From NCBI GenBank assembly GCA_022709775.1, contig JAKLIE010000029.1:1-9793 (forward strand): a DNA stretch of 9,793 nt, given 5' to 3'. The notes under the pieces are model-generated. The model saw only the letters and a program-made list of their open reading frames with translations. It had not been told where the DNA came from and searched no databases. Of the stretch, positions 1 through 9,793 are shown one piece after another. Source of the DNA: Pseudomonadota bacterium (GTDB lineage: Bacteria; Pseudomonadota; Gammaproteobacteria; Burkholderiales; Casimicrobiaceae). A program made the position numbers and the translations under genes. The number at the start of each line of letters is the position of its first letter. Within the stretch, counting starts at the first letter, position 1.

Positions 1-121
1 CACGTGACGCCCGAGACGGCGCGGCGAGGGCCGACGCGGCGCCGAACGCGTCCTCGATTCTCGACTCTGCCGGCACCCTCCTCGTTTCTGCAGCCGGGCG
101 CTCCGTCGTTGCGCTACCCAT
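1..121 (-). CDS. Possible start of a further minus-strand gene, cut by the window edge
   Basis: An ATG at 121-119 opens a frame of 40 codons that runs off the window, beginning MGSATTERPAAETRR and continuing with a segment containing ESRIEDAFGAA. Its third-position GC is about 75 percent by hand count, high but not clearly above chance here. No good ribosome site precedes the ATG. A GAGGAGG run lies inside the frame at about 76-82, directly against an in-frame GTG, too close to be an ideal start. No family is recognised from so few residues. It could be the next gene of the same direction or simply an open frame in GC-rich DNA. Confidence 0.25.
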   Translation of the reverse strand, partial: MGSATTERPAAETRRVPAESRIEDAFGAASALAAPSRASR

Positions 122-335
122 GCAGTCCGCGGCGACGGGCCGGACACAGGACGCGCCTTGCGGGGCGCCGGATCCTCCGGGGGATCCCGTCGGGGCCCCT
201 TCCGCTTCGCTCGGCGCGACCATTCGGCCTGGTCTGCCCGCCGCGGCCCGCCATCGGGCGCGCGCCGGCCGGCACCGGCGCTTCGCCGGGCTGGGATCGT
301 GCGTCACGCGGAGGCGGATCCCCCGGTGCGCGCTT
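122..335. other. GC-rich intergenic region downstream of the receptor gene, with hairpins and no convincing gene
   Basis: About 214 bp follow the TAG of the receptor gene. The strongest structure is a 7-bp stem, GCGCCGG (262-268) with CCGGCGC (275-281), around a 6-base loop. It could help end transcription but has no T-tract. Other palindromes are GGGGCCCC (192-199) and three copies of GGATCC (170-175, 182-187, 316-321), the first two forming a 6-bp stem with a 6-base loop. Plus-strand frames through here read as Arg/Pro/Ser-rich sequence without recognisable features and are taken as GC-driven open frames. No promoter was recognised. Confidence 0.4.
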
Positions 336-1346
336 CTACTGCAGCTGGACCTTCGCGTCGCGGATGACCTTGCCCCATTTCGCGATGTCGTCGGCGATCC
401 GGCGCGCGAACTGGTCCGGGCGATCGCCGATGGGCTCGGTGCCTTGCGCCACGAGTTGCGCCTTGACCTCCGGGTCTTGCACGATCGCCCCGATCGCGCC
501 CGCAAGCGCAGCCACGATGTCCTTCGCGATGCCGGACGGTGCGAGGACGCCCAGCCAGAAGCTCGCCTCGAATCCGGGCACGCCGCTCTCTCCCACGGTC
601 GGAAGATCCGGCAGTGCGACGGAACGCCTGTCGCCGGTCACCGCGAGCGCGCGCAGTCGTCCGGAGTCGATGTAGGCGCGCGCCGAGATGATGGGCTCGA
701 TGATGACCTGGACTTCACCGGCGATCGCGGCGGTCAGGGCGGGTCCGCTGCCCTTGTATTGCACGTGCACGAGATCGATGCCCGCCGCGGACTTGAAGAG
801 CTCGCCGGCGAGGTGATTCGCCGATCCGCTGCCTGCCGATCCGATGTTGAGCTGACCGGGGCGCGACTTTGCGAGGGCGATCAACTCCGGTACCGTCCTG
901 ACGGGGACGGACGGATGAACCAGCACGACGTACATGGCGGACACCACCGTCGTCACCGGCACGAGATCGCGCTGCACGTCGAGGACGACGTTTTTCGAAA
1001 GGTTCGGATAGTTCGCGAGCGCGGACGAGCCGAACAGGAGCGTGTAGCCATCGGGCGCCGCGCCGGCGACCGCCTGCATTGCGATGGCCGTTCCTGCTCC
1101 CGGCTTGTTCTCCACGACGACGGATTGCCCGAGGCGGCTCGCAAGTTTGACGGCGACGATCCGGGCGACCATGTCGGTGGACCCGCCCGGCGCGAACGGA
1201 ACGAGCATCTTGATGGTCCGGTTGGGATAGTCGGCTCCCAGGGCAGGATGCGGAAGCATGCCGCTGGCGAAGAGCGCGAGCGCGACTGCTGCGCGACGCA
1301 TCCAGCGCCTGCGAGTGGGTCGGGCTGCGAAGGGTGATCGATTCAT
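336..1346 (-). CDS. Tripartite tricarboxylate transporter substrate-binding protein (TctC/Bug family)
   Basis: This 336-residue protein is a periplasmic solute receptor of the Bug family. A basic N-terminus (RRRWMRR, 12-18) leads into a hydrophobic core (19-30) and a likely signal peptidase I site ALG|ADYP after residue 37. The mature protein shows PGGSTD (53-58), VENKPGAG (78-85) and PDGYTLL (98-104), the usual ligand-pocket landmarks, and the DLPTVGESG segment (247-255). ATG 1346 is chosen because it begins the signal peptide and has a GGGAG site six bases upstream; the frame is open further up, but that part overlaps the hydrolase gene. No TctA or TctB membrane partner is in the window, so it is an orphan receptor here, as is common for this family in Burkholderiales. 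Being last in a catabolic gene set, it probably captures the substrate acid, perhaps handing it to a transporter encoded elsewhere. The stop is TAG. Confidence 0.93.
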   Translation of the reverse strand: MNRSPFAARPTRRRWMRRAAVALALFASGMLPHPALGADYPNRTIKMLVPFAPGGSTDMVARIVAVKLASRLGQSVVVENKPGAGTAIAMQAVAGAAPDGYTLLFGSSALANYPNLSKNVVLDVQRDLVPVTTVVSAMYVVLVHPSVPVRTVPELIALAKSRPGQLNIGSAGSGSANHLAGELFKSAAGIDLVHVQYKGSGPALTAAIAGEVQVIIEPIISARAYIDSGRLRALAVTGDRRSVALPDLPTVGESGVPGFEASFWLGVLAPSGIAKDIVAALAGAIGAIVQDPEVKAQLVAQGTEPIGDRPDQFARRIADDIAKWGKVIRDAKVQLQ

Positions 1347-1398
1347 GCGTTGCTCCCTGGATGGATTGAGGTAAGGAGGCGTGGCTTCGAACCCGGCC

Positions 1399-1438
1399 GC
1401 CCCTACTCGACAAGCGTCGGGGGCGGGCCGGACCCGCC
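1399..1438 (-). promoter_or_regulatory. Two overlapping GC-rich hairpins between the hydrolase and receptor genes
   Basis: The 95-bp gap 1347-1441 is the only sizeable gap among the nine genes. Just after the hydrolase stop, GGCGGG (1422-1427) can pair with CCCGCC (1433-1438) around a 5-base loop. Overlapping it, GCCCC (1399-1403) plus CGAC (1408-1411) can pair with GTCG (1416-1419) plus GGGGC (1420-1424), leaving a 4-base bulge. The two structures share 1422-1424 and so exclude each other. No T-run follows, so a standard intrinsic terminator is not supported. An attenuator or an mRNA stability or processing element that sets a different level for the receptor is possible. In DNA this GC-rich such stems also arise by chance. 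Confidence 0.3.
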
Positions 1439-1441
1439 GCT

Positions 1442-2581
1442 TCATCGTTCCGTGTCGCGCACCTTCGGAATGACGAGGGAAGCGAGCGCCTCGTCGAAGA
1501 TGGCCCCCGACGCCAGCGCCTGCCGGTAGGAGAGGAAGTCGACGACGTCCCGTCCGGTCGACTTGCGTGTCGCGAAAGCCGTGAATCCGAGCCAGGCCTC
1601 GGTCGCCATGTTGGCGGCGAGCCAGTGCCGATTGGGCAGCTTCATCTGGTCCCAGAAGAACTTCTTCTTGGCACGGATGCCGTCGATGGATTTCATCAGG
1701 CATCCGGGGAACAGGTTCGCAAAACGCCACACGAGTCGCGCGACCTCGGCGTCGAGGCGGTCGAACCTCACCTCCGCGCGCTTCATGAGCTCGCGCGATG
1801 CGGCGACGCGGTCCTCGCGCACCGGCTCCCCGTAGATGATGTCACCGTCCTCCAGGTACGCATCGGTGCGCACGAGGGGATTGCGTACGAATGTCCCGTC
1901 GATCCAGAGCACCGGCAGCGCGGCGGTGATGAGCCCCTTCATCTTCATCTTGTACGCGCTCCACGTCTCGCAGGAGACGCACGAGTACATCGCGTCCTCG
2001 ATCGACAGGAACCAGGGAAGGAAGTCGGTGGAGCCGCCGTCGGGCGCCGAACCGTGCTTGGGGCCGGCCTGTCCGAACACGGCGAGGTCCGACGAGACCG
2101 TGAAGTCGCAGGCAAGGCCGAGCTCCTGTCCGCCCGCGACGCGCATGCCGTTGACGCGGCAGATCGTCGGCTTCTTGCAGTCGAGGATGCCGTCGACCAT
2201 CGCATTGAACAGATCCATGTAGTCGCCGTACTCCGGCGGGCGTCGGCTGTAGTACGCCGAGTACTCGTCCGTGTTGCCGCCGGTGCAGAACGCCTTGTCG
2301 CCGGCGCCGGTGAACACCGCCGCGACGACGGCGCGATCCGACGAGGCGCGCTGGAATCCCAGAATGACCTGCTTCACCATCTCGGTCGTGTAGGAGTTGT
2401 ACTGCCCGGGGTTGTCGAGCGTGATCCATGCCGTGGCCAGGTCGTCGACGACGGTCCCGTCCGGCGACGCCAGCGGACGGAGCTCGTAGCGGACGGTCGG
2501 CGCGGCTGTCGTCGGGGTTCCGCAGGCAAGCGTGTGGTTCTTCAGCTCGTTGTCGCGCGGCAGCCAGGCGAGGTCAGTCAT
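1442..2581 (-). CDS. bamA-like: 6-oxocyclohex-1-ene-1-carbonyl-CoA hydrolase-like ring-opening enzyme (Oah/BamA family)
   Basis: This 379-residue crotonase-fold protein matches the Oah/BamA family in length and in its signature blocks. In the anaerobic benzoyl-CoA pathway that enzyme adds water to the 6-oxo cyclic enoyl-CoA and cleaves the ring to 3-hydroxypimelyl-CoA. Recognised segments are LDNPGQYNSYTTEMVK (55-70), VFTGAGDKAFCTGGNTDEY (89-107), CRVNGMRVAGGQELG (141-155), and FGQAGPKHGSAPDGGSTDF (169-187). The long C-terminal part after 240 is also typical of this branch and absent from ordinary enoyl-CoA hydratases. ATG 2581 has a GGAG site seven bases upstream and overlaps the GTPase stop by 8 bp. 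None of the usual partners (benzoyl-CoA reductase, dienoyl-CoA hydratase, 6-hydroxyacyl-CoA dehydrogenase) is in the window, so the substrate may be a different alicyclic keto-acyl-CoA. Family assignment is strong and rests on motifs recalled from memory. The exact substrate is open. Confidence 0.85.
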   Translation of the reverse strand: MTDLAWLPRDNELKNHTLACGTPTTAAPTVRYELRPLASPDGTVVDDLATAWITLDNPGQYNSYTTEMVKQVILGFQRASSDRAVVAAVFTGAGDKAFCTGGNTDEYSAYYSRRPPEYGDYMDLFNAMVDGILDCKKPTICRVNGMRVAGGQELGLACDFTVSSDLAVFGQAGPKHGSAPDGGSTDFLPWFLSIEDAMYSCVSCETWSAYKMKMKGLITAALPVLWIDGTFVRNPLVRTDAYLEDGDIIYGEPVREDRVAASRELMKRAEVRFDRLDAEVARLVWRFANLFPGCLMKSIDGIRAKKKFFWDQMKLPNRHWLAANMATEAWLGFTAFATRKSTGRDVVDFLSYRQALASGAIFDEALASLVIPKVRDTER

Positions 2582-3605
2582 GAGGGGCTCCGGATCGGTC
2601 GGTGGAAGGTGAGATGCGAGTGGCGTCCGGTGGCCGGCGCGCTGCGTCGAGTGCTGCGCGGGCCGCCTGGGCGAGCGTCAGCTCACCGCGTGACACACGC
2701 GCTCCGAGATCCTGGATGGAGGCTCGCGGCAGCGCACCGAGCTCGTGTTCGGTCATGCGCAGCGCACGACGGACGACGAGGCGCGCCAGAGCTCCGTCGG
2801 CGAGGCCCGCCGGCCGGCGGGCACCGCGCTCGACCAGCGCGTCTGCCAATGCATCGACGCCTGCGGCGTCGACGATGGACGTTCCGATGACCGGGATCAC
2901 GGGGGCGTCGCCGTCGCGGAGCCGAAGAAACGCGATCAGATCCGCGCGCGCACGCTCCGCACCCGGCGTATCCGACTTGCTGACGACGAAGACGTCGGCG
3001 ATCTCCATCATGCCGGCCTTGACCGCCTGCACCTCGTCGCCAAGTCCGGGAGGCAGCACCACGACGCGCGTATGTGCGACTTCGCTGACTTCGACCTCGG
3101 CCTGGCCGGTGCCGACGGTCTCGATCACGATCGGGTCGTAGCCGGCCGCATCGAGGACGTCGGCGGCGCGCGATGCGGCGAGCGAGAGCCCGCCCGTATC
3201 GCCTCGCGATCCCAGCGATCGGATGTAGGCGCCGCTGGCGCCGACGTCCCTCTCCATTCGCAGCCGATCGCCGAGGATGGCGCCGCCGCTCGCGCGGCTC
3301 GACGGGTCGACCGCGATGACGCCGACCCTCCGCCCGCGGTGCCCGTAGGCGCGAATCAGACTGCCCACGAGCGACGACTTCCCGGCGCCGGGCGGTCCCG
3401 TGATGCCGATGCGGTGGGCACGGCCCACGGCCGTGGCGAGAGCGGCAACGACCCTGCGCCCGACCTCGGAATCGCGCTCGACCTCGCTGATTGCGCGTCC
3501 GATGGCGCGCGCGCGTCCGGCACGAACGCCGTCGACGAGCGCGTCGGCGCGATCGGCGCTCACGCCGCCATGCGGCGTCGAAGGAACTTCGTCAGCGGAC
3601 GACAT
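2574..3605 (-). CDS. MeaB/ArgK-type P-loop GTPase, chaperone of the B12 mutase
   Basis: This 343-residue protein is a G3E-type GTPase of the MeaB/ArgK (MMAA) family. Such proteins gate cofactor loading and protect B12-dependent acyl-CoA mutases from inactivation. Walker A is GITGPPGAGKSS (67-78). It is followed by AVDPSS (98-103), GDRLRM (112-117), RSLGSRGDTGGLS (129-141), the family block IETVGTGQAEVEV (161-173) and PGLGDEVQAVKAGMMEIAD (186-204). The base-specificity motif NKxD reads SKSD (209-212). The C-terminal 60 residues form the usual dimerisation tail. ATG 3605 is preferred: the frame upstream offers only a TTG at 3641, and the added Arg-rich segment is unlike the family. It overlaps the transporter end by 14 bp and the hydrolase start by 8 bp. 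It lies five genes from the mutase it presumably serves, but in the same operon. The gene symbol is withheld because several paralogues (meaB, argK, meaH) look alike. Confidence 0.92.
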   Translation of the reverse strand: MSSADEVPSTPHGGVSADRADALVDGVRAGRARAIGRAISEVERDSEVGRRVVAALATAVGRAHRIGITGPPGAGKSSLVGSLIRAYGHRGRRVGVIAVDPSSRASGGAILGDRLRMERDVGASGAYIRSLGSRGDTGGLSLAASRAADVLDAAGYDPIVIETVGTGQAEVEVSEVAHTRVVVLPPGLGDEVQAVKAGMMEIADVFVVSKSDTPGAERARADLIAFLRLRDGDAPVIPVIGTSIVDAAGVDALADALVERGARRPAGLADGALARLVVRRALRMTEHELGALPRASIQDLGARVSRGELTLAQAARAALDAARRPPDATRISPSTDRSGAPHD

Positions 3606-4842
3606 GGGCCGGCGGCTCGTGCGTCGTGGACGGCAGCGCAAGCGTGATGACCGCCGTGAGCAGAGACATCGCTGCGAGGATCGCGAACAGCGTGGCGAAG
3701 GACGCTCCCGCGTCGAGCAACTGCCCGCACAGCGGCACCATCAGCGTGGCCCCGAGGAACGAGAGGGCATTGACCAGTCCGGAGGCTGCTCCCGCCCGTT
3801 TGCCGCCGACCTCGGCGAGCAGTGACAGCCCCACACCCTGGAAACCTGCTGCGGAGAGGCCCAGGATGGCGACACACGCGAGCAGGATTGCCCAATGAAC
3901 CGGACCCGCCAGCGCGAGTAGCGCGAACCCCGCTGCCGCGGTCGCGGCGATCGCGGCGTACGGTCCGCGTCTGCGTCCGTGAAAGATCCGATCGCTGATC
4001 CACCCCCATCCGACGCGGCCCGCGGCGCCGAAGAGATGCGCGAGTGCATAGATCACCGCGCCCCACGCGACCGGCAAGTGCAGGCTGTCGATCGCATACG
4101 CAATCAGGTAGGTGAGGAACGCGTACTGGATGCCCACGCGAAGGAACCCGTCGGCCGCGAGCAGCATCGTCGGACGGTGTCCGAGCATCGCCGCGATGGC
4201 ACCGCCCAGGGACGGGCGGACGGCGTGGGTCGCGGATCCAGGCGGACCGTCCAAGCGCGTGAGCCATGCGATCACGAGGGCCGCGGCGTAGAAGAGGGCG
4301 ATGACGTGGAACGACGCCTTCCAGCCCCAGGCGAGCGACACGGCCGGCACGAAGCTGGCCGCGGCGATGCCACCGACGCTGACGCCGGTCTGCTTGATGC
4401 CGACCGCGGTGGCGCGGCGGCGCTGCGTGAACCACGCCAGCATCGCCGCATTGGTCCCTGGCGTAAGGACGCTGTAGCCGATCCCCGCCGCCACCAGCAA
4501 CGTGCACGCCAGCCACAGGAACGGCGCGCCCGGGACGAACGCCAGCATCGCGGTGGCGATCGCGGTCCCGACGACGATCGAGCGCCGGACGCCGAATGCA
4601 TCGACGGCGCCGCCGGCGATCGGCGACCCCGCGACGATGCCCAGCAGGAAGGCCGACGACACCAGCGCCGCCTCGAAGTACCCGCCCCCGAGGTCGCGCC
4701 GGACGAATGGAAGGAGGGCAGGCAGACCGTAAGGCGCGCTCGCCGTCAGCGCATGAAGCGCGAACGTCGCCGACAGTACGCTCCGGGCAGTCTTGATCGG
4801 CAGCGCCGGCCCACCCGCCGCGGGTCGCGGCGCCGAGGTCAT
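3592..4842 (-). CDS. Major facilitator superfamily transporter
   Basis: This 416-residue integral inner-membrane protein looks like a 12-helix MFS permease. Hydrophobic segments span most of the length, for example 56-80, 90-120, 150-195 and 295-335. The loop 2-3 signature is GGAVDAFGVRR (77-87), matching GxxxDxxGxR. The matching loop 8-9 has GWISDRIFHGRRR (280-292), and KQTGVSVGG (150-158) sits in the fifth-helix region. The ATG at 4842 overlaps the MmgE/PrpD stop as ATGA. The frame is open much further upstream, but that part lies inside the MmgE/PrpD gene and shows no transporter features. The 3' end overlaps the GTPase gene by 14 bp. Within this operon it most likely imports the acid substrate or exports a by-product. 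Direction and substrate cannot be told from the sequence. Confidence 0.92.
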   Translation of the reverse strand: MTSAPRPAAGGPALPIKTARSVLSATFALHALTASAPYGLPALLPFVRRDLGGGYFEAALVSSAFLLGIVAGSPIAGGAVDAFGVRRSIVVGTAIATAMLAFVPGAPFLWLACTLLVAAGIGYSVLTPGTNAAMLAWFTQRRRATAVGIKQTGVSVGGIAAASFVPAVSLAWGWKASFHVIALFYAAALVIAWLTRLDGPPGSATHAVRPSLGGAIAAMLGHRPTMLLAADGFLRVGIQYAFLTYLIAYAIDSLHLPVAWGAVIYALAHLFGAAGRVGWGWISDRIFHGRRRGPYAAIAATAAAGFALLALAGPVHWAILLACVAILGLSAAGFQGVGLSLLAEVGGKRAGAASGLVNALSFLGATLMVPLCGQLLDAGASFATLFAILAAMSLLTAVITLALPSTTHEPPAHVVR

Positions 4843-6230
4843 TCCCCGCCGCGCAGCAGCGCGCCCAGCGCGTCGAGATTCCGTTGCGCGTCGAGGTCGA
4901 GCACGATCGCCGAGATCGCGTCCGCCCGATCGGCGAACGGCGTGGCGCGCAGATTGTCGTGGAACTTGTCGAGAAGCTCCGTGCGCGAGATGGGCGCGGC
5001 GCGATCGCCACGCACGCGCTCCTGCACGCAGCGCTCGGTGCGCCCGTCGGCGAGCACGATCTCGACGTCGCCCGGCATGTCCTTGACGCTGAAGCCCGGG
5101 TCGATCTGGAACGTCGCCCGCGCCATCAGTTCGGCAATCTCCGGGCGGCGCGCGTTGTCCAGCGTGAAATCCGAGGTGCCGGCGCGCCCGTCGTGGAGTG
5201 CGATCGCCACCGCGAAGGGAAGGCTGAACTTGGCCTCGTAGGCGTCGCCCGGTGCCTGCTTCGACGCCCATGGCGTGCAGATCATGTTGACGGACCCTTC
5301 GGCGACGCGGCAACGGATCGCCGCGACGTCGGCCGGCCGCACGCCGCGCTCGTCGCGAAGGCGGCGGGCGCAGTCGATGAACGATTGCAGGTAGTGACAG
5401 CACGGGTAGAGCTTCGGTCGCGTGTCCAGCAGCGTCCAGTCGTCGCCGTAACCGTCGAGGATCTCGGCGATGGCGATCGTCTCGCCGCGGACGAACGAGT
5501 TGAACACTCCGAGCCTGCCTTCGAACACCGTCGCGGGTCCCGTCAGTCCTCGACCCGCGAAGTCCGCAGCCATGATCCCGCCCATCGCGGCCCAGCCGGC
5601 ATGGAGGCGCTTCGAACCGGCGCCCGCCGGCACGCACTCGAGCAGGCCGCTCGTGAAGCTGCCTGCCACGCCGATCGCATTCGTGGCCGAGCGGTCGTCC
5701 ATTCCATGGAGCTTCGACGCGATGATCGCGGCCGCGAAGGTGCCGGCGATCGACGTCGTATGGAAGCCGTGCAGGTGGAACTGGTTGCGCGCCGGCAATG
5801 CGAGCCGGATCATCGCCTCGAAGCCGGCGGCCATCGCCAGGATCGCGTCCCGGCCGGTGGCGCCCCGCGATTCGGCCACCGCCAGCGCGGTCGGCACGAT
5901 GCAGGCGCTCGGGTGCGTGACCGATTCGGTGTGCGTATCGTCGAAGTCCTGGCCGTGAGCGAGCACGCCGTTGACGAGCGCTGCGGCATGCGCCGGAGCG
6001 CGTCGGGGCTCGCCGACGACGCTGGCGCCTCCGGAGCTTTCCCACGAGCGCACGAGCGCGCGCGTGGCGACGCCGAAATCGAGCGACGCCGACCCGATGG
6101 CGACGCCGAGCGTGTCGAGCGCGAGGTCCTTGATCTTCTCGACGACGGGGGCGGGAAGGGCGTCGTATCGCAGCGCGCCCGCATGGCGCCAAAGCGACTC
6201 CGACAGCGTCGCCGGTCTCCGGTCATCCAT
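4839..6230 (-). CDS. MmgE/PrpD family protein (2-methylcitrate dehydratase / cis-aconitate decarboxylase fold)
   Basis: This 463-residue protein is a full-length member of the family that includes 2-methylcitrate dehydratase PrpD and cis-aconitate decarboxylase. Conserved blocks appear in order: QDFDDTHTESVTHPS (94-108), GFHTTSIAGTFAAA (155-168), KRLHAGWAA (207-215), KLYPCCHYLQSFID (273-286) and AKFSLPFAVA (333-342). By comparison with cis-aconitate decarboxylase, Asp98/Thr99, His106, His157, Lys207 and His279 fall at likely active-site positions; this alignment is by eye. The gene starts at ATG 6230, overlaps the dehydrogenase end by 8 bp, and ends in an ATGA overlap with the transporter gene. 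No propionate or methylcitrate genes are beside it, so PrpD itself is unlikely. Family members acting on other carboxylic acids are often found in catabolic operons of such bacteria. A lyase or (de)hydratase step on an acid intermediate is inferred. The true reaction is unknown. Confidence 0.9.
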   Translation of the reverse strand: MDDRRPATLSESLWRHAGALRYDALPAPVVEKIKDLALDTLGVAIGSASLDFGVATRALVRSWESSGGASVVGEPRRAPAHAAALVNGVLAHGQDFDDTHTESVTHPSACIVPTALAVAESRGATGRDAILAMAAGFEAMIRLALPARNQFHLHGFHTTSIAGTFAAAIIASKLHGMDDRSATNAIGVAGSFTSGLLECVPAGAGSKRLHAGWAAMGGIMAADFAGRGLTGPATVFEGRLGVFNSFVRGETIAIAEILDGYGDDWTLLDTRPKLYPCCHYLQSFIDCARRLRDERGVRPADVAAIRCRVAEGSVNMICTPWASKQAPGDAYEAKFSLPFAVAIALHDGRAGTSDFTLDNARRPEIAELMARATFQIDPGFSVKDMPGDVEIVLADGRTERCVQERVRGDRAAPISRTELLDKFHDNLRATPFADRADAISAIVLDLDAQRNLDALGALLRGGE

Positions 6231-7398
6231 GAGTGCGCCACTCCCTGAGCGCGCGACCGATGAGCACGCGCTGAATCTCGTTGGAACCGTCGACGAGTTG
6301 CAGGTGCTTGGCGTCGCGCATCAGACGCTCGACCGGCGCATCGCTTGAGTAGCCGGTGGCGCCGAGACACTGTACGGCCTCGATCGCGACCTGCATCGCC
6401 GTGTCGGTTGCGAGGCACTTGCCCATCGCGAGCATTCCCATCAGGTCCTTCGTTGCCACGCCCCGGTCCACGAGTCGGGCTCCCGCGTGGACGAGCTGAC
6501 GCGATGCCTCGATGGCGATCGCCAGGTCGGCGAGCTTGAACTGGAGCCCCTGCAGGTCCATCAGCGTGCCGCCCAGCATCTTCCGGCTCAGGCAGTGGTC
6601 GACGGCGATCTCGAACGCGCCCTGTGCGAGACCCACGCCGCGAGCGCCGATCGCCGGTCGATTGCCGGTCATCGAACTCAGGAGCACCGACAATCCCTGG
6701 CCCTCGGCTCCCAGTCGCGCATCGCGAGGCACGGCGACCTTGTCGAAGAAGAGTCCGCCGGTCGGCATGCCGCGAATGCCCATCTTCTTCTCGAGCGGTC
6801 CGATCGTGATGCCGGGCCGGTCCCGCGGGACGAGGAATGCCGAGACCCGGCCGGCGGCGGCACCGTCGGCATGCTTCGCGAACACGATGAAGACGTCGGA
6901 GAGCGTGGTGCCGGTGATGTAGGACTTGGCGCCGGTGATCTCGTACCCGTCGGTTGTCGCGGCCGCCTTGGTGCGGATGGAGGCGGCATCCGATCCGGCG
7001 TCCGCCTCGGTAAGGGCATTCGAGAATCGCACCTCGCCGCGCGCGAGCCGCGGGAGCAGAGTCGCCTTCTGCTGGTCGCTGCCGAATCGCAGGAGCATGA
7101 CCCCCGCGATGTTGGACATCACCGGCATGAGTGCAGTCGTGGTGCAGACCTTCGCCAGTTCTTCGACGACGATGCACAGCTCCAGCAGGCCGGCGCCCGA
7201 ACCCCCGTAGGCCTCCGGAATCGTGATGCCGGTCAGGCCGTTCTGCGCGAGCAGGTCGAAGATGTCCTGCGGGTACTGCGCTGTAGCGTCGACCTCGGCG
7301 GCGCGAGGCGCCACGCGCTCGCGGGCGAGCCGCGCGACGCTTTCGCGCAGAGCGTCCTGCTCCTCGGTCAGGAACCAGCGGGGATTCTTGGCGTACAT
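6223..7398 (-). CDS. Acyl-CoA dehydrogenase family flavoprotein
   Basis: This 391-residue protein has the usual length of a short/medium-chain-type acyl-CoA dehydrogenase, an FAD homotetramer that makes an alpha,beta double bond and passes electrons to ETF. Signature 1 is complete (ALTEADAGSDAAS, 128-140). Signature 2 is recognisable at 343-362 (QCLGATGY onwards), with Ala where Gly/Ser is usual. The C-terminal motif, commonly YEGTSEIQR, reads VDGSNEIQR (369-377), which puts Asp370 (codon GAC, 6291-6289) where MCAD- and SCAD-type enzymes have the catalytic Glu. The alternative base position used by isovaleryl-CoA and long-chain enzymes aligns by eye with Asn246, so it cannot replace it. The start ATG at 7398 follows a GGAG site and lies 1 bp after the synthetase stop. 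The gene ends inside the start of the MmgE/PrpD gene (8-bp overlap). Substrate is unknown. A cyclic or branched acyl-CoA is plausible from its neighbours. Confidence 0.93.
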   Translation of the reverse strand: MYAKNPRWFLTEEQDALRESVARLARERVAPRAAEVDATAQYPQDIFDLLAQNGLTGITIPEAYGGSGAGLLELCIVVEELAKVCTTTALMPVMSNIAGVMLLRFGSDQQKATLLPRLARGEVRFSNALTEADAGSDAASIRTKAAATTDGYEITGAKSYITGTTLSDVFIVFAKHADGAAAGRVSAFLVPRDRPGITIGPLEKKMGIRGMPTGGLFFDKVAVPRDARLGAEGQGLSVLLSSMTGNRPAIGARGVGLAQGAFEIAVDHCLSRKMLGGTLMDLQGLQFKLADLAIAIEASRQLVHAGARLVDRGVATKDLMGMLAMGKCLATDTAMQVAIEAVQCLGATGYSSDAPVERLMRDAKHLQLVDGSNEIQRVLIGRALREWRTHG

Positions 7399-7399
7399 G

Positions 7400-8932
7400 T
7401 CATCTCCGGACGGTCGAGGCGCCGGTCAGCAGGAAGCGCTGGACCTTGCCCGACGCGGTCTTCGGCAACGCGTCCAGGAACTCGACGGCGCGGGGCGCCT
7501 TGTACTTCGCCAGTTGGGAGCGGCAGTGCTCGATCAGCGCGGCTTCGCTCGCGTCGGCACCGGGCCTGCGCACGACGAACGCCTTGATCGACTGACCCTT
7601 GTCGCCGTCCGGAACTCCGACGACGGCGACGTCCGCGACGGCGGGGTGCCCATAGAGCACTTCCTCGACCTCGCGCGGGTACACGTTGAAGCCCGCGGTG
7701 ATGATGAGGTCGTCCTTGCGGCCGACCAGGTAGATGAATCCGCGTTCGTCCCGCCGGCCGATGTCTCCGGTGTGGAACCAGCCTGCGCGATAGTCCGACG
7801 CGGTCTTGTTCGGCATGCGCCAGAACCCCTTCGGGATCTGGTCTCCGCGTATGACGACCTCACCTTCCGCGCCGGGCGAGACGTCGCGCCCGTCGTCGTC
7901 GACGATGCGGATTTCGCAGTTGATCGACGGATCGAGCTCGCCGAGCGCCTTGCCGATCGAGCCGATGGCTCGCTCGCCGTCCAGGGGGTTCGATGTCCCG
8001 GTCCAGCCGGTGCAGCCCCAGCCCTCGATGATCGCGGCGCCGGTGCGGTGCTCGAAGACACGCTGCATCTCGACCGGCATCGGGGCGCCTCCGACGCGGC
8101 AGATCCGGATGGAGCTGATGTCGTAGCGCCCGAAGTCCTCGAAGGCGTTTAGGTAGGCGTACATCGTCGGCACGCCGGCAAAGAAGGTGACCTTGTTGCG
8201 CTCGATCAGCTCGAGGACGAGACGCGTGTCCCAGCGCCGCAGCAGCGTCTGCGGACAGCCGACGTAGGTCGCGAGCAGGCACGGGATGATCAGACCCTTG
8301 GCGTGGAACAGCGGGAGCGCGACCATCGTGTGGTCCGACGGAGCCATGTTCCAGATGACCTGCTCGTACCGCAGCAGACTCTCGAAGTTGAAGTGCGAGC
8401 ACATCACGCCCTTCGGCCGCCCCGTCGTTCCCGACGTGTAGTACAGGTCGCAGACCTCGTCCGGGCCGCAGTCGTGCATCGGTACGCTGCGTCCCGCCCA
8501 GTCGTGTTCGAGCGCAGCGAACGAGTGCGCACCGTGGATCTCCGCGTCGGTCACGACGAGATGGCGAAGGTGAGGACACTCCGGCCAGATCTGCTCGATC
8601 AGCGCGAGCTGCGAGGATTCGGTGACGAGCACGTGCGGTGTCGCATTGTTCAGCACGTACTGCGCCTCACGGGCCTGAAACATGATGTTCATCGGCGCCG
8701 CCGCGGCGCCGAGTCGAATGGCGGCCCACCGCGCGATCAGGAACTCGGGACAATTCGCGAGGAAGAGGCCGACGCGGTCACCCGCGCCGACGCCCATGGA
8801 CGAGAGGGCGGCCGCAAAGGCCTCGACGCGCGAGAGCAACTCGCCGTGGGTGATCGTGTGACCCTCGAAGTGGATGGCGGCGCCGCCGGGATCCCGCGAC
8901 GCATTGCGAACCAGCCAGTCGGAGATGTTCAT
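7400..8932 (-). CDS. Acyl-CoA synthetase (AMP-forming, ANL superfamily)
   Basis: This 510-residue protein is a full-length adenylate-forming acid:CoA ligase, which would turn a carboxylic acid into its CoA thioester through an acyl-AMP. The P-loop YYTSGTTGRPKGV is at 164-176. The A7 aspartate is D390 in GWFHTGD, the hinge region is GRKDDLI (404-410), followed by AGFNVYPREVEEVL, and the acyl-AMP-forming lysine is K496 in PKTASGK. Motif A5, usually YGxTE, reads GWGCTG at 304-309, so the usual Glu is Gly309 (codon GGC at 8008-8006). The ATG at 8932 is chosen because the upstream extension is out of family and overlaps the small subunit. At that ATG the arrangement is a clean 4-bp ATGA overlap. 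The next gene starts 2 bp past the stop. Placement between mutase and dehydrogenase suggests it activates the operon's substrate. Acid specificity (medium-chain, cyclic or branched) cannot be read. Confidence 0.93.
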   Translation of the reverse strand: MNISDWLVRNASRDPGGAAIHFEGHTITHGELLSRVEAFAAALSSMGVGAGDRVGLFLANCPEFLIARWAAIRLGAAAAPMNIMFQAREAQYVLNNATPHVLVTESSQLALIEQIWPECPHLRHLVVTDAEIHGAHSFAALEHDWAGRSVPMHDCGPDEVCDLYYTSGTTGRPKGVMCSHFNFESLLRYEQVIWNMAPSDHTMVALPLFHAKGLIIPCLLATYVGCPQTLLRRWDTRLVLELIERNKVTFFAGVPTMYAYLNAFEDFGRYDISSIRICRVGGAPMPVEMQRVFEHRTGAAIIEGWGCTGWTGTSNPLDGERAIGSIGKALGELDPSINCEIRIVDDDGRDVSPGAEGEVVIRGDQIPKGFWRMPNKTASDYRAGWFHTGDIGRRDERGFIYLVGRKDDLIITAGFNVYPREVEEVLYGHPAVADVAVVGVPDGDKGQSIKAFVVRRPGADASEAALIEHCRSQLAKYKAPRAVEFLDALPKTASGKVQRFLLTGASTVRR

Positions 8933-9339
8933 GCCGGCAGCCGCTCCTCGGCGGCGCGGCGAACGAATGCGACCACGTCGTCGAGCTTCGCTCCCTCGGT
9001 GAACACCTCGCGCACGCCCAGCGCCTTCAGCCCGGGAATGTCGTCCGGCGGAATGAAGCCGCCTGCCAGGAGCACGATGTCGCCGGCGTCCTGCTCCTTC
9101 AGGCGTTCGGCGATTCGGGCGCAAAGCGCCATGTGTGCGCCGGACAGGATGGACACCCCAAGCACGTCGACGTCCTCCTGCACGGCGACGTCGACCAGCT
9201 GCTCAGGCGAGTTGTGCCGCCCGGAGTAGATCACCTCCATGCCGGCGTCGCGCAGCGCCATGATCACGAGCATGATTCCGCGGTCGTGGCCGCACAACCC
9301 GGGCTTGCCCATCAGGATTCGGGGTACACGCTTTTCCAT
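8929..9339 (-). CDS. Cobalamin-binding small subunit of acyl-CoA mutase, with altered DxHxxG motif
   Basis: This 136-residue protein is a single B12-binding Rossmann-like domain, the normal size for a free-standing mutase small subunit. It supplies the lower histidine ligand to cobalt and works as a heterodimer with the large subunit encoded just upstream. His18 and Gly21 fit the DxHxxG signature (GLCGHDRG), but the leading Asp is Cys16, codon TGC at 9294-9292. The second element, SxL, is at 63-65 (GVSILSG) and the GG element at 93-94 (LLAGG). Other family landmarks are ALRDAGMEVIYSG (28-40) and QEDVDVLGVS. The ATG at 9339 is supported by an AAGGA ribosome site seven bases upstream. The stop overlaps the start of the synthetase gene as ATGA, so the two are translationally coupled. 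The family is certain. Activity with the changed motif is not known. Confidence 0.93.
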   Translation of the reverse strand: MEKRVPRILMGKPGLCGHDRGIMLVIMALRDAGMEVIYSGRHNSPEQLVDVAVQEDVDVLGVSILSGAHMALCARIAERLKEQDAGDIVLLAGGFIPPDDIPGLKALGVREVFTEGAKLDDVVAFVRRAAEERLPA

Positions 9340-9350
9340 CTCGCAGTCCT

Positions 9351-9793
9351 TCAGATGCGGCCGCGCTCGTCGTACTCGCCGAACACGTCCTTCAGTGCCT
9401 TGCAGATCTCTCCCATCGTCGCGTAGGCCCGGACCGCCTCGATGATGGGCACCATGAGATTGCTTTCGCTGCCTTCGGGGAGGCGCGCGACGCGCTTGAG
9501 CTCCTCGATCGCGGCGGTCGCGGCGGCGCCGTCGCGCTCCCGGCGGACCGCGCGCACGTCCTCGATACGGCGTCCTTCCTCCGCGGGATCGAGCTGGTAA
9601 GGGCGGCGCGGCGGCTCGACCTCGTCGATGCGGTACTTGTTGACGCCGACCTTGATCTTCTCGCCGCGCTCCACCGCGCGTTGCGCCTCGTAGGCATCCT
9701 GCGCGATCGTACGGCGGATCGAGCCGTTTTCGATCGCGCGCACGATGCCGCCTTCGCGCTCGATGCGATCGATCGCCGACAGCACACGCGACT
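9351..9793 (-). CDS. B12-dependent acyl-CoA mutase, large (catalytic) subunit, C-terminal part
   Basis: This is the last 146 codons of a methylmalonyl-CoA mutase-type large subunit. The reading frame is still open at the window edge, so the start and most of the TIM barrel lie outside. The family moves a group between adjacent carbons of an acyl-CoA using an adenosylcobalamin radical. Seen here are a helix with AIDRIEREGG, the family element GVNKYR, a linker starting YQLDPAEE, and a final helical stretch LMVPIIEAVRAYATMGEIC typical of the end of stand-alone large subunits. It ends in TGA without a cobalamin-binding domain. That domain is encoded by the next gene, 11 bp downstream, as in IcmA/IcmB, HcmA/HcmB and archaeal MutA/MutB types. 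The substrate-determining residues are off-window, so methylmalonyl-, isobutyryl-, 2-hydroxyisobutyryl-, pivalyl- or another CoA ester are all open. The family call is strong, the substrate unknown. Confidence 0.9.
   Translation of the reverse strand, partial: SRVLSAIDRIEREGGIVRAIENGSIRRTIAQDAYEAQRAVERGEKIKVGVNKYRIDEVEPPRRPYQLDPAEEGRRIEDVRAVRRERDGAAATAAIEELKRVARLPEGSESNLMVPIIEAVRAYATMGEICKALKDVFGEYDERGRI

What the first reader, a model, noticed from the sequence alone, without database searches (positions are those of the whole stretch)
1442..9793. One operon joins a B12 carbon-skeleton mutase to a BamA-like ring-opening hydrolase: candidate undescribed alicyclic or branched-acid pathway
Eight genes in a row (mutase large and small subunits, acyl-CoA synthetase, acyl-CoA dehydrogenase, MmgE/PrpD, MFS transporter, MeaB-type GTPase, BamA-like hydrolase) overlap or lie within 11 bp, so they are very likely co-expressed. 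Mutase + GTPase + CoA ligase recalls the 2-hydroxyisobutyryl-CoA mutase cluster. The BamA family belongs to anaerobic cleavage of a 6-oxo cyclic enoyl-CoA. I know of no described pathway using both. A working model is: acid uptake, CoA activation, desaturation, skeletal rearrangement (possibly changing ring size or moving a branch), then hydrolytic ring opening, with the MmgE/PrpD protein acting on an acid intermediate. The order of steps and the substrate are inference.
Basis: partly seen in the sequence, partly recalled or inferred. Interest (0 to 1): 0.75.

Follow-up and report, generated by a model that had tools for sequence, protein, structure and literature searches.

The report
B12 mutase operon carrying ring-opening hydrolase
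A bacterial operon, in large part conserved in related bacteria, couples an unusual vitamin-B12-dependent carbon-skeleton mutase to a ring-opening enzyme of the anaerobic benzoate pathway, which points to an undescribed route for breaking down a bulky, possibly cyclic, acid.

Summary
The gene row is real: eight tightly packed or overlapping genes, then a Bug/TctC receptor gene. The same order occurs in one other Burkholderiales genome (L001). BamA passes its curated family model. The mutase is neither ordinary methylmalonyl-CoA mutase (MCM) nor 2-hydroxyisobutyryl-CoA mutase (HCM): it lies in its own well-supported clade, the nearest neighbour with a known role being the IaaG-like mutase of indoleacetate degradation (modest support). 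The clade keeps Y89, R207, H244 and E370, has exchanged most residues that contact CoA in MCM (contacts recalled), and its small subunit has Cys for the usual Asp of the B12 motif. The dehydrogenase motif is VDG; the closest published one is GDG of cyclohexanecarboxyl-CoA dehydrogenase. BamA is an add-on: G450 has the seven-gene core without it. The three genomes whose operon has ligase and dehydrogenase also carry BamA and benzoyl-CoA reductase away from the operon; the two whose reduced operon lacks both genes have neither. Best reading: a new mutase subfamily that rearranges a bulky, perhaps alicyclic or aryl, dicarboxyl-CoA and feeds benzoyl-CoA-type ring cleavage. Substrate and step order are inference. 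'No described pathway uses both' is too strong: indoleacetate degradation joins a B12 mutase to the benzoyl-CoA pathway.

The parts
9351..9793 (-). AdoCbl-dependent acyl-CoA mutase large subunit, C-terminal 146 aa (gene continues beyond the window; full length = P0125, 557 aa)
   Evidence: PF01642 110 bits; identical to C-term of P0125; own clade 100/99 in tree
8929..9339 (-). mutase small subunit, B12-binding domain, motif KPGLCGHDRG (Cys in place of the usual Asp)
   Evidence: PF02310; TIGR00640 130.7 bits over cut-off 57.45; Cys in 112 of the 120 best homologues listed
7400..8932 (-). AMP-forming acyl-CoA synthetase/ligase
   Evidence: PF00501, PF13193; below the curated cut-off of each of the 25 NCBIfam models shown of 111 matched
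6223..7398 (-). acyl-CoA dehydrogenase with VDG instead of YEG at the catalytic motif
   Evidence: PF02771/PF02770/PF00441; motif in window, L001, G450, G402
4839..6230 (-). MmgE/PrpD family protein (relatives: IDS-epimerase, cis-aconitate decarboxylase, 2-methylcitrate dehydratase)
   Evidence: PF03972, PF19305; best PDB matches 2hp3/2hp0 and cis-aconitate decarboxylase
3592..4842 (-). MFS transporter
   Evidence: PF07690 148.6 bits
2574..3605 (-). MeaB-type GTPase, mutase chaperone (start at 3605 is my choice)
   Evidence: PF03308 229 bits; TIGR00750 241.2 over cut-off 240.75 (on the longer ORF from 3641); P-loop GPPGAGKS
1442..2581 (-). [quoted passage not shown]
   Evidence: TIGR03200 548.6 bits over cut-off 464.45; 68-72% identical to most of the 120 listed homologues, several named Rhodocyclaceae
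336..1346 (-). Bug/TctC periplasmic solute receptor, downstream of BamA (start is my reading)
   Evidence: PF03401 247 bits; 89% identical in L001 at the same place

Best explanation
A catabolic operon whose centre is a new subfamily of AdoCbl-dependent acyl-CoA mutases related to the phenylsuccinyl-/benzylmalonyl-CoA mutase of indoleacetate degradation. Proposed working: MFS and Bug proteins take up a di- or polycarboxylic acid; MmgE/PrpD acts on an acid intermediate (dehydration, epimerisation or decarboxylation); the ligase makes a CoA thioester; mutase plus MeaB interconvert a bulky substituted succinyl-CoA and malonyl-CoA; the VDG dehydrogenase oxidises the alpha-branched or cyclic product; BamA, local or from the host's benzoyl-CoA pathway, opens a 6-oxocyclohexenyl-CoA ring. 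Shown: gene families, operon, conservation, residue pattern, tree, co-occurrence. Inferred: substrate, step order, and that BamA and mutase act in one pathway.
For: The mutase clade (23 rows) is one side of a 100/99 branch, sister to a 50%-identity group (joined at 100/100), and lies with three IaaG-like rows (87/78) away from human and P. shermanii MCM and HCM. Y89, Q197, R207, H244, E370 are the same in 46 of 46 clade rows; PDB titles name Y89F and H244A mutants of MCM. The R207 site is kept while Y243 is G in 44 of 46, which suggests a larger substrate. VDG resembles GDG of cyclohexanecarboxyl-CoA dehydrogenase (PMC8360864); among 32 ACAD rows of the fetched loci it occurs only in this operon's three. 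Genomes whose operon has ligase and ACAD (G001, G450, G402) have BamA and BcrB on other contigs, 3 of 3; G056 and G101, lacking both genes beside the mutase, have neither. In the family of G001, 16 of 64 genomes have a BamA match at E <= 1e-80 and the three mutase-clade genomes are among them (Fisher p = 0.013). The BamA pieces are under purifying selection.
Against: The core exists without BamA (G450; reduced in G056 and G101), and BamA lies in two frames in L001, so BamA may not belong to the pathway. IaaG kinship has only 87/78 support. Residues that contact CoA in MCM are mostly lost, which a CoA substrate does not explain. Only three genomes of one family carry the co-occurrence; completeness of these genomes was not told. 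The family names of ligase and PrpD do not fix a ring.
Confidence: 0.42

Rival explanations
1. BamA is a passenger. The core (mutase, PrpD, MeaB, with or without ligase and ACAD) degrades an acyclic branched or poly-carboxylic acid, and BamA with Bug was appended downstream of MeaB in some lineages for another purpose.
For: G450 has seven core genes at 81-96% identity but no BamA or Bug match after MeaB, only a convergent Ldh_2 gene about 140-160 nt on. G056 and G101 keep mutase, PrpD and MeaB without ligase, ACAD or BamA beside them and have no BamA at E <= 1e-60. BamA synonymous divergence window-L001 (0.28 and 0.38 for its two pieces) is below that of the other genes (0.40-0.70), as if spread separately. 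Only 1 of 80 BamA loci lay in this operon (47 of the 80 loci are 15 kb or longer).
Against: BamA start overlaps the MeaB stop by 8 nt in window and L001; purifying selection; presence, judged by equal contig length and source only, in two further lineages (P0002/P0137/P0262, 21,224 bp; P0008/P0251, 9,214 bp). The core with ligase and ACAD keeps company with the benzoyl-CoA pathway.
Confidence: 0.33
2. The mutase acts on a free or differently carried acid rather than on an acyl-CoA; ligase and ACAD act later.
For: Positions that contact CoA in MCM (set recalled from the UniProt entry of P. shermanii MCM) are changed in the clade: Y75 mostly D/E, R82 mostly K/N, R87 S, S114 Y, R283 G/N, S285 F. 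G056 and G101 have two PrpD genes and no ligase beside the mutase.
Confidence: 0.1
3. Ordinary propionate or 2-hydroxyisobutyrate metabolism: the mutase is MCM or HCM and the rest is beta-oxidation.
For: Mutase + MeaB-type GTPase + CoA ligase resembles the hcm cluster (PMC7176365, passages); best sequence match in PDB is HCM 4r3u, 408 bits, for the L001 mutase.
Against: HCM Ile/Gln at MCM positions 89/207 are Tyr/Arg; the tree places it away from MCM and HCM; L001's genome has another mutase that groups with human MCM (L081).
Confidence: 0.06

Closest known systems
iaa operon: anaerobic indoleacetate degradation (IaaGH mutase, IaaF dehydrogenase), Aromatoleum aromaticum
   Same: two-subunit B12 mutase plus an acyl-CoA dehydrogenase with altered YEG motif; leads toward the benzoyl-CoA pathway; nearest mutase of known role in the tree (IaaG-like rows, 87/78)
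   Different: IaaF motif GGG versus VDG; the iaa-like operon of L001's genome (L103) has hydantoinase, molybdenum-hydroxylase-like and CoA-transferase genes, absent from the window; no BamA among the nine genes called on that 10.6 kb contig
2-hydroxyisobutyryl-CoA mutase cluster (hcl, hcmAB, meaH)
   Same: mutase L and S, ligase and MeaB-type GTPase in one operon
   Different: active-site Ile/Gln are Tyr/Arg; extra ACAD, PrpD, MFS, BamA; separate clade
Methylmalonyl-CoA mutase
   Different: most CoA-contact residues, Y243, Q330, W334, N366 changed; B12 motif Asp is Cys
BamA/Oah of the benzoyl-CoA pathway
   Same: passes TIGR03200; of 183 positions conserved in at least 93% of 88 canonical rows only 6 differ in all three intact operon-type rows (window, P0001, P0002), 2 of them as in the native Burkholderiales form
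   Different: no Had, Dch or reductase gene beside it in the window; of 80 BamA loci 71 hold a member of the cluster whose representative is Had (TIGR03201, 545.6 bits)
Cyclohexanecarboxyl-CoA dehydrogenase
   Same: Asp in the catalytic motif; NF043006 matches at 291.5 bits
   Different: below its cut-off of 650 bits; V not G before the Asp

Membership tests
BamA/Oah (TIGR03200) | score above curated equivalog cut-off 464.45 | tested here: met
   548.6 bits
BamA/Oah (TIGR03200) | located with Had, Dch or benzoyl-CoA reductase genes (usual, not strictly defining) | tested here: not met
   none among the nine window genes nor the L001 genes examined; 71 of 80 BamA loci have the Had cluster
[quoted passage not shown]
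   needs enzyme assay
2-hydroxyisobutyryl-CoA mutase (HCM) | Ile and Gln at MCM positions 89 and 207 | tested here: not met
   Tyr and Arg in 46 of 46 clade rows
2-hydroxyisobutyryl-CoA mutase (HCM) | mutase with CoA ligase and MeaB-type GTPase in one operon | tested here: met
   that the ligase is 2-HIBA-specific was not tested
Methylmalonyl-CoA mutase | groups with known MCMs | tested here: not met
   clade 100/99 apart from human and 1req MCM
Methylmalonyl-CoA mutase | Y89, R207, H244 at the active site | tested here: met
Methylmalonyl-CoA mutase | CoA-contact residues Y75, R82, R87, S114, R283, S285 (set recalled) | tested here: not met
   all six differ in P0125
IaaGH phenylsuccinyl-CoA mutase | groups with IaaG-like mutases with strong support | tested here: inconclusive
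   87/78; the IaaG-like rows are themselves named by gene content, not by a labelled reference
IaaGH/IaaF system | dehydrogenase with GGG motif | tested here: not met
   VDG
Cyclohexanecarboxyl-CoA dehydrogenase | NF043006 score above 650 | tested here: not met
   291.5 bits
MeaB | TIGR00750 above 240.75 bits | tested here: met
   241.2 bits
MmgE/PrpD | both Pfam domains above cut-off | tested here: met
   204.2 and 118.4 bits
2-methylcitrate dehydratase PrpD | NCBIfam equivalog cut-off (TIGR02330 458 or NF042438 950) | tested here: not met
   29.3 and 79.6 bits

The most novel reading that the evidence does not exclude
A B12 mutase subfamily with a rebuilt acyl pocket and a Cys in place of the Asp that partners the cobalamin-ligating His rearranges an alicyclic dicarboxyl-CoA (for example a ring 1,2-dicarboxyl-CoA to a geminal one). 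Loss of CO2 and VDG-type dehydrogenation then give a cyclohexene-carboxyl-CoA that enters BamA: an oxygen-independent route from hydrophthalate-like acids to ring cleavage.
Probability: 0.1. Interest if true: 0.82.

Novelty: new variant of a known kind. Interest (0 to 1): 0.55.

Why it matters
B12 acyl-CoA mutases have few known reactions. Here is a subfamily (100 of the 120 best homologues listed are 58% or more identical to it, some of them partial) with its own nearly fixed set of active-site residues, a changed B12 motif, and neighbours that narrow its substrate to a dicarboxylic, probably bulky, acyl group. If it does feed BamA, it is a new entry to the central anaerobic ring-cleavage pathway. 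The enzyme set is small enough to be assayed directly.

Tried and rejected

Rows dropped: six rows could not be extracted (two were read from larger loci and two recovered; L118 and L121 stayed out). The L001 BamA row was out of frame and is not used; the count of 9 differing positions was replaced by 6 without that row. One search dropped near-duplicate and partial ACAD rows before its 32; two of its three GGG rows (L103, L082) are one gene. In one search, 8 of 120 small subunits have Asp; 7 of the 8 come from contigs under 1 kb and were not followed. In one search one BamA match (G440) is a 199-residue piece at 66% identity.

Literature (open-licence library only): no paper with BamA hydrolase name + mutase + cobalamin; [quoted passage not shown] PMC8360864: parts 1, 3, 4 of 6 read; PMC7176365, PMC11599936, PMC8163825, PMC7324539: passages. 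The searches brought no paper on this operon in their listings (brought PMC8360864).
Full report
Observation. The window has nine genes on its minus strand: mutase large subunit (C-terminal part), B12-binding small subunit, AMP-forming CoA ligase, acyl-CoA dehydrogenase (ACAD), MmgE/PrpD, MFS, MeaB, BamA and a Bug/TctC receptor. The first eight are packed with gaps of -8 to 28 nt by the script's starts; a likelier MeaB ATG would turn the 28 into an overlap of 14, as in G450. The full mutase is P0125, whose last 146 residues equal the window's.

Conservation. A scan of the genome collection with BamA kept 80 loci of 115 relatives. One, L001, has the whole order (mutL C-term 87%, mutS 93%, ligase 89%, ACAD 95%, PrpD 85%, MFS 84%, MeaB 84%, BamA 74% over residues 1-57 and 87% over 59-379, Bug 89%). 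Two others (L065, L075) have a more distant mutase pair (41-47%) nearby on the opposite strand; not every locus is long (47 of 80 are 15 kb or more). L001's BamA changes frame near codon 58: an assembly error or a decayed gene. Searching with the mutase: 4 of 399 genomes of the order at E <= 1e-150 (G001 itself, G056, G101, and G294 at 49%), 3 of 64 of the family at 1e-180, 2 of 4 of G056's family, 0 of 395 of the phylum of G457 with query P0176, 1 of 369 of the class, G001 itself. G450 carries seven genes from mutL to MeaB at 81-96% and then no BamA or Bug match; G402 has mutL, mutS, ligase, ACAD, PrpD and part of MeaB (53-74%), where its contig ends, so what follows is unknown; G056 and G101 have mutL, mutS, two PrpD and MeaB. 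Equal contig lengths and sources suggest BamA beside this mutase in two more lineages (P0002/P0137/P0262; P0008/P0251).

Dehydrogenase. Its catalytic motif is VDG in window, L001, G450 and G402. Of 32 ACAD rows in the fetched loci 3 have VDG, all of this operon; the rest are YEG 18, VEG 5, GGG 3 (two of them one gene), LEG 2, FEG 1. A published survey gives GDG for cyclohexanecarboxyl-CoA dehydrogenase and GGG for the decarboxylating benzylmalonyl-CoA dehydrogenase IaaF, and suggests that loss of the Tyr may help to accommodate bulky or alpha-substituted substrates (PMC8360864). The match to the cyclohexanecarboxyl model is far below its cut-off.

BamA and the benzoyl-CoA pathway. BamA passes TIGR03200 (548.6 over 464.45). 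Of 183 positions conserved in canonical BamA, 6 differ in all three intact operon-type rows. Canonical BamA loci carry Had (TIGR03201) in 71 of 80, by cluster membership with one representative tested. G001 has a second BamA (609 bits) beside Dch and 2-oxoacid:acceptor oxidoreductase genes on another contig and BcrB. G450 and G402 have BamA and BcrB on contigs other than the operon's; G056 and G101 have neither, G294 has no BamA. In the family 16 of 64 genomes have a BamA match at E <= 1e-80, and all three mutase carriers are among them (Fisher p = 0.013; the genomes are related and may be incomplete, so this is suggestive only). Thus the ligase-plus-ACAD form of the operon goes with the benzoyl-CoA pathway and the form without them does not, on five genomes. 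Against this, BamA itself is dispensable in G450, and its synonymous divergence between window and L001 (0.28 and 0.38 for the two pieces) is lower than its neighbours' (0.40-0.70).

Closest described system. L001's genome also holds an iaa-like operon (L103): hydantoinase B, ACAD with GGG motif, mutS, mutL, molybdenum-hydroxylase-like subunits, CoA-transferase III, binding protein; the GGG motif, transferase and binding protein match the paper, the other two genes match my recollection of iaa. In A. aromaticum this pathway is described as converting a (2-aminophenyl)succinyl-CoA to a benzylmalonyl-type CoA by a B12 mutase and then oxidising and decarboxylating it (PMC8360864). The window operon works like it in outline but is not a member: different dehydrogenase motif, no iaa-specific genes, separate mutase clade.

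Conclusion. The gene row and its conservation are established. That the mutase is a distinct subfamily is well supported. That it handles a bulky dicarboxyl-CoA and feeds benzoyl-CoA-type ring cleavage is the best reading (0.42), with BamA as passenger the chief rival (0.33). I cannot name the substrate from sequence.

Noticed in passing
window 8929-9339 (motif near its 5' end): Small-subunit B12 motif has Cys for the conserved Asp two residues before the cobalamin-binding His (112 of the 120 best homologues).
   Followed up: partly
L103 (G001 contig C245) 1-10392: An iaa-like indoleacetate operon with GGG-motif dehydrogenase in the same genome as L001's operon.
   Followed up: yes
L001:10001-11138: BamA of L001 changes frame near codon 58; it is open throughout in the window, P0001 and P0002.
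   Followed up: partly
L100 (G056) 376-11094 and L099 (G294): The 50%-identity mutase group sits with a small subunit and a ligase-like gene; in L100 also UbiD, an old-yellow-enzyme-type reductase, a crotonase-like gene and a PrpD: another uncharacterised mutase operon.
   Followed up: partly
L123:2551-9789 and L001:12680-16893: Beside the operon in G450 and L001, convergent to it: Ldh_2 family dehydrogenase and a fused TRAP permease, in G450 also PrpD and an NMT1-type receptor; perhaps part of the same substrate's uptake and oxidation.
   Followed up: no
L065, L075: Desulfobacterales/Desulfobacteraceae loci with a more distant B12 mutase pair (41-47%) within a few kb of BamA on the opposite strand.
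   Followed up: no
P0211: A member of the mutase clade is listed from a Promethearchaeota archaeon; a paper on Hermodarchaeota reports alkylsuccinate-type and benzoyl-CoA genes in Asgard archaea (PMC8163825, passages).
   Followed up: no
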